Below, in pieces: positions 1 through 64,000 of a stretch of 64,000 bases of DNA (position 1 is the stretch's first letter; each line of letters starts with the position of its first letter). The stretch comes from Gammaproteobacteria bacterium (GTDB taxonomy: Bacteria > Pseudomonadota > Gammaproteobacteria > HTCC5015): contig BPKE01000001.1 of NCBI GenBank assembly GCA_026004975.1, positions 437,788 through 501,787 on the forward strand, given 5' to 3'. The notes beneath the pieces were generated by a model that worked only from the letters and a program-made list of their open reading frames with translations, was not told the origin of the DNA and did no database searches. The position numbers were made by a program, and so were the translations under genes.

Positions 1-53
1 TGGTCGGGGCAATGGATCAGCAGGATGGCGGCGTTGCGTTCGCGTTGACTCAT
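1..53 (-). CDS. Partial N-terminus, probable formyltetrahydrofolate deformylase (PurU-like)
   Basis: Reverse complement of 1-53 reads ATG AGT CAA ... MSQRERNAAILLIHCPD; the start overlaps the rarA stop (ATGA). LL(I)xCPDQ is typical of the PurU ACT-domain start. Confidence 0.45.
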   Translation of the reverse strand, partial: MSQRERNAAILLIHCPD

Positions 54-1357
54 CGTCGGCACAGTCTGCGCAGCTCGGCCAACCGCTCGGCGATGCGCGC
101 CTCCAGGCCGCGCGGCACCGGCCGGTAAAACCGTCGTTCCGCCACCCCCTCCGGCCAGTAGGTCTGGCCCGGGGAGATCCCCATAGGATGGTCGTGCGCG
201 TAGTGGTAACCGCGTCCGTGCCCCAGCGCCTCGAGCAAGGGCGCCGGCGCGTTGCGCAGATGCAAGGGCACCGGCGCCGCCGGGCTGGACCGCGCCGCCG
301 CCCGCGCCTCGTCGAAGGCGCGGTAGACGGCGTTGCTTTTCGGCGCGCAGGCAGCATACACCAGGGCCTGCGCGATCGCCAATTCGCCCTCCGGGCTGCC
401 GAGGCGGGTGTAAGTCTCCCAGGCGTCCAGCGCCAGGCGCAGGGCGCGCGGATCGGCGTTGCCGATGTCCTCGCTGGCGATGCGCACCAGCCGGCGGGCG
501 ACGTACAAGGGATCGCAACCGCCCTCGAGCATGCGCGCGAACCAGTACAGCGCCGCGTCCGGATCGGAACCGCGCACCGCCTTGTGCAAGGCGGAAATCT
601 GGTCGTAGAAGGCGTCGCCGCGCTTGTCGAAGGCCGCGGCGCCCGCCGCCGCCACCCGCCGCACCAGGGCGGGGTCGATCGTGGCGCCGTCCTCGATGAG
701 ATCGGCGGCCTGTTCGAGCAGGCCGAGCGCGACGCGCGCATCGCCCCCCGCCACCTGGGCCAGATGCGCCAGCGCTTCGTCCGACGCCTGGAGGCGCCGC
801 GCCCCCAGGCCGCGCTCGGTGTCGGCCAGCGCCCGCTCCAGCAATGCCGTCAAGGCCGCCGCGTCCAGCGGCTCGAGCGGATAGATGCGGCAACGCGAGC
901 GCAGCGCCGGGTTGAGTTCGAAGGCGGGGTTCTCGGTGGTGGCGCCGACCAGGATCAACGTGCCGTCCTCGAGCAGCGGCAGGAAAGCATCCTGCTGGGC
1001 CTTGTTGAAACGGTGGATCTCGTCGACGAACAGCAGGATGCGTCCGCCGGCGCGGCGCACGGCGCGTGCCCGCTCGACCGCTTCGCGGATCTCCTTGATG
1101 CCGGCGAACACCGCCGACAGGGCGATGAATTCGGCCCCGGCGTGGGCGGCGATCAGGCGCGCCAGCGTCGTCTTGCCCACCCCCGGCGGCCCCCAGAAGA
1201 CCAGGGAATGCACCCGCCCGGCCTCCAGCGCGCGGCGCAGCGGCCGGTCGGGCGCGAGCAGATGGCGCTGGCCGACGACCTCGTCCAGGCTGCGCGGTCG
1301 CAGGCGCTCGGCGAGCGGCGTGGTGGCCGCGAACAGACCCGCTTGCGTTTCGGTCAC
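50..1357 (-). CDS. rarA: Replication-associated recombination protein A (RarA/MgsA AAA+ ATPase)
   Basis: RPRSLDEVVGQRHLL, GPPGVGKTTLA, LFVDEIHRFNKAQQDAFLP; GTG start at 1355-1357 inside the 647-aa ORF 50..1993. Confidence 0.9.
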   Translation of the reverse strand: MTETQAGLFAATTPLAERLRPRSLDEVVGQRHLLAPDRPLRRALEAGRVHSLVFWGPPGVGKTTLARLIAAHAGAEFIALSAVFAGIKEIREAVERARAVRRAGGRILLFVDEIHRFNKAQQDAFLPLLEDGTLILVGATTENPAFELNPALRSRCRIYPLEPLDAAALTALLERALADTERGLGARRLQASDEALAHLAQVAGGDARVALGLLEQAADLIEDGATIDPALVRRVAAAGAAAFDKRGDAFYDQISALHKAVRGSDPDAALYWFARMLEGGCDPLYVARRLVRIASEDIGNADPRALRLALDAWETYTRLGSPEGELAIAQALVYAACAPKSNAVYRAFDEARAAARSSPAAPVPLHLRNAPAPLLEALGHGRGYHYAHDHPMGISPGQTYWPEGVAERRFYRPVPRGLEARIAERLAELRRLCRR

Positions 1358-1993
1358 GGCCCGCCGTCGTCCTCGCGCAACACGTCCACGCCGGGCGGGC
1401 GGCGTGAAGCGGAAGCGCTCGGCCTCTACCGGGACGTTGAGCTTCACGGCGCGAAACTCGATGCGCGTCACCCGGCCCAAGCGGTCGCGCAGCTCCATGG
1501 TGTCCAGACCCTGCTCGCCCAGGGCGAGGAGCATGGCGCCGAAATCGGTGTCCTGCGCCCGCGGCTCCAACTGGACCAGCCAGCGGCCTTCGAGGCGGCC
1601 GAGCTCGACGACGCGGAAGGCGTCCTCGATCCGCCCGCGGCCGGTGAGCAGGGCGATCGGGGCGCTGCCCAGGGCCCGGTCCAGGGGCTTGACCACCACT
1701 TGCTCCAGCTCGGGGTCGTAGATCCACACCCGCTCGCCGTCGGCGACGATCTGCTGCCGGTAAGGCTCGAGATAGTCCCAGCAAAAGCGCCCGGGCTTGG
1801 CGAGCAGGGCGCGGCCGCGCGCCGTCTCGATGACCTTCATCTTGTCGTCGAACACGGTTTGCACGAACTCCGCCTCGAGACTGCGCAGGCTGTCCGTGAA
1901 GCGCGCCAGGCGCTCGGCGCCTTCGCCCGCGCCGGCCGGCGCGATCCAGCCGAACGCAATGAGGGCGGCACACACGATCGAACGCAGGCTCAT
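1354..1993 (-). CDS. lolA: Outer-membrane lipoprotein carrier protein LolA (C-terminal frame disrupted by apparent 1-nt insertion)
   Basis: Signal peptide, RFTDSLRSLEAEFVQTVFD, GRFCWDYLEPYRQQIVADGERVWIYDPELEQV; canonical tail FTPPAGVDVLREDDGGP* is readable after removing one C around 1393-1395. Confidence 0.85.
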
Positions 1994-2016
1994 GTCGGTC
2001 TCCGTCGGAAAAGGGT

Positions 2017-4350
2017 TCAGGATTTGGGCGGCGGCGGCGCCAGGACTTCGCGCATGCCGTTGCTCTGCAGCGGGCTGACGATGCCCGCCGCCTCCATCGC
2101 CTCGAGCATGCGCGCGGCGCGGTTGTAGCCGATCTTCAGGCGGCGCTGGACGTAGGAAATCGACGCCTTGCGGCTCTCGGTGACGATGGCGACCGCCTGG
2201 TCGTAGAGTTCGTCCTGCTCGGCGTCGGCCGCCGCCGGCCCGTCCGCATCGCCCTCGGCGCCGTCGCCCGCCAGCACCTCGGGGAGGTAATCGGGTGCAC
2301 CGGTCTTCTTCAGGTGAGCGACGACGCGATGGACCTCGTGGTCGTCGACGAAGGCGCCGTGCACGCGCACCGGCACGCTGGTGCCCGGCGGCAGGAACAA
2401 CATGTCACCGTGGCCGAGCAACTGCTCGGCGCCCATCTGGTCGAGGATGGTGCGCGAATCGACCCGCGAGGACACCTGGAAGGCGATCCGGCAGGGAATG
2501 TTCGCCTTGATCAGGCCGGTGATCACGTCCACCGACGGGCGCTGGGTGGCGAGGATCAGGTGGATGCCGGCGGCGCGCGCCTTCTGCGCCAGGCGCGCGA
2601 TCAACTCCTCGACCTTCTTGCCCACCACCATCATCATGTCGGCGTACTCGTCGACGACGACGACGATGTACGGCAGGTGGACGAGCGGCGGCGGACCCGC
2701 ATCGGGATCCGCCGGATCGGCCTTGAACAGCGGATCGGGCAAGGTCTCGCCGCGGCGCTCGGCCTCGCGCAGCCGGCGGTTGTAACCGGCGATGTTGCGC
2801 ACGCCGAGGGCCGCCATCAATTTGTAGCGGCGCTCCATCTCGGCCACGCACCAGCGCAAGGCGTTGGCCGACTCCTTCATGTCGGTCACCACCGGCGCGA
2901 GCAGATGCGGGATGCCTTCGTAGACGTTCAGCTCCAGCATCTTGGGGTCGATCAGGATCAGGCGCACGTCGGCGGGCGTGGCCTTGTACAACAGGCTCAG
3001 CAGCATGGCGTTGATCGCCACCGACTTGCCCGAGCCGGTGGTGCCGGCGACGAGCAGATGCGGCATGCGCGCCAGGTCGGCGACCACCGGCCGGCCGCCG
3101 ATGTCCTTGCCCAGGGCGAGCACCAGCGGCGAGGCGGCCTTTTCGTAATCGTCGCAACGCAGCACCTCGCCCAGGCGCACCAGCTCGCGTTCCTCGTTGG
3201 GCACCTCGAGGCCGACCGTGGTCTTGCCCGGGATGACTTCGACCACCCGCACGCTGACCACCGACAGGGAGCGCGCCAGGTCCTTGGACAGGTTGCTGAT
3301 CTGACTGACCTTGACCCCCGGCGCGGGCTGCAGCTCGAAGCGGGTGATGACCGGTCCCGGGTGCACCTCGACCACCTGCACGCTCACGCCGAAATCGGCG
3401 AGCTTGTGCTCGACCAGGCGCGACATCGCCTCCAGCGCCTGCTTCGAATAGCCGCCCTTGCCCTTGGCGGGCGGGTCGAGCAGCGACAGCGGCGGACGCT
3501 GTTGCTGCGGCGGTGGCTCGAACATCGGGATCTGCCGCTCCTCGAATTCGCGGCTGGAGGCCAGCGGCGCCTGGAACACCGGCTCGATGCGCGGCGGCTC
3601 GCGCACCGGCGGCGGCTCGACGACTTCGCCGCGGCCGGCGTCGCGCCGCCGGCGCGCTGTGCGGGCCTCGCGCCAGGTCCGCCAGGCGCCGGCCAGGCGA
3701 CGGACGGCGCCCGCCGCCGCGGCGGCGCCCTCCAGCACCCACCGACCGAGCGCATCCATCACCGCCAGCCAGGACAAGCCCGTGAACAGGCTGACGCTGG
3801 CGAAGAACACCGTGAGCAACAGCAATTGGGCGCCCAGCTCTCCGAAGGCCGCCGCCATCACCCGCCGCCCGAACCACTCGCCGAGCAGACCGCCGGCGCC
3901 GAACTCGGCCAGCGGCAGGCTGCCCGGCCGTACCGCGACGAAGGCGCCCAGGCCGCAACCGCTGAACAACAGCGCCAGGAAGCCGACGGCGCGCAACCCC
4001 AGTTCGCGCAAATCGGCCGGCCCGGCCGCCGCATCGCGGCGGAACACCAGCCAGCCGGCGAAGGCGACCAGGACCGGGATCAGGAAAGCCAGGTGGCCGA
4101 ACAGATAGAGGCTCAGATCGGCGAACCAGGCGCCGAAGCGGCCGGCCGGGTTGCGCACCGCCGCGCCGGTGCCGGTCTGGGACCAGCCGGGATCGCCGGG
4201 GTGATAGGCGAACAAGGCCAACGCCAGATAGGCGGCCACCGCCCACCAGACCACCAGCAGGGCCTCGCGGCCCACCTGGCGGGCGCGGCCGACCCACGGC
4301 GCTGCGGTTTTGCGTTTGGCTTGAGCCACAACTTCAAAAAGTTTCTGCAA
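2017..4350 (-). CDS. ftsK: DNA translocase FtsK
   Basis: N-terminal TM segments, [66 protein letters not shown], gamma winged helix at C-terminus. Start is TTG at 4350 or GTG at about 4329. Confidence 0.95.
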
Positions 4351-4360
4351 ACGATTGATT

Positions 4361-6513
<2,153 letters not shown>

Positions 6514-6598
6514 GCGGCCGCTTTCAAGTTCCCCCGCCCGCCGGCCGCTATCCCGCCCGTAGCGACCGGCGGGCCGCAGCCCGCGAGGAGGGGGTTTC

Positions 6599-7714
6599 AT
6601 GAATCTGCGTATCCGCGAAACGCTGGGCCGGCTGTGGGTCGGCCTGCTTTTGCTCGGCTCGGCCGCCGGAGCGGCGGCCGCCGAGGCGCCGATGCGCGTC
6701 GGCTTCCTGGCCGGCGGCGACCGGGTCAACAATTTCTGGGTGCGGATGGGCGAATTCGCCCAGGCCGTCGCCGACGACCTCGGCATCGAGCTCGAAATCG
6801 TCTATCCGCCGCCGGCCACCTACCCGATCAAGCGCGCCGGCGAACGCCTGGTCGAGCGCCTGGGCGACGGCGACTATTTCATCGCCGTGTACTTCGACGC
6901 CGTCACCCACGAGCTGATGGAGATCGCCGAGCGGCGCGGCGTCTACACCTTCCTGATCAACACCGACATCCTCGACAAGGACCGGCCGCTGACCGGCCGG
7001 CCGCGGCAGAAATACCTCCGCTGGCTGGGCCACATCCGTCCCGACGACATCCAGGCCGGCTTCCTGCTCGGCCGTAAGCTGATCGACGCGCTGGAAAAAC
7101 CGGAAACCGCGCGGATCATCGCGATCAACGGCAACACCACGGTGCAGGTCGCCCGCGACCGCGAGGCCGGCCTGCTCAAGGCCGTGGCCGACACGCCCGG
7201 CGCCAAGGTGGTCGCCGCCGGCATGGGCAACTGGGAATTCGATCCGGCCAAGGTGACCACCGCGCGCCTGCTCGAGGCACACCCGGAGGCGAACATCGTC
7301 TGGGCGGCCAGCGACCCGATGGCCCTGGGCGCCCTGGAGGCGGTGCGCAGCGCCGGCCGGCGGCCCGGGGGCGACGTTTTGCTCGGCGGCATCGACTGGA
7401 CCTACGAGGGGCTCGATGCGGTGCAACGGGGCGAGTTCGTCGCCGACGTGGGGGGCCACTTCATGGAGGCCGGCATCGCCCTGATCCTGCTGTACGATTA
7501 CCACCACGGGCACGACTTCGCCGAAGAACTCGGCACCAGCTTCCGCACGCCGATGTACGCCGTGGACGGCGCGTCGATCGCCGAGCACATGCGCAAGACC
7601 GGCAAGAAACCGGACTGGTCGAAGATCGATTTCAAGCGCTTCACCAAGACCCACAATCCGGACCTGGAACGCTACGATTTCTCCTGGCAGGCGGTCATCG
7701 ACGCCCTGCCCTGA
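6599..7714 (+). CDS. Periplasmic sugar-binding-like (Peripla_BP_4) substrate-binding protein
   Basis: Signal peptide then MRVGFLAGGDRVNNFWVRMGEFAQAVADDLGIELEIVY; DPMALGALEAVRSAGRRPGGDVLLGGIDWTYEGLDAVQRGEF. Confidence 0.75.
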   Translation: MNLRIRETLGRLWVGLLLLGSAAGAAAAEAPMRVGFLAGGDRVNNFWVRMGEFAQAVADDLGIELEIVYPPPATYPIKRAGERLVERLGDGDYFIAVYFDAVTHELMEIAERRGVYTFLINTDILDKDRPLTGRPRQKYLRWLGHIRPDDIQAGFLLGRKLIDALEKPETARIIAINGNTTVQVARDREAGLLKAVADTPGAKVVAAGMGNWEFDPAKVTTARLLEAHPEANIVWAASDPMALGALEAVRSAGRRPGGDVLLGGIDWTYEGLDAVQRGEFVADVGGHFMEAGIALILLYDYHHGHDFAEELGTSFRTPMYAVDGASIAEHMRKTGKKPDWSKIDFKRFTKTHNPDLERYDFSWQAVIDALP

Positions 7715-7773
7715 GCGGCCGTGCTAAGCTGGCGGGGCCGGCGCCCGGCCGGCGCCGCCCTTCGTCCCCACCG

Positions 7774-8463
7774 ATGATCCCCTGGCTCGACCCCGACGAC
7801 GACCAAGGCCCTTTCCCGCCGCCCGAGGCGGCGCTCGCCGAACCCGACGGCCTGCTCGCGGCCGGCGGCAGCCTGCGGCCGCTGCGCCTGCTGCGCGCCT
7901 ACCGCCAGGGCATCTTCCCCTGGTTCAACCCCGGCGAGCCGATCCTCTGGTGGCACCCGTCCCGGCGGGCGGTGATCTTTCCGGAGGACCTGCACCTGTC
8001 GCGCAGCACCCGCAAGGCGCTGCGCCGGCGGCCCTTCCAGATCACCTGGAACACCGCCTTCGGCGAGGTCATGCGGGCCTGCGCGGCACCGCGCCGAGGC
8101 CAGACGGGCACCTGGATCGGGCCGGACATGATCGAAGCCTACCAGCGCCTGCACCGGCTCGGTTACGCCCGCTCGGTGGAATGCTGGCGCGACGGCGAAC
8201 TCGTCGGCGGGATCTACGGCGTCCAACTCGGCCGCGTGTTCTTCGGCGAATCGATGTTCAGCCGCGTGGACAACGCCTCCAAGGCGGCGCTGGCCGCCGT
8301 GGCCGCCGCGCCGGACGTGGCGCTGATCGATTGCCAGTTGCCCAACCCCCACCTGGAACGCCTGGGCATGGTGCTGCTGCCGCGGGCCCGCTTCGTCGAG
8401 CTGCTCGACCGCTGGTGCGAACCCGCCCTCGGCTCCCCGCCCCGCGTCGGCCGCAGCGCCTAG
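7774..8463 (+). CDS. aat: Leucyl/phenylalanyl-tRNA--protein transferase
   Basis: AEPDGLLAAGGSLRPLRLLRAYRQGIFPWFNPGEPILWWHPSRRAV, GVQLGRVFFGESMFSR, IDCQLPNPHLERLG. Confidence 0.95.
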   Translation: MIPWLDPDDDQGPFPPPEAALAEPDGLLAAGGSLRPLRLLRAYRQGIFPWFNPGEPILWWHPSRRAVIFPEDLHLSRSTRKALRRRPFQITWNTAFGEVMRACAAPRRGQTGTWIGPDMIEAYQRLHRLGYARSVECWRDGELVGGIYGVQLGRVFFGESMFSRVDNASKAALAAVAAAPDVALIDCQLPNPHLERLGMVLLPRARFVELLDRWCEPALGSPPRVGRSA

Positions 8464-8469
8464 CGGATC

Positions 8470-8652
8470 TCAGCCGAACAGCGCCTCGGGATCGAGGAAA
8501 GCGAGGAGCACGATGTAGGCCAGCAGCACGGCGAGGGCCAGCGCCAGCGCCACGAACAGGCGGGCGAGCAGCAGCGAACGCCCGGCGAACACCACCCGCC
8601 CGAGGTAGAGGCTGGCGGCGACCGCCGCCAACAGCAGCAGGATCAGGCGCAC
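8470..8652 (-). CDS. Small hydrophobic (two-TM) protein of unknown function
   Basis: GTG start overlaps the 3' end of thrC; 60 aa [60 protein letters not shown]. Confidence 0.5.
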
Positions 8653-9788
8653 GTCTCTTCCAGGCCGGCGCGCACGGCTTCGCGCACCGCCGCGAGTTCC
8701 GCCGGCACGCTCAGCAGGCGCCCTTCGGTCTGGCGCAAGGCGATGTCCGGATCCTTCAGACCGTGGCCGGTGAGCGTGCTGACCAGCAGGCTGCCCGCCG
8801 GAATGCGGCCGCGCTCGAGGTCGCGCATGGCGCCGGCCACCGCCGCCGCCGAGGCCGGTTCGCAGAACACGCCTTCGGTCTCGGCCAGCAGGCGCTGCGC
8901 GGCGAGGATCGCCTCGTCGTCGAGGGCGTCGAACCAGCCGCCGGACTCGTTCACCGCCGCCCAGGCCTGGTTCCAGGACTGCGGATCGCCGATGCGGATG
9001 GCGGTGGCCACCGTTTCCGGCTCGGCCACCGGGGCGCCCTGCAGGAAGGGCGCGGCGCCGCGCGCCTGGTAACCCACCATCACCGGCCGGCGGTCGGTCA
9101 GCGGCGCACCCTGGAGAAGGCAACGCCCCGCGCAGTGCGTGCAGGCGCCGGTCTCCCAGATGCCGGCGCTCTCGCTGTAACCGATCCAGTGCGCGCTGAT
9201 GTTGCCGGCGTTGCCCACCGGCAGGGTGTGGTAATCGGGCGCGCGGCCGAGCGCCTCGACGATCTCGAAGGCGATCGTCTTCTGGCCTTGCAACCGGTAG
9301 GGATTGATCGAATTGACGATCGCCAGCGGCAACTCCTCGGCGAGCGCCCGCACCAGGCGCAGGCCCTGGTCGAAATTGCCCTGGATCTGCAGCACGCGCG
9401 CGCCGTGCATCACCGCCTGGGCGAGCTTGCCCAGGGCGATGCGGCCCTCGGGAATGAGCACGAAGGCCGCCATGCCGGCGCGCGCCGCGTAGGCCGCGGC
9501 CGAGGCCGAGGTGTTGCCGGTGGAGGCGCACACCACCGCCCGACGGCCCTCGGCCAGGGCCTGGCTGACCGCCACCGTCATGCCGCGGTCCTTGAACGAC
9601 CCGGTCGGGTTCAGGCCCTCGAACTTGACGTACCACTCGACCTCCAGGCCCAGCCGCCGCGGCAGGTTTTCCAGCCGGATCAGCGGCGTGGCGCCCTCGC
9701 CCAGGCTGACGGCGCGCGCGCCCTCGGGCAGCGGCAGGCGGTCGCGGTAGCGGTCGATCAGTCCGGTGTAGCGGTTGGCGGCGGACAT
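8643..9788 (-). CDS. thrC: Threonine synthase
   Basis: [71 protein letters not shown]. Confidence 0.95.
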
Positions 9789-9801
9789 CGGGCCTCCGGG
9801 T

Positions 9802-11115
9802 TCAGGCGAGGGTTTCGACGCGGATGCGCGTGGCCGGCCCGTGCACGCCGTCCAGCGCCTCGATGGCAGAGAGGGCCCGGCGCATGCGCGCCTCGCGCAC
9901 CCGGTGGGTGAGCAGGATCACCGACACGCGGGCGGCGCCGGCCGGCGGTTCCTTCTGGATCACCGCTTCGATGCTGATCTCCTCGGCGCCGAGGATCTGG
10001 GTGATGGCGGCCAACACCCCCGGCCGGTCCTCGGCCGACAGGCGCAGGTAGTAGGCGGTCTCGACCGCGTCGATGTCCAGCGCCGGGGCGTCGTCGATCG
10101 CCGACGGCTGGAAAGCCAGGTGCGGCACGCGGTTGGTCGGATCGGTGGTCAGCGAGCGTACCACGTCGATCAGGTCGGCGACCACCGCCGAGGCGGTCGG
10201 CAAGGCGCCGGCGCCCGGCCCGTAGTAGAGCGTGGTGCCGACGGCGTCGGCCTTGACCAGCACGGCGTTCATCACCCCGTCCACGTTCGCCAGCAGGCAA
10301 CGGTCCGGAATCAGCGCCGGATGCACGCGCATTTCGACGCCGTCCGGACCGCGCCGCGCGAAGCCGAGGTGCTTGATGCGGTAGCCCAGCGTCTCGGCGT
10401 AGCGCAGGTCGTCCTCGGTGATCTGCGCCACGCCCTCGGTGTAGACCCGGTCGAAGCGCAGCGGCACGCCGAAGGCGATCGAGGCGAGGATGGTGAGCTT
10501 GTGCGCCGCGTCCACGCCCTCGATGTCGAAAGTCGGATCGGCCTCGGCATAGCCCAGGGCCTGGGCCTCGGCCAGCGCCGCGGCGAAAGACTCGCCGCGC
10601 TCGCGCATGCGGCTGAGCACGAAGTTGGTGGTGCCGTTGATGATGCCGGCCAGCCACTCGATGTGGTTGGCGGCCAGGCCCTCGCGGATGGCCTTGATGA
10701 TGGGGATGCCGCCGCCGACGGCGGCCTCGAAGGCGACGGTGACGCCGCGCGCCTCGGCGGCGGCGAAAATCTCGTTGCCGTGCTGGGCGATCAGGGCCTT
10801 GTTGGCGGTGACCACGTGCTTGCCGTTGGCGATCGCCCGCAGCACCAGCTCACGGGCCGGCTCCAGGCCGCCGATCAATTCGACCACCACCGCCACCCGC
10901 GGGTCGTCGACCACGGCGAAGGGGTCGCCGTCGATGGTCAGCCCGGGGTACTCGGCGCGGCGCTTGGCCGGATCCCTCGCCGCCGCGCGCAGCAGGCGGA
11001 TCTCGCGGCCGGCGCGGCGGGCGATCTCGCGGGCGTTGCGGGCCAGCACGTGCACCACGCCGCCCCCCACCGTCCCCAGGCCGAGCAGGCCGATGTCGAC
11101 CGGTTCCAGGCTCAT
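9802..11115 (-). CDS. hom: Homoserine dehydrogenase
   Basis: [71 protein letters not shown]-terminal ACT domain. Confidence 0.95.
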
Positions 11116-11193
11116 GTCCTCAGGCTCGTCGGGCGTTGCGAAAACGGCCGGCAGTGTACTGGCGGCGGCGGCGGCGGGCAAACCCGGGCGGGA

Positions 11194-12411
11194 TCACGGC
11201 GCGGCCTGCACCGCCCCGCCGGCGCGATAGAAGCCGTCGCGACGGAACATCTCGCGGATGCCGCGCAAGGCCTGGCGCGTGCGATGCCGGTTTTCGATCA
11301 GGCTGAAGCGCACGTGGTCGTCGCCGTATTCGCCGAAGCCGATCCCCGGCGACACGGCCACCTTGGCGTCGCGCAGCAACTTCTTGGCGAACTCCAGCGA
11401 CCCCATCGAGCGGTAGAACTCGGGGATCGGCGCCCAGACGAACATCGTCGCCTTGGGCTTTTCCACCGTCCAGCCCAGCTCGCACAAGCCCTCGCACAAC
11501 ACGTCGCGCCGCTCCCGGTAGCGGCGGCGGATGTCCTCGACGCAGCTCTGGTCTCCTTCCAGGGCGAGGATGGCCGCGACCTGGATCGGGGTGAACATGC
11601 CGTAATCGAGGTAGCTCTTGATCTTCGCCAGGGCGGCGACCAGCTCGCGGTTGCCGCACATGAAGCCGACCCGCCAGCCGGGCATGTTGTAGGTCTTGGA
11701 CAAGGAATAGAATTCGACCGCGACCTCCTTGGCACCCGGCACCTGGAGGATCGACGGCGCGCGGTAGCCGTCGAAGACGATTTCGGCATAGGCCAGGTCG
11801 TGCACCACCCAGATCTCGTGTTCGCGCGCGACCGCCACGACCCGCTCGAAAAAGGACAGATCCACGCACTGGGCGGTCGGGTTGGCCGGGAAGTTCAGCA
11901 CCAGCATCTTCGGGGCCGGGTAGGAATTGCGGATCGCCTGCTCCAGCTCGGCGAAGAAATCCACGCCCGGCCGCAACGGCACGTGGCGCACGTCGGCGCC
12001 GGCGATGACCACGCTGTAGGGGTGGATCGGGTAGGCCGGGTTGGGCACCAGCACGACGTCGCCGGGCCCGAGGGTGGCCAGCGCCAGGTGGGCCAGCCCC
12101 TCCTTGGAGCCGATGGTGACGATCGCCTCGCTGTCCGGGTCGAGCTCGACGCCGAAACGTTCCCGGTACCAGTGCGCGATGGCCCGCCGCAGGCGCGGCA
12201 CGCCGCGCGACATCGAGTAACGATGGGTGTCGGGCCGGCGCGCCGCCTCGACCAGCTTCTCGACGATGTGCGGCGGCGTGGGCTGATCGGGATTGCCCAT
12301 GCCGAAATCGATGATGTCCTCGCCGGCGGCCCGGGCCTTGGCCTTGAGCTCGTTGACGATCGCGAACACGTAGGGCGGCAGGCGTTGGATGCGCGGGAAG
12401 TCGGTTTTCAC
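11194..12411 (-). CDS. alaC: Alanine/pyruvate-type PLP aminotransferase (AlaC-like)
   Basis: [83 protein letters not shown]. Confidence 0.85.
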
Positions 12412-12527
12412 GGGGCGGCGGAACGGTTCGGGAAATAAGAATAGTCTACCCGAATTCCATGCCGCCGCGCTGGTGGACGGGGCCGCGCTCTGCGAAAATG
12501 GACGCATTTCGAGTCGCAGTCCGCATC

Positions 12528-12902
12528 ATGCGCCTGGACCTGGACCACGCCGAAACACCCTTCACGGTCGACGCCTACGACGGCCCCCGCCTGCGCCTGG
12601 CCGGCCGCTGGTGCGAACCGCCCTTGCTGGTCTGCGGCGAACGCCTGTGGCCCGACTGGCGCCCGCGCGGCGCGACGCTCGACGTCGAGGATTTCGCGCC
12701 GCTGCTCGCCGAACCGCCGGCGGTGCTGGTGCTCGGCACCGGCCCGCGGCTCGTGCTGCCGCCGCGGGCGCTGTACGCGGCGCTGGCCGAGCACGGCATC
12801 GGCCTGGAAGCGATGGATCACGGCGCCGCCTGCCGCTGTTACAACGTGCTCGTCGCCGAACGGCGCCGCGCGGCCGCCGCCTGGCTGGCCTGGGCCGACT
12901 GA
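12528..12902 (+). CDS. Mth938/Xcc1710-like (DUF498) domain protein
   Basis: MRLDLDHAE..., PAVLVLGTGPRLVLPPRALYAALAEHGIGLEAMDHGAACRCYNVLVAERRRAAAAWL. Confidence 0.8.
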   Translation: MRLDLDHAETPFTVDAYDGPRLRLAGRWCEPPLLVCGERLWPDWRPRGATLDVEDFAPLLAEPPAVLVLGTGPRLVLPPRALYAALAEHGIGLEAMDHGAACRCYNVLVAERRRAAAAWLAWAD

Positions 12903-12909
12903 GCGGCCC

Positions 12910-13938
12910 TCAGAGGACGTCGGCGGAAAAACCGCGGCTTTCGAGGATGCGGCGCAGGCGCTTGAGCGCCTCGAGCTGGATCTGCCGGGCGCGCTCGCGG
13001 GTGACACCGAGAGCCTGGCCGACTTCCTCCAGGGTGCAACGCTCGTGGCCGCACAGCCCGAAGCGGCGCACGACCACGGCGCGCTGCTTCTCGTCCAGCT
13101 CGTTGAGCCAGTCCCGCACGTGCGCCTGCAGGGCGTCGCTTTGCAAAAGCTCGGGCGGTTCGGGGTTGTTCTCGTCGGGGATGATGTCCAGCAGCGCGCC
13201 GTCGTTGTCCTTGCCGATCGGCACGTCCACCGAGGCGACCCGCTCGCTCAGGCCGAAGACCCGCACCACTTCGTCGATCGGCTTGTCGAGCAGGGCCGCA
13301 ACCTCCTCGGGCGTGGGCTCGCGCCCGAGATCCTGGCGCAGGCGGCGCGCGGCGCGCAGATAGACGTTCAGCTCCTTGATGACATGGATCGGCAGGCGAA
13401 TGGTGCGCGTCTGGTTCATCAGACCGCGCTCGATGGTCTGGCGGATCCACCAGGTGGCGTAGGTGGAAAAGCGGAAGCCCTTTTCCGGATCGAACTTTTC
13501 CACCGCCCGGATCAGGCCGAGGTTGCCCTCCTCGATCAGGTCGGCGAGCGCCAGGCCGCGGTTCATGTACCCGCGCGCGATCTTGACCACCAGGCGCAGG
13601 TTGGACTCGATCATCTTGGCGCGCGCCGCCTCGTCCCCCTGGCGCGCCAGGCGCCCGTAATGGACCTCTTCCTCGGCACTGAGCAGGGGGGAGAACTCGA
13701 TTTCCTTCAGGTACAGGCGGGTGGCGTCGAGTTCACCGTCGGTGAAGGCGCCCGGTTCGAACACGGTGTCCTCCGCCGCCTCTTCTTCGGCGCCCGGCGG
13801 CGCCCCGTCGAGCGGCACCGGATCCCCCGCCTCCTCGTCCACCCCCGCGGGCAGCCCGGCGGCGAGCGGGTCGAGCGCGTCGTCGTCCTCGTAGGGTTCT
13901 GCCGGCGGACGCGCGGGCCTGCGGTTTCTTTTTCTCAT
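12910..13938 (-). CDS. rpoS: RNA polymerase sigma factor RpoS
   Basis: [105 protein letters not shown]; immediately downstream of nlpD. Confidence 0.95.
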
Positions 13939-13994
13939 GCGCCTCGTTCGCCCTCTTCCGGGCGGTGACCCCTGCGGCCAAGCATGCCCAAGAT

Positions 13995-14741
13995 TCAGGG
14001 GGGCGGCAAGTGGCGCAGCGGATCGACCGGCTTGCCGTCGACGCGGATCTCGAAATGCAGGCGTGGGCGGCCGTCGCCCGGGTCGCCCACTTCCGCGATC
14101 ACTTCGCCGGCCGCGACCGTCTGCCCTTCCACCACGTGCAACGCGCGGTTGTAGGCGTAGGCGGACAGGAAGGTGTCGTCGTGGCGGATGATCACCAGCT
14201 TGCCGTAAGCGGGCAGACCGCTGCCGCTGTAGACCACGGTGCCCGCGGCGGCGGCGCGCACCGGATCGCCCGCCCGCGCGGCGATGTCGATGCCCAGGGC
14301 GCCGTCCTTGCGGCCGTCGAAGCGGCGCAGCAGCGCACCGCGCAGCGGCCATTGGAAACGCGGCGCGGCCGCCGCCGGGGGGGGCGAAGGCGCCGCGGGG
14401 GCCTGCCGGCGCTCGGCGGGCGCAGGCGGGCTTGCGGCCGGGGATGCGGACCGGGCGGGCGCCGCCTCGCGGCGCACGGGGGCGGCAGCGACCGGCGGCG
14501 TCGCGGCCGCTTCCTCGACCGGGCCGGCCACCAGGCGCAGGCGCTGGCCGGGGTAGATCAGATAGGGCGGCTCGATGCCGTTGATGCGCGCCAGCTCCCG
14601 GTAGTCCAGCTGATAGCGCCAGGCGATCGAATACAGCGTGTCGCCCGGCCGCACCCGGTAGCTGAGCGGATCCCAGTCGCGCAGCGGGCCGGCGCAGGCG
14701 GTGAGGACAAGGACGGCCAGCAGCGTCGGGCGGCGGGGCAT
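13995..14741 (-). CDS. nlpD: LysM + M23 peptidase-family lipoprotein NlpD
   Basis: Lipobox-like [70 protein letters not shown]. Confidence 0.9.
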
Positions 14742-14744
14742 CGT

Positions 14745-15320
14745 TCAGCGCAGCAGGAAGTAGGCGACCACGGCCGCCGCCAGCGTCGCCCAGCCGATCC
14801 GCTCGACGTGGCGTTCCACCCAGGGCAAACCGCGCGGGCCGAAAGCGCGCACCAGGGCGGCGGCGAGGTAGAACTGGCCGGCCCGACCGACCAGCGAGGC
14901 GAGCAGGAACGGCGCGAGCGCCATGTGCAGGCTGCCGGCGGCGATGGTGAAGATCTTGTACGGGATGGGGCTGAAGCCGGCGAGGAACAACACCCAGAAT
15001 CCCCAGCGCAGGAACCATTCACAGGCGGTGCGGTAGGTCTCGGCATGGCCCGCGGCCTCGATCCAGGGCAGCAGGGCGTCGATCAGCCAATGCCCGAGCA
15101 GATAACCGGCCAGGCCGCCGGCCACCGATCCCAGCGTCGTCAGGCCCGCCAGGCGCCACGCCGCATCGGGGCGGGCGGCGGCCACCGGCAACAACATCAA
15201 GACCACGGGCACGGGGAAGAACACCGCCTCGCAGGCGGCCACCAGAACCAGGAGCGGCACCGCGCGCGGGTGCCGGGCGGCGCGCATCGTCCAGTCGTAG
15301 AGCGGGCCGAACAACCGCAC
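14745..15320 (-). CDS. yqaA: YqaA/DedA-family membrane protein
   Basis: [56 protein letters not shown]. Confidence 0.85.
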
Positions 15321-15323
15321 CCG

Positions 15324-16010
15324 TCAGTCCCGCCCGGGCACGAAGGGCACGAAGACCACCGGTTCGTGCTCGGTGGCCTCGAGGGTGCCGTCCGGCCGCT
15401 TGCTGAGCACGGTCAAGCGCTGTCCGGCACCGGGCGCGCCCAAGGGCAGCACCATGCGACCGCCGGCGGCGAGCTGTTCGACCAGGGCGGGCGGCGGACG
15501 CTCGGTGGCGGCGGTGATCAGGATCGCATCGTAGGGAGCGTGCTCCGGCCAGCCTTCGGCGCCGTCGCCGTGGCGCAGGTACACGTTGCGCAAGCGCAGC
15601 GCGGCGAAGCGTTCCCGGGCCCGCTGGTAGAGGGCCTCGAGGCGCTCGACGGTGTAGACCGCCTCGACCAGCATGGCGAGCACCGCGGCCTGGTAACCGG
15701 AGCCGGTGCCGATTTCGAGCACTTTCTTCGGTTCCGGCTGCGCAGGGTCGCCGAGCACCAGTTCGGTCATGCGCGCGACGATGTAGGGCTGGGAGATGGT
15801 CTGGCCATAACCGATCGGCAGGGCGCAGTCCTCGTAGGCCCGGTCGGCCAGGGCCTCGTCGACGAACAGGTGGCGCGGCATCACCCGCATGACCTCGAGC
15901 ACGCGCGGATCGCGGATGCCGGCCGCCCGCAGGCGCTCGACCAGGCGGTCGCGCCGGCGCTGCGAAGTCATGCCGATGCCGAGCAGCGCGCGGCGGTCGA
16001 GGCGCTTCAT
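15324..16010 (-). CDS. pcm: Protein-L-isoaspartate O-methyltransferase
   Basis: [60 protein letters not shown] at 16008-16010 overlaps the surE stop. Confidence 0.95.
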
Positions 16011-16750
16011 GCCTGGAGCCACCGCGCCAGCGGCGCGATCTGGGCGTGGTGCGTCAGGTCGACCTTGAGGGGGGTGATCGACACGCAGCCCGTGTTCACC
16101 GCATGGAAATCCGTGCCCGGCCCGGCGTCGGCCTCGGCCCCGGCCGGCCCGATCCAGTAGATCGACTCGCCGCGCGGATCCTGGTCGCGCAGCACGCGCT
16201 CGGCCCGGTGCCGGGCGCCCAGGCGGGTGACCCGCCACTCGCCGAGCGCCTCGAGCGGACGGTCGGGCACGTTGACGTTGAGAATGGTCTCCGGCGGCAG
16301 CGGCCGGCGGCACAGCCGCTCGACCAGGTCCCGGGCGATGCGCGCGGCGCTCGCCCAGTGCCGCGGGTTGCGCCCGCACAACGACACGGCCACGGCGGGA
16401 TGGCCGAGGAAGCGCCCCTCGATGGCGGCGGCGACGGTGCCCGAATAGACCACGTCGTCGCCGAGGTTGGCGCCGTGGTTGATGCCCGAAACCACCATGT
16501 CGGGCACCGGGTCGAGCAGACCGGTCAGGGCCAGGTGCACGCAGTCCGAGGGGGTGCCGTTGACGAAATAGAAGCCGTTGTCGGCCCGGTAGACGCGCAA
16601 GGGATCGAGCACGGTCAGCGAGCTGCTCGCGGCGCTGCGGTTGCGCTCGGGGGCGACGACCACCACCTCGGCGAGTTCGGCGAGCGCGGCGGCCAGCGCG
16701 GCGATGCCGGGGGCCTGGTAGCCGTCGTCGTTGGTGACCAGTATGCGCAT
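16007..16750 (-). CDS. surE: 5'/3'-nucleotidase SurE
   Basis: [76 protein letters not shown]. Confidence 0.95.
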
Positions 16751-16853
16751 CGGGTCGATCGCCCTGGAGGAACCCGGGCGGCGGCGTTATGCTCGAAAGA
16801 TCTCGGTGGGAAGGCGGCCATTGTACCGAAAAAGTCCCGCCGCGGAGCCGAAC

Positions 16854-17382
16854 ATGAGCGACGAGGAAGACGACGGCGAACTGTTCCGGCGCAGCGTCGG
16901 CCCGGTGCGGCCGCTGAGCGACGACCGGGTCGATGCGCGGCCGCCGCCCCCGCCGGCGGTGCCGCAGCGCCAGGCCGAGGACGACGCCGAGGTGATGGCG
17001 CTGCTGCGCCAGTGCGCCCCTGCACGTCCTCGACCGCGGCGCCGACACCCAGTTCCTCCGGCCGGGCCTGCAGTATGCGGTGCTGCGCAAGCTGCGCGGC
17101 GGCCGCTACCGGATCGGCGCCGAACTCGACCTGCACGGCCTGCGCGCCGGCGAGGCGCGCGCGGCGCTCGCCGAGTTCCTGCGCGAGGCGCGCGGCCGCG
17201 GCACCCGTTGCGTGCGCATCGTCCACGGCAAGGGCCGGGGCTCGGGTCGGCGCGGGCCGGTGCTCAAGCCGCTGGTCACCGACTACCTGGCGCGGCGCGA
17301 GGACGTGCTGGCGTTCTGCACCGCGCGGCCCAACGACGGCGGCAGCGGCGCCCTGTACGTGCTGCTGGCCGCCCCCGGCTGA
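16854..17382 (+). pseudogene. Smr-domain protein, interrupted by +1 frameshift (or sequencing indel) near 17017-17020
   Basis: ATG at 16854 gives [26 protein letters not shown]...; the frame shifts and continues as [57 protein letters not shown]...VRIVHGKGRGS to 17382. Confidence 0.8.
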
Positions 17383-17386
17383 GCCC

Positions 17387-18172
17387 TCAGCGCCGCCGGC
17401 GGCGCGCCGCGGCCGGCCGCTCGGCCGCCGGCGGCGGCAAACCGACCTTGTCGTACAGCGCCGCGACCTGGGCGGCGTCGAGGCGTTGCCAGCGCCCGGC
17501 CGGCAGCCCCGGCGGCAGCGCGATCCCGGCATACGCGATGCGGATCAGGCGGCTGACGGTGAGCCCCTGGGACGCCCACAGGCGGCGCACTTCCCGGTTG
17601 CGTCCCTCGGCCAGGGTCACGTGGTACCAGTGATTGGCGCCGCTGCCGCCGGCGTCCTCCAGCGTGGTGAAGGCGGCCGGCCCGTCCTCCAGCTCGACGC
17701 CGGCGAGCAGGCGCGCCCGCACCGCCTCGTCCACTTCGCCGAACACGCGCACGGCGTAACGGCGCTCGATGCCGTAGCGCGGATGCATCAAGCGGTTGGC
17801 GAGGGCCCCGTCGGTGGTGAACAACAGCAAGCCGGCGGTGTTCACGTCCAGGCGACCGACCGCGATCCAACGGCCGCGCGGCGGCGGCGGCAGGCGGTCG
17901 AACACGGTCGGCCGGCCTTGCGGGTCGGCGCGGGTGGTGACCTCCCCCTCCGGCTTGTGGTAGGCGAGCACGGCGTGGGCGGCCGGCCGGCGCGCGGCGC
18001 CGCGGCGCAACGGCCGCCCGTCGACGACGATGCGGTCCTGCGGGCCGACCTTGCAACCGAGCTCGGCGACGCGGCCGTTGACGCGCACGCGGCCCTCGGC
18101 GATCAGGCGCTCGCAGGCGCGCCGCGAGCCCAGACCGACCTCGGCCAAGACTTTCTGAAGACGTTCGGACAT
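17387..18172 (-). CDS. rluB: 23S rRNA pseudouridine synthase RluB-like
   Basis: MSERLQKVLAEVGLGSRRACERLIAEGRVRVNG, WIAVGRLDVNTAGLLLFTTDGALANRLMHPR, EGRNREVRRLW. Confidence 0.9.
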   Translation of the reverse strand: MSERLQKVLAEVGLGSRRACERLIAEGRVRVNGRVAELGCKVGPQDRIVVDGRPLRRGAARRPAAHAVLAYHKPEGEVTTRADPQGRPTVFDRLPPPPRGRWIAVGRLDVNTAGLLLFTTDGALANRLMHPRYGIERRYAVRVFGEVDEAVRARLLAGVELEDGPAAFTTLEDAGGSGANHWYHVTLAEGRNREVRRLWASQGLTVSRLIRIAYAGIALPPGLPAGRWQRLDAAQVAALYDKVGLPPPAAERPAAARRRRR

Positions 18173-18248
18173 GCGCCCATCCGGGATGACAGGGGCGACG
18201 AAAAAGCCGAGAATCCGGCGCGAAGCCGCCGCCTGGAACGAGGTGTCG

Positions 18249-18710
18249 ATGCTCCCGACAGTATACCGCAGCGTGCTCACCGCCGGCGTGGTCGCGGCCG
18301 CCTCCTGCGCGGGCCCGCCCCCGGCCGACGCCGATCCGGCGCTGCGGCGGGCGCTGGTGGACTTGGCGTTGGCCCAGCGGGGCGCGCCCTACCGCTACGG
18401 CGGCCGCGATCCGCGCGGTTTCGACTGCAGCGGCCTGATCTGGTGGCTGCATCGCCAGCTCGACATCGAGGTGCCGCGCGACAGCCTCGCCCAGTACCGG
18501 GCGAGCCGCCCGGTGCCGCTGCGCGATCTGCGGCCGGGCGACCTGGTGTTCTTCCGCACCGACGGCGCCCGGGTCTCGCATGTCGGCCTCTACCTGGGCG
18601 ACGGCCGCTTCCTGCACGCCCCCGGCCGCGGGCGCACGGTGGGCATCGACCGGCTGGACGCCGACTACTGGCGGCGGCGCTTCGCCGGCGGCGGCCGCTT
18701 CCTGCCTTGA
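18249..18710 (+). CDS. NlpC/P60-family peptidase
   Basis: AQRGAPYRYGGRDPRGFDCSGLIWWLHRQLDIEVPRDSLAQY, LRPGDLVFFRTDGARVSHVGLYLGDGRFLHAPGRGRTV. Confidence 0.9.
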   Translation: MLPTVYRSVLTAGVVAAASCAGPPPADADPALRRALVDLALAQRGAPYRYGGRDPRGFDCSGLIWWLHRQLDIEVPRDSLAQYRASRPVPLRDLRPGDLVFFRTDGARVSHVGLYLGDGRFLHAPGRGRTVGIDRLDADYWRRRFAGGGRFLP

Positions 18711-18729
18711 GCGACGAGGACCGAGCGCG

Positions 18730-19245
18730 ATGAACCACGAGGACTTCCTGGCCCTCAACGTGGCCGTGCTGACGGTGTCCGACACCCGGAACGATCAGAC
18801 GGACTCGGCCGGCGCCTGGCTGATGCAGGCGATCGCCGAGGCCGGTCACCATCCGCTGATCAAGCGCATCGTCCGCGACGACCGCTACCAGATCCGCGCC
18901 GTGGTGTCCGCCTGGATCGCCGACCCGGCGATCCAGGTGATCCTGACCACCGGCGGCACCGGCCTGACCGGCCGTGACGGCACGCCCGAGGCCGTCGCCC
19001 CCCTGCTCGACAAGCGCATCGAGGGTTTCGGCGAGCTGTTCCGGATGATTTCTTTCGAGGAGATCGGCACCAGCAGCCTGCAATCGCGCTGCCTGGCCGG
19101 GGTCGCCAACGGCACTTACGTGTTCTGCCTGCCGGGCTCGCGCTCGGCCTGCCGGACCGCCTGGGAGAAACTGATCCGCGCGCAGCTCGACCGGCGCACG
19201 CGGCCGTGCAACCTGGCCATGCTGATCGCGCGGCTCACCGAGTGA
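18730..19245 (+). CDS. moaB: Molybdenum cofactor biosynthesis protein B
   Basis: [88 protein letters not shown]. Confidence 0.95.
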
Positions 19246-19260
19246 GCGCCGCCGCGACGT

Positions 19261-19986
19261 TCAGTGCAGGCGCTGCGGATCCGCGCCGGCCGGCGTGTCC
19301 TGCGCCCCGTCCGTCTCGGCGCCGAGCGTCTCGGCCGTCTCGGCCGTCTCGCCGGGCTCCGCCCGGGACACGACGGCCCCGGCCACCGTGTGCCCGGCCT
19401 TCTGCTCGGCGGCCGCAGGGGCCTGCTCGGGCAGAGCCAGCTCCAGCTTGGCCTGGAGGCTGTCCAGGTCGCGCAGCTCGGCCAGGCTCGGCAGCTCCTC
19501 GAGGCTTTTCAGGTTGAAATGGTCGAGGAACGCCTTGGTCGTGCCGAACAGCGCCGGCTTGCCGGGCGCGTCGCGGTGGCCGACGATGCGCACCCAGCCG
19601 CGCTCGAGCAAGGTCTTGATGATGGGGGTGCTGACGGCCACGCCCCGGATCGCTTCGATTTCGCCGCGCGTGATCGGCTGGCGGTAGGCGATGATCGCCA
19701 GGGTCTCGAGCAGCGCCCGCGAATAGCGCGGCGGCTTCTCGGCCCACAACGGCGCCAGGGTCTGGGCGAACTCGGCGCGCACCTGGATGCGGTAGCCGCT
19801 GGCCACCTCCTGGAGCTCCAGGGCCCGCTCCGCCAGCGCCGCGCGCAAGGTGTCCAGGGCACGCAACACCGCCTCGCGCGACACCCCCTGCCCGTCGAAC
19901 AGCGCGAGCAGCTGTTCCAGCGGCAGCGGCCGCCCGGCGGCGAGCAGCGCCGCTTCGACGATGTGCACAATCCGGGTCTCGTCCAT
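19261..19986 (-). CDS. scpB: Segregation and condensation protein B
   Basis: MDETRIVHIVEAALLAAGRPLPLEQL, LLETLAIIAYRQPITRGEIEAIRGVAVSTPIIKTLLERGWVRIVGHRDAPGKPALFGTTKAFLDHF. Confidence 0.95.
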   Translation of the reverse strand: MDETRIVHIVEAALLAAGRPLPLEQLLALFDGQGVSREAVLRALDTLRAALAERALELQEVASGYRIQVRAEFAQTLAPLWAEKPPRYSRALLETLAIIAYRQPITRGEIEAIRGVAVSTPIIKTLLERGWVRIVGHRDAPGKPALFGTTKAFLDHFNLKSLEELPSLAELRDLDSLQAKLELALPEQAPAAAEQKAGHTVAGAVVSRAEPGETAETAETLGAETDGAQDTPAGADPQRLH

Positions 19987-20813
19987 CACGTCTCCTCGGC
20001 CGCGGCGGCCGCCTTGAGGTGAATGGGGGCGAAGGGTTCGGTCTGAACCACGTCGACCAGCCCTTCCTTGACCAACTCGAGCACCGCCAGGAAGGTCACC
20101 ACCACGCCCAGCCGCCCCTCGTCGGGCGCGAACAGGGCGGTGAAGGCCACGAAGGCCGCGCCGCGCACCCGGTCGAGGATGTCGCTCATGCGCTCGCGCA
20201 CCGACAGCGCTTCGCGCTGCACGTGGTGGTGGGCGAGCAACTCGGCGCGCAGCAACACTTCGCGAAAGGCCAGCAACAACTCCTTGAGCTTGACGTCGGG
20301 CAAGGGGCGCGTGCGCGCCGCCGGCGGCGGCTCGGCCGCGGCCGGGAAGACGTCGCGCTCCACCCGCGGCAAGGCGTCGAGCCGCTCGGCGGCGTCCTTG
20401 AAACGCTCGTATTCCTGCAGCCGGCGCACCAGCTCGGCGCGCGGATCGTCCTCCTCGCCGTCTTCGGCCACCGGGCGCGGCAACAGCATGCGCGACTTGA
20501 TCTCGGCGAGCATCGCGGCCATCACCAGGTACTCGGCGGCCAGTTCGAGCTTGAGGACTTTCATCATGGCGATGTAGTCCATGTACTGGCGGGTGATGTC
20601 GGCGATCGGGATGTCGAGGATGTCCAGGTTCTGCCGCTTGATCAGATACAACAACAGGTCCAGGGGCCCCTCGAAGGCTTCGAGGATGACCTCCAGCGCA
20701 TCGGGCGGGATGTACAGATCCGTCGGCAGGACGGTCAGCGGCTTGCCCTGGACGAGCGCAAACGGCATTTCCTGCTGCGCCGGCCGCGCCGGCCCCTCCG
20801 GGGTTTCGCTCAC
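19986..20813 (-). CDS. scpA: Segregation and condensation protein A (in-frame with trpS)
   Basis: QQEMPFALVQGKPLTVLPTDLYIPPDALEVILEAFEGPLDLLLYLIKRQNLDILDIPIADITRQYMDYIAMMK; candidate GTG start at 20811-20813 with GAGG upstream. Confidence 0.9.
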   Translation of the reverse strand: MSETPEGPARPAQQEMPFALVQGKPLTVLPTDLYIPPDALEVILEAFEGPLDLLLYLIKRQNLDILDIPIADITRQYMDYIAMMKVLKLELAAEYLVMAAMLAEIKSRMLLPRPVAEDGEEDDPRAELVRRLQEYERFKDAAERLDALPRVERDVFPAAAEPPPAARTRPLPDVKLKELLLAFREVLLRAELLAHHHVQREALSVRERMSDILDRVRGAAFVAFTALFAPDEGRLGVVVTFLAVLELVKEGLVDVVQTEPFAPIHLKAAAAAEET

Positions 20814-22028
20814 GGCCGCGGCGCCTCGCAGGCCCATCACCCGGCGCACCGTGTCCAGCGTGTCGGCGGCGATCTCGCGCGCCCGCTCGCAACCACGGTC
20901 GATGACCGCCTCGACCGCGGCCGGATCGGCGGCCAGCGCCTGCGCCCGCTCGCGGATCGGTTCGAGCTCGGCCTGCACCGCCTCGATCAAGGGCCGCTTG
21001 CAGTCCACGCAGCCGATGCCCGCCTGGGTGCATCCTTCCCACACCCAGGCGCGGCGCGCCTCGTCCGAGTACACCTGGTGCAGCGACCAGACGGGACAGT
21101 TCTCGGGGTTGCCCGGATCGCTGCGCCGCACGCGGGCCGGGTCGGTGGGCATGGTGCGCAGCTTTTTCTCGACCTGCTCGGGCCCCTCGCGCAGGCCGAT
21201 GGTGTTGCCGTAGGACTTGGACATCTTGCGCCCGTCCAGGCCGACCATCTTGGACTGCGGCGCCAGCAGGGGCGCCGGCTCCGGCAGGATGGCGCGGCTG
21301 TCGCCTTCCAGGTAGCCCAGCAGGCGCTCGCGGTCGGCCACCGACAGCGCCGTCTGCCCGGCCAGCAGCGCGCGCGCCACCTCCAGGGCCTCCGCGTCGC
21401 CCTGCTCGCGGTAGCGCCGCCGCAGCCGGCGGTACAGCTCGGCGTTCTTCGGCCCGAGGCGGTCGATCGCCTTCTCGGCGCGCGCGGCGAAGTCCGGCTC
21501 GGCGCCGTAGAGATGGTTGAAGCGGCGCGCCACCTCGCGCGTCAACTCCACGTGCGCCACCTGGTCCTCGCCGACCGGCACCCACGAGGCCCGGTAGATC
21601 AGGATGTCCGCCGCCTGCAGCAGGGGATAGCCGAGAAACCCGTAAGTCGCCAGGTCCTTCTCCTTGAGCTGGGCCTGCTGGTCCTTGTAGCTGGGCACCC
21701 GCTCGAGCCAGCCGAGCGGCGTGATCATCGACAACAACAGGTGCAACTCGGCGTGCTCGGGCACCCGCGACTGGACGAACAAGCAGGCCTGGCTGGGCGA
21801 AACGCCGACCGCCAGCCAGTCGACGACCATCTCGAAGGACCAGCGGGCGATCTCACCGGGCTGCTCGTACTCGGTGGTGAGGGCGTGCCAGTCGGCGACG
21901 AAGAAAAAGCATTCGTAACGGTGCTGCAGCGTGAGCCAGTTCTTCAGCACGCCGTGATAATGCCCCAGGTGCAGGGGGCCGGTGGGTCGCATGCCGGAGA
22001 GCACGCGCTGGGTGCGGCTGTCGTCCAC
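20814..22028 (-). CDS. trpS: Tryptophan--tRNA ligase (ORF continuous with scpA)
   Basis: RVLSGMRPTGPLHLGHYHGVLKNWLTLQ, KMVGLDGRKMSKSYGNTIGL, GCVDCKRPLIEAVQAEL; no stop before scpA. Confidence 0.9.
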
Positions 22029-22101
22029 GGTCGAAACCTGTGTTGTCGGCGACGGGCGCCGGCGGCGCCGGGCGGCTATTGTAACAGCCCGCCGCGGCCC
22101 G

Positions 22102-22723
22102 TCAGTCCAGCCAGTCCACCGGGCCGGCGCCGCGGCGCAACACCTCCGGGACCGGGCCGGTGAGATCGAGCACCGTGGTCGGCTGCGGGCGGCAGGGTCC
22201 ACCGTCCAGGACGAGGTCGATGCGCCCGGCCATGGCCGCCGCCACCTCGTCGGGATCGGCCAAGGGCTGTTCCTGCCCCGGCGGGATCAGCGACACGCTC
22301 ATCAGCGGCTCGCCCAGCGCCTCGAGCAACGCCAGGGCGACGGGGTGATCGGGCACCCGGATGCCGATGGTGCGCCGGCGGGGGGTGCTGCAGGCGCCGC
22401 GGCACCTCGCGGGTGGCCGGCAGGATGAAGGTGTAGGGGCCGGGCGTGTGGGCGCGCAGCAGGCGGTAGGCCGCGTTGTCCACCTTGGCGTACTGGGCGA
22501 TTTCGCTCAGGTCGCGGCACACCACGGTGAAATGGTGCTTGGGGTCGAGCCGCCGCAAGGCACGGATGCGCTCGGCCGCAGCCTTGTCGCCGATGTGGCA
22601 ACCCAGGGCGTAACCGGAATCGGTCGGATAGGCGACCACCGCACCCTCGCCGAGCGCCGCGGCCGCCTGCTTGAGCAGGCGCGGCTGCGGGTGGGTCGGA
22701 TGGACGGACACACGTCGGGTCAT
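22102..22723 (-). pseudogene. L-threonylcarbamoyladenylate synthase-like (YciO/Sua5 family), frameshifted in a C6 tract
   Basis: [53 protein letters not shown]...TPGPYTFILPATREVPRRLQHP; after removing one C (plus-strand G-run 22380-22385) it continues RRRTIGIRVPDHPVALALLEALGEPLMSVSLIPPGQ...DWLD*. Confidence 0.85.
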
Positions 22724-22794
22724 GTTCGGCCTGTGGCGGCGATGGCCTCAAACGGCGTATCATAACGCCGAATCGCGCCACCGGCCCCGCAGGG

Positions 22795-23340
22795 ATGAAG
22801 CTTCTTTACGATTTTCTCCCCATTCTGCTGTTCTTTCTCGCCTACAAGGTCTGGGACTTGTACGCCGCCACCGCCGTGGCGATCGGCGTCGCCCTGGTGC
22901 AGAACCTGGTCTATTGGCTGCGCCACCGCCGCTTCGACAACATGCAGCTCGTCGCCCTGGTTCTGCTCGTCGTGCTCGGCGGCGCCACCCTGCTGCTGCG
23001 CGACAACACCTTCATCATGTGGAAGCCGACCGCGGTGAACCTGCTCTTCGCCGCGGTGTTCGCGGCCACCGGTCTGTTCGGCGACAAACCCCTGGTCCAA
23101 CGCCTGCTCGAAGGCCAGCTTCAGCTCGAGGCCGCCCTGTGGCGGCGCCTGAACTGGAGCTGGGTGGGCTTCTTCCTGTTCTGCGCCGCGGCCAACCTGT
23201 TCGTCGCCTACCGCTACTCGGAAGCCGTCTGGGTGAACTTCAAGCTGTTCGGCCTGCTGGGCCTGACGCTGTTGTTCCTGTTCGCCCAGGGCCTGTGGCT
23301 GGCGCGGCACCTGGACGACGGGCAACGGCGCAGCGACTGA
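22795..23340 (+). CDS. yciB: Inner-membrane septation protein A (YciB/IspZ)
   Basis: [63 protein letters not shown]. Confidence 0.95.
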
Positions 23341-23636
23341 TGTGGTACGCCATTCTCGCCCGGGACGCGCCCGACGCCCTGGACAAGCGCCGCGCCACCC
23401 GCGCCGCCCACCTGGCGCGCATCGAGGCGCTGCGGGCCGAGGGCCGCTTGCTCACCGCCGGGCCCTTCCCGGCGATCGACGCCCCCGACCCCGGGCCCGC
23501 GGGCTTCAGCGGCAGCCTGGTGATCGCCGAATTCCCCTCGCTCGAAGCCGCCCGGACCTGGGCGGAGGCCGACCCCTACCTGGCCGCCGGCGCCTGGTGC
23601 GCCGTCGAAGTCAAACCCTACAAGCGGGTATTCTGA
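23340..23636 (+). CDS. YciI-family protein
   Basis: [47 protein letters not shown]...[24 protein letters not shown]; start overlaps the yciB stop. Confidence 0.9.
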
Positions 23637-23953
23637 TGAGCGACCGCATCCTGCGCATCCGCGAACGGCTGGACGCCGCCCTCGCCCCCGAACGCCTCGT
23701 CATCGAAGACCAAAGCGCCCTGCACGCCGGCCACGCCGGTGCCCGCTCGGGCAAGGGACACTACGCGGTCACCGTCGTCAGCGCCGCATTTGCGGGCAAA
23801 TCCTTGCTCGAGCGCCACCGGATGGTTTACGGTGCGCTCTCGGCGATGCTCGAGACGGACATCCATGCCCTGAGCATCCGCGCCCTGGCGCCCGACGAGG
23901 ACGACCTCTCCGGGCGCCCGGCGGATCCATCCTCCACCAGCACAAGGCCATGA
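23636..23953 (+). CDS. BolA-family protein
   Basis: RIRERLDAALAPERLVIEDQSALHAGHAGARSGKGHYAVTVVSAAFAGKSLLERHRMVYGALSAMLETDIHALSIRAL. Confidence 0.9.
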   Translation: MSDRILRIRERLDAALAPERLVIEDQSALHAGHAGARSGKGHYAVTVVSAAFAGKSLLERHRMVYGALSAMLETDIHALSIRALAPDEDDLSGRPADPSSTSTRP

Positions 23954-24846
23954 TCATGAACACACACCGCATCCCCGGCGCCATCCTGTTGTCCGGCGCC
24001 CTGCTGCTCCTCGGCGCCTGCCAGTCCGGCGACGGCGCCGCCGCCGGCGAGCCCGGCCGGCCGATGCCCCTGCCGGGCGAGACCGTCGCCGTGGTCAACG
24101 GCGTGGAAATCAAGGACATCGAACTCGAGGCGCTGCGCGAGCTGCGGCGCCGTTCCAACCAGGCGCCGGACGACCAGAGCCTCATCGACGACCTGATCAG
24201 CATCGAGCTCCTGCGCCAACAGGCGGTCGCGGACGGCCTGCACAAGGATCCGCAGGTCGCCCTGCGCATCAACCAGCAGGCCACCGGCGTGCTCGTCTCG
24301 GCGCTGGTCGACCGCCTGGCCCAGAGCGAAACGGTCAGCGACGAAGACCTGCGCGCCGCCTACGAGAAGCAGTTCGGCCCGCCGAGCGAATACGAGTACC
24401 ACGCCCGCCACATCCTCTCCAAGACCGAAGAGGAAGCGCGCGCCAACATCGAGGCGCTCAAGAAAGGCGCGGACTTCGCCGAGCTCGCCAAGGCCAAGTC
24501 CACCGGCCCCTCCGGCCCGCAGGGCGGCGACCTGGGCTGGGCCGACCCGAAAAACTACGTGGCGCCCTTCGCCGAGGCCCTGATGAAACTCAAGCCCGGC
24601 GAATACACCCTGGAGCCCGTGAAAACCCAATTCGGCTGGCACGTGATCAAGCTGGAAGAAATGCGGCCGGCCGGCGGGCAGGACCTCTCGCGCTTCCGCC
24701 CGCAACTCGAACGCCAGATCATCGACGAGCGCATCAAGGCCCGTCTGGACGCGCTCAAGGCGGCGGCCAAGATCGAGATCCGCCTGCCCGGCGCGGCCGC
24801 GGCGCCGCAAGCCGAGGCACCGGCGGACGACGCCGCCGGCGAGTGA
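23950..24846 (+). CDS. PpiC/parvulin-type peptidylprolyl isomerase lipoprotein
   Basis: LLLLGACQS lipobox; YEYHARHILSKTEEEARANIEALKKGADFAELAKAKSTGPSGPQGGDLGWADPKNYVAPFAEALMKLKPGEYTLEPVKTQFGWHVIKLEE. Confidence 0.9.
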   Translation: MIMNTHRIPGAILLSGALLLLGACQSGDGAAAGEPGRPMPLPGETVAVVNGVEIKDIELEALRELRRRSNQAPDDQSLIDDLISIELLRQQAVADGLHKDPQVALRINQQATGVLVSALVDRLAQSETVSDEDLRAAYEKQFGPPSEYEYHARHILSKTEEEARANIEALKKGADFAELAKAKSTGPSGPQGGDLGWADPKNYVAPFAEALMKLKPGEYTLEPVKTQFGWHVIKLEEMRPAGGQDLSRFRPQLERQIIDERIKARLDALKAAAKIEIRLPGAAAAPQAEAPADDAAGE

Positions 24847-24864
24847 GGCTTCCGCCGTCGTACC

Positions 24865-24896
24865 AAGGGCGCGGCCCGGCGGGCCGCGCCCTTTTT
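24865..24896 (+). terminator. Rho-independent terminator downstream of ppiC-like gene
   Basis: AAGGGCGCGGCCC-GGC-GGGCCGCGCCCTT followed by TTT: 13-bp perfect stem plus T-tract. Confidence 0.9.
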
Positions 24897-24910
24897 CGTT
24901 CAGCGCCGCG

Positions 24911-24940
24911 TTGACCGGCGGCCGGCGGCACCGCCATAAT
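24911..24940 (+). promoter_or_regulatory. Candidate sigma70 promoter for downstream lipoprotein
   Basis: TTGACC (24911-24916) - 18 nt - CATAAT (24935-24940), about 30 nt before the ATG at 24971. Confidence 0.55.
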
Positions 24941-24970
24941 CGCCGCAAGGTTCCTCCGGCCGCCGCCCCG

Positions 24971-25420
24971 ATGCGCCCTTCCCGCTTCGCCCTCCCGCTC
25001 CTGCTGGTGCTCGGCGCCTGCGCGAGCCTCCAAGTGCTCGAACGCGGCCTGCCGCAACTGGTCGGCCGCCACGTGGACGAGGCCGTCGAGGCCCTCGGCC
25101 TGCCCGACCGCAAGCTCACCGTGGGCGCTTACGAGATCTACGTGTGGGAAAGCCAATCGGACGGCACGGTGCCGGTCTACGGCACCCGCACCTCGACCAC
25201 CGTCGGCGTCGTCGGCGGTGAAGTGTTCCACGGCACCACCACCCACGGCACGGTCGATTTCGTGCCCGTCCGCCGCGGTTGCCGGATCAAGCTGCAGGTC
25301 GACGCGGAACAGATCGTGCAACGCGCCGAATTCGACGGCGACGCCGTCGGTTGCCGGCGCTACGCCGAACGCCTGGAGGCGTTCCTCGGCCGCGGTGCCG
25401 CGCGCCCGGCGTCCGACTGA
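24971..25420 (+). CDS. Lipoprotein of unknown function
   Basis: MRPSRFALPLLLVLGACAS lipobox; rest of protein unassigned. Confidence 0.7.
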   Translation: MRPSRFALPLLLVLGACASLQVLERGLPQLVGRHVDEAVEALGLPDRKLTVGAYEIYVWESQSDGTVPVYGTRTSTTVGVVGGEVFHGTTTHGTVDFVPVRRGCRIKLQVDAEQIVQRAEFDGDAVGCRRYAERLEAFLGRGAARPASD

Positions 25421-25445
25421 GCACCCGGCTGCAAGCCGGATGCAA

Positions 25446-25481
25446 ATCGGGGCTGCGGCCCGTCGCGGCCGCAGCCCCGAT
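25446..25481. terminator. Perfect 15-bp stem-loop between convergent genes (possible bidirectional terminator)
   Basis: ATCGGGGCTGCGGCC-CGTCGC-GGCCGCAGCCCCGAT; no strong T-tract on either side. Confidence 0.5.
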
Positions 25482-25510
25482 GCCCATGCGCGGTGGGCAA
25501 ACGCGGCCGC

Positions 25511-25990
25511 TCAACCGCGGCCCGCGCCCGCGACGCCGGCGAAGCGCAGCAGGAAACGGCCGTTGGCCTGGACCTGGAACAGCTGGTCCACCAGCTCGCG
25601 GATTTTCTTCTCGGCGTTGATGAATTTCGCCGGGTTGGCGCCGCCGCGCGTCGAATCATACACGGCACGTCCCTGCACAAGCCCGTCGCGTTTCACGACG
25701 ATCTCCGCGTAAGCCATATATAACCGCAAATCCCAACGCCAATGCGCCGTATAGGCCAAAACCCACCGGCACTCCGAGGCGTCTTGCCCCGCCCCGATCA
25801 CGCGGAAGCGAACGCCCTTGTCGTTGAGGGCGGATTCCAGGACAGGCAGGAAGTTCTTCTTCACCTTCGGGTTTTCGATCACGCACAGATCATCGTCCGC
25901 CGACAAGGTGACAGGTCTAACCTCTTACGTGATCGCGCAAGCCGTGAGCCCCAACCCGACCAGCAAAACCGCAGCCAAACGATACATCAT
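25511..25990 (-). pseudogene. Sbal_3080-like lipoprotein with in-frame TAA after lipobox
   Basis: MMYRLAAVLLVGLGLTACAIT[TAA]EVRPVTLSADDDLCVIENPKVKKNFLPVLESALNDKGVRF...YTAHWRWDLRLYMAYAEIVVKRDGLV..., all in one frame. Confidence 0.75.
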
Positions 25991-26177
25991 CGTTCACTCC
26001 CCCTTTGTCGAACATCCATGAAACGGTCCCGCGGGACCGCGTCGAAATATAACCGAAGGAAACAACCATGGTCCAGAATCGCCGGCGGACGACGGCGTGC
26101 CGCCCTTCCGGCGCGCGGATTTCCCCCGGCATGCGCCGCGCGCCCGGTGCCCGCCCGCGGCGGGTCGCCCGGACGGT

Positions 26178-27023
26178 TCAGTCCCCAACCGCCCACTGCA
26201 GGCGGTGGTGCGCGGCGATCTTGTCGAGGATCCGCTTGACGACGCCGTCGAGGCGCTTGCCCTCGCGGTAATCGGCGGGCAGCACGCAGTGCACGCGCCC
26301 CTCCTGCATCAGGCGCTCGGCCCGCTCGCGCGCGCCCTTCTTGCGCGGCTGGTAGACGGCGATCGAATGGCCGCCCATCTGCTTCACCAGCCTGAAGCAG
26401 GGGATGTCGGTGTCGCCGTCGCCGATGAAGATGATGTTCGTGAACGGCACGTCGCGCCGTTCGGGCGGCGTGTATTCGTTCACCTTGGCGTGTTCGTTGA
26501 TGTCCAACACGCCCTTGTTGATCCGGAACAGGAACTGGGTCTTGGTCGTGTAGTTGACGGCGACGGCCGGCCAGCAGGCGACGCCGTTTTCGTCGTACAC
26601 GAAGGCCGAGGCGAAGATCTGCGCGAAGCGGTTCGCGATCGGGGTGCCCTCGATCATCTCCCGCAGGCCGGAGGAAATGATGTAGTGGCGCACCGCGAGG
26701 CCCTGGCGGCGCCCGTAGGCGTCGATCCGGTCGAACCAGTCGCCGACGCCGGCGAACAAGGGGATCCGGCTGCCGTGGGCCTGGATGTCGGCGCGGCGGA
26801 CCGGGATTTCCTTGCGCCGGGCCTCGTCCAGCATGTGCTTCATGTACATCAGGATCAGGTCCGCGCGGTGGCGCCGGGCCGCCGCGTCGACGCGCTCCCA
26901 GAACGCCTTCTTGGAGACGTCCAGCCGCGGGATGAAGGAATGCTCCTGCATGTTCCCGGGGCACAGGGTGCCGTCGAAGTCGTAGGCGATGGCGACCTTG
27001 ATCGCGTGTTCCTTCTTGGCCAT
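26178..27023 (-). CDS. HAD-family hydrolase
   Basis: VAIAYDFDGTLCPGNMQEHSFIP, HYIISSGLREMIEGTPIA, IIFIGDGDTDIPCFRLVKQMGGHSIAVYQP. Confidence 0.85.
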   Translation of the reverse strand: MAKKEHAIKVAIAYDFDGTLCPGNMQEHSFIPRLDVSKKAFWERVDAAARRHRADLILMYMKHMLDEARRKEIPVRRADIQAHGSRIPLFAGVGDWFDRIDAYGRRQGLAVRHYIISSGLREMIEGTPIANRFAQIFASAFVYDENGVACWPAVAVNYTTKTQFLFRINKGVLDINEHAKVNEYTPPERRDVPFTNIIFIGDGDTDIPCFRLVKQMGGHSIAVYQPRKKGARERAERLMQEGRVHCVLPADYREGKRLDGVVKRILDKIAAHHRLQWAVGD

Positions 27024-27049
27024 GTGCACCCCGGCCGGCATGCGCCCCG

Positions 27050-29308
27050 TCAGCCGGCCGCCAACACCTCGATGCGGTCGGGCGGCGTGAAGCCGCGCGG
27101 CAGTTTCTGGCCGCGGCGGCCGCGTTCCCCGGCGTAGGCGTCGACCTCGGCGGCGCGCAGCTTGCGCGTCTTGCCGCCGCGCTCGAGCAACAACCCCTCC
27201 CCGTCCTGCAAGAGGGCGAGGTGCAGGACGCCGTCGCGTCCGGCCTTGAGGTCGGCCGGCGCGATGTGGATGAATTTGCTGCCCTTGCCGCGGGCCATGC
27301 GCGGCAGTTCGGCGAGCGGCACGAGGAGCATGCGCCCCTGGCGGGTGACGGCGACGATCCAGTCGGCATCCGGCTCCCGCACCGGCACCGGCGGCAGGAC
27401 GCGCGCGCCCTCGGGCAACTTGAGCACGACCTTGCCGCTGCGGTTGCGGGTGACGAGATCGCCGAGGCGGGCGACGAAACCGTAACCGGCGTCGCTGGCG
27501 AGCAGGTAGAGGTCGTCGGCCTGGCCGAGCATCACGCCGACGAAGGTCGCGCCGGCCGGTGGGTTCAGGCGGCCGCTCAAGGGTTCGCCCAAACCCCGCG
27601 CCGAGGGCAGGGTGTGCGCCGGCAGGGTGTAGGCGCGGCCGGTGGAGTCGAGGAACACCGCGGACTGGTTGCTGCGCCCGCGCGCCCAGTGCTGCAGGCG
27701 GTCGCCGGACTTGAACGCCAGGTTGGACAGGTCGACCTCGTGCCCCTTGGCGGCCCGCACCCAGCCCTTTTCGGACAGGATGACGGTGATCGGCTCGATG
27801 GACACCAGCGCGGTTTCGTCCATGGCCTTGGCGGGCAGCTCGGCGCGCCGGATGCGGGAACGGCGCGCGTCGCCGAAGCGTTCGGCGTCGGCGCGCAGCT
27901 CGTCCTGGATGAGCCGTTTCAAGCGGGCCTTGGAACGCAAGGTCCGTTCGATGTCGGCCTTTTCCTTGCCCAAAGCGTCCTGCTCGGCACGCAGCTTCAT
28001 TTCCTCGAGCCGCGCCAGGTGGCGCAGGCGCAGGTTGAGGATTTCCTCGGCCTGCAGTTCACTCAGGCCGAAGCGCGCCATCAAGGCCGGCTTGGGCTGC
28101 TCTTCCTCGCGGATGATGCGGATCACCTCGTCGATGTCGAGGTAGGCGACGAGCAACCCTTCGAGAATGTGCAGGCGCCGGTCGACCTTGGCCAGGCGCC
28201 ACTCGAGGCGGCGGGTGACGGTGCGCACCCGGAACTTGAGCCATTCGAGCAACAGGCTGCGCAGGTCGTGGACCCGCGGGCGCCCGTCGAGGCCGACGAC
28301 GTTGAGGTTGACGCGGTGGGTCTTTTCGAGATCGGTGGTGGCGAACAGGTGCGCCATCAGCGCGTCGGCGTCCACCCGCCGCGAGCGCAGGCCGATGACC
28401 AGGCGCGTGGGGTTCTCGTGGTCGGACTCGTCGCGCAGGTCGTCGACCATCGGCAGCTTCTTGGCCTGCATCTGGGCGGCGATCTGTTCGAGCACCCGGG
28501 CGCCGGAAACCTGGTGCGGCAAGGCGGTGATCACGATGTCGTCGTCTTCGCGCCGCCAGACGGCGCGCTGGCGCACTTGCCCCTGGCCGGTCTCGTAGAC
28601 CTGGCGCAGCTCTTCGGGCGGGCTGACGATGTCGGCGCCGGTGGGATAGTCCGGCCCGCGGACGTGTTCCATCAACGCCGGCACGTCGAGCTTGGGATCG
28701 TCGAGCAAGGCGATGCAGGCGGCGACGACCTCGCGCAGGTTGTGCGGCGGAATGTCGGTGGCCATGCCGACGGCGATGCCGGTGGTGCCGTTGAGCAGCA
28801 CGTGCGGCACCCGCGCCGGCAACAAGGTGGGCTCCTCGAGGCTGCCGTCGAAGTTGGGCCGCCAGTCCACCGTGCCCTGTTCGAGCTCGGCGAGCAGCAG
28901 TTCGGCGAACGGCGCGAGGCGCGCTTCGGTGTAGCGCATCGCGGCGAACGACTTGGGATCGTCCTGCGAGCCGAAATTGCCCTGGCCGTCGATGAGCGGA
29001 TAACGGTAGCTGAACGGCTGGGCCATGAGCACCATGGCCTCGTAGCAGGCCAGGTCGCCGTGCGGGTGGTATTTGCCGAGCACGTCGCCGACCGTGCGCG
29101 CCGATTTCTTGTGCTTGGCGGCGGCGGTCAGGCCGAGCTCCGACATGGCATAGACGATGCGCCGCTGGACCGGCTTGAGCCCGTCGCCGATGTGCGGCAG
29201 GGCGCGGTCCAGGATGACGTACATCGAGTAATTCAAGTACGCGCGCTCGGTGTACTCGGCGACCGGCAGGCGTTCGACGTTGTCGGGTGTCTCACTCATG
29301 GCGGGCAT
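27050..29308 (-). CDS. parC: DNA topoisomerase IV subunit A
   Basis: [103 protein letters not shown]. Confidence 0.97.
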
Positions 29309-29329
29309 CTCGTGCGCGGCGCGCGCGGC

Positions 29330-31533
<2,204 letters not shown>

Positions 31534-31594
31534 TGCCGCGCGTGACGCCGGCGGGCAAAAGGCCGACAATGTCCCGCCCTTCGGTTTTGCGACG

Positions 31595-34500
31595 ATGACC
31601 CGTTCCGCCGCCCACCGCCCCGAAGACCCGGCGCTCAACGCCGTGGTGGACGCCTCGGCCGGCACCGGCAAGACCTATCTGCTGGTCTCCCGGATGATCC
31701 GCCTGCTGCTCGACGGCGCGCGCCCGGACGGGCTGCTGGCCCTGACGTTCACCCGCAAGGCCGCCGCCGAGATGCGCGAGCGGCTGCTGGCGCGCCTGCG
31801 CGAGCTGGCGCTGGCGGACGAGGCGGCGCTGGACGCGGCGCTCGAAGCGCTGGGCGTGCCGGCGGAGGCGTCCCGGCGGGCGCAGGCCCGGCGGCTCTAT
31901 GAAACGCTGCTGCACGCGCCGGTCGGGCCGCGCATCACCACCTTCCACGCCTTCTGCCAGGAGCTGCTGCAACGCTTCCCCCTGGAGGCCGGCGTGCCGC
32001 CCGGCTACACCCTGCTCGAGAACGCCGCCGAGTGGGCGGAGGCGGCCTGGGACGCACTGTGCCTGGAGGCCAGCCGCAAGCCCGACGGGACGGTCGCCGA
32101 GGCCCTGGCGACGTTGTTCGCGCGTTGCCGCACGGTCGAGCAGACCCGGCGCGTGTTGCTCGACGGCTTTCTCGGCCAGCGCAGCGACTGGTGGGCCTGG
32201 TGCGAGCAGGCGGGCGAGGATCCGGCGGCCTGGGCGGCGGCGCGGCTCGCCGAACGCCTCGAGATCCGCGACGAGACGCCGCCCGCGGAGGGCGCACTGC
32301 AGAACCTGCAGGCTGAGCTCGAGACGCTGCTCGCCGGCGTGGAGAAACTCGACGGCAAGAATGCCGCCGCCTGGGCGGCGGCGCTCTGGCGCGCGCTCGA
32401 TCCCCGCCTGCCGCCCGAGCAGCGGCTGGCGGCGGCCGAGTCGGTGTTCTGGACCCAGAAGCGCACGGAACGCCGGCCCCCGGCCGAGCGCACGCTGCGC
32501 AAGGCGCTCGGGGGCGGCGCCGAGGCGTTCCAGGCGGGCTGGGCACGGCTCGCGCAGGCGGTGGGCCGGGCGGCCGAGAGGCAGCGACGCTGGAACCTGT
32601 GGGCGCTCAACCGCGCCTGGTACCGCGCCGGCGCGGCGCTGCTCGAACACTTCCAGCGCATCAAGCGCCGCGAGCGGCTGCTGGATTTCGCCGACCTGGA
32701 GTGGCGCGCCTGCCGCCTGCTCGGCGACCCGGACCACGCGCTGTGGGTGCAATACAAGCTCGACCAACGCATCGACCACCTCCTGCTGGACGAATTCCAG
32801 GACACCAACCCGACCCAGTGGCGGCTGCTGCGGCCGCTGCTGGAGGAACTCGCCGCCGGCCAGCCCGAGCGCCCGCGCAGCGTGTTCCTGGTCGGCGATC
32901 CGAAACAGTCCATTTACGCCTTCAGGCGCGCCGACCCGCGGTTGCAGGCGCAGGCGGCGGCGTTCCTGGAAGAGCGGCTCGGCGCCCGCCGCTTCCCGCT
33001 GGAACGCTCGCGGCGCTGCGCGCCGGCCATCGTCGAGCTGGTCAACGCGGTCTTCGACGAAGGCGGGCCGGCGGCCGGCCGGCTGGCGGACTTCCAACGC
33101 CACGAAACCCTATGCGACGGGGCTTGGGGCCGCGTCGAACTCCTCCCCCTGGTCGAAGCGACGCCCACGGCGGTGCGCGAGACCTTGCGCGACCCCTTGC
33201 GCGAAGATCCGGACGCGGCCGAGGACGACGCCCACCGGCGCGCCGCTGCGGCCTTGGCGGCGCGCCTGCGCGCCCTGCTCGACGCGCCGCCGCCGATCGA
33301 CACGGCCGGCGGCCCGCGGCCGCTCGGCGCCGGCGACATATTGATTCTGCTGCGCCGCCGCACCCATGCCGCGGCCTACGAGCGTGCGCTCGCCGAGGCC
33401 GGCATCCCCTACCAGGGCCTGGCGCACAACCGCCTGCTCGACACCTTGGAGGGCCGCGACGTCTACGCCCTGCTGCGCCACCTGGCCACCCCGCTGGACA
33501 ACTTGGCCTTGGCCCAGGTGTTGCGCTCACCGCTGTTCGGCGCCGACGACGCCGCGCTGCTGGCCGTCGCCGCCGCCGGTGAGGGCCCGTGGAGCGCGCG
33601 GCTGGAACGGGCGGCGGCCCAGGACGCGGCGCCGCCGGCCTTGCGGCGCGCCCATGCGCTGCTGGCGCGCTGGCGCGGCTGGGTCGGGCGGTTGCCGGTG
33701 CACGATCTGCTCAACCGGATCTTTCTGGAGGGCGAGCTGCCCGAGCGCTACCGCGCCGCCGCCGAGCCGCGCTTCGCGCCGCGGGTGCTCGCCAACCTGC
33801 AGGCGATGCTCGAGATGGCGCTGCGCCTGGACAGCGGCCGCTATCCGAGCCTCATGCGTTTCCTGGAACGCCTCGAGCGCCTGCGCGAGCTCGACCGCGA
33901 CGCCCCCCAGGCGCCCGACGACCCGGCGCCGGTGCCGCGGGTGCGCCTGATGACGGTGCACGGCGCCAAGGGGCTGGAAGCACCGGTGGTGTGCCTGGCC
34001 GACGCCGCCGCGCGGGATCCCGAGCGCGAGGGACTGGAAGTGCTGGTGGACTGGCCGCCGGACCGGGACCGACCGGAGATCATGCTGTTGCTGGACCGCG
34101 GCGCCGCCCTGCCCGACGCGCTCGACACCCTGCGCGCCGCGCGCCGCGCCCGGGCGGCCCGGGAAGAAGCGAACCTGCTCTACGTCGCCCTCACCCGGGC
34201 GCGGCATGTGCTCATCGTCAGCGCCGCCGCGGGCCGCCGCGGTCTTCCCGAGGACGGCTGGTACCGCGATCTCGGCCGGGCGCTCGAGCGCCTCGGCGCC
34301 GCACAGACGGCGGATGGCGGCCGGGTGTACGGCGATCCGCTGCCGGCCGCCGCGGCCGCCGCCCCGGCGGCGGCGCCGCGGACCACACCGCCGCCGGCGC
34401 GCCCGGAACCCTTGCCGGTGACGCCGCCCGGCGACGATCTCGCCCGCCGCCGGGGCCGCTATCTGCACCGGCTGCTGGAAGACCCGCAGGCGGACCCGGC

Positions 34501-34873
34501 GATCTTCGCCCTGCCCGAAGCGGTGGCCGCCGCCTGCCGGAGCGAGGCCGCGGCGCTGCGCGCCGATCGGGAGCTGGCCTGGCTGTTCGCCCCCGCCCCG
34601 GGCCGGCGCATCTGGCGCGAGCAGCCGCTCGTCGCCGGCCGGCCGCCGCGGCTCGGGGTGGTCGATTGCCTGGTGGAGACCGACCAGGCGCTGTGGGTGA
34701 TCGACTACAAGAGCGAAACGCCCGCCGACTTCGAGGACGCGGCGGCGCGCCACCGCCCGCAGCTGCAGGCCTACGCCGAGGCGGTGCGCGCGCTGTGGCC
34801 GGGCAAAACGGTGCGGGCGGCGGTGTTGTTCACCGCCGCCCGCCGCCTGGTGGAACTGGCGCTCGACCGCTGA
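31595..34873 (+). CDS. AddA-like UvrD-family helicase-nuclease
   Basis: VVDASAGTGKTYLLVSRMIRLLL, ALTFTRKAAAEMRERL, LLLDEFQDTNPTQWRLL, FLVGDPKQSIYAFRRADPRL, RLMTVHGAKGLEAPVV, C-terminal VDCLVETDQALWVIDYKSE nuclease motif. Confidence 0.88.
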   Translation: MTRSAAHRPEDPALNAVVDASAGTGKTYLLVSRMIRLLLDGARPDGLLALTFTRKAAAEMRERLLARLRELALADEAALDAALEALGVPAEASRRAQARRLYETLLHAPVGPRITTFHAFCQELLQRFPLEAGVPPGYTLLENAAEWAEAAWDALCLEASRKPDGTVAEALATLFARCRTVEQTRRVLLDGFLGQRSDWWAWCEQAGEDPAAWAAARLAERLEIRDETPPAEGALQNLQAELETLLAGVEKLDGKNAAAWAAALWRALDPRLPPEQRLAAAESVFWTQKRTERRPPAERTLRKALGGGAEAFQAGWARLAQAVGRAAERQRRWNLWALNRAWYRAGAALLEHFQRIKRRERLLDFADLEWRACRLLGDPDHALWVQYKLDQRIDHLLLDEFQDTNPTQWRLLRPLLEELAAGQPERPRSVFLVGDPKQSIYAFRRADPRLQAQAAAFLEERLGARRFPLERSRRCAPAIVELVNAVFDEGGPAAGRLADFQRHETLCDGAWGRVELLPLVEATPTAVRETLRDPLREDPDAAEDDAHRRAAAALAARLRALLDAPPPIDTAGGPRPLGAGDILILLRRRTHAAAYERALAEAGIPYQGLAHNRLLDTLEGRDVYALLRHLATPLDNLALAQVLRSPLFGADDAALLAVAAAGEGPWSARLERAAAQDAAPPALRRAHALLARWRGWVGRLPVHDLLNRIFLEGELPERYRAAAEPRFAPRVLANLQAMLEMALRLDSGRYPSLMRFLERLERLRELDRDAPQAPDDPAPVPRVRLMTVHGAKGLEAPVVCLADAAARDPEREGLEVLVDWPPDRDRPEIMLLLDRGAALPDALDTLRAARRARAAREEANLLYVALTRARHVLIVSAAAGRRGLPEDGWYRDLGRALERLGAAQTADGGRVYGDPLPAAAAAAPAAAPRTTPPPARPEPLPVTPPGDDLARRRGRYLHRLLEDPQADPAIFALPEAVAAACRSEAAALRADRELAWLFAPAPGRRIWREQPLVAGRPPRLGVVDCLVETDQALWVIDYKSETPADFEDAAARHRPQLQAYAEAVRALWPGKTVRAAVLFTAARRLVELALDR

Positions 34874-34882
34874 GACGCGCCC

Positions 34883-35575
34883 TCACTGCGCCTCGAGCAT
34901 CCGGATCAGATCGTCGGCCGGCCGGTAACCGTTGATGACCAGCCCGCCGTCGGTGAGGATCAGCGGCGTGCCGCGCAGGCCGATCTGGTGGGCCAGCTCG
35001 ATGTGCTGCGCGATCGGGTTCGGGCAGGACTTTTCGGGAATCTGCTTGCCCGCCTTGGCGTCGGTCAACGCCTGCTGCCGATCGTCGGCGCACCAGACGC
35101 TTTCGAGCACCTTCGCCGGCGGCGAACCGAGGCCGGCGCGCGGGTAGAGCAGGTAGCGCACCTTGATGCCCGCGCCGGTCAGCTTGTCGATTTCCTGGTG
35201 CAGTTTCCGGCAGTAGCCGCAACTGGTGTCGGTGAACACGGTGAGGGTATGGCGGGTCTCGCCCTTGGCGGGGAAGACCACCGTGTCCTCGTCACGGATG
35301 CGCTCGAGCACCTCGAGCTTGGTCACGTTGCGCAGGCTGCCCAGTTCGATGATGTCGCCCTGGATGAAATAACGCCCGTCGGTGTAGACCAGGTTGCCGT
35401 CCACGCTCGCCGCCCACAACCCGGTGATCGGGCTGGGCCGCACGTCGCTCACCGTGCGTCCCGGAAAACTGTCTTTCAGCGCCTTGGCGATCCGCTGTGC
35501 GTCGCCGCCGGCGGCGGCCGCCGCCGCGGCGGCCAGGGCCAGGATCAAGGCCGTCCCCATGCGTTTCATCGTCAC
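34883..35575 (-). CDS. dsbC: Thiol:disulfide interchange protein DsbC
   Basis: Signal peptide, LTVFTDTSCGYCRKLHQEIDKLTGAGIKVRYLLYPRAG, IGLRGTPLILTDGGLVINGYRP. Confidence 0.93.
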   Translation of the reverse strand: MTMKRMGTALILALAAAAAAAAGGDAQRIAKALKDSFPGRTVSDVRPSPITGLWAASVDGNLVYTDGRYFIQGDIIELGSLRNVTKLEVLERIRDEDTVVFPAKGETRHTLTVFTDTSCGYCRKLHQEIDKLTGAGIKVRYLLYPRAGLGSPPAKVLESVWCADDRQQALTDAKAGKQIPEKSCPNPIAQHIELAHQIGLRGTPLILTDGGLVINGYRPADDLIRMLEAQ

Positions 35576-35676
35576 TCACCTTCGCTCGGATGGTTCGGGT
35601 TCCGGCGCCGGGCGCCGGCTCGGGCCCGCAGTTATACCGCAAGGCCCGGTTTGTGACCACCGCGGTCCCGATCCGT

Positions 35677-36585
35677 TCACGCCCGCGGGTGGTGGCGGGC
35701 GTGGAAGGCGGCGAGGCGGGCGCGGGCGACGTGGGTGTAGATCTGGGTGGTGGACAGGTCGCTGTGGCCGAGCAGCAACTGCACGGCGCGCAGATCGGCG
35801 CCGTGGTCGAGCAGGTGGGTGGCGAAGGCGTGGCGCAGGCTGTGCGGCGACAGCGGGCCGCGCAAACCGGCGCGGCGCGCGTAGAGCTTGATGCGGTTCC
35901 AGACCTGCTGGCGGGTCAGGCCGCGGCCGCGCCGGCTGACGAACAGCGCCGGCGGCGGCCGGCCGTGGCCGGCGAGCAGCGCCGGCCGGGCCGTTTCGAG
36001 ATAGCGGCGCAGCCAGTGTTCGGCTTCTTCGCCCAGGGGCAGCAGCCGCGTCTTGCCCCCCTTTCCGGTGACCCGCAGCAGGCCGCGGCTGGGATCGAGC
36101 TGGTCGAGGCGCAGGCCGACCAGCTCGCCGACGCGCAAACCGCAGGCGTAGGCCAGCTCGAGCATCGCCCGGTCCCGCAAACCCAGGGGATGGCTCGTGT
36201 CCGGGGCGGCGAGCAAGCGCTCCACGTCGATCTCGGAGGGGCTGTGCGGCAAGGGCCGCCCCAGGCGCGGGCCGCGCAGCCCCTCGGTGGGCACGTCGCG
36301 GCGTCGGCCGCTGCGTTCGAGCCAGGCATAGAACGCGCGCAGACTGGACAGCAGGCGGGCCACGCTGCGCCGGGAGGCGCCGGCCGCCAGGCGCGCGGCG
36401 AGCAGCGCCTCGAGGTCGGCCCGGGCCGCGCCGGCCAGGGCGAGGCCGCGCGCGGCCAGCGCCGCGGCGCAGGCGCGCAGGTCGCTGCGGTAGGCCTGCA
36501 GGGTGTTGCGCGCCAGACCGCGCTCGGCCCACGCCGCATCGAGAAACGCGTCGATCAAGGTCTCGTCCGCCGCCGCGTCCGCCAC
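35677..36585 (-). CDS. xerD: Tyrosine recombinase XerD
   Basis: [77 protein letters not shown]. Confidence 0.95.
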
Positions 36586-36671
36586 CGCCGTTCCTCCCGT
36601 CCCGGCCGCCGGGCGCGCCGGGGCCGAATACGACGTAGAATAGCGCCCGACCCCGACCCGACGGAACCGCC

Positions 36672-37208
36672 ATGACCTGGCCCGTGCCCGTGATCGGTTT
36701 CGCCGCCTACAGCGGCACCGGCAAGACCACCCTGCTCAAGGCCGTGCTGCCGCGGCTGCGCGCCCGCGGCCTGCGCATCGGCATGATCAAGCACGCCCAT
36801 CACCAGTTCGACATCGACAAGCCGGGCAAGGACAGCTACGAGCTGCGCCGCGCCGGCGCCCAGCACATGCTGGTCGCCTCCAGCCGCCGCTGGGCGCTGA
36901 TGGTCGAGCGCGAGGTGGAACAGCCGCCGCGCCTGGAGGACCACCTGGCGACGCTGATCGACAGCGGCCCGATCGACCTCGTCCTGGTCGAGGGTTTCAA
37001 GCAGGCGCCGATCCCGAAAATCGAGCTGCACCGCAGCGCCCTGGGCCACCCCCTGCTGTTCCCGGGCGATCCCCTGGTGATCGCCGTGGCCAGCGACACC
37101 CCCCTGATCCTGCCCGATCACGTCCGCGCCCTGGACATCGACGATCCGGACGGGGTGGCCGCCTTCCTGCTCGAGCGCCTGGAAGAACACGGGCGGGCGC
37201 GCGCATGA
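36672..37208 (+). CDS. mobB: Molybdopterin-guanine dinucleotide biosynthesis protein B
   Basis: [77 protein letters not shown]. Confidence 0.93.
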
Positions 37209-38434
37209 GCGGCGCGACGAGGCCCCTGCCGGTCGAGACCGCCCGCCGCCGCCTGCTGGAGGCGGTCACGCCGGTCGCCGACGTCGAGACCGTGCCGCTC
37301 GCCCAGGCCTGCGGCCGGGTGCTGGCCGAACCCCTGCACGCCCCTTGCGATCTGCCGCATTGGGACAATTCGGCGATGGACGGTTATGCGCTGGCGGCCG
37401 ACGGCGCCGGGGCGGCCGGCGAAATCCGCCTGCCGGTGATCGGCCGGGCCCTGGCCGGGCACCCCTATCGCGGCGCGGTGCCCGCCGGCGCCTGCGTGCG
37501 CATCACCACCGGGGCGGCCCTGCCGGAGGGCACCGACACGGTGATCATCCAGGAGAAGGTCCGCCGCGAAGGCGACACGATCGTCTTCGAAGGCCCCCTG
37601 CGCCGCGGCGAGAACGTGCGCCGCGCCGGCGAGGATCTGCGGGCGGGGGAAGTCGCGGTCGCCCGCGGCCGCTGGCTGACCCCCCTGGACATCGCCCTGC
37701 TCGCCGCCCTCGGGCTGGCGGCGGTGCCGGTGCGGCGCCGACCGCGCATCGCCGTGCTCAGCAGCGGCGACGAACTCGTCCCGGCCGGCACCCCCTTGCC
37801 CCCCGGCGGCCTGTACGACAGCAACGGCCCCATGCTCGCCGCCCTGCTCGCCCGCCTGCCGGTCGAGGTCGAGCCGCAACCGCCGCTGGGCGACGACCCG
37901 GCCGCGATCGAAACCCGGCTGCGGGCGCTGGCGGGCTGCTGCGACGCACTGCTCAGCACCGGCGGCGTGTCGGTCGGCGACGCCGACCACATCGCCGACG
38001 TGCTGGCGCGCATCGGCCGGATCGAGTGGCACAAGGTCGCGATCAAGCCGGGCAAGCCGCTGCTGTTCGGCCGCATCGACGGCACGCCGTTTTTCGGCCT
38101 GCCCGGCAACCCGGTGTCGGCCGCCGTCACCTTCCTCGTGCTGCTGCGCCCGGCGCTGCTGCGCCTGGCCGGCGTCGAACCGCCGCCCGAACCCTTGCGC
38201 CTGACACTGCCCCTGGCGCGCGCGGTGCAGAAGCGCCCCGGCCGCAGCGAGTATCTGCGCGGGCGGCTGATCGAGGCCGACGGCGGCCTGCAGTTCGAAC
38301 CGTTCGCCGCCCAGGGCTCGCACCGGCTGGCACCGCTGTCGCAGGCCGAGGCGCTGGCCGAACTCGCCGCCGACCGCGGGGACACGCCGGCCGGCACCCC
38401 GGTGCCGGTGTGGCCCCTGCAGGGTCTGTTGTGA
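37205..38434 (+). CDS. moeA: Molybdopterin molybdenumtransferase MoeA
   Basis: DLPHWDNSAMDGYAL, RITTGAALPEGTDTVIIQEKV, VLSSGDELVPAGTPLPPGGLYDSNGPMLAALL, FGLPGNPVSAAVTF. Confidence 0.95.
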   Translation: MSGATRPLPVETARRRLLEAVTPVADVETVPLAQACGRVLAEPLHAPCDLPHWDNSAMDGYALAADGAGAAGEIRLPVIGRALAGHPYRGAVPAGACVRITTGAALPEGTDTVIIQEKVRREGDTIVFEGPLRRGENVRRAGEDLRAGEVAVARGRWLTPLDIALLAALGLAAVPVRRRPRIAVLSSGDELVPAGTPLPPGGLYDSNGPMLAALLARLPVEVEPQPPLGDDPAAIETRLRALAGCCDALLSTGGVSVGDADHIADVLARIGRIEWHKVAIKPGKPLLFGRIDGTPFFGLPGNPVSAAVTFLVLLRPALLRLAGVEPPPEPLRLTLPLARAVQKRPGRSEYLRGRLIEADGGLQFEPFAAQGSHRLAPLSQAEALAELAADRGDTPAGTPVPVWPLQGLL

Positions 38435-38877
38435 ACGCCGCCCGCCCCGCCGGCCTGCTGCGCCGCCTGGGCGCGTTGTTCTACGACGCCCTGCTGCTGG
38501 GCGCCTTGTGGCTGGTCGCCGCGGTTCCGGCGGTGCTGCTCCATGGCGGCGCGATCCGCCGCGGCGACGGCGCGGCCTACTGGCTGTTCGAGCTCTACCT
38601 GGCCGGGGTCGCCCTGGCCTTCTTCACCTTCTGCTGGAGCCGCGGCGGGCAGACCCTCGGCATGGCCGCCTGGGGCCTGCGTGTCGAAGACGCCGCCGGC
38701 CGGCCGCCGGCCTGGCCGCGGGCCCTGCTGCGCGCCGCGCTGGCCCTCGGCGGGCTGGCCAACCTGTGCCTGCTGGTGGGCCTGCGCCCCTGGCACGAAC
38801 GCCTCTCCGGCACCTATACCGTCCACCGCCCGGCCGCGCGCCGGCGGCCGGAAAGTGCGGCCCGTCACAGTCCGTAA
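38431..38877 (+). CDS. RDD-family membrane protein
   Basis: GLLRRLGALFYDALLLGALWLV, SRGGQTLGMAAWGLRVEDAAGRPPAWPRALLR; GTG overlaps the moeA stop. Confidence 0.85.
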   Translation: MNAARPAGLLRRLGALFYDALLLGALWLVAAVPAVLLHGGAIRRGDGAAYWLFELYLAGVALAFFTFCWSRGGQTLGMAAWGLRVEDAAGRPPAWPRALLRAALALGGLANLCLLVGLRPWHERLSGTYTVHRPAARRRPESAARHSP

Positions 38878-39007
38878 CGCCCATATCGGCTAGAGTCCGG
38901 CCATTTCGACCGGCGCGCGGCCGCGCCGGCGGGCCGCCGCGCGTTGCAAGCGCCCCCGGACCGGTCCATTATCAGCCCGAGACACAATAAAACCTGGAGT
39001 GGCGGCC

Positions 39008-40423
39008 ATGGACACCCTGACCTTCATCCCCGGTATGCCGATGCTGTCGCTGGTGCTTGCCGTGCTCGGCTCGATGGTGTTCCTCTACCTGGCGCGCCAG
39101 CCGATCCACGCCGCCTTCGGCCACCTGATCGAGGGCACGGCCGGCGGCCTGCGCCGGCTGGCCGACTGGGCCCGCCAGAGCGCCGAATCCCTGCGCGAGC
39201 GCGACCGCAAGGTGCTCCTCGAGTCGGGCATCGCCGAGGCCGAGCAGAAGCTCTACGAGGAGCTGGCCCGCGTCGAAGGGCACTACGGCAAGTACCTGGC
39301 CGACTTCCCCGCCGTGCAGCGCAAGCTCGACGACCTCATCGCCCGCCTCGAGGCCGACTACCGCGAATGCGGCCAGACCACGCCCGAGGCGCCCGGCTGG
39401 AACGACGTCGTCGCCTCCATCGCCAAAGTCAAGGGCAGCTCCGGCGACCGCGTGATCGAAAAAATGCTCGCCGAGATCCACAAATCGGCCGTGGAGGCCG
39501 AAAAGCGGGCCCTGGCCGAACTGCGCGCCACCACCGCCAAGCGCCACAAGATCCTCTCCTCGATGGCGCCGCTGTTGAAACGCATCCACCACCTGCTCAA
39601 GGACATCGGCGAAAAGGTCAACCTCGTCCTGGACACCACCAAGCGCATCGACCGGCACATGAACCAGTTCGAGAAACTGCGCAAGGGCGACCAGGACGCG
39701 GTGGACCTGCTCAACTTCCGCACCACCCTGCTGTTTTTCTTCTCGCTGGTGATCATCGCCATCGCCGCCCTCGGCGCCTTCGTCAACTTCCAGCTCATCG
39801 CCTACCCGATGAGCCAGTTGATTCCCACCGGCACGCGCGTGCTCGGGCTGCTGGTCTCGGACGTCTCGGCGCTGGTTCTGATCTGCCTGGAGATCATGTG
39901 CGGCATCTTCCTGCTCGAAGCGCTCGGCGTCACCCACGTCATTCCGCAGGTGGCGCTGATGGAACGCGGCAAACGTCGGCTGATCCTGTGGGCGGCGCTG
40001 GTCTTCCTGTTCCTGTTCGCGCTGGCCGAGGCCTCCCTGGGCGTGCTGCGCGAGGTGCTGGCCGAAAAAGAAGCGGCCACCACCGCGGCGCTGGCCGGCG
40101 AGGCGGCGGTGATCGCCGGCATCGACCAGACCGGCAGCCGCCTGACCGTCATCGGCCAGGCCATCCTCGGCTTCCTGCTGCCCTGGGTGTTGGCCATGGT
40201 CGCCATGCCGCTGGAAGTGCTGTTCACCACCGGCATGCACATGCTGCGCAAGGCCTCGATCGGCCTGATCGCCCTGTTCGGCCTCGTCTGCCGCATGCTC
40301 GCCTACCTGCTGGAACACGCGCTGCGCATCGTCGAGCACCTCTACGACGCCTACGTGATCCTGCCCATGCAACTGGCGCGGCTGCTGCAGGCGCGCGGCG
40401 GCAAGATGGAGGCCAAGGGATGA
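39008..40423 (+). CDS. Multi-pass membrane protein with N-terminal coiled-coil region, unknown function
   Basis: N-terminal TM, charged helical segment (SAESLRERDRKVLLESGIAEAEQKLYEEL...), then several hydrophobic segments; no family recognised. Confidence 0.75.
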   Translation: MDTLTFIPGMPMLSLVLAVLGSMVFLYLARQPIHAAFGHLIEGTAGGLRRLADWARQSAESLRERDRKVLLESGIAEAEQKLYEELARVEGHYGKYLADFPAVQRKLDDLIARLEADYRECGQTTPEAPGWNDVVASIAKVKGSSGDRVIEKMLAEIHKSAVEAEKRALAELRATTAKRHKILSSMAPLLKRIHHLLKDIGEKVNLVLDTTKRIDRHMNQFEKLRKGDQDAVDLLNFRTTLLFFFSLVIIAIAALGAFVNFQLIAYPMSQLIPTGTRVLGLLVSDVSALVLICLEIMCGIFLLEALGVTHVIPQVALMERGKRRLILWAALVFLFLFALAEASLGVLREVLAEKEAATTAALAGEAAVIAGIDQTGSRLTVIGQAILGFLLPWVLAMVAMPLEVLFTTGMHMLRKASIGLIALFGLVCRMLAYLLEHALRIVEHLYDAYVILPMQLARLLQARGGKMEAKG

Positions 40424-41085
40424 GGCGGCTCATCGCCCTGGCGCTGGTCGCGGCGCTGGCCGGCGCCGGCTGCAGCGACAACCGCCGCTACGAAACCGCC
40501 GTCTGCGCCCTGGTGGACGTCTCGGGCACCTACGCCGACCAGGTCGGTGAAGTCCTGCGCATCGTCAAGGCCGGCATCGTGCCCCAGCTGCGCCCGGGCG
40601 ACAGCCTGTTCGTCATCACCGTCGATTCCAACAGCTACAACGAGGACGACCTGGTCGCCGCCCTGCGCCTGGACTACGTGCCGTCCAAGGCCAACGACCA
40701 GAAACTGGCTTTCGCCCAGCGGCTCGACGCTTTCGCCGCCGCCGTGCGCCGCGCCCGCTACACCGACCTGACCGGCGCCATGCTGCTGTGCCGCGATCAC
40801 CTCGAAGACAGCGGCGCGGGCCGCCGGGTGATGCTGGTGTTCAGCGACATGAAGGAAGAAATCCAGCCCGGCCTCAAGCGCGAACTGCCGCCGGGCAGCC
40901 TGGCGGGGGTACACGTCGCTGCCCTCAACGTCATCAAGCTGGACGCCGACAGCGCCGATCCCGCCCGTTACCGCGCCCGGCTCGATCGCTGGGCCGAGCG
41001 CCTCGCCGCGGCCGGCGCCGCGTCCTGGACCGTGTTGCTCGACGCGGTGAAAATCCCGGAGTACCTGCGTGGTCTGGAACACTGA
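40420..41085 (+). CDS. VWA-like lipoprotein with MIDAS-type motifs
   Basis: Lipobox-like LAGAGCSD; CALVDVSGTYADQV, YTDLTGAMLLC, RVMLVFSDMKEEI match the three MIDAS elements; 4-bp overlap with the upstream gene. Confidence 0.65.
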   Translation: MRRLIALALVAALAGAGCSDNRRYETAVCALVDVSGTYADQVGEVLRIVKAGIVPQLRPGDSLFVITVDSNSYNEDDLVAALRLDYVPSKANDQKLAFAQRLDAFAAAVRRARYTDLTGAMLLCRDHLEDSGAGRRVMLVFSDMKEEIQPGLKRELPPGSLAGVHVAALNVIKLDADSADPARYRARLDRWAERLAAAGAASWTVLLDAVKIPEYLRGLEH

Positions 41086-41108
41086 CCGCCCGTCAAGGAG
41101 GTGACCGA

Positions 41109-42158
41109 ATGGACGGCACCCGCGACACCCCCACCACCCCGCTGGACGAGGAGCCCGCGCTCAACGACCTGGACGTCACCCAGGCGGTGCGGGTCAGCGA
41201 CCCGCAGGCCGTCAAGGTCGAGGTGCTGTCCATCCACGAGCAATGCTTCCCGGGCCACCCCGCCGACGACCTGGCGCGCGCCTTCGAGCTGTTCACGCGC
41301 GCCTACCGGGGCCAACTGCCCGGCTATCACGCCTGCGACACCTTCTATCACGACGTCCAGCACTGCCTGGACATCACCCTGGCCGCCGCCCGCCTGTTGC
41401 GCGGCTACCAGAAGGCGCACGGGGATCTCGAGCGCGAGCGCTTCGTGCTCGGCGTCGTCACCGCCTTGTTCCACGACGTCGGCTACCTGCGCCGGCGCGA
41501 CGAACCGGTGCGCAACGGTGCCGAGTACACCGCCGTCCACGTCACGCGCGGGGCCGAATTCATGCGCCGCGAACTGCCGGCCCTCGGTCTGGGGGCGCTC
41601 GCCGAACGCGCGGCCCGGATCGTCCATTACACCGGCTACGAGCTGCCGCTCACCCGCATCGAGCCGCTCGAACCCGGCGACCGCCTGATCGGCGAACTGG
41701 TGGCCAGCGCCGACCTGATGGCCCAGATGGCGGACCGCTGCTACCTCGAGAAATGCCGCGACCGCCTGTTTCCGGAACTCGTGCTCGCCGGCCACCATGC
41801 CTGGCCGATGGGCGCGCCGCTGCCCAGCTTCACCAGCCCGCGCGACCTCTTGCTCAACACCCCGCAGTTCTACCACCGGCACGTGCGGCGGCGGCTGGAG
41901 CGGGAACTGGGCGGGGCCTTCCGTTACGCCGAAAGCTACTTCAACGGCCGCAACCCCTACCTGGACGGCATGCGGGACAACATCCGCTATCTCGAACACT
42001 TGATCCGCAGCGGCGACCTCAACCCGCTGCGCCGCCGCCTTCCGCCGCTCGGCAGCGCCGCGGCGCGGGCCCTGCAGGCCCAGCTCGAGGCCCGCGCCGA
42101 GCGGCGCGAGCAAGCCGAACCCTCCGGCCGCCGCCGGCGCCGCCGGCGCGCCGGCTGA
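41109..42158 (+). CDS. HD-domain phosphohydrolase resembling class I cyclic-nucleotide phosphodiesterases
   Basis: TFYHDVQHCLDITLAAARLL ... FVLGVVTALFHDVGYLRRRDE; preceded by AAGGAGGTGA Shine-Dalgarno (41095-41104). Confidence 0.75.
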   Translation: MDGTRDTPTTPLDEEPALNDLDVTQAVRVSDPQAVKVEVLSIHEQCFPGHPADDLARAFELFTRAYRGQLPGYHACDTFYHDVQHCLDITLAAARLLRGYQKAHGDLERERFVLGVVTALFHDVGYLRRRDEPVRNGAEYTAVHVTRGAEFMRRELPALGLGALAERAARIVHYTGYELPLTRIEPLEPGDRLIGELVASADLMAQMADRCYLEKCRDRLFPELVLAGHHAWPMGAPLPSFTSPRDLLLNTPQFYHRHVRRRLERELGGAFRYAESYFNGRNPYLDGMRDNIRYLEHLIRSGDLNPLRRRLPPLGSAAARALQAQLEARAERREQAEPSGRRRRRRRAG

Positions 42159-42161
42159 TGT

Positions 42162-42686
42162 TCAGGCGCGCCGCGCCGGCGGGCGGACCAGGAACGCCAG
42201 CAAGGCCAGGCTCAGCACCAGGAACGCCACCAGCGTCCAGGCCGCGAGCGACAGGCCGAGGAACGACCAGGCCACCTCGCCGCACTCCCCCGAGCCGCTG
42301 AGCACGGCGCGCAAGCCGCCGAGCAGGCCGAACATCTCCATGAGGACGTCCAGGCCCGGGCCACAGGCCGGCAACTGCTCCGGCGGCAGGCTCTGCAGCC
42401 AGACGTGACGGGCGGCGGTCGCCACCCCGGCCAGCGCCGGCAGCAACGCCGCCACCGCCCAGGCCCGCTGCCCCGCCGGGCCCGGATCGTGCCAGGCGGC
42501 GAGCAAGGCCAACGGGATCAACACCAGCACGTAGACGCGCTGCAGAACGCACAGGGGGCAGGGCTCGAGCCCCAGGAACCCCTGGAAGAACAGCACCGCG
42601 GCGAGCATCATCAGCACACCGTAGCCCGCCACCCCCAGCCAGAACACCCGCGGCGTCAGCCGCCGGCAGAACGCTTCGAACACCAT
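42162..42686 (-). CDS. dsbB: Disulfide bond formation protein B
   Basis: FFQGFLGLEPCPLCVLQRVYVLVLIPLALLA, PPEQLPACGPGLDVLMEMFG, GECGEVAWSFLGLSLAAWTL. Confidence 0.92.
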   Translation of the reverse strand: MVFEAFCRRLTPRVFWLGVAGYGVLMMLAAVLFFQGFLGLEPCPLCVLQRVYVLVLIPLALLAAWHDPGPAGQRAWAVAALLPALAGVATAARHVWLQSLPPEQLPACGPGLDVLMEMFGLLGGLRAVLSGSGECGEVAWSFLGLSLAAWTLVAFLVLSLALLAFLVRPPARRA

Positions 42687-42692
42687 CGTTTG

Positions 42693-43757
42693 CTACCTCA
42701 CTCGGCGCAGGCCGGCGACCCCGAGCGCCGCAAAGATCGCCAGCGGCAACGCGCTGGTCAAGGCCGGCGGCCAGTCGAACACCACGGTCAGGCGCAAGGC
42801 CAACTGCAGCAACAGATAAAACCCGAGCCCCCATAATATCCCCGCCAGCAACAACTGTCCCGCGCCCAACGCGCGCGGCGGGGCGAACACCCGCGGCAGC
42901 GCCAGCAGCAACAACACCAGGCAGGCGGCCGGCGCCACCGCCTTGGACCACAAGGCCAGCCGGTAAGGACCGGCGTCCAGACCGTTGCGTTCCAGATGCG
43001 CGGTCTGTCGGCGCAGCTCCAGGAACGGCAGATGCTCGGCGGCCACGCTCAAGGCCGCCACCGTCGCCGGCGGCAACTGCAGCGCCAGCGGCCGCTGCGC
43101 ACCCTGCGCCGCCCGGGTCTGCTCTTCCGTGAACACCGTTTCGCGCCAGCCCCGGGCGCGCCAGCCCCCGCCGGCCGGCAGCAGCGCCTCGGCGGCCGCC
43201 GCGGCGTTCAGCACGCCGTCCTCCGTCACGGTGAACCACTCCACGTCCACCAGCCGCGGGCCCGGCAGCACCCGGCCCACGTGCAACACCCGGGCCCCGT
43301 CGCGCAACCAGAGATCGGCCGCGCCGGGTTGCGCCGCCACGCCCAGGGTCTTGGCCTCGACCCGCCGCGCCGCCGTCTCCGCCGGCAGCACCACGGCCTC
43401 GCCCAGCCAGACGGCGAACAGCGCCCACAACACGCCGGCCTGCAGGGCCGCCCGGGCGATGCGCGCCGGCGATGCGCCGGCGGCGCGCCAGGCGACCAGC
43501 TCCCCTTGCGCCGCCATGCGCCCCAAGCCCAACAGCGCGCCGACCAGCACCGCAGCCGGCAGCAACTCGCGCGCCCGCGCCGGCAAGTGGAGCAGGACAA
43601 CCAACACCGCGTCGGTGGCGGTGAATGCCCCGCGGCCGACGTCCTCCAGTGCGTCGACCAGGGCGAACACCGCATCCAAGGCGAGCAGGACCGCCAGCGC
43701 GCCGGCGACCCCGGCGAGCACCGCCCGGCCGACCTGGCGGTCGAGCAGGCGGATCAC
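42693..43757 (-). CDS. lptG: LPS export permease LptG
   Basis: VIRLLDRQVGRAVLAGVAGALAVLLALDAVFALVDALEDVG..., AAVLVGALLGLGRMAAQGELVAWRAAGASPARI; GTG start overlaps the lptF end. Confidence 0.9.
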   Translation of the reverse strand: MIRLLDRQVGRAVLAGVAGALAVLLALDAVFALVDALEDVGRGAFTATDAVLVVLLHLPARARELLPAAVLVGALLGLGRMAAQGELVAWRAAGASPARIARAALQAGVLWALFAVWLGEAVVLPAETAARRVEAKTLGVAAQPGAADLWLRDGARVLHVGRVLPGPRLVDVEWFTVTEDGVLNAAAAAEALLPAGGGWRARGWRETVFTEEQTRAAQGAQRPLALQLPPATVAALSVAAEHLPFLELRRQTAHLERNGLDAGPYRLALWSKAVAPAACLVLLLLALPRVFAPPRALGAGQLLLAGILWGLGFYLLLQLALRLTVVFDWPPALTSALPLAIFAALGVAGLRRVR

Positions 43758-44842
43758 GAGGCGGTCCGCGGCGCCGGCCAGCGCCGCCCCTGCCAGAGCG
43801 CGAAACCGATCCCGGCGAGCATCAGGGCGTGGACCCACCACAGTCCCCAGCGCGGGTCGAGCTGGCCGCGTTCGAGCAGATTGCGCCCGAGGGCCAACAG
43901 GTTGAAGTACAGCAGGTACACCAACAAGGCGGCGCCGAGGCGGCCGTAACGACCCTGGCGGGGCGCACTGCGTGACAAGGGCACCGCCGCCGCGGCCAGC
44001 ACCAGGCAGGCCAGCGGCACGGCCAGGCGCCAATGCCATTCGGCCCAGGCGGCCGCCGAGCCCAGCGCGCGCAACGCCGCGCCGGACAGGGCGCGCAGGC
44101 GGGGCGGCGGGGGCGCGCCCGCCGGCACCGGCAGATTGACGCCGTACCGCGCGAACGCGAACGACTCGGCCTCGGCCGAGCCGAACCGACCGCTGTCGCG
44201 CCGCCCGTCTTCGAACACCAGCGACAAGCGGTCGCCGACGCGCTCGGCCCGCGCGTGGCGCGCCGTCTGCACCGTGAAACCGCCGTCCTCGCGCCGTTCG
44301 TACAGGAACACCCCGGTCATGCGCCGGCCGCCGTCGGGCGCGGTCTCCCAGCGCTGGAAATACAATACCCCGTCCTGCAGGCGGTTGAAGCGTCCCGGCG
44401 CGAGACCCGCCAGCGGCCCGCGCTCGCCGGCGCGGGCCTGCCACTCGGCCTGGCGCGCCGCCCCGCGCGGCGCGCAGTCCAGCGCCAACCAAGCGGCGAA
44501 TACGGCCGCGCACACCGCGAGCACGCCCACCGCGCGATAGCAGCGCGCCGGCCCGACGCCCGAGGCCTGCAGCGCGATCATTTCCGAATCACGCGCCAGG
44601 CGCCCGAGGCCGAGCAGGATGCCGAGAAAGACGGCGATCGGCACGACCGCCAGCAACTGGCGCACGCCCTGTACGAGGAGCAAGGGCCACAACGCCTCCG
44701 GCGGATACTCGCCCTTGGCGATTTCGCCGAGCACGCGCACCAGCGCGTTGCCGAACAGAATCAGCAACAGCACCGCGCTCACCGCCGCCGCCGCGGCGGC
44801 GCATTCGCGCAACAGGTAACGGTCGACGCGCTGGAACAACAT
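43754..44842 (-). CDS. lptF: LPS export permease LptF
   Basis: MLFQRVDRYLLREC, VVPIAVFLGILLGLGRLARDSEMIALQASGVGPARCYRAV; divergent from pepA. Confidence 0.93.
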   Translation of the reverse strand: MLFQRVDRYLLRECAAAAAAVSAVLLLILFGNALVRVLGEIAKGEYPPEALWPLLLVQGVRQLLAVVPIAVFLGILLGLGRLARDSEMIALQASGVGPARCYRAVGVLAVCAAVFAAWLALDCAPRGAARQAEWQARAGERGPLAGLAPGRFNRLQDGVLYFQRWETAPDGGRRMTGVFLYERREDGGFTVQTARHARAERVGDRLSLVFEDGRRDSGRFGSAEAESFAFARYGVNLPVPAGAPPPPRLRALSGAALRALGSAAAWAEWHWRLAVPLACLVLAAAAVPLSRSAPRQGRYGRLGAALLVYLLYFNLLALGRNLLERGQLDPRWGLWWVHALMLAGIGFALWQGRRWPAPRTAS

Positions 44843-44957
44843 GGGCTTCGTCTTGCCGGCCGGCTGCGGCGCCGTGATATAGTGCAAGGGCGGCGTGGCC
44901 CGCGAGTACAACAGGTTTGACTTGCCCGCGCAAGCCTCACTTCAGGACGGCCCCGAC

Positions 44958-46429
<1,472 letters not shown>

Positions 46430-46433
<4 letters not shown>

Positions 46434-46855
46434 CGCGGGTGGATTTCTACATCCTCCAGGGCGAAGCCAACCGCGATCTGATGGCCTGCCGCCTGTGCGA
46501 AAAGGCCTGGCAACGGCGCCTGGGCGTGGTGCTGGCGGCCGCCGACGCCGCCCACGCCCAGCGCCTGGACGAGCTGCTGTGGACCTTCCGCGACCGCGCC
46601 TTCGTCCCGCACCGCCTGATCGACGGCCCGCCGCCCGAAGCGCCCGTGCCCGACATCGCGATCACCTGGCCCGGCGCGGGCCGGCAGCCGGCAGAGCTTT
46701 TCATCAATCTCGACGACGCCGTGCCCGAGGACTGGACCGCGTGGCCGCGGATCGCCGAGATCGTCAACGAAACTCCGGCGGTCCGCGAGGCCGGCCGGCG
46801 GCGCTTCGCCGCCTACCGCGCCCAGGGTGCCGACCTGCATCACCACAAGCTCTGA
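46430..46855 (+). CDS. holC: DNA polymerase III chi subunit
   Basis: RVDFYILQGEANRDLMACRLCEKAWQRRLGVVLAAADAAHAQRLDELLWTFRDRAFVPHRLIDG; between pepA and valS. Confidence 0.93.
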
Positions 46856-46867
46856 CCCGGCCGCGCC

Positions 46868-47116
46868 ATGCCCCGCCGCGAACGTGAAGAAGGAATCCCG
46901 ACCCTGACGGAGGTCGATGCCGAGCCGCCCGCCGCATCGCCCGCCGGGGACACCCGGGCGGCGGCCGGCGACCCACCGATCAGCGCCGACCAGCGCCGGG
47001 CCCTGGAAAAAATGATCTACACCGCCCTGCACCGGCGCCTGCTGACCTTGAGCCGCGAGCTGGCCGAAGCGATCCTCGAACAACTGGAAAAAAAGCCCAA
47101 GAACCCGGGCGACTGA
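46868..47116 (+). CDS. Small conserved-position protein of unknown function (holC-valS interval)
   Basis: 82-aa ORF MPRREREEGIPTLTEVDAEPP...ALEKMIYTALHRRLLTLSRELAEAILEQLEKKPKNPGD. Confidence 0.55.
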   Translation: MPRREREEGIPTLTEVDAEPPAASPAGDTRAAAGDPPISADQRRALEKMIYTALHRRLLTLSRELAEAILEQLEKKPKNPGD

Positions 47117-47167
47117 ACACCATCGGCTATAATTCCGGCCCTTTCACACCCACCACCGCGCCGCGGC

Positions 47168-49969
47168 ATGGACAAAACCTACGACCCGCAAGCCATCGAA
47201 ACGCGCTGGTACGCCTTCTGGGAATCGCGCGGGCTGTTCGCGCCGCGCGGCGGTCCCGAGGCGCGGCCCTACTGCATCATGATCCCGCCGCCGAACGTCA
47301 CCGGCACCCTGCACATGGGCCACGCCTTCCAGCACACGCTGATGGACGCCCTGATCCGCTATCACCGCATGCTCGGCGACCGCACCCTCTGGCAGCCGGG
47401 CACCGACCACGCCGGCATCGCCACCCAGATGGTCGTCGAGCGGCAACTGGAGGCCGAAGGGATCCGCCGCCAGGATCTGGGTCGGGAAGCCTTCCTGGCC
47501 CGGGTCTGGGAATGGAAGGAACGCTCCGGCGGCACCATCGCGCGGCAGATGCGCCGCCTGGGCGACTCGCCCGACTGGTCGCGCGAGCGCTTCACGATGG
47601 ACGAGGGGCTGTCGCGCGCGGTGATCGAGGTCTTCGTCCGCTTGTACGAAGAGGGCCTGATCTACCGCGGCCAGCGCCTGGTGAACTGGGATCCGGTGCT
47701 TCGCACCGCGATCTCCGACCTCGAGGTGGTGCCCAGCGAAGAAGACGGGCGGCTCTGGCACATCCGCTATCCGCTGGTCGACCGCCGGGCGGGAGATCCG
47801 CAATACCTGGTGGTCGCCACCACGCGGCCGGAGACCCTGCTCGGCGACACCGCCGTGGCCGTGCACCCGGACGATCCTCGCTACGCCGCGCTCGTCGGCC
47901 GCGAGGTCGAACTGCCGCTCACCGGCCGGCGCATTCCCGTCATCGCCGATGCCTACGTGGACCCGGAATTCGGTTCGGGCTGCGTGAAGATCACCCCGGC
48001 GCACGACTTCAACGACTACGAAGTGGGCCGCCGCCACGGCCTGCCGCTGATCAACGTTCTGACCGCCGACGCCAAGATCAACGACAACGCCCCGCCGGCC
48101 TACCGCGGCCTGGACCGCTACGAGGCGCGCAGCCGCGTCGTCGCCGACCTGGAGGCCAAGGGGCTGGTCGAACGCGTCGAGTCCCACCGCATGACCGTAC
48201 CGCGCGGCGACCGCAGCGGCGCGGTCATCGAACCGTTCCTCACCGACCAGTGGTTCGTGCGCACCGCCCCGCTCGCCGAACCGGCCATCCGTGCGGTCGA
48301 GCAAGGGCGGATCCGCTTCGTCCCCGAAAACTGGGCGAAGACCTACTTCAACTGGATGCACAACATCCAGGACTGGTGCATCAGCCGCCAGTTGTGGTGG
48401 GGGCACCGCATCCCGGCCTGGTATGACCCCGAGGGCCGCGTCTTCGTGGCGCGCAGCGAGGCCGAGGCGCGCGCCAAATACGAGCTGCCCGCCGATCTGC
48501 CGCTCAGCCAGGACGAAGACGTGCTCGACACCTGGTTTTCCTCGGCCCTCTGGCCGTTCTCGACCCTCGGCTGGCCCGAGCGGACCGAGGAACTCGCGGT
48601 GTTCTATCCCACCTCGGTGCTGGTCACCGGCTTCGACATCATCTTCTTCTGGGTGGCCCGCATGATCATGATGGGCCTCAAGTTCATGGGCGACGTGCCT
48701 TTCCGGGAGGTCTACATCACCGGGCTGATCCGCGACGAGCACGGCCAGAAAATGTCCAAGTCCAAGGGCAACATCCTCGACCCCCTGGACCTGATGGACG
48801 GCATCGACCTCGAGGCGCTGGTGGCCAAGCGCACCACCGGCCTGATGCAGCCCGAACTCGCCCCTAAGATCGAGGCCGCCACGCGCAAGCGGTTCCCGCA
48901 AGGCATCCCCGGCTACGGCGCCGACGCCTTGCGCTTCACCCTGGCGTCGCTGGCCTCGACCGGGCGGGACATCCGCTTCGACATCAAGCGCATGGAGGGC
49001 TATCGCAACTTCTGCAACAAGCTGTGGAACGCGGCGCGCTACGTGCTGCTCAGCAGCGAAGGCAAGGACACCGGCCTGGACCCGGAAGCGCCGGTGGCCC
49101 TGTCCGTCGCCGACCGCTGGATCGTCTCGCGCCTGCAGCGCCTCGAGGCGGCGCTGCATCAGCACTTCGCGGAATACCGGTTCGACCTCGCCGCACAGGC
49201 GCTGCACAGCTTCGTCTGGGACGAGTACTGCGACTGGTACCTGGAGCTGTCCAAAACCGTGCTCCAGGACGCGCGGGCCGACGATGCCGCCCTGCGCGGC
49301 ACCCGCCGCACCCTGGTGCGCGTTCTCGAGGCCGTGCTGCGCGCCGCGCACCCCATCATCCCCTTCATCACCGAGGAACTCTGGCAACACGTGGCACCGC
49401 TCGCCGGCCGGCGGGGCGAGACCATCATGCTGCAACCCTATCCCCGCCCCGAGCCCGACAAGATCGACGAGGCGGCCGAGGCCGAGATCGACTGGCTCAA
49501 GCGGCTGGTCGTCGAGGCCCGGCGGCTGCGGGCCGAGCTGGGGCTTCCGCCGGGCCGGCCCTTGCCGCTGTACCTGCACGGCGGCGACGAAACCGATCGG
49601 CGGCGCAGCGCGGCCCACGCCGAGGCCATCCGGCGCCTCGCCCGGCTCGAACGGCTCGAGTGGCTCGAGGGGGACATCCCGGCGCAAAGCGCCACCGCAC
49701 CGCTGGGCGAACTGACGATCGTCGTGCCGCTCGCGGGTCTGATCGATCTGGACGCCGAGCGCGAACGCTTGCACAAGGCGCTGTCCGAACACCGCGCGGC
49801 GCTGGCGCGCATCGAGCGCAAGCTCGCCGACCCGAAGTTCCTCGAACGGGCACCGGGCCACGTGGTGGAACAACAGCGCGCACGGCGCGAAGAACATCAG
49901 GCGGCGCTCGCCACCTTGCAGCGGCAGGCGCAGCGGCTGGGGCTGGCGCTGGACACGGGCGGCGCATAA
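47168..49969 (+). CDS. valS: Valine--tRNA ligase
   Basis: [64 protein letters not shown]-terminal coiled coil. Confidence 0.97.
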
Positions 49970-50055
49970 AGCCATAACGAAAACTTCGTTCGATCGCCCC
50001 CGGCGAGCCGCCATAATCCGGGCCGGAACATCGGCCCTGCCGGAGCGCTGCCAAG

Positions 50056-50853
50056 GTGTACGACACACTGCTCTATGCCCTCGCCGGCGGCGCCGTCGGT
50101 TTCGTGGTGGGCATGACCGGCGTGGGCGGCGGCTCGTTCATGACGCCGATCCTGCTCGCTTTCGGTTTCCCGCCGCCGGTCGCCGTCGGCACCGACCTGC
50201 TCTACGCCGCGATCACCAAGTCCGGCGGCGTGGTCAGCCACGCCCTGCGGCGCACGGTCGAGTGGCCGGTGGTGCTGTATCTCTCGGCCGGCAGCCTCCC
50301 CGCGGCCCTGGCCACCACGCTCCTGCTGCACCAATTCAAGCAACGCGGCGTCCACTACGACGGGCTGATCACCACCTGCCTGGGTGTCATGCTGGTCGCC
50401 ACGGCCGCGGTGCTCGTGTTCCGCTCTTTCCTCATGCATGCCCGCGAGGAGATCGCCGACGAACGGTCGCCGCTGGGTGCTTTCGAACGGCGCCACGCAC
50501 GCCTGCTGACCTGGCTGCTCGGCCTGTTGCTGGGCGTCGCCGTCACCCTGACCTCGGTGGGCGCGGGGGCCGTGGCGGCGGCCGTGCTGGCCCTGCTCTA
50601 CCCGAGGATGAGCATGCTGCGGGTCATCGGCACCGACCTGGCGCACGCCGTCCCGCTGACCCTGATCGGCGGGATCGCCCACTGGACGCTGGGCCACGTG
50701 GACTTCGCCTTGCTCGGCGGCCTGCTGATCGGCTCGCTGCCCGGGATCTGGCTCGGCACCCGGGTCGCCAGCGCGATCCCCGAGCGCTTCATGCAGCGCG
50801 GCATGGCCACCTTGTTGTTCCTGCTCGGCTTGCGCTACACGCTGATGGCGTGA
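50056..50853 (+). CDS. Sulfite exporter TauE/SafE-family membrane protein
   Basis: GAVGFVVGMTGVGGGSFMTPILLAFGFPPPVAVGTDLLYAAITKSGGVVSH, TLTSVGAGAVAAAVLALLYP. Confidence 0.9.
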   Translation: MYDTLLYALAGGAVGFVVGMTGVGGGSFMTPILLAFGFPPPVAVGTDLLYAAITKSGGVVSHALRRTVEWPVVLYLSAGSLPAALATTLLLHQFKQRGVHYDGLITTCLGVMLVATAAVLVFRSFLMHAREEIADERSPLGAFERRHARLLTWLLGLLLGVAVTLTSVGAGAVAAAVLALLYPRMSMLRVIGTDLAHAVPLTLIGGIAHWTLGHVDFALLGGLLIGSLPGIWLGTRVASAIPERFMQRGMATLLFLLGLRYTLMA

Positions 50854-51548
50854 AGCCGTCCCTGGCGACACCCCCGTCGAGCCCGGCCGCGGCGCGCGAA
50901 CTGCAGACGCGGCTCGCGATGCGGGTGCGGCTCGAGAACACCTTGCCCGCCGACGTGCGCACCGTGGCCGGCCTGGACGCGGGCATCGACCGCCGGCACC
51001 GGCGCGTCCGGGGCGCGGCGGTGTTGTGTGACGCCCGCTCCCTCGAACCGCTGGCCGTGGCCGTCGCCGAGCGGCCGATCGAATTCCCCTACGTGCCCGG
51101 CCTGCTGTCCTTCCGCGAACTGCCGGCCTTGCTCGAAGCGCTGGACGCCCTGCCGCAGCGCCCGGACCTGCTGCTTTGCGACGGCCAGGGGGTGGCCCAT
51201 CCGCGGCGCTTCGGGCTCGCCGCCCATCTCGGAGTGGTCGCCGAGCTGCCCAGCATCGGCGTCGCCAAATCGCGCCTGTGCGGAAGCCATGCGGCGCTGG
51301 GGCCCGGGGCGGGCGACTGCGTGCCGCTCTACGACGGCGAGGAGTGCATCGGCCACGTGCTGCGCAGCCGCGCCGGTTGCCGCCCCCTGTACGTCTCCGC
51401 GGGCCATCGCCTCGACCAGATCACGGCACTGGACTGGGTCCGGCGTTGCCTGAAGGGTCGGCGCTTGCCCGAGCCGATCCGCCTCGCCGATCGCCTCGCA
51501 TCGCGGCGGCGAGGGGCTTCCCCAGCGGCGCCGGCGCGACGCCGGTGA
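50850..51548 (+). CDS. nfi: Endonuclease V
   Basis: RTVAGLDAGIDRRHRRVRGAAVL, EFPYVPGLLSFRELPALLEAL, DLLLCDGQGVAHPRRFGLAAHLGV, SIGVAKSRL. Confidence 0.92.
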   Translation: MKPSLATPPSSPAAARELQTRLAMRVRLENTLPADVRTVAGLDAGIDRRHRRVRGAAVLCDARSLEPLAVAVAERPIEFPYVPGLLSFRELPALLEALDALPQRPDLLLCDGQGVAHPRRFGLAAHLGVVAELPSIGVAKSRLCGSHAALGPGAGDCVPLYDGEECIGHVLRSRAGCRPLYVSAGHRLDQITALDWVRRCLKGRRLPEPIRLADRLASRRRGASPAAPARRR

Positions 51549-51549
51549 C

Positions 51550-52203
51550 TCACCCGCCGCCCGGCTCCGTGTCTTTCCAGGCGGCCAGCTCGCGCTCGCG
51601 GAAGCGCGCCAGGAAGGGCGCGGCGTCGCCCAAGCGCCTGAACGCCGCGTAGCCGCGCTCGAGGAAATCCTGCAGATAGCCCAAGCCCATCCGTCGCGCG
51701 GGAGCCGCGCAAGCCCGCAGCGCCACGCCGATGAGCGGCTTGTGCACCAACCGGTCGATTTCCCGGCCGACGGCGACGGCCGCCTCCGTGTGGGCGCGCC
51801 AGCTTTCCGCGTCGTACACCGCGCGGCGCAGGGCGTCCCAATCGGGTCGCTCCCCACCGAATCGGGCCGCGCGCTCCACGATCTTTGCGTCTCGTTCCAG
51901 CTTGGCGGCCAGGAACGCCAGCGCGGCGCCGACGGTGTGCCGAACCTTCGCCGGCAGCAGCGTCTCCATCGGCCCGCGTGCCCGCTCGAGCTGCTCGGCC
52001 AGGCGCAACGGCGCGGGATTGCCGTAAAGCTCGTCGATCAGGAACTCGACCGCGGGACGACACAGCGGGTCGCGCGCCAGGTCGGCGTAGCGCGCGCGCA
52101 TTTGCTCGACCTCGAACCGCCGCCAGCCCGCGTGGAGTTCGGCCGACGCCGCCAACCGGCCCGCGGCGGCGCGCAGGCGCGCGAGCTCGCCCTGCAGCGA
52201 CAT
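51550..52203 (-). CDS. FFLEELY-motif-like protein of unknown function
   Basis: WRRFEVEQMRARYADLARDPLCRPAVEFLIDELYGN; all-helical composition. Confidence 0.6.
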   Translation of the reverse strand: MSLQGELARLRAAAGRLAASAELHAGWRRFEVEQMRARYADLARDPLCRPAVEFLIDELYGNPAPLRLAEQLERARGPMETLLPAKVRHTVGAALAFLAAKLERDAKIVERAARFGGERPDWDALRRAVYDAESWRAHTEAAVAVGREIDRLVHKPLIGVALRACAAPARRMGLGYLQDFLERGYAAFRRLGDAAPFLARFRERELAAWKDTEPGGG

Positions 52204-52213
52204 GGTGGCGCGG

Positions 52214-52606
52214 TCAGCGCGTCAGTTTGCGCGCGGCGACCGCGAAGAAACTCTTGAAGAAGTCCGACAAGGTTTCCTCGACGTAATCCCGATACTCGCC
52301 GGCGTCGAAGAACGCGCCGTGCCCGTCCACGTCGATTTCGTACTGGATGTGGGGCTGTTTCTGGTCGTAGACGACCTGCATCGGCTTGCCGGTGACCGGG
52401 CTCAGGATGTCGGTCTTCTGGTTGTACTGCTTGCCGATGCGCGGGTCACCAATGTCCATGAAATGCCCCATCCACTCCTCGCGCAGCTTCTTGTAGGAGT
52501 CGGCCGGGAACCACAGGCCGTAGCAGTTGTTGCAACGGTAGACCGTGTACTCCCGTCCGTAGTTGACCTTGTCCATCGGCTCGGTGTGGCACTTCGGACA
52601 CTTCAT
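52214..52606 (-). CDS. Zinc-ribbon (zf-TFIIB type) protein
   Basis: MKCPKCHTEPMDKVNYGREYTVYRCNNCYGLWFPADSYKKLRE. Confidence 0.85.
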   Translation of the reverse strand: MKCPKCHTEPMDKVNYGREYTVYRCNNCYGLWFPADSYKKLREEWMGHFMDIGDPRIGKQYNQKTDILSPVTGKPMQVVYDQKQPHIQYEIDVDGHGAFFDAGEYRDYVEETLSDFFKSFFAVAARKLTR

Positions 52607-52668
52607 CTGTTGGCCTGCTCTCTGATCGATGGGGAGGATCGTATTTGGTGAAGCCGACCGCGCGGGCT

Positions 52669-53976
52669 TCAGCCCAGCGACTCGGCGATCTGCGCTTGCC
52701 GCGCCTTCTCGTTGCGCAGGTACTCGAGCCAGCGGTCGGCGAAATCCTTGGTGTCCTTGTGTTTTTGCGCCAGCTTGAAGGCCGCGATCGAACCGTCCAG
52801 GTCGTCCTTGTTGAAGCGGCAGATGCCGAGCGTCACCAGGGCGGAACCTTCCCGCTTGATGCCGCCCTTTTTCAGCCCCTCCTGGATCGCGTCGGCGCAA
52901 TCGTCCCAGCGGTCCATGCTCATGTAGGCCTGGCCGAGCCGGACGTACAGCTCGCCGTCGTCCGACTTCTTGGCCGCCTCGGCCAGGACCCGCGCCGAGG
53001 CTTCGGGTTCCTGGGCGAACAGGTAAGCCTGCGCCAGCAAACGCAGGTGACTCACGCTGCGCTCGACGATTTTGTTTTTCATTCCTTCCTCGAGCACCTT
53101 GGCCGCCTTGTAGGGCACGCCGTTGTTGAGCAACAGCGAGGCGAGTGTCACGTACTCGGACGAGCGGCTGAAATAACCGCCGTCGTAGGCGGCCTCGAGC
53201 ACGGCGAGCTGGCGCTTCTCGTCGTCCTGCTCACCGTACATGGCCGAAAGCTGGTAGAAATAATCGCCCTTGGGATAGAGCTTGACGAGCTGCTCCAGGA
53301 CCTCGATCACTTTCGGGATATTGCCGAGCTCGTAGTAGGCGGCGCGCAGCATCAGCAGCCAGGACTCCTGCGGCAGGCTGCCCTGCTTGCGGGCCAAGGC
53401 GATCGCGTTTTCCGCCTGCCTCGCGGTGCAGCGATAGTCTTCGGCGAGGTAGCAGGCCTGCGCCCACACCACATAAGCCTGGGTGGTCGGCTCGGGCGCG
53501 ACCTTGAACCAACGCTCGATGGCCTTGATCGCCTCCCTGGGCTGGTCCAGCGCCAGGTGCATCTGGGCGATGGAGAACAGGCTCTGCTGCTCCATGGCCT
53601 CCGGCAGGTTGGGTTGCTTGAGGACCTCGTTGAAGGCCCGCAGCGCGTCCGCATAGCGCTCCTGGCTGGCGTAGATGTAGGCGAGAAAACTCCAGGTGAG
53701 GGCGCGCTCGTATTCGTTGAGGCTCTGGTCCTGGCGCAGGGCTTCCAGGACCTTCAACGCCTTGGCCGTGTCGCCGGCCTCCGCCGCTTCCTGGGCCTCC
53801 GTGAGTTTCTTGAAGACCTGCTCGCGCGCGGCCGGGGTTTTGCGGGTTTTCTTCTCGCCTTGCTGCGCCCAGGCCGGCTGGTAGGCGGCCTGCAGCACGA
53901 GCCCGCTGCACGCCGCCAGTGCCAGCATCAGCGCCGCGAGCGTGCGGCGCGAGGAACGACAGTTCAATGCCTTCAT
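52669..53976 (-). CDS. Exported TPR protein of the TonB/ExbBD cluster
   Basis: Signal peptide plus repeated TPR-like helices (ALTWSFLAYIYASQERYADALRAFNEVLKQ..., LYVRLGQAYMSMDRWDDCADAIQEGLKKG). Confidence 0.85.
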   Translation of the reverse strand: MKALNCRSSRRTLAALMLALAACSGLVLQAAYQPAWAQQGEKKTRKTPAAREQVFKKLTEAQEAAEAGDTAKALKVLEALRQDQSLNEYERALTWSFLAYIYASQERYADALRAFNEVLKQPNLPEAMEQQSLFSIAQMHLALDQPREAIKAIERWFKVAPEPTTQAYVVWAQACYLAEDYRCTARQAENAIALARKQGSLPQESWLLMLRAAYYELGNIPKVIEVLEQLVKLYPKGDYFYQLSAMYGEQDDEKRQLAVLEAAYDGGYFSRSSEYVTLASLLLNNGVPYKAAKVLEEGMKNKIVERSVSHLRLLAQAYLFAQEPEASARVLAEAAKKSDDGELYVRLGQAYMSMDRWDDCADAIQEGLKKGGIKREGSALVTLGICRFNKDDLDGSIAAFKLAQKHKDTKDFADRWLEYLRNEKARQAQIAESLG

Positions 53977-54022
53977 CGCTAAACTCCAGGGTTATGCCGA
54001 CCCCACCCGGCAGGCGGGGCGT

Positions 54023-55222
54023 TCATTTGAGCCGGAACACGATCCGCCGCTTGACGTCCTTGGTCTCCACCGGCTCGCCGTTGCGCAAGCGCGGCTGGAA
54101 CTTGTACTGGCTGACCGCCTCGATCACCGCATCCTCGAAGTAGCCCGGGGGCTCGGCCTCGAGGATCTTGATGTCCGTGACGTCGCCTTCCTTCGTCACC
54201 GTGAAGCTGACCAGCACGTGGCCTTCGATGCCGCGGCGCAAGGCCCGCCGGGGGTATTCTGCCGGCGCGCCGACGATCTGGCGCAGTTCGCGGTCCTCCC
54301 CCTTGCGCGCCTGGGCGGCCGCGGCCGGCTGCTGCGCCCGCGAGGCCAGCGCCGCCTTGACCCGGGTGAGCCCCGCGGCGACGTTGTTGCGGCACTCCCT
54401 CAGCCCGGCGAGCAGGGCTTCCATGCGGTTTTGACTCTGCTCCGGGAGTTTGTGGCCGGCGGCGAGCAGCTGGTCACGCTTGGCGAGCGCCGCCTTGCTC
54501 GACTTGTCCGCCTCGGCGAGCAGACCCTCGATCTGCTTGACCGCCTGCGGGCTGTAGTTGTCCACGTCGTTGACCAGGTTCTGCGCGCCCTGGCACTGGC
54601 GTTCGGCCTGCGCCAGGCCGGCGAGCACCTCGCGGAAGAGGTTTTCCTGCTCGCGCGCCGCCTCCTGCAGTTGCCGCTGGTACTCCTCGCGCGCCTTGGC
54701 GATGTCCTCGCCGAGACGGTCGCAGAGGCGCACTTCATAGGAATTTTCGTGCACTTCGAGTACGCTCTCGCTGATCGCCAGCGCGCCCTCTTTTTGCTCG
54801 AGGTAGCGCCGGTATTTCTCTTCGGCCTCGTCGAAGGCCGCATTGGCGATCATCACCCGGGCCTCGGCGCACTCGCGCAAGCCCTTCTCGAACAGCGGCA
54901 AGGCGACCGCGCGGTCCAGGTCCCGCTTGACCGCGTCGCAGAAGGTCAGCACCCGGTCGATCTCGGGGGTCGGCGCGTCGAGCAGGTCGGGCCTGAGCTC
55001 CAAGGCCTGCTGCAGGAGCGCCTGGTAGTTCTTGAAGTGTTCGCGCGCCGTGTCCAGGTCCGAGCGGCGCAAGGTCTTGGCGGCGCGGCATTCGCGGGAC
55101 GCCTCGCGCACCAGGCTTTCGATGCGCTCGTCCACGTCACCGGCGGCCCGCGCCGCCTGGGCGAGGCCGAGCACGGCGAGAAAAACCCCCAGGGCCGCTC
55201 TCGATGTCATGCCCGCACCCAT
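54023..55222 (-). CDS. Exported helical protein with C-terminal TonB domain
   Basis: Signal peptide (LGVFLAVLGLAQAARAAG), long charged helices, then YPRRALRRGIEGHVLVSFTVTKEGDVTDIKILEAEPPGYFEDAVIEAVSQYKFQPRLRNGEPVETKDVKRRIVFRL. Confidence 0.85.
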   Translation of the reverse strand: MGAGMTSRAALGVFLAVLGLAQAARAAGDVDERIESLVREASRECRAAKTLRRSDLDTAREHFKNYQALLQQALELRPDLLDAPTPEIDRVLTFCDAVKRDLDRAVALPLFEKGLRECAEARVMIANAAFDEAEEKYRRYLEQKEGALAISESVLEVHENSYEVRLCDRLGEDIAKAREEYQRQLQEAAREQENLFREVLAGLAQAERQCQGAQNLVNDVDNYSPQAVKQIEGLLAEADKSSKAALAKRDQLLAAGHKLPEQSQNRMEALLAGLRECRNNVAAGLTRVKAALASRAQQPAAAAQARKGEDRELRQIVGAPAEYPRRALRRGIEGHVLVSFTVTKEGDVTDIKILEAEPPGYFEDAVIEAVSQYKFQPRLRNGEPVETKDVKRRIVFRLK

Positions 55223-55238
55223 CGCCCCGCGCCCGAAT

Positions 55239-55832
55239 TCACTTCTCGAGCTCGAAGCGGAACACGTGGCGCAGGCCGCTGACCGCCACCGGCACGCCGT
55301 TCACGACGCGCGGCTTGTAGCGGAAGCGCTCCAGGGCTGCGATCGAGGCCCGCTCGAACTGGCCGCGAGGGCTGGACTCGACGACCCGGATGTCGCTCAC
55401 GGTCCCCGCGGCGGTGACCGTGTACTCCAGCACCACGTAACCGGTGATGCCCTTGCGCAGGGCCTCGCGCGGATAGACGGGCTGCACCTTGATCAGCGGC
55501 AGCAAGCCGCCTTCCACGGGGCCCGGGCCGCGCGTATCGACCGGGGGCGGCCGCCAATCGATGCCCCCGACGCCGCCGGTCACCCGCTGCTCGACGGGCC
55601 GCAAACGGGGCGGGGCGGGCGGCGGTTCCGCCTTTGGCGGGCGGACGCGCGGCCGTTCCCGGACGACTTCGGGCGGTTCGGGCTTGCGCCGCACGATGTC
55701 GACGATCCGGGTGGTCACCGCCTCGCTGACCGGCGCCACCGGCTGGCGCACCAGCGCCGCCATCGCCGCCCACAGCGCGCAGGTCACCAGAAACGCCGCC
55801 AGCGAAGCGGGGATGAATCGCTTGAACGTCAT
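55239..55832 (-). CDS. Energy transducer TonB
   Basis: N-terminal TM, proline-rich region, YPREALRKGITGYVVLEYTVTAAGTVSDIRVVESSPRGQFERASIAALERFRYKPRVVNGVPV. Confidence 0.92.
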   Translation of the reverse strand: MTFKRFIPASLAAFLVTCALWAAMAALVRQPVAPVSEAVTTRIVDIVRRKPEPPEVVRERPRVRPPKAEPPPAPPRLRPVEQRVTGGVGGIDWRPPPVDTRGPGPVEGGLLPLIKVQPVYPREALRKGITGYVVLEYTVTAAGTVSDIRVVESSPRGQFERASIAALERFRYKPRVVNGVPVAVSGLRHVFRFELEK

Positions 55833-55880
55833 GGCCCGTCCCTCCGTGCCACCTGGAAAAGAACCCGCCCGACGACCGCC

Positions 55881-56486
55881 TCAACCTTCCTTGGCCAGGT
55901 TGAAGCGGATGATGTTCCGCACGCCGGCCACGGGCACCGGCTTGCCGTTGATCACCCGCGGCTTGTAACGGAACTTCTCGGCCGCCTTGATCGCCGCGCG
56001 CTCGAAGTAGCCCGGCGGCTGCGCCTCGATCACGCGGATGTCGCGCACGGTGCCGGCCTCGGTGACGGTGAATTCCAGCACCACGTACCCCTCGATGCCC
56101 CGGGACAGGGCGCGGCGCGGGTATTCCGGCTGGACCTTGACGATCGGCAGGTAGTCCCCTTCACCGGCCTCCAAGCCGAACTTGTCGAGCGACACTTGCG
56201 GGTTGAGGTTGTAACCCGTGTCGATCTTGGCGTCGACCTTGAGGGGATCGAGCTGCGGGCGCGGCTGCACGGGCGGCGGGGCCTGCGGCTTTTCGGGTTT
56301 TTCCGGCTTGCGGTCCTTGCGCTGGACCGTCTCTTCTTGCTTGACGCGCACGAAATCCACGATCCGCCCGACCGTGTCCTCGGTGAGCGGGTTCTCTCCG
56401 GTGGCGATCAGCACGGACATCATGTAGAACAACGCCGCCGTGATGATCACAGCGCCGATGCCGACATTGATGAGACGCAGCAACAT
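55881..56486 (-). CDS. Energy transducer TonB (second copy)
   Basis: N-terminal TM, KPEKPEKPQAPPPVQPRPQ, YPRRALSRGIEGYVVLEFTVTEAGTVRDIRVIEAQPPGYFERAAIKAAEKFRYKPRVINGKPV. Confidence 0.92.
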   Translation of the reverse strand: MLLRLINVGIGAVIITAALFYMMSVLIATGENPLTEDTVGRIVDFVRVKQEETVQRKDRKPEKPEKPQAPPPVQPRPQLDPLKVDAKIDTGYNLNPQVSLDKFGLEAGEGDYLPIVKVQPEYPRRALSRGIEGYVVLEFTVTEAGTVRDIRVIEAQPPGYFERAAIKAAEKFRYKPRVINGKPVPVAGVRNIIRFNLAKEG

Positions 56487-56489
56487 GGT

Positions 56490-56897
56490 TCAGTCCTCCT
56501 CCTCGGCCGCCACCGCCACTTCTTGAACGCCGGCGTCGCGGACCGCCTCGACGACCGCCATCACCGTCTCGGCGTTGGATTCCCGGTCCGCCTGGATCAC
56601 GACCGCGCCCTTGGGGTTTTCCGCGTAGAGCTGCTCGACGATCGGTTTGAGCGACGCGCGGTCCACCTGGCGGCGATCGATCCAGATCTGGTTGTCACGG
56701 CTGATGGCGATCAAAAGGCTGGTGCGCTCCTTTTTGACCGCGGTCTGGGCTTCGGGTTTCTGGACCTCGATGCCCGCTTCTTTGATGAAGGAGGAGGTGA
56801 CGATGAAGAAGATCAACATGATGAACACGACGTCCAGCATGGGCGTCATGTTGATGGTCGCCTCTTCCTCCTGCATGACGGTTGGTGTCTTTCGCAT
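56490..56897 (-). CDS. ExbD/TolR-family biopolymer transporter
   Basis: INMTPMLDVVFIMLIFFIVTSSFIKEAGIEVQKPEA, GAVVIQADRESNAETVMAVVEAVRDAGVQEVAVA. Confidence 0.95.
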   Translation of the reverse strand: MRKTPTVMQEEEATINMTPMLDVVFIMLIFFIVTSSFIKEAGIEVQKPEAQTAVKKERTSLLIAISRDNQIWIDRRQVDRASLKPIVEQLYAENPKGAVVIQADRESNAETVMAVVEAVRDAGVQEVAVAAEEED

Positions 56898-56915
56898 ATC
56901 CGCTTGTCCGCCCGC

Positions 56916-57443
56916 TCAGTGGTCGGTGGTCAGGTGGTCTTCGAGCAGCTCCTGTTCGGCGGCCGCCCGCCGCGACAGGTAGGTGTCGCCGATGATGCCC
57001 GAGAGGGCGGCGACCATCCCGGCCATGGTCGGGATGGTCGCCTTGGACACGCCGGAGGCCATGGAGCGCACGTTGCCGCTGCCGGTCAGAGCCATGACGT
57101 CGAACACCTCGATCATGCCGGTGACCGTGCCGAGCAGGCCGAGCAGCGGGCAGACCGCCACGCAGGTCTTGATCAGCGGCATGGTGGCGTTCATCCGCGT
57201 CACCACCTGGGAGATCATCGCCCGGCGGATCTGCCGGGCGTTCCAGGAGCTGCGCTCGGGCCGCGCCTCCCAGGCGTTGAGCACGTAGGCCACCTGGTGC
57301 TTGTGCTCGGTCCTGAAGTACCAGAGCCGCTCCAGGATCAGCGCCCACATGAAGAACGTCAGGCCCGCGATGAACAGCAGCACCTGCCCCCCCATTTCGA
57401 GGAAGCCGCGGAGCTGATCCCAGAGCTGGAACAGGCTGTACAT
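56916..57443 (-). CDS. MotA/TolQ/ExbB proton-channel family protein (short, ExbB2-like)
   Basis: PLIKTCVAVCPLLGLLGTVTGMIEVFDVMALTGSGNVRSMASGVSKATIPTMAGMVAALSGIIGDTYL. Confidence 0.92.
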   Translation of the reverse strand: MYSLFQLWDQLRGFLEMGGQVLLFIAGLTFFMWALILERLWYFRTEHKHQVAYVLNAWEARPERSSWNARQIRRAMISQVVTRMNATMPLIKTCVAVCPLLGLLGTVTGMIEVFDVMALTGSGNVRSMASGVSKATIPTMAGMVAALSGIIGDTYLSRRAAAEQELLEDHLTTDH

Positions 57444-57453
57444 GGCCGGCCCC

Positions 57454-58812
57454 TTACTTGGCGCGACGCTCGTTGTGGGCCGCCACGATCCCCGCGCTCT
57501 GCTCTTCGAGCACGTGGATGAGGTTGCGGCTGCGGGTGTTGACGATGCTGTGCAGCAGGGTCATCGGGATCGCCACCCACAGGCCCAGCATGGTGGTGAC
57601 CAGCGCCTGGGAGATGCCGCCGGCCATCAGCTTCGGATCGCCGGCGCCGAACAGGGTGATCGCCTGGAAGGTGTTGATCATCCCGGTGACGGTGCCGAGC
57701 AGGCCGAGCAGCGGCGCGACCACGGCGATGATCTTCAGGAAACCGACGCCTTTGACGATCTGCGGCGTTTCCTTGAGGATCGCCTCGCTGAGCTTGAGCT
57801 CGAGCGTCTCGGTGTCCACCGACTTGTTCTGCTGGTAGACCTTGAGGATGCGCCCGAGCGGGTTGTCGTCTGCCGGATTCGGGTCGGCGATCTGTCGCTC
57901 GACGCGGGCGGCGATACCGCGCAGGGCCAGCCAGCGGACGATCGCCAGGATCAGGCCGATGATGCCGAAGGCGATGATGATGTAACCGATCACGCCGCCC
58001 TGCTGGATGCGCTCCATGGCGTCGGGCGCCTGCACCAGGGCCGCCAGGATCTGGCCGCGCGAGGGGTCGATCGCGAAGGGCACGTAGCCGGACTGCGCCG
58101 CTTCCAGGTCGACCGCCGTGGCGGTGTAACGGCCGGCCGGCTGGCGCGGCAGCTCCACCAGGCTGTCGGTCTCGGGGTTGTACTTGAGGTACTTGCCTTC
58201 GGAGACCAGATTGAAGGCGCCGACACGCACCACCGGCCGGTTGCGCGCTTCGCCGTCCGGCGAGCTGACCCGCGCCTCGAACCGCGCGACCTCGGCGGAG
58301 GCCGCCATCTCACGGGTCATCTCGTAGACCACCCGCTGGATCTCCTCGATGGAGGCGAGCTCGGTGGCGGTCCCCATCTTCTTGGCGAGCGCTTCGAGGA
58401 ATTCGCCGCGGTTCGGATACTGGGCGCTGATGTTGGAGGTCTCGAAGCGGCCGCGCAGGTCACCGGAGACCTGTTGCAGCACACCGAACAGCTCGCGCAG
58501 GGCGCCGAGACGCTCATTGAGCTGCTGGGTGAGCTGAGCCAGCTCCTGTTCCTGACGGTTGAAGGTGTCCTCGAGCTGCACGGCGCGACGCTCTTCGGCG
58601 TTGCGCTCGGCGATCGCCTGGTTCAGCAGCGCCTGCTGGCGGTTCTTTTCGCGCAGGAATTCCTGTTCGCGCTTCTTGTATTCGGCGGTTTCGAGGATCT
58701 GGACGCGCTGGATCTGCTTGAGCAGCTCGTCCAGGGTTTTGGGCTGGGCGGCGGCGACGGCCGAACCCAGGCCCGCCGCGACGGCGAAGACAGTGAGGAT
58801 GACGCGCTTCAT
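57454..58812 (-). CDS. MotA/TolQ/ExbB family protein with large N-terminal periplasmic domain (TtpC-like)
   Basis: Signal-like N-terminus, coiled coil (EYKKREQEFLREKNRQQALLNQAIAERNAEERRA), then VGFLKIIAVVAPLLGLLGTVTGMINTFQAITLFGAGDPKLMAGGISQALVTTMLGLWVAIPMTLLH. Confidence 0.92.
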   Translation of the reverse strand: MKRVILTVFAVAAGLGSAVAAAQPKTLDELLKQIQRVQILETAEYKKREQEFLREKNRQQALLNQAIAERNAEERRAVQLEDTFNRQEQELAQLTQQLNERLGALRELFGVLQQVSGDLRGRFETSNISAQYPNRGEFLEALAKKMGTATELASIEEIQRVVYEMTREMAASAEVARFEARVSSPDGEARNRPVVRVGAFNLVSEGKYLKYNPETDSLVELPRQPAGRYTATAVDLEAAQSGYVPFAIDPSRGQILAALVQAPDAMERIQQGGVIGYIIIAFGIIGLILAIVRWLALRGIAARVERQIADPNPADDNPLGRILKVYQQNKSVDTETLELKLSEAILKETPQIVKGVGFLKIIAVVAPLLGLLGTVTGMINTFQAITLFGAGDPKLMAGGISQALVTTMLGLWVAIPMTLLHSIVNTRSRNLIHVLEEQSAGIVAAHNERRAK

Positions 58813-59609
58813 TGGGCCGACTCCGGAGCGGGAACGGGCAGGATGACCAGATCGGGGGCGGTCTGCTTCTGGGCGATCTTGATGCCTTTGGCGATGTTCG
58901 AGCGCACGCGACCGCTGGTCACCGGCTCCCACTGGCCCGCCTCGCGGTTCCAGTAGCCGGCGTACTTGCCGTCCGGGGTCTGGTAGACCATCGCGACGCG
59001 GCCGACACGCAGCACCTGGACTTCGCGTTCGGCGCCATCGATGTCGAGGTTCTGGGTGTAGACCTCGATGGTGTCACCGAAATCCAGCTCCGCCTCGTAA
59101 GCGCGCAGCACCTGGCGGAATTTTTCCGCCACCGACACGTCCGAATCGTCCATCAGGTCTTCGAGGAAAGCGATGCGGCGCTGGCGCTCTTCGAGCTGGA
59201 AGGGCATGTCGAGCGCGATGAACTGCTTGAGCCCCTCGATCATGTTGAGCATCTGCGGCACGATCTGCCGCTGCATGACCTGGACCTGCTCCATGGTGTT
59301 GCGGATGCGCTCCATCTCGGCGCGCTGGTTGACGATCTGCTTGCTCATCTGCTTGTTGTAGATGCGCAGGCCCTCGGTTTCCTTGAGCACGGCCTTGTAC
59401 TGGTTGTACAAGTCGCGCCGCTCGTCGCTGAGCTTGTCGATCCGCTCCTGGGATTCGGCCGCCAGGCGGAGCTTCTTCTGTTCCGCGGCGATGATGTCTT
59501 TGAGCTCCGCGGCCGCGCCGGCACCGGTGGCCAGCACGAGCGCGAGCAGCGAACCCGTCAACGCTCGGCGGCGCCGCGACGCCCCCGAACCGCTGCTTTG
59601 GAATCTCAT
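58809..59609 (-). CDS. DUF3450-like exported coiled-coil protein
   Basis: Signal peptide; AAAELKDIIAAEQKKLRLAAESQERIDKLSDERRDLYNQYKAVLKETEGLRIYNKQMSKQIVNQRAEMERIRNTMEQVQ; upstream of the TtpC-like gene. Confidence 0.88.
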   Translation of the reverse strand: MRFQSSGSGASRRRRALTGSLLALVLATGAGAAAELKDIIAAEQKKLRLAAESQERIDKLSDERRDLYNQYKAVLKETEGLRIYNKQMSKQIVNQRAEMERIRNTMEQVQVMQRQIVPQMLNMIEGLKQFIALDMPFQLEERQRRIAFLEDLMDDSDVSVAEKFRQVLRAYEAELDFGDTIEVYTQNLDIDGAEREVQVLRVGRVAMVYQTPDGKYAGYWNREAGQWEPVTSGRVRSNIAKGIKIAQKQTAPDLVILPVPAPESAQ

Positions 59610-59809
59610 CTCTTTCGATCTCCCGGTTGCATCAAAACGCTGAGTGTGGCGACGTTGTCGCACCCGGCCCGCCGGGCCCGACAGCGCGTGGCTTCCGCGA
59701 ACGTCGCCGAATCATAACACAACCTTTTCGACGCGCTCCACATAAGATACGTCGGCCCAAGACGAAAAGAAATCCCCGCCGACTCAAAGACTTACTTGAA
59801 GATGCGGGC

Positions 59810-59840
59810 AAAAAAAAACCCGCCGCGTGAAACGGCGGGT
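59810..59840 (-). terminator. Rho-independent terminator downstream of TonB-dependent receptor
   Basis: Minus strand: ACCCGCCG-TTTCACG-CGGCGGGT followed by an 8-9 nt T-run. Confidence 0.92.
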
Positions 59841-59942
59841 GACCCCCCTTGCGATTGTCCGGCCGGGCCGCCGGCGGCGATCCCGGCTCAACCGCGCATA
59901 CCCATAAGACGAACGAGCGGCCGATTTTGGGAATGGAACGTC

Positions 59943-62366
59943 TCACCAGTGGTAGGTCCAGGTGCTGCCGAGCAGCCGCGGCGGTTCCAGGCGCGCCGCC
60001 GGCGACGGCCCCAGGCCCGGGGCGCGATCGAAGTAAACGGCCGCATCGAGGGCGTTGCGCGCCCACACCGCCAGGCTCCAACGGGCGTCGTGCGGCCGGT
60101 AGTCGAGCCACAGGTCGAAGCGGCGCTGCTCGGGCCAGGCGGTGCCGCCCGCACCGTCTTCGGCCGCGCCGATGCGGCTGGCGTCCACGCGCATGCCCCA
60201 GGCCCCATCCGGGCCGTCCGCGAACAGGTAGCGCAGCGACAAGGCCAGGGCGGCGCGCGGTGCATAAGGCAGCCGCGGGCCGCCGTCGGCGACCGCGTCT
60301 TGCAGCGCGGCGCTGAGCGCGACACCCAGGGCCGGCAGCGGCCGCGCCTGGATCTCCAGCTCGACGCCCGTCACCCGAGCCGCCTCCAACACCACCGGAC
60401 GGTTCAGCCCCCAGCGATCCCAAGGCACGCTGCGCAGATCGTCATAGCGGTCGCGGTAGGCACCCACATTGATCTTGATCCGGCGGGCGAACAGGGCCGC
60501 CTGGAGACCGGCCTCGGTCGACGTGCGGCGTTCGTCGGGCAGGATGCGGCCGGCCAACGCCGCACGAGCCGGGGTGCCGGGATACACCGGCGGGCGGCGG
60601 CTTTCGCCGACGGCCAGGTAACCCGCCCAGTCCTCGCCGGGGCGCCATGTCAGCGACAGCCGGGCGGCGTCGCTGCGGTCCCGACGGCTGTCGCCGAAGG
60701 TGAACGCGGATTCTTGCAACAGCGGGTGGCCGGCCGAGGCCGCCGAGCCCGCCGCGTCCACGGCCCAGTGCTGCGCGATCACCCCGAGCCCGGCACCGAA
60801 CGTCGCCTCCAGGCGCGCGCCCAGTCGGCGAGCGACATGCCCCCAGAGCCAGCCCTGTTCGCGTCGCAGATGCTGATGCCAACGCGTCTCGCCCAGATCG
60901 AAGCCGGCCAGCCCCAGGGCTTTGTCCACACGCCCCTCGTCACGCGCCAGGCGCAAACCGACTTGCCACCACCAGGCCGCTCCCCGCCCCGGCGCCGCCC
61001 AGGCCTGCCAGTCGAACAAGGCGCCATCGCTTTGCTCTGCATGGGTCTTGACCGCGAGCGCCACGGCACTCTGGTCCAGGTCGTAACGGCCTTGCAACCG
61101 ATGGCCGCGGACGGCGAAGGTGAGGCGCTGCCCCTGCTCCGGGCCGTCGCGACGCAGGGTGAATCGCCAGCCGTGCTGGTCGAGACGTTCGGGACCGGCA
61201 CCGTCGACGCGCGCCGTGCGCTCGGGCGTCGACGGCGGCTCGAGCGCTTGGCCTTCGGCGTAACGAAAACCCGCGCCGGGCCGGATGCTGTAAAGCACCG
61301 CCGTCTGGCGGGCGCGTTCGGCGTCGGCGGCGAACTGCCACGCCCACTCGCCCAGGACCCCGTCCAGCGTCAGGCGCGCGGCCCGACCGTCGGCGGCGTC
61401 GTCCGCCACCGCACCGGCGACGAGGTTGTCGCTGAACGCCCCGTGCGCGAAGCGCGCGACGGCGAACCGCCCGGCGATGCGCTCACCCAGCGCCCCCTCG
61501 ACGCTCACCACCGTATCGACCACACCCCGCCCGCCGACCGCCCACAGCGCACTGCCGGCGGGCGTGCGCGCCGCCGGGCGGGTGGCATAGAGCAAGACGC
61601 CTCCCGCGGCCAGCGGGCCGTAGCGCAGCGCCTGGTCGTCACGCAGCACGTCGACCCGGTCGAGCTCGTACAAGGCCGTGTTGGCCGGACCGCCGCGCAC
61701 CAGGGGCACGCCGTCCAGATAGACGCCGAGCGCGGGTTCGAGCCCCAGGTCGTCGCCGCCGCGCACCACGCCGCGCAGGCCGATGGCGGTGCGGCCGCGC
61801 TCCCCGGCCAGCACGGTCAAGCCCGGCACGAAGGGCACCAGGTCCTCGGTCCGGCGCACGCCGCGCGCTTCCAGCTCCTCGCCGTCGAAGGCGCTGCGGC
61901 TCAGGCTCAGGGCGCGCTCGGGCCGGTAGGGCCCGCTCGAGGTGACCAGGATCTGCTCTATCGGCAAACCCTCGTCGCGCCGCCGCCGCGCCGCCCAGCG
62001 GCGGCGGTCCGCCGCCGGCTTGACCGTCACGGTCTGCGGATCCAGAAAGTCGAACACCAGGCCCGTGTTGGCCAGCAGTCGTGCCAGCGCCTCGCGCGGC
62101 GTGTAGCGGCCGCGCAGCGGCCCGGCGATCAAGCCGTCGGTCACCGCCCCCGGCACCAGCACTTGCACCCGGCTCTGATAGGAAAAGTCCAACAACGCGC
62201 CGGCCAGCGGCTGGCGGGGAATGTCGAAAAAGAGGGTCGGCGCCGGATCCGCGACCGCGACCCCGGCGGCGAACGAAACGATCAGAACGACGAATCGATA
62301 CAGGAACAGCGTCAGGCACCCGTAGACACGGCGCCGGGCCCGCTCGGCGCCCGCGGACGCGATCAA
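59943..62366 (-). CDS. TonB-dependent receptor with N-terminal STN (secretin/TonB) domain
   Basis: STN: FDIPRQPLAGALLDFSYQSRVQVLVPGAVTDGLIAGPLRGRYTPREALARLLANTGLVFDF; TonB-box-like LPIEQILVTS; plug GVYLDGVPLVRGGPANTALYELDRVDVLRDDQALRYG; C-terminal barrel. Likely TTG start overlapping the fecR stop. Confidence 0.88.
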   Translation of the reverse strand: MIASAGAERARRRVYGCLTLFLYRFVVLIVSFAAGVAVADPAPTLFFDIPRQPLAGALLDFSYQSRVQVLVPGAVTDGLIAGPLRGRYTPREALARLLANTGLVFDFLDPQTVTVKPAADRRRWAARRRRDEGLPIEQILVTSSGPYRPERALSLSRSAFDGEELEARGVRRTEDLVPFVPGLTVLAGERGRTAIGLRGVVRGGDDLGLEPALGVYLDGVPLVRGGPANTALYELDRVDVLRDDQALRYGPLAAGGVLLYATRPAARTPAGSALWAVGGRGVVDTVVSVEGALGERIAGRFAVARFAHGAFSDNLVAGAVADDAADGRAARLTLDGVLGEWAWQFAADAERARQTAVLYSIRPGAGFRYAEGQALEPPSTPERTARVDGAGPERLDQHGWRFTLRRDGPEQGQRLTFAVRGHRLQGRYDLDQSAVALAVKTHAEQSDGALFDWQAWAAPGRGAAWWWQVGLRLARDEGRVDKALGLAGFDLGETRWHQHLRREQGWLWGHVARRLGARLEATFGAGLGVIAQHWAVDAAGSAASAGHPLLQESAFTFGDSRRDRSDAARLSLTWRPGEDWAGYLAVGESRRPPVYPGTPARAALAGRILPDERRTSTEAGLQAALFARRIKINVGAYRDRYDDLRSVPWDRWGLNRPVVLEAARVTGVELEIQARPLPALGVALSAALQDAVADGGPRLPYAPRAALALSLRYLFADGPDGAWGMRVDASRIGAAEDGAGGTAWPEQRRFDLWLDYRPHDARWSLAVWARNALDAAVYFDRAPGLGPSPAARLEPPRLLGSTWTYHW

Positions 62367-63391
62367 CCGCGCCGGAACAGCAGGATCTGGTCCGCGGCCT
62401 CGACCACCCGCACGGGGTAGATGCGCTCCAGGCCGTTCAGCCAGGCATCGAGTCGATCGGCGTACACCGTGCCGGTGAAGCGCAGGCCGCGCAAGGACTC
62501 GTCGGCCAGGGCCACCGGCTTGCTGCTGTAACGGGCGACGTCCTCGAGCACGGCGGCGAGCGGTTCTTCGACGTAGGCGAGGCGCCCGGCGCGCCAGGCC
62601 AAGGCGGCCGCCGGATCGGGCACGGTGCGCGCCTGCCACAGCGTCCCGCCGTCGAAGGCGAGCGCCTGGCCCGAAGCGAGGCGCGCCCGACGCGCCGAGG
62701 CGTCTTGTTCCACGGCGACGACACCCTCGACCACGGTCACGGTCACCTCGTTGCGGCGGCGGCGGATGTTGAAAGCGGTGCCGAGCGCCTGGACACGGCC
62801 GACGCCCAGGTCGACGAGGAAAGGACGCGCCGGATCGTGCGCCACTCGGAAGTAGCCCTCGCCGGTCAGGAGGCGCAGTCGGCGCCGGTGCGCATCGAAA
62901 TGCCATTCCAGACGGCTGCGCGGACCGAGTTCCACCGTCGAACCGTCCGGCAACGCCACGCGCCGCTGCTCGGCCACCGCCGTCTGGTACACCGCCGGCG
63001 GCTCCGGCGCCGCGGCCCGCCACAGCCCCCAGCCGCCCAGGGCCGCGATGAGCACGGCGGCGGCCGCCGCCCAGCGGCGCCGGCGGGGCGCAGGCGGCGC
63101 GGCCTTGGCGCCCGGCAGCGGCAGGGGCTCGCGGCCGTCGTAGCGGTCGGCGGCCAATTCCTCGGGGCTGGGCCAGGGCAACCGTTCGCCGGGCAGCGCG
63201 TCCAGCGCCGCCCACAAGGCGCTCACCCGCCGGTAGGCCTGGCGGTGGCGCGGATCGGAGCGGCACCAGCGCTGGAAGACGTCCACCGCCTCGGGCCGGG
63301 CGCCGCGCTCGCGCAACCACAAATGCCAACGCGCCGCCTGTTCGAGGATCAGCCGGTCTTCATTGACGGTGCCGGAGCCGCGCTTGTTCAC
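62363..63391 (-). CDS. FecR-family anti-sigma factor/regulator
   Basis: WHLWLRERGARPEAVDVFQRWCRSDPRHRQAYRRVSALW, single TM, YQTAVAEQRRVALPDGSTVELGPRSRLEWHF, GEGYFRVAHDPARPFLVDLGVGRVQALGTAFNIRR. Confidence 0.93.
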   Translation of the reverse strand: MNKRGSGTVNEDRLILEQAARWHLWLRERGARPEAVDVFQRWCRSDPRHRQAYRRVSALWAALDALPGERLPWPSPEELAADRYDGREPLPLPGAKAAPPAPRRRRWAAAAAVLIAALGGWGLWRAAAPEPPAVYQTAVAEQRRVALPDGSTVELGPRSRLEWHFDAHRRRLRLLTGEGYFRVAHDPARPFLVDLGVGRVQALGTAFNIRRRRNEVTVTVVEGVVAVEQDASARRARLASGQALAFDGGTLWQARTVPDPAAALAWRAGRLAYVEEPLAAVLEDVARYSSKPVALADESLRGLRFTGTVYADRLDAWLNGLERIYPVRVVEAADQILLFRRG

Positions 63392-63939
63392 GATTCGGCC
63401 GTTTGCTCGAGCCGCGCCCGACAGTAGACCAGGGCGCGCAGGACGTACTTGCGGACCATGCTTTCGCTCACCGCCAGGCGGCGGGCGATCTCGGGATAAT
63501 CACGCTCCTCGAATTTGTAATAGAGGAAGGCGCTGCGGCACTTGGGCGGCAATTCGGCGATCACCGCCAACAGGCGTTCGACGGTGAGCACGCATTCGGC
63601 CAGTTCCTCGGGCCCGCCGTCGTCCGCCGGCAAGTCGTTGGCGTCGAAATCCGCCTCGATTTCGTCGTCGCCGCGCAGGCGGCGCCGGCGCAAGGCGTCG
63701 ATGGCGAGGTTGCGGGCGGCGCGGTAGATGAAGGCCTTGGGGTTGCGGATGCGCTCCGGCGCCGGCTCGCCCAACAAACGTTCGTAGACCTGCTGGGCCA
63801 CGTCCTCGGCTTCGTCTTCGCTGCCGAGGCGCTGGCTCAGGTACTGGCGCAGGGCGCGGTGCTCACGCCGATAGAAATCGAGGATCAGACGCCGGGCGCT
63901 CGTCTCATCGGAAGGGGCCAGGCCCCGCTTTGCCGTCAT
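63388..63939 (-). CDS. FecI-like ECF RNA polymerase sigma factor
   Basis: LRQYLSQRLGSEDEAEDVAQQVYERLL, NPKAFIYRAARNLAIDALRRRR, LPPKCRSAFLYYKFEERDYPEIARRLAVSESMVRKYVLRALVYCR. Confidence 0.92.
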   Translation of the reverse strand: MTAKRGLAPSDETSARRLILDFYRREHRALRQYLSQRLGSEDEAEDVAQQVYERLLGEPAPERIRNPKAFIYRAARNLAIDALRRRRLRGDDEIEADFDANDLPADDGGPEELAECVLTVERLLAVIAELPPKCRSAFLYYKFEERDYPEIARRLAVSESMVRKYVLRALVYCRARLEQTAES

Positions 63940-64000
63940 CGCGACCGTCCTCTGTTGCGGCCTGGCAGCCATTCTCCACGCCCTTCCCGGCCCTGGCAAG

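Follow-up and report, generated by a model that had tools for sequence, protein, structure and literature searches.

An obligate gene pair for a predicted coiled-coil membrane protein and a putative VWA-domain lipoprotein, widespread in Proteobacteria

A stretch of 64,000 nucleotides from a gammaproteobacterial genome, here called the window, raised the question whether three closely packed genes (A, B and C) encode a single envelope system that has not been described before. The original prediction combined a polytopic membrane protein with a coiled coil (A), a lipoprotein with MIDAS-like motifs (B) and an HD-type hydrolase (C) in one module, in which metal-dependent adhesion or sensing at the envelope would be linked to nucleotide hydrolysis. 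All three genes are intact open reading frames on the + strand with zero internal stops, and the coordinates (Table 1) confirm the tight layout on which the proposal was built, i.e. the 4-bp overlap, the 23-nt gap and the perfect Shine-Dalgarno sequence. The location between moeA/RDD and dsbB/lptG is also as predicted: xer, mobB, moeA and an RDD gene lie on the 5′ side, and dsbB, lptG and lptF are found on the 3′ side on the opposite strand, the identities of moeA, dsbB and lptF/lptG being backed by Pfam. A sigma-70 promoter scan of the region upstream of A detected no promoter. The GC3 of A, B and C equals that of the neighbouring genes, and by this measure no signature of recent transfer was seen for A-B.

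Table 1. Features of the A-B locus and of the adjoining gene C, in window coordinates
Feature	Position	Strand	Remarks
RDD-A gap, 130 bp	38878..39007	+	presumed A-B promoter region
Gene A	39008..40423	+	471 aa inner-membrane protein, predicted 5 TMs, N-out/C-in, large cytoplasmic coiled coil
A residues 29-241, predicted cytoplasmic coiled-coil hairpin	39092..39730	+	AlphaFold helices 30-120 and 147-226
A residues 262-285, predicted periplasmic loop with conserved P267-M268-x-E270	39791..39862	+	candidate B contact
A TM3-TM5, residues 286-403 (predicted)	39863..40216	+	near-invariant membrane charges E295, E304, E341, R348, E403
ATGA overlap of A stop and B start, 4 bp	40420..40423	+	
Gene B	40420..41085	+	221-aa VWA-domain lipoprotein (predicted)
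Lipobox cysteine C18 of B	40471..40473	+	108/108 relatives
MIDAS motif DVSGT, B residues 33-37	40516..40530	+	
B T115, completes MIDAS	40762-40764	+	
B D143, completes MIDAS	40846-40848	+	
B-C gap, 23 nt	41086-41108		
AAGGAGGTGA, perfect Shine-Dalgarno sequence of C	41095..41104	+	4 nt before ATG of C
Gene C	41109..42158	+	349 aa HD-domain metal hydrolase (predicted), resident neighbour outside the A-B module

Co-occurrence of the genes was examined by searching 274 whole genomes from the class of the window for A, B and C individually. B is present in 35 genomes and A in 39, of which one (G018) is a weak match that was judged spurious. Both genes occur together in 34 genomes, which corresponds to 34 of the 35 that possess B (P ~ 1e-37, uncorrected for phylogeny); a single B genome of this sample is without detectable A. 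In the class genomes the two genes adjoin, usually with the 4-bp overlap, which is the commonest arrangement among relatives. A wider scan of ~85,000 species genomes gave at least 595 pattern matches, at least 524 of which encode B relatives, and among the best 80 loci A is located directly 5′ of B in every testable case; the exceptions that were flagged are due to over-long ORF starts or an in-between start, and locus L174 starts at a contig end. Relatives of B were also found in Myxococcales, Desulfobacterales, Geobacteraceae and one Nitrospira MAG. Among cultured bacteria, Exilibacterium tricleocarpae carries the pair. The trees of A and B, compared for 108 pairs, are strongly correlated (r = 0.92; the highest value reached in 1000 permutations was 0.13), which indicates joint inheritance but not contact. 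A and B are thus an inseparable, obligate two-gene envelope module that is widespread in Proteobacteria. Carried by about 13% of the sampled class genomes, or roughly one in eight, the pair is nevertheless undescribed in the literature searched: it has no name, and there is no family model for A.

A few divergent A homologues were encountered as well. In L120 the B partner has no MIDAS residues, and in L121 the partner resembles a degenerate VWA protein by eye only, with no significance in a profile comparison with B. No B was detected with the A homologues of L122, L123 and L124. An apparently decayed copy of the A gene, in pieces and frames with in-frame stops, is present in G278 (C7:253485-254899; L240, L245, L247, L248).

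For gene C the same survey gave a different result. Strong homologues occur in 15 genomes, four of which, including that of the window, also have A-B (P = 0.14 for the overlap), and in all three of the other shared genomes C and A-B are on different contigs. Only one of the 120 A-B loci (L170) has a C relative within the locus stretch examined, ~4 kb away and on the opposite strand. Moreover, a complete genome of the same family (G002) has the gene order dsbC-xer-mobB-RDD-C-dsbB-lptG-lptF-pepA, which is the order of the window without moeA and A-B; the gap between RDD and C is about 144 bp in this genome vs 2.2 kb in the window. Genome G003 keeps the segment C-dsbB-lptG-lptF-pepA, and none of the three further genomes examined from the order has A or B. 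The collinear region in G002 indicates that A-B was inserted beside, or lost from beside, a resident gene. As an aside, moeA (37205-38434 in the window) is likewise missing from this region, so that the stretch in the window gained or lost more than A-B.

C itself appears to be an HD protein, as expected from the original reading. It has a weak match to the Pfam HD profile (E 5e-4, just under its cut-off), and the residues H81-D82, H85, H122-D123, H144, H173 and D202, which form an HD metal-ligand pattern, are invariant in an alignment of 10 sequences. The HD/HDIG metal-site pattern is shared with the Npun_R2479-family HD metalloproteins (NCBIfam NF045583, E 6e-14), whereas the score of C is far below the curated cut-off for that family (52 of 400 bits). 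Co-transcription with A-B is plausible in the window genome in view of the common strand, the 23-nt gap and the strong Shine-Dalgarno sequence. However, since a complete genome from the same family has C in this neighbourhood with no A-B beside it, and since C is unlinked to the pair across the class sample and shows no significant co-occurrence with it, we rejected C as a module partner, and a system in which A, B and C jointly couple envelope sensing to nucleotide hydrolysis is very improbable. The proposed link to nucleotide hydrolysis loses its support because C is outside the A-B module, and the claim of an undescribed envelope system holds for the conserved A-B pair, for which no published description was found, but not for the three genes together. 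A-B is a portable pair situated directly upstream of resident gene C, and this position alone makes C look coupled to A-B. The HD gene illustrates that operon-like packing in one genome can mislead.

The features predicted for B were recovered in full. The sequence starts with a signal peptide containing a lipobox with Cys18, and the MIDAS residues (D33-x-S35-x-T37, T115 and D143) are intact in the window and conserved in 105-108 of 108 relatives; overall, conservation of MIDAS and lipobox in the B family is 97-100%. An AlphaFold model (pLDDT 94) displays the VWA alpha/beta fold, and a Foldseek search with this model returned VWA domains of adhesins, integrins, the anthrax-toxin receptor, TFIIH and NorD (E about 1e-6, prob 1.00). 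The Pfam VWA_2 profile is matched by 22 of 33 B relatives, and the window protein itself is below detection with this profile. On the basis of sequence and model, B is best described as a lipidated VWA domain with an intact MIDAS that is predicted to bind metal. It shares the fold and the complete DxSxT...T...D MIDAS with known VWA/MIDAS proteins (Pfam VWA_2 PF13519, VWA PF00092), from which it differs as a small free-standing lipoprotein that is always paired with A. In the family alignment, Ser, Thr or Gly usually follows the lipid cysteine, and Asp does so rarely; by the general rules of Lol sorting, this would suggest delivery of most members to the outer membrane instead of retention in the inner membrane. 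We do not favour adhesion, one of the two roles originally suggested, as the small lipoprotein B has the architecture of neither a surface-exported protein nor an adhesin; the other, sensing, gains from a two-component system that is linked to the pair elsewhere (see below).

For gene A, searches of Pfam, NCBIfam, PADLOC and the PDB gave no convincing relative. The sole sequence matches in the PDB, to angiotensin-receptor fusion constructs, involve a hydrophobic stretch and were judged to be due to chance, and Foldseek searches with the A model gave nothing below E 0.04, the best matches being coiled coils. Family-wide hydropathy and charge patterns suggest five transmembrane segments, TM1 (12-28), TM2 (243-261), TM3 (286-306), TM4 (328-350) and TM5 (384-403). 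In this prediction a cytoplasmic coiled coil separates TM1 from TM2, and a positively charged loop in the cytoplasm connects TM3 with TM4. Loops on the periplasmic side join TM2 to TM3 and TM4 to TM5, the second of them being acidic, and TM5 is followed by an amphipathic C-terminal helix. The coiled coil comprises ~210 residues and is positively flanked, with a positive-inside pattern after TM1. This topology agrees with an AlphaFold model (mean pLDDT 85), and we infer that A spans the inner membrane five times and extends a large coiled coil into the cytoplasm, in line with the polytopic, coiled-coil protein originally predicted. Near-invariant residues include N260, P267, E295, E304, E341, R348, Q384, E403 and D447. 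Position 270 in the first periplasmic loop is occupied by Glu in 102 of 108 relatives, by Gln in the window and by Ala in four relatives that keep the MIDAS. The loss of E270 in three A homologues without B is suggestive of a MIDAS ligand, but such a role is not strict given the Ala and Gln pairs. An obligate ligand function of E270 was rejected, as five A-B pairs have Ala or Gln here together with an intact MIDAS.

Indications of function come from genes linked to the pair. At 17 A-B loci, which span the window's own subfamily and a more distant subfamily, an OmpR-type response regulator and a histidine kinase are encoded, most often divergent from A. The N-terminus of this kinase was found in nine of the 274 class genomes, all nine of which also carry A-B, no more than about 8 kb away (P ~ 8e-9, uncorrected). 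Between the regulator gene and A there is a direct repeat, TTTCAC-N5-TTTCAC, with an 11-bp period, which is exact in 12 of the 17 two-component loci vs none of the 98 A-B loci without the system. A stricter version of the pattern has one perfect match genome-wide in each of the genomes G055, G095, G215 and G266, namely this site, so that A-B looks like the main or only target of the regulator where the system exists. The repeat is a candidate OmpR-type operator, to which the regulator would bind according to the pattern. These findings strongly suggest that, in a subset of genomes, A-B is controlled by a two-component system dedicated to the pair. Most A-B loci, that of the window included, are without such a system, and kinase signalling therefore cannot be the universal function of the pair; the window assembly (64% complete) revealed no kinase, and the repeat is absent from the 130-bp gap upstream of A. 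Where they are present, the regulator, the kinase and the single operator-like site provide a direct handle on the signal that induces A-B and thereby on its function.

At several loci (L135, L140, L144, L145, L147, L149, L150 and L154) a small hydrophobic ORF of 53-74 aa, for example MVTEIIKAWSNVSGITAALWYSGFVAKRHGWSMARKAFLLHY..., is found between the repeat and A, and may encode an extra component.

The kinases linked to A-B have two TMs with a short loop of about 10-25 residues between them (16 of 16 examined) and no periplasmic sensor domain. This plan is shared with BceS, an intramembrane-sensing kinase (PMC3023708, PMC10314905). Similar to the Bce modules (BceRS-BceAB), the subset of A-B loci with a two-component system combines such a kinase with an OmpR-type regulator and, if the regulator binds the repeat, with an operator only before the adjacent membrane complex. 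Unlike Bce modules, A-B has no ABC transporter, is found in Proteobacteria, and is without the two-component part in the window; A has no match to ABC or FtsX-like families, so it does not qualify as a BceAB-type transporter. The likeness is one of regulatory logic only and serves as a working analogy, not as an assignment to this group. Among the best NCBIfam matches of the A-B-linked proteins are the dedicated sortase regulators of proteobacteria, with scores far below the curated cut-offs, i.e. 45-52 bits vs 336 for the regulator (TIGR03787) and about 40 bits vs 612 for the kinase (TIGR03785). The VWA protein that is the target of the sortase-regulator system has an architecture other than that of B.

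Our tentative reading, to which we assign somewhat less than an even chance, is that A-B is a MIDAS-dependent envelope sensing or response complex that is induced by its own regulator in some lineages. B would be periplasmic and tethered to the membrane, with its Mg2+-type MIDAS clasping an acidic partner, for which an envelope ligand and the conserved loop of A on the periplasmic side are the candidates. On binding or letting go, B might then shift the state of the charged membrane core and the coiled coil of A, by which the pair would sense or relieve an envelope perturbation. In the lineages whose dedicated OmpR-type regulator appears to have no detectable target other than A-B, the kinase probably reads the state of A-B in a Bce-type manner, since it has only a short periplasmic loop of its own. 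Against this reading are the replacements of the candidate ligand E270, both in the window and in MIDAS-keeping relatives, the few A homologues without detectable B or with a MIDAS-less B, and the one B genome in which A was not detected. In a bolder form, which we consider rather doubtful, A-B would represent an undescribed class of envelope signalling devices, with a MIDAS domain that is anchored by its lipid and works as a metal-dependent clutch, engaging a coiled-coil protein of the inner membrane; with a kinase present, A-B itself would be the sensor for the sensor-less kinase, as a Gram-negative counterpart of Bce without the ABC transporter.

The near-invariant charged residues in or at the TMs of A (E295, E304, E341, R348 and E403) also fit a transporter or ion channel, in which the helices of A would move ions or a substrate and B would be a periplasmic metal-dependent gate or a substrate-binding lipoprotein, and the Bce-like kinase link is compatible with a transporter that reports its own activity. 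However, A shows no relation to known transporter families or folds, the pair is not linked to an ATPase or any other energiser, and the coiled coil is unusually large for a transporter. We regard this alternative as unlikely.

Less probable than transport is a role of A-B in anti-phage defence or inter-bacterial conflict, which we consider quite improbable. The patchy distribution of the pair, its varying neighbourhoods and its absence in close relatives would be in line with such a role, whereas the recurring neighbours are housekeeping genes and dedicated two-component regulation is found in some lineages. Furthermore, A-B has no PADLOC match, plasmids gave no match to A or B, and phages gave no match to A.

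Apart from the sensing or response complex that we prefer, known systems with VWA proteins have to be considered. The FtsZ-like-1/VWA membrane-remodelling systems of Makarova and Koonin (PMC2875224) likewise combine a VWA protein with membrane partners and are patchily distributed. They differ from A-B in the tubulin-like protein, which is missing from A-B genomes: Tubulin_2 (PF13809) occurs in just three of the 274 class genomes, none of them with A-B. It is thus extremely improbable that A-B is a part of these systems. As for MoxR-VWA systems, no MoxR AAA+ ATPase is adjacent to the pair in the window (moeA, RDD, C, dsbB, lptG/F) or among the recurring neighbours that were read. As the combination of a VWA protein and a membrane partner, A-B is of a known type, but it is neither an FtsZ-like-1/VWA system, nor a MoxR-VWA system as judged by neighbourhood, nor a known defence system.

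Additional genes were observed at some A-B loci. In L180, L201 and L205 a second, larger VWA gene is located shortly downstream of A-B, together with a predicted PEP-CTERM-like neighbour; the second VWA protein of L180 consists of 586 aa and weakly matches TIGR03788 (marine proteobacterial sortase target). The A-B contig of L169 is labelled as a Klebsiella pneumoniae MAG and carries a tricarboxylate-receptor-like neighbour, which was encountered in betaproteobacterial loci as well; this bin is probably mislabelled. In several lineages DUF1249 (yqiB-like) genes adjoin A-B or are found near it, namely in L094, L101, L116, L120, L157, L158, L165 and L203, perhaps reflecting a shared chromosomal site.
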